Shown: piece after piece, positions 1 through 6,021 of the stretch
How the letters are laid out: every line of letters begins with the position of its first letter
How positions within the stretch are numbered: the stretch's first letter is position 1
Assembly: GCA_015489295.1 (NCBI GenBank)
Contig: WGAB01000179.1
Span: forward strand, 1 to 6,021
Direction: 5' to 3'
From: Caldifarciminota bacterium
GTDB taxonomy: Bacteria > WOR-3 > Hydrothermia > WGAB01
DNA length: 6,021 nucleotides
Translations under genes and position numbers: made by a program
Notes under the pieces: model-generated
What the model was told of the DNA's origin: nothing
What the model saw: only the letters and a program-made list of their open reading frames with translations
Databases searched by the model: none

Positions 1-414
1 CAGTTGTTCCTTGACCCTTTCCGCCAGGTCCTTCACGGTGATCTTCCGCAGTTCGTTGGCGAACACCTCCTGAACATGGTCCCAGGCCAGGCCCAGCGGG
101 CACACGCTGCCGTGGGGGCATTCCTCGGGATACAGGGCGCATCGGTTGAAGTTCAGGGGGCCTTCCACCGCCTCCAGGATGTCCAGGAGGGTGATCTTGG
201 CGGGGTCCACGGCCAGGCGCAGGCCGCCCATCTTGCCGCGCTCGGTCCGCACGAAGCCCTTGGTAGACAGGATGAGCACGATCTTGGGCAGGTAGCTCCG
301 GGGGATCATCTGCCGTTCGGAGATGTCCTTGCTGGAGACCACCTCGTTTTCGCCGTGCATGGCGAGTTCCACCAGGGTGCGCAGGGTATAGTGGGTGGTG
401 CGGGTAATATCCAT
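1..414 (-). CDS. Rrf2-family Fe-S transcriptional regulator (3' end outside window)
   Basis: The start is the ATG at 414-412, preceded by a strong Shine-Dalgarno (AAAGGAGGG, about 422-430). The frame stays open for 138 codons to the window edge, so the C-terminus is missing, though most of a usual 140-165-residue Rrf2 protein is present. Residues 1-70 form the Rrf2 winged helix: TTHYTLRTLVELA, then a recognition region with KDISERQMIPRSYLPKI, then the wing GKMGGLRLA. Three cysteines, C92, C99 and C105 (C-x6-C-x5-C), sit where IscR and NsrR bind their cluster. By family knowledge this is a cytoplasmic DNA-binding sensor of iron-sulfur status, nitric oxide or redox state. Which of these it senses cannot be told from the sequence. 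The genes that might show its regulon lie beyond the left edge. Family call is firm; the signal sensed is unknown. Confidence 0.93.
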   Translation of the reverse strand, partial: MDITRTTHYTLRTLVELAMHGENEVVSSKDISERQMIPRSYLPKIVLILSTKGFVRTERGKMGGLRLAVDPAKITLLDILEAVEGPLNFNRCALYPEECPHGSVCPLGLAWDHVQEVFANELRKITVKDLAERVKEQL

Positions 415-470
415 ATGCTTACCCTCCTTTCCTTCATTTCTGCCTTTAAAAACCCGGCAATGATACCTTG

Positions 471-495
471 CGAAATTATACATGAAATCCTTTCG
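471..495. promoter_or_regulatory. Possible operator: inverted repeat over the Rrf2 promoter
   Basis: CGAAA (471-475) and TTTCG (491-495) form a perfect 5-bp inverted repeat with a 15-base AT-rich spacer that covers the -10 box and most of the -35/-10 spacer. Its size and position fit an autoregulatory Rrf2 site of about 25 bp. The arms are short, so chance is a real alternative. No match to the IscR consensus is claimed. Confidence 0.25.
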
Positions 496-503
496 GGAGT
501 AAA
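475..503 (-). promoter_or_regulatory. Promoter of the Rrf2-family regulator gene
   Basis: Read on the minus strand, a perfect -10 box TATAAT (480-475) lies exactly 17 bases downstream of TTTACT (503-498), which matches four of six -35 consensus positions. The predicted transcript starts near 468, giving a leader of roughly 55 bases before the ATG at 414. Confidence 0.7.
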
Positions 504-776
504 GGGCGGTGGGGAACCCCGGCACGGCACCCCGCAGCAGGGAATCCCGGTAAATCTGCAAAGAGAACAGAGCAGCGGGGGTGCAAAGGGACAGCCCTCG
601 GTTTGCAAGGGGTGTCGGGTGCTGTGCAGCGGCCCTAAGAGTTTCTCGAGCAGGGGTCAGGAAGGGGAAACTGCGAAAGGCGACGTTTGCAGGCAGAGGA
701 GAGGCAGGGCTGTTTGGGAAGGCTGGGGGATCGCCGGGCTCGGAGGGAACACCTTCACCGAGGGTTTTTCAACCGG
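504..776. other. Intergenic region with no gene found
   Basis: This stretch lies between the stop of the nuclease-like gene and the Rrf2 promoter. No reading frame in it has a ribosome binding site and protein-like composition. It contains several short inverted repeats: GGGGAACCCC at 511-520; TGCAAA (582-587) with TTTGCA (602-607) enclosing GGG/CCC (588-590/594-596); and CTCGG (739-743) with CCGAG (758-762). The last lies just past the stop of the nuclease gene but has no T-run on that strand, so it is not a clear intrinsic terminator for it. No tRNA or known RNA was recognised. Confidence 0.5.
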
Positions 777-1796
777 TTATGCCTTTAGCGATTCCAGCCC
801 TTCTAAGAACGTCTGAGCCTCATTCTTGTCCCTGAAAAAGCCATACAACGCCAGAGGACCACCCCTCCACGGTCTTCCCTCGGTGGCACCTGGAGGGAGG
901 ATCTTCAAAATCTCCTCGGTTTCTACACCGAAATACTCGGAAAACCGCTCGACATAAAGCGAATATCGCACGCCTTGCGACGCATCGCTTTCTCCCGGGA
1001 TCAGGCTGAAGATGGTCCTCCGCTTTCCGTCGAGAATACCTATGAAGGCCACCGTGCTGCGCGTTGTCGTTCTGTGGTCAAAGTGCTTTGTCAACTCCTC
1101 GACCAGCCACCGGTACAGTTCGCCTACCCCCTGCTGATCCGCAATCGCTTGCAATTCCTCGTACGTCAGGGGCGGCTTTCTTTTGGAACCCCCTCGCGTT
1201 TGTGACCTGTACTCCACCTCACTGGGTTCAATCAAAAACACTCGTGCCAGAAACTCTCGTCCCGCTTCATCCCTGAAATATTGGAAGGTTACGGCATTGA
1301 TCGCTACTCCATAGGTGTCGGACAGGTACTGGATGATCCTTTCTGTACTGCTGTCCACCCTTGAGGCTACAATGAGGATCTGATGGCGTTCATTCAAAAC
1401 CTCGGGCAGCTCTTCGCCGAAGCGTTGTCTATAGGCATTCTCCAGCGACGTTTGTCCTCCGAAATACCTGGACGAGATTTCCATGATCCTTTCACTGGAC
1501 AATTCCTTGACCCAGGAAGCGTATTCCAGCGCCTGTGCTGTCACCTCCCGCGGAGTTTTATCCCGCTTCAACTCAATGATGACCAGGTTCCCTTCTCGGT
1601 CTATGCACAAGAGGTCTATCACTCCGCCGAAGTCGGTCTCAACCTGGCGGCCGATCACGAGCAGATCATCCGACACAATGGAAATGTCCTGTTCCAGCCA
1701 TTTCTCGATACGCTCTTCCCAGTCCAACCGCGAGCGTTTGATTTCCCTCAGCGAATCTCCTTCTTCAATCGCCCATAATCTTATGTCCTGTGGCAT
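777..1796 (-). CDS. NucS/DUF91-like PD-(D/E)XK nuclease-domain protein
   Basis: This 339-residue protein starts at the ATG 1796-1794, with AGGAGG (1807-1802) five bases upstream. Residues about 45-100 match the nuclease core of NucS/EndoMS: GGVIDLL with D61, VIIELKR with E75 and K77, then Q88 and Y92 in AQALEYASWV. D61, E75 and K77 form the expected D...ExK metal site, and Q88 and Y92 match further conserved positions of that family. NucS/EndoMS cuts mismatched or branched DNA, but there the nuclease domain follows an N-terminal dimerisation domain. Here it comes first, after about 40 residues (DWEERIEKWLEQD), and is followed by some 230 residues I do not recognise, with a basic linker (GGSKRKPP). 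A DNA-cleaving cytoplasmic enzyme is likely; a repair, defence or other role cannot be assigned. Base composition is lower in GC than in the right-hand genes, which hints at transfer. Confidence 0.85.
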   Translation of the reverse strand: MPQDIRLWAIEEGDSLREIKRSRLDWEERIEKWLEQDISIVSDDLLVIGRQVETDFGGVIDLLCIDREGNLVIIELKRDKTPREVTAQALEYASWVKELSSERIMEISSRYFGGQTSLENAYRQRFGEELPEVLNERHQILIVASRVDSSTERIIQYLSDTYGVAINAVTFQYFRDEAGREFLARVFLIEPSEVEYRSQTRGGSKRKPPLTYEELQAIADQQGVGELYRWLVEELTKHFDHRTTTRSTVAFIGILDGKRRTIFSLIPGESDASQGVRYSLYVERFSEYFGVETEEILKILPPGATEGRPWRGGPLALYGFFRDKNEAQTFLEGLESLKA

Positions 1797-1864
1797 TTGA
1801 TCCTCCTATGCATGTACAACCCACTCTCTCACTCCTTCACTGCAGCAGAGTAAGGCACGATCAA

Positions 1865-1870
1865 ATTATA
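1865..1870 (-). promoter_or_regulatory. -10 box of the nuclease-like gene
   Basis: On the minus strand a perfect TATAAT (1870-1865) lies about 70 bases upstream of the ATG at 1796. No good -35 box is seen 16-18 bases upstream (AATGGC at the 17-base position), so an activator or a weak promoter is possible. Predicted start is near 1858, with a leader of about 60 bases. Confidence 0.45.
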
Positions 1871-1920
1871 CCCTCGGCAGGTCATGGGCCATTCCTTCTA
1901 CAAAGAGGTGTTCGCTTACC

Positions 1921-1943
1921 TTCGCCGCTGAAGCGGCTCCTAC
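1921..1943 (-). repeat. REP-like palindromic element (GTAG-headed hairpin)
   Basis: Read on the minus strand from 1943, the element starts with GTAGGA and continues into the hairpin GCCGC-TTCA-GCGGC (1937-1924), followed by GAA. A GTAG tetranucleotide next to a GC-rich hairpin is the hallmark of REP sequences mobilised by TnpA-REP (RAYT) Y1 transposases, and the wording closely resembles REP families of gammaproteobacteria. Only one copy is visible here and no transposase gene is in the window, so copy number in the genome is unknown. Confidence 0.55.
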
Positions 1944-1984
1944 AATTTGGCCCTGTCCGTCTCCCCTTGGGAGGGGACGAACCC

Positions 1985-2015
1985 GTGCCTGGCAACACTG
2001 GGCTGCTGCCAGCAC
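1985..2015. repeat. Imperfect inverted repeat / hairpin in the intergenic region
   Basis: CTGGCA (1989-1994) pairs with TGCCAG (2007-2012), and the stem extends with GTG (1985-1987) and CAC (2013-2015) around a bulged C at 1988. This gives nine base pairs and a 12-base loop. It is not followed by a T-run, so it is not an intrinsic terminator. It lies 26 bases upstream of the -35 box of the right-hand operon. It could be a regulator site, part of a decayed mobile repeat, or chance. Confidence 0.35.
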
Positions 2016-2040
2016 TTTCCCATCTTCCGCCAACCGGGGG

Positions 2041-2069
2041 TTGACAGTTGGGGTGTATCGGTGTACTAT
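2041..2069 (+). promoter_or_regulatory. Promoter of the GntR-ABC-barrel operon
   Basis: A perfect -35 box TTGACA (2041-2046) is followed after exactly 17 bases by TACTAT (2064-2069), four of six matches to the -10 consensus. The predicted start is near 2076, about 97 bases upstream of the regulator's ATG. It reads into all five right-hand genes, and no other promoter or terminator is evident among them. Confidence 0.75.
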
Positions 2070-2082
2070 TCCGGTAGTACAC
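2061..2082. promoter_or_regulatory. Probable GntR (YtrA-type) operator
   Basis: GTGTACTA (2061-2068) and TAGTACAC (2075-2082) form a perfect 8-bp inverted repeat with a 6-base spacer. The site contains nearly the whole -10 box and the predicted start point, so a bound dimer would block RNA polymerase. GntR-family sites are typically spaced palindromes with GT at one end and AC at the other, and the first gene of the operon is a GntR regulator. Autorepression is therefore the simplest reading (inference). Confidence 0.75.
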
Positions 2083-2122
2083 TATGGCGCGGCGAACGGA
2101 AATGCCAAGGAAAACAGCGAAG

Positions 2123-2166
2123 GGGCGGCCCGACAGCCTGCAGGCGGCGGCCGCCGCCCGGGAGGA
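2123..2166 (+). promoter_or_regulatory. GC-rich leader palindromes next to the regulator's ribosome binding site
   Basis: A perfect 16-base palindrome, GGCGGCGG then CCGCCGCC (2143-2158), lies directly before the Shine-Dalgarno GGAGGA (2161-2166). A second perfect palindrome, GCCTGCAGGC, overlaps its left edge (2136-2145). GGGCGGC (2123-2129) can instead pair with GCCGCCC (2153-2159). These pairings cannot all form together, so the leader can adopt alternative folds close to the ribosome binding site. No known riboswitch was recognised. Confidence 0.4.
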
Positions 2167-2172
2167 AAGCCC

Positions 2173-2550
2173 ATGGGCCTGAGGTTTGACCCCACCCGGC
2201 CGATTTACCTGCAGATCATGGAGTGGATCAAACGCCAGGCGGTACGGGGTGTGCTCAGGCCCGGCGACCGGGTGCCCTCCGTGCGCGACCTGGCCCGGGA
2301 ACTGCAGGTGAACCCCAATACCGTGGCCCGGGCGTACCGGGAACTGGAACGGGAGGGGTTCCTGTTCACCCTCCGGGGCCAGGGCACCTTCATCACCCGC
2401 GACGCCGCCCGCCTGGCCCGGGAACGGCAACGGCTCCTGGAACAGGCGGTGCAGCACTTTCTGGAGGACCTTCGGGAACTTCAACCCTCGCCGGAGGAGG
2501 CCGAGCAGCTCATGGAAATCCTGAGGAGGCAACTTCATGACGATCGTTGA
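2173..2550 (+). CDS. GntR-family transcriptional regulator, YtrA type
   Basis: This is a 125-residue DNA-binding repressor, first gene of the operon. I chose the ATG at 2173 because GGAGGA (2161-2166) precedes it by six bases and the encoded MGLRFDPTRPIYLQIMEWI is the normal beginning of the family; the same frame stays open upstream into the promoter, but that part is not protein-like. Residues 10-75 form the winged helix: PIYLQI, GVLRPGDRVPSVRDLA, the recognition stretch VNPNTVARAYRELEREG (46-62) and the wing RGQGTFI (68-74). Only about 50 residues follow, predicted helical and charged. This short C-terminus without a large ligand domain defines the YtrA subfamily, whose members commonly control adjacent ABC transporter genes in response to envelope-active compounds. 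It overlaps the ATPase gene by 14 bases. The ligand is unknown. Confidence 0.93.
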   Translation: MGLRFDPTRPIYLQIMEWIKRQAVRGVLRPGDRVPSVRDLARELQVNPNTVARAYRELEREGFLFTLRGQGTFITRDAARLARERQRLLEQAVQHFLEDLRELQPSPEEAEQLMEILRRQLHDDR

Positions 2551-3235
2551 AGTGCAGGACCTTTGGAAACAGTACCCCGGCAGCACCGCGCTCCGGGGGG
2601 TTTCCCTGCAGGTGCCCCGCGGGGTGGTGCTGGGCGTGCTGGGGGAAAACGGCAGCGGCAAAAGCACCCTGCTGCGGATCCTTGCCGGCGTGAGCCGGCC
2701 CAGCCGGGGCACGGTCCGGGTGCTGGGCCGGGACCCCCGGGAGGCCGCCGTGCGCCGGCACATCGCCTTCCTGCCCGAGGTCACACCCTACGATCCCTGG
2801 ATGCGGGTCCGCGGCCTGCTGGACTTCCTGCAGCCCTTCTATCCGGGCTGGGATCCCCAAAAGGCCCGGATGCTCCTGGAGGCCCTGCAGCTGGACCCGG
2901 ACCGGCGGATCGGCGAACTCTCCAAGGGCCAGCAGGCCCGGCTCAAACTGGCCACCGCCTTCGCCTGGCCCAGCGACCTGGTGCTCCTGGACGAACCCCT
3001 CGGGGGCATTGACCCGCCGTCCCGCCACCGCATCCTGCACACGCTGTTTTCCGAGTTCCGGTACGGCGAGCAAACCATCGTGCTGTCCACCCACCTGGTA
3101 CAGGAGGTGGAAGAGTTCCTGGAAACCGTGGTGTTCCTGCACCACGGCGAGGTGGCCCTCCAGGGCTCGGCCGACGACCTGCGCGCCCGAACCGGCAAAT
3201 CACTCTTGGAACTCTTTGAGGAGGTGGTGGCATGA
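2537..3235 (+). CDS. ABC transporter ATP-binding protein
   Basis: This 232-residue protein is the cytoplasmic motor of an ABC exporter-type system, pairing with the permease encoded next. GAGGAGG (2523-2529) lies seven bases before the ATG. All motifs are present: Walker A GENGSGKST (36-44), signature LSKGQQARLKLA (128-139), Walker B LVLLDE (148-153 with E153 as catalytic base), D-loop GGID (156-159) and switch histidine H186. The Q-loop position reads FLPE (78-81), with glutamate in place of glutamine, a substitution also common in the YtrB/BcrA/NatA-like group. Length is typical of that group, with no large C-terminal regulatory domain. Its stop overlaps the permease start as ATGA. Activity is expected to be intact; the substrate is not readable from the sequence. 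Confidence 0.96.
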   Translation: MTIVEVQDLWKQYPGSTALRGVSLQVPRGVVLGVLGENGSGKSTLLRILAGVSRPSRGTVRVLGRDPREAAVRRHIAFLPEVTPYDPWMRVRGLLDFLQPFYPGWDPQKARMLLEALQLDPDRRIGELSKGQQARLKLATAFAWPSDLVLLDEPLGGIDPPSRHRILHTLFSEFRYGEQTIVLSTHLVQEVEEFLETVVFLHHGEVALQGSADDLRARTGKSLLELFEEVVA

Positions 3236-3951
3236 AGACCCTGTGGGCGTTGCTTCGCCGGGAGATTCGGGCCCATCAACTCGCCTTCGGCGCGTACTTC
3301 GCCCTCACCCTGCTGCTGGACGCCTTTGCGGTGCTCACGGCTCCGGAGAACCCCGAGCGCTTCGGCCTCACAATGCTTCCCTTAGTGGGCCTGCTCTTTT
3401 TCGCGCCGCTCCTTCTGGTGCATGCCTTTGCGTCGGAACGCCGGAACCATCAGGTGTACCTGCTGTTCGCCCTGCCGGTGGCCCGCTGGCAGGTGGCCCT
3501 GGTCCGCGTGATCGCCAACCTGGTGCACACCCTGGGCATCCTGGTGGTGGGCCTGGGAGGCGCCCTGTGGGCGTACCAGCGGGGCCTGGCCTCCGAGGTG
3601 CAGGTCAGCGGCTCGTTGGCCCTGCTCCTGGCCCTGGGAATCCTGGCGTACCTCGTGCTCCTGTACGGCCTTGTGCTCGGGATGGAAACGCTGCGCTCGG
3701 TGCCCCTGCGCGGCCGGTCGCTCTGGGGGGCGGCCAGTGCCCTGCTGGGGTTCTACCTGGCCCTCCGGGGCGCGGCCCACGGCCTGTACCGGGTGCTGCC
3801 GGCCCTGAGCCTGGATTTCACCTTCGTGGATGCCACCGGGCGCGTGTTCCAGAAAACCGCCAATCTGCAGCCGTTGGAGTTCGCCGTAGTTTTCGGCCTC
3901 CTCTGGGGGGCGCTGGCCCTCTGGGGGTTCCATCGTTTTGCGGAGGTGTGA
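3232..3951 (+). CDS. ABC-2-type permease subunit
   Basis: This 239-residue inner-membrane protein starts at the ATG overlapping the ATPase stop, with GAGGAGG (3218-3224) seven bases upstream. Hydrophobic segments fit six helices at about 17-36, 46-67, 88-113, 127-150, 164-182 and 215-236. The cytoplasmic loop after helix 2 has SERRNHQVYLLFALPVARWQ (68-87), matching the family pattern of an acidic/basic coupling region before 'LPVSR'. One permease gene and one ATPase gene suggest a homodimeric permease with two ATPases. Such transporters move antibiotics, lipids or peptides, or act as envelope-stress modules. The loop between helices 5 and 6 (183-214) is longer and more polar than the others and may face the periplasm. 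Substrate unknown. Confidence 0.88.
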   Translation: MKTLWALLRREIRAHQLAFGAYFALTLLLDAFAVLTAPENPERFGLTMLPLVGLLFFAPLLLVHAFASERRNHQVYLLFALPVARWQVALVRVIANLVHTLGILVVGLGGALWAYQRGLASEVQVSGSLALLLALGILAYLVLLYGLVLGMETLRSVPLRGRSLWGAASALLGFYLALRGAAHGLYRVLPALSLDFTFVDATGRVFQKTANLQPLEFAVVFGLLWGALALWGFHRFAEV

Positions 3952-3954
3952 GCC

Positions 3955-5712
3955 ATGCCCCTTTCTTTGCCCTGGGTTTTTGGGGTGTTTTCCCTGGTGA
4001 TCACAAGCACCAGCGGGGATGTGCGGGTTACCGTGGTGCCGCCGAACCCTGCGCTGGCCGTCACCGGCCCCGTGGTGCTCACGACCGAGGATACCTCGCT
4101 TTTGGTGCCCGCCGATGAGCCCCTCACGGTGCAAACGGTCTCAGGCGACCTGGTGCTGGATGCCCAAACCGATTCGGCCGCGCCGATCCGTTTGAACACC
4201 GTATCGGGCGACCTGCGCGTTCTCCACGCCCCGGCCTGTTCCCTGAGGGTCCACACGGTTTCCGGCGACATCCGTTTTGAGGGCGATCCCGCCCGCAGGG
4301 GTTCCGGTTTTTACCACGTGAGCACGGTTTCCGGCAGTGTCAAGGGGGCGGTGCCGCCGGTGCCGGGCCGGTACCGGGTGGCCTCCGGCACCCTGGACCT
4401 CCGGTTCCCCTATGAGCCCGACACCCTGGTGATGGAAACCCTGGTGGTGCACTTCGGCCGCCTGCGGGTCAGCGTCCAGGGAATCCCGCTGGAGCCCGAC
4501 ACCCCGGGGGTCTATCGCCACGGCCGGTACCGCCTGGTGATCCGGCCTTCCCTGGTGCGGGGCCGGAGAGGGCAGGAGATCTGGCCTCCGTCCATGCCCG
4601 GTTGGGGGGAGGGGTGGCTGCAGCCTCCCCAGGGCGAGGAGGAGCCCGAAGAGGAAGAAGCCCGAGGGGCCGGGCGGCCCCTGCCCCGCCGGGTGCTCGC
4701 CCTGATGCCCGTGCATCCCGGCGGCTCCTCCGGCTGGGTGGACTACAACCGGGTGAATGGCTTTACGCTCCGGTTCCCGGTGGTGTCCCACCAGTCCGAT
4801 TGGGGCCTGGGGAGCCTGAGCCTCGGGAGCCGGGCCCGCTTTGAGGTCTCGGCGGCCTTCGGGCGCCGGATCCCCGGCGAGCCCAACCGGTGGAAACGGC
4901 GCCTCGGCTACTGGGCCGAGGCCGAGGTGGGCGGCCGGCCCCAGGGCCTGCCCGGCGCCTTTTTGTGGGGCCAGGCCTGGCTGCACCGCACCGCCTCGCT
5001 GAACCGCTGGACCCTCCGGCCCTGCGAGAACTTCCTGGGCAGCGTGCTTTTCAAGATGGACGCCTACGACTACTACCTGTCGTCGGGGGTGGCCGGCGGC
5101 CTGGGCCTCCGGTGGCGCCGGCACCTGTGGCTGCGGGTCGGGCTCCGCAACGAAACCGTGGATTCCTTGCCCGTGACCCAGGAGTTCTCCGTGTTCCATT
5201 CGGAGGCGGCCTTCCGGGGCAATCCGGCCACACCCCATTACGACCTCCAGGGCACAGAACTGGCTGCCGAGGTGCGCTGGCGCGGCCTCAGCCTGGCCGC
5301 CTGGGGGTTCCGCAGCCTGGATTCCACGGACCGCTATCTGTGGCAGGCCCTGTTCCGCTGGCATCAGCCCCTGGCGTTCGGCGACCTGCGGTTCCGGGCG
5401 GCCACAGGTGCCACCGCCTTCCAGCCGCCCTCGCCGCTTGCGGCTTACCTGGGCGGCCTCGGCACCCTGCCCGGCTACGACTTCCATGCAGATTCGGGCA
5501 GCCGCTTCCTTTTGGTCAACGGAGAGGTGTCGCTGGAAGGCCCCGGCCCCAACCTGCTGCTCTTCGGCGACGCCGGCCGCATTTCAGGACACGACTGGCT
5601 GGCGGACGTCGGCCTCGGCCTCGGCCTGGGGCCCCTGGCCCTGCGCCTGGTGGTGCCCCTGGATCGGCCCCGGGCGTACCGGATCCTTTTCCGGTTTCAG
5701 GAGTGGTTCTGA
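3955..5712 (+). CDS. DUF4097-like beta-helix fused to Omp85-like outer-membrane barrel
   Basis: This 585-residue protein begins three bases after the permease stop, with GGAGGTG (3942-3948) six bases upstream. A short hydrophobic start (PLSLPWVFGVFSLVI, 2-16) may serve for export but lacks the usual basic residues. Residues 17-150 carry repeats spaced about 20 residues apart: TSGD (19-22), TVSGD at 61-65, 82-86 and 101-105, TVSGS at 124-128. These are the turns of a DUF4097/LiaG-like beta-helix. An acidic linker (EEEPEEEE, 228-235) leads to residues 263-585, which read like an Omp85 barrel: YNRVNGF (264-270) at the first strand, LPGY (505-508) at the loop-6 position, FGDAG (537-541) matching the FxDxG motif, amphipathic strands, and a terminal phenylalanine (FQEWF). 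No POTRA domain is seen. It is probably an outer-membrane protein with a periplasmic beta-helix. Function is unknown; the DUF4097 call is firmer than the Omp85 call. Confidence 0.78.
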   Translation: MPLSLPWVFGVFSLVITSTSGDVRVTVVPPNPALAVTGPVVLTTEDTSLLVPADEPLTVQTVSGDLVLDAQTDSAAPIRLNTVSGDLRVLHAPACSLRVHTVSGDIRFEGDPARRGSGFYHVSTVSGSVKGAVPPVPGRYRVASGTLDLRFPYEPDTLVMETLVVHFGRLRVSVQGIPLEPDTPGVYRHGRYRLVIRPSLVRGRRGQEIWPPSMPGWGEGWLQPPQGEEEPEEEEARGAGRPLPRRVLALMPVHPGGSSGWVDYNRVNGFTLRFPVVSHQSDWGLGSLSLGSRARFEVSAAFGRRIPGEPNRWKRRLGYWAEAEVGGRPQGLPGAFLWGQAWLHRTASLNRWTLRPCENFLGSVLFKMDAYDYYLSSGVAGGLGLRWRRHLWLRVGLRNETVDSLPVTQEFSVFHSEAAFRGNPATPHYDLQGTELAAEVRWRGLSLAAWGFRSLDSTDRYLWQALFRWHQPLAFGDLRFRAATGATAFQPPSPLAAYLGGLGTLPGYDFHADSGSRFLLVNGEVSLEGPGPNLLLFGDAGRISGHDWLADVGLGLGLGPLALRLVVPLDRPRAYRILFRFQEWF

Positions 5713-5714
5713 CC

Positions 5715-6021
5715 ATGTGGTGGCTGCTCTGGTCCCTCTGGGGAGCCCTACCGGCGCATCCGGCACCGGAAACCGCCTCCTGGCTTCGCCTGGAGGCCCG
5801 GCTCAAGGGGGTGGTGTGCATCCTGGAGGCCGGCCCGCGCCTGGAGGTGCTGGGGGATACCCTTCATGCCGTGGTCCGGGGCGATACCCTGGTGGTCACC
5901 CTGCACCATCGGGTGGGCACCTGGCTCGCCCGGTGGGGCTGGGCTCCGGACACCGTGGTGGTGCGGTTGCCCGAGGCCCTGCCCGCCGAGATCCGGGTGG
6001 ACCACCGGGGAGGCCTGCTGG
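5715..6021 (+). CDS. Putative exported DUF4097-like protein (3' end outside window)
   Basis: The ATG at 5715 lies two bases after the preceding stop; AGGAG (5699-5703) is 11 bases upstream, a long spacing that suggests translational coupling. The frame is open for 102 codons to the window edge. Residues 1-15 (MWWLLWSLWGALPAH) form a tryptophan-rich hydrophobic segment that could be a signal peptide or anchor, again without a basic residue. The rest is beta-rich: LEVLGDTLHAVVRGDTLVVTL, then TVVVRLPEALPAEIRVDHRGG (about 78-100). Two 'GDTL' strands followed by a 'VRLP...IRVDHRGG' approach resemble the beginning of DUF4097 domains, where the SGD turns would follow beyond the edge. It probably works with the fusion protein before it. 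The family call is tentative because the diagnostic part is missing. Confidence 0.6.
   Translation, partial: MWWLLWSLWGALPAHPAPETASWLRLEARLKGVVCILEAGPRLEVLGDTLHAVVRGDTLVVTLHHRVGTWLARWGWAPDTVVVRLPEALPAEIRVDHRGGLL

Follow-up and report, generated by a model that had tools for sequence, protein, structure and literature searches.

What a cell does with a predicted outer-membrane barrel that carries a domain of envelope-stress systems, where its relatives carry POTRA domains, is the question raised by one gene in a 6,021-nucleotide contig of a Caldifarciminota bacterium (WGAB01000179.1; this whole stretch is the window below). A first-pass annotation of the letters alone had noticed SGD-type turns and barrel-type motifs in one open reading frame and proposed a receptor or assembly factor in which a LiaG-like beta-helix replaces POTRA. 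The sequence observation was confirmed overall, and the interpretation as a whole was partly supported: the two-domain order and the exchange at the POTRA place stood, an assembly factor is less likely, and LiaG-likeness holds at the domain level only. The gene and its parts are as follows.

3955 to 5712, plus strand: Toastrack-Omp85 fusion gene, 585 amino acids, ATG start, GGAGG upstream
3994 to 4545, plus strand: Toastrack (DUF4097) beta-helix, residues ~14-197, from Pfam, SGD turns and pLDDT
4549 to 4731, plus strand: linker rich in Pro and Gly that includes an acidic stretch, residues 199-259, from composition and pLDDT <50
4735 to 5709, plus strand: predicted 16-stranded Omp85-type barrel, residues 261-585, from structure models, fold comparison and profile comparison
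5470 to 5481, plus strand: LPGY, on the loop that joins predicted strands 11 and 12, at the place of (V/I)RG(Y/F), with Pro for the motif Arg
5563 to 5577, plus strand: FGDAG, the (F/G)xDxG motif, kept, on predicted strand 13

Antisense open reading frames overlie the fusion gene (for example 4141-5487 on the minus strand); they were rejected as genes and read as GC-rich shadow frames because the plus-strand protein (P0001) is conserved in three relatives at 51-57% identity. Three further proteins, 51-53% identical over 98-99% of the query, have the whole architecture. The nearest named relative, 95% identical over all 585 residues, is encoded on a WOR-3 MAG contig (JALXEF010000097.1), and candidate division WOR-3 is filed under Caldifarciminota in the NCBI taxonomy. 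P0001 begins with a signal-peptide-like stretch that lacks a basic residue.

In the N-terminal half, the first-pass annotation had read four to five TVSGD-type turns within residues 17-150, and five Toastrack-type turns are found, at residues 18, 61, 82, 101 and 124. When residues 14-200 were shuffled 20,000 times, five turns were never reached (mean 0.04), and a chance origin of the repeats was rejected. Pfam DUF4097 (PF13349) matches residues 14-110 above its cut-off (25.7 versus 22.9 bits), and the family is matched (E<=0.01) in 17/17 members of an alignment, A2, of full-length fusions that leaves out one fusion (P0138) and two partial ones (L008, L020). For the Toastrack fold, a right-handed single-stranded beta-helix with a seven-stranded N-terminal region, repeating strands are predicted at residues 51-180 with pLDDT 80-93 in the second of two structure models, in which the fold search of the full protein was filled by the barrel; a sequence search of the Toastrack part against the PDB returned nothing meaningful. 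The label 'LiaG-like' thus holds for the DUF4097 domain but does not extend to LiaG itself, since the NCBIfam equivalog NF049997 gives P0001 13.5 bits against a cut-off of 285.

In the C-terminal half, the motifs YNRVNGF (264-270), LPGY (506-509) and FGDAG (537-541) and the terminal F585 are all present as first described, and a Pfam scan of P0001 finds no model that matches this half, neither Omp85 nor DUF5686. Among all 17 fusions, Omp85 is likewise not one of the Pfam families matched at E<=0.01, and DUF5686 (PF18939), of which no mention was found in the literature searched (most subscription journals and bioRxiv lay outside its scope), is matched at that threshold by 6/17, with one protein, L004, above the family cut-off (41.5 versus 39.2). 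PDB sequence searches with two queries (A1 and A3) gave no match. Because Pfam matches nothing in the C-terminal half of P0001, the identity of the barrel rests on structure prediction and on its relatives. A first, weak model built from five WOR-3 rows (pLDDT 60.6, pTM 0.43) gave a Foldseek list headed by BamA, with TamA, CdiB, TOC and SAM within the best 50 as well as four entries for BtuB, a non-Omp85 barrel, at ranks 4, 37, 44 and 47. The second model, whose 13-row input alignment included Omp85-annotated rows, reached pLDDT 70.3 and pTM 0.47 with 16 strands after residue 260, and all 50 listed VIA rows in its fold comparison are BAM/BamA, TamA, SAM or TOC entries, chain identity inside the complexes being taken from entry titles. 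Prediction of the full protein thus yields the strand number and the Omp85-type fold matches looked for, but at moderate confidence (pTM only 0.47), and the model does not fix the placement of the Toastrack part relative to the barrel.

Profile comparison connects the barrel to recognised Omp85 barrels through intermediates, and the control comparison fails. Against Omp85 proteins of its own class that bear POTRA, the likeness extends over no more than 67 conserved columns at the C-terminus (Prob 69, E 4e-5), and a comparison with one of these proteins, L045, taken alone is weak (Prob 6.7). Compared with Pfam separately, then, the two halves fared differently: DUF4097 lies above its cut-off, but Omp85 has no direct match and the barrel's similarity to recognised Omp85 barrels is reached via intermediates. 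Taken together, Pfam, two structure predictions, and fold and profile comparison support the reading of a DUF4097 beta-helix joined to a probable Omp85-type barrel without POTRA, and the C-terminal half is described as a diverged barrel of this type, not as a lid-locked member.

No Pfam match to POTRA is found in P0001, and at E<=0.01 none of the 17 fusions matches a POTRA family either. The accessible text of a 2026 BAM review (PMC13067283) gives POTRA domains, one to seven in number, as a common trait of Omp85 proteins, and the available part of a survey of ten Omp85 subfamilies names WD40, metallo, patatin and no-N-terminus types, with no Toastrack or beta-helix type among them (PMC4104836). 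The fusion resembles the WD40-Omp85, metallo-Omp85 and noNterm proteins of that survey, whose Omp85 barrel has either no N-terminal domain or one other than POTRA, and differs from them in that this domain is a Toastrack. Within the class of G001 (the nearest to the window's among the genomes searched), two proteins (L046 and L049, from G001 and G056) show a further unusual Omp85 architecture: they join a WD40-like (PD40) propeller to an Omp85 barrel and have a peptidase-MA-like N-terminus below cut-off.

The anatomy of the barrel's relatives supports the proposal that a beta-helix stands in place of POTRA: their N-termini hold POTRA (P0143, P0144), a bactofilin-like solenoid plus POTRA (L010, L015), a solenoid alone, or a Toastrack. 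Among 14 barrel loci of other phyla, taken from the best 30 places, 12 lie above the Pfam Omp85 cut-off and eight (L069, L072, L074, L078, L081-L084) have a bactofilin-like solenoid directly before the barrel, a label that rests on Pfam Bactofilin below cut-off in six and was given by eye in L069 and L081. P0139 likewise joins such a solenoid directly to an Omp85-type barrel. For these nine proteins, which come from several other phyla, no POTRA was recognised and no family name was found. Elsewhere in the set, L070 has a short stretch resembling the solenoid, L071, L075 and L079 have no recognisable domain before the barrel, and the N-terminus of L080 is AMPK1_CBM-like (glycogen-binding; 19.5 versus a Pfam cut-off of 26.8), with L077 similar by eye only. 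Bactofilin is above its cut-off in L010 only (28.3 versus 27.9); in a separate scan of ten proteins, six match below it, and L069, L070 and L081 do not match. In L010 and L015, the order of solenoid, POTRA and barrel of the same lineage forms a bridge between the two architectures. The solenoid proteins are like the fusion in placing a beta-solenoid-like N-terminus directly before a homologous barrel, but their solenoid is bactofilin-like (below the Pfam cut-off or by eye) and not a Toastrack. Because such solenoids stand there in relatives from other phyla, the replacement of POTRA by a beta-solenoid seems to be a broader tendency among these barrels, of which the Toastrack is one version; the notion that the architecture is unfamiliar because unique was rejected for the same reason. 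As far as the literature searched reaches, with most subscription journals and bioRxiv outside its scope, no paper was found that joins DUF4097 or bactofilin to Omp85, and the Toastrack-Omp85 fusion is a new architecture.

The fusion is not confined to the window. Since a protein search with a full-length profile was mostly filled by stand-alone DUF4097 proteins (120 of 203 among the matches listed), a barrel-only profile was used in its place (11 proteins). In the genomes of the phylum, a search with a five-sequence profile gave some match in 38/147, many of them to the Toastrack part alone, and found more divergent fusions; 17 homologues with the same two-domain order were aligned at full length. 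Across 390 genomes, comprising relatives of G001 in its own phylum and others, 13 have matches to both halves together; these genomes belong to five families of the class of G001, and part of a fusion occurs at contig ends in two further genomes (G019 and G024). No Toastrack fusion was seen outside this class, either in those 390 genomes or in a barrel-profile search of the 7,996 best word-sharing candidates. In a tree of 40 barrels, the 18 Toastrack rows form one side of a branch (support 96/95; 98% of 200 bootstrap trees); in this tree, three rows (L084, P0141, P0142) are long and nine, P0001 among them, deviate in composition, and the 'bactofilin-like' labels were given partly by eye.

Insertases and translocases alike have been described as conserving a salt bridge that links two motifs, through the Arg of (V/I)RG(Y/F) in L6 and the Asp of (F/G)xDxG on strand 13 (PMC4490367, accessible text). 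In comparison with the Omp85 superfamily (BamA, TamA, Sam50, Toc75), the fusion shares a predicted 16-stranded C-terminal barrel, the motif loop between strands 11 and 12, and (F/G)xDxG on strand 13, but has a Toastrack N-terminus, no POTRA found, and Pro at the lid-lock Arg position in 17/17 fusions; the Asp is kept in 13/17 and is Tyr in the other four, all of one genus (g29). By contrast, the Arg is present in 8/8 POTRA-bearing Omp85 proteins of the same class (L045, L047, L048, L050, L051, L053, L054, L055), which are those among 12 other Omp85 proteins of that class that lie above the Pfam cut-offs for POTRA and Omp85, and the remaining four (L044, L046, L049, L052) also have it; the motifs of these 12 and of some relatives were read by eye. 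Among 16 barrel relatives (L069-L084), the position is Arg in 12, His in two and Pro in two, and the bactofilin-like solenoid proteins keep Arg in 7/9. Other Omp85 proteins are present in 7/7 genomes searched, which together with the loss of the Arg makes a general insertase role for the fusion less likely.

The genes around the fusion provide a second line of evidence on its role.

2041 to 2069, plus strand: promoter-like TTGACA-N17-TACTAT, read by eye, with a -10 that overlaps the operator
2060 to 2083, plus strand: putative YtrA-like operator palindrome GGTGTACTA-N6-TAGTACACT, from sequence likeness
2173 to 2550, plus strand: GntR-family (YtrA/PmtR-like) repressor (Pfam GntR 58 bits; NCBIfam PmtR 79 bits, cut-off 200)
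2537 to 3235, plus strand: ABC transporter ATPase (Pfam ABC_tran 96.6 bits), with a 14-nt overlap with the GntR gene
3232 to 3951, plus strand: ABC-2-type permease, a weak family match (Pfam ABC2_membrane_3 E=0.004, below cut-off; six TM-like windows)
5715 to 6021, plus strand: ORF2, start of a predicted secreted protein that runs off the window

The start of the GntR gene was chosen by comparison with relatives, and a TTG start at 2041 in the list of open reading frames falls inside the promoter. The gaps between GntR, ATPase, permease, fusion and ORF2 are -14, -4, +3 and +2 nt, and, as in YtrA-type operons, a GntR HTH regulator has ABC transporter genes downstream. Of 12 loci that carry a fusion, 10 have GntR and ATPase genes upstream of it, and in these a permease-like gene separates the ATPase gene from the fusion; the sequences of L036 and L042 stop within the permease gene. 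The window's permease has a tblastn match only in L032, and the other permeases are linked to one another by BLAST. An extra DUF4097 gene, lipoprotein-like by eye, lies between permease and fusion in two loci (L041:2108-2992 and L043:3019-3897, by Pfam), and a further lipoprotein-like gene, by eye and with no Pfam match, precedes the fusion in a third (L042:2042-3016). After the fusion, one WOR-3 family (f17) has PspC and LiaI/LiaF-type genes (L036, L037 and L038 by Pfam; L039 and L040 by eye). Genes placed like ORF2 follow the fusion in relatives (by eye), those of L035 and L037 with no Pfam match. In L002, the fusion is followed by a 290-residue secreted-looking protein with no Pfam match (L002:10084-10956) and a DUF5916 protein above the Pfam cut-off (L002:10814-12913), and a DUF5916+CBM9 protein also follows it in L036 (Pfam). 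On the minus strand of the window, a NucS_C-domain protein (777-1796; Pfam 25.0 bits, cut-off 24) lies next to an Rrf2 regulator (1-411).

The palindrome AGTGTA-N12-(T/G)ACACT, with the outermost base free, precedes GntR in the window, in L002 and in 9/10 GntR loci (L033-L035, L037-L041 and L043), while L032 has a shorter form outside the pattern and one listed match (L043 3064-3087) lies away from GntR. In the control, 7 were observed against 0.26 expected from mononucleotide shuffles, on the plus strand only. A similar promoter layout precedes GntR in other WOR-3 loci, and in the window and relatives the operator, with its spacer of 12, stands behind a TTGAC-type -35 and overlaps the likely -10. 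Bacillus subtilis YtrA binds AGTGTA-13bp-TACACT (PMC8060467), and its ytr operon responds to lipid II-cycle inhibitors (PMC12772383), as the accessible texts report. The window's locus shares with ytrGABCDEF a GntR repressor, an ABC transporter and the half-sites AGTGTA/TACACT, but its spacer is 12 instead of 13 with small departures, it encodes a Toastrack-barrel protein with no YtrF-like protein recognised, and it belongs to a cell envelope of another kind.

GntR-ABC-Toastrack operons have been reported, and Toastrack has been proposed as a scaffold of sub-membrane complexes and predicted to be intracellular (PMC11237479, accessible text). The fusion resembles the Toastrack proteins of Lia/PSP systems (LiaG, LiaF) described there in its DUF4097 domain and in operons with GntR, ABC ATPase and permease, and in one WOR-3 family PspC and LiaF genes adjoin it. 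However, their Toastrack tends to follow inner-membrane TM domains, whereas here it precedes a predicted outer-membrane barrel; the words 'outer membrane' have no occurrence in the accessible main text of that paper, and its intracellular prediction is a point against a periplasmic placement in the fusion.

The reading preferred here, at a probability of roughly 0.5, is that a Toastrack joined to a POTRA-less barrel of the Omp85 superfamily supplies the outer-membrane part of a Lia/PSP/Ytr-type envelope-stress operon. Envelope stress would relieve the GntR repressor at the YtrA-like operator, so that ABC transporter and fusion would be made together; the barrel would sit in the outer membrane and the Toastrack in the periplasm, on a flexible linker of ~60 residues. 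The flat beta-sheets of the Toastrack may serve as a docking surface for partners at the inner membrane (the permease, LiaF/PspC-type Toastrack proteins, or the small secreted ORF2 product), and this docking would couple the two membranes. Because its lid-lock Arg is gone, the barrel may have been reused as an anchor or gate, in a role other than that of an ordinary OMP insertase. The domain common to the fusion and to its LiaF-like or lipoprotein-like neighbours suggests a Toastrack-Toastrack contact between them. In this reading the domain order, the operator-like palindrome and the conserved gene order are observed, the barrel fold is predicted, and the wiring is inferred. Points against it are the lack of an Omp85 Pfam match, the short stretch of likeness to POTRA-bearing Omp85 proteins, the moderate model confidence, the Omp85-annotated rows behind the second model, the BtuB entries matched by the first, and the N-terminus without a basic residue. 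A more extended proposal, which is tentative and rather improbable, is a two-membrane stress module of inner-membrane PspC, LiaF-Toastrack and ABC transporter plus the lock-less barrel, where Toastrack-Toastrack contact across the periplasm might report or relieve outer-membrane stress, within a wider unnamed lineage that has exchanged POTRA for beta-solenoids.

The same architecture could instead belong to a factor for outer-membrane protein assembly or secretion of the BamA/TamA kind, with the Toastrack as a docking arm for substrates or partners in lieu of POTRA, perhaps serving DUF5916 or adjacent secreted proteins. The predicted Omp85 fold fits this, as do the genes for DUF5916 proteins close to the fusion in L036 and L002, and protein insertion or translocation is the general task of Omp85 proteins, which include non-POTRA subfamilies (PMC4104836, available part). 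Such a role, one of the two that the first-pass annotation had put forward, nevertheless appears rather unlikely in view of the Pro in all 17 aligned fusions where the Pfam-checked POTRA-bearing proteins of the class have Arg, the other Omp85 proteins in all 7 genomes searched, and an operon of envelope stress and transport with YtrA/ABC/PspC/LiaF-like genes.

The constant linkage of the fusion to ABC ATPase and permease genes would also suit an outer-membrane exit for the adjacent exporter, in which the barrel is the duct and the Toastrack a periplasmic adaptor for expelling membrane-active peptides or lipids (Pmt- or efflux-like), and the GntR and ATPase proteins score against the PmtR and PmtA models of PSM export (79 and 130 bits, both below the NCBIfam cut-off). 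This is improbable, as Omp85 barrels are mostly plugged and narrow, the permease is weakly assigned, and no periplasmic adaptor of known kind was recognised. Highly improbable is a surface adhesin or receptor whose barrel would display the Toastrack outside the cell in the manner of an autotransporter: one of the 17 fusions weakly matches Pfam DUF2807, a 'putative auto-transporter adhesin' (E 0.003), but no adhesion gene was recognised in the listed neighbourhoods, and PlpD, itself an Omp85 protein, keeps its N-terminal patatin domain in the periplasm (PMC11116518, accessible text).

POTRA has been treated as near-defining for Omp85, and the Arg-Asp lid lock as a feature that insertases share with translocases; the fusions appear to represent a deeply diverged yet conserved Omp85 lineage without recognisable POTRA and without the lid-lock Arg. 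With a domain of envelope-stress systems in the POTRA place, they provide an example, open to testing, of an Omp85 barrel recruited to a new function, and would put Toastrack outside the cytoplasm, contrary to the prediction published for this domain (PMC11237479, accessible text). In this way, the fusion would offer an outer-membrane partner for Lia/PSP/Ytr-type systems. These systems are best known from single-membrane bacteria, and the presence of a stress-type operon with the fusion in WOR-3 suggests that a system of this kind can extend to the outer membrane.
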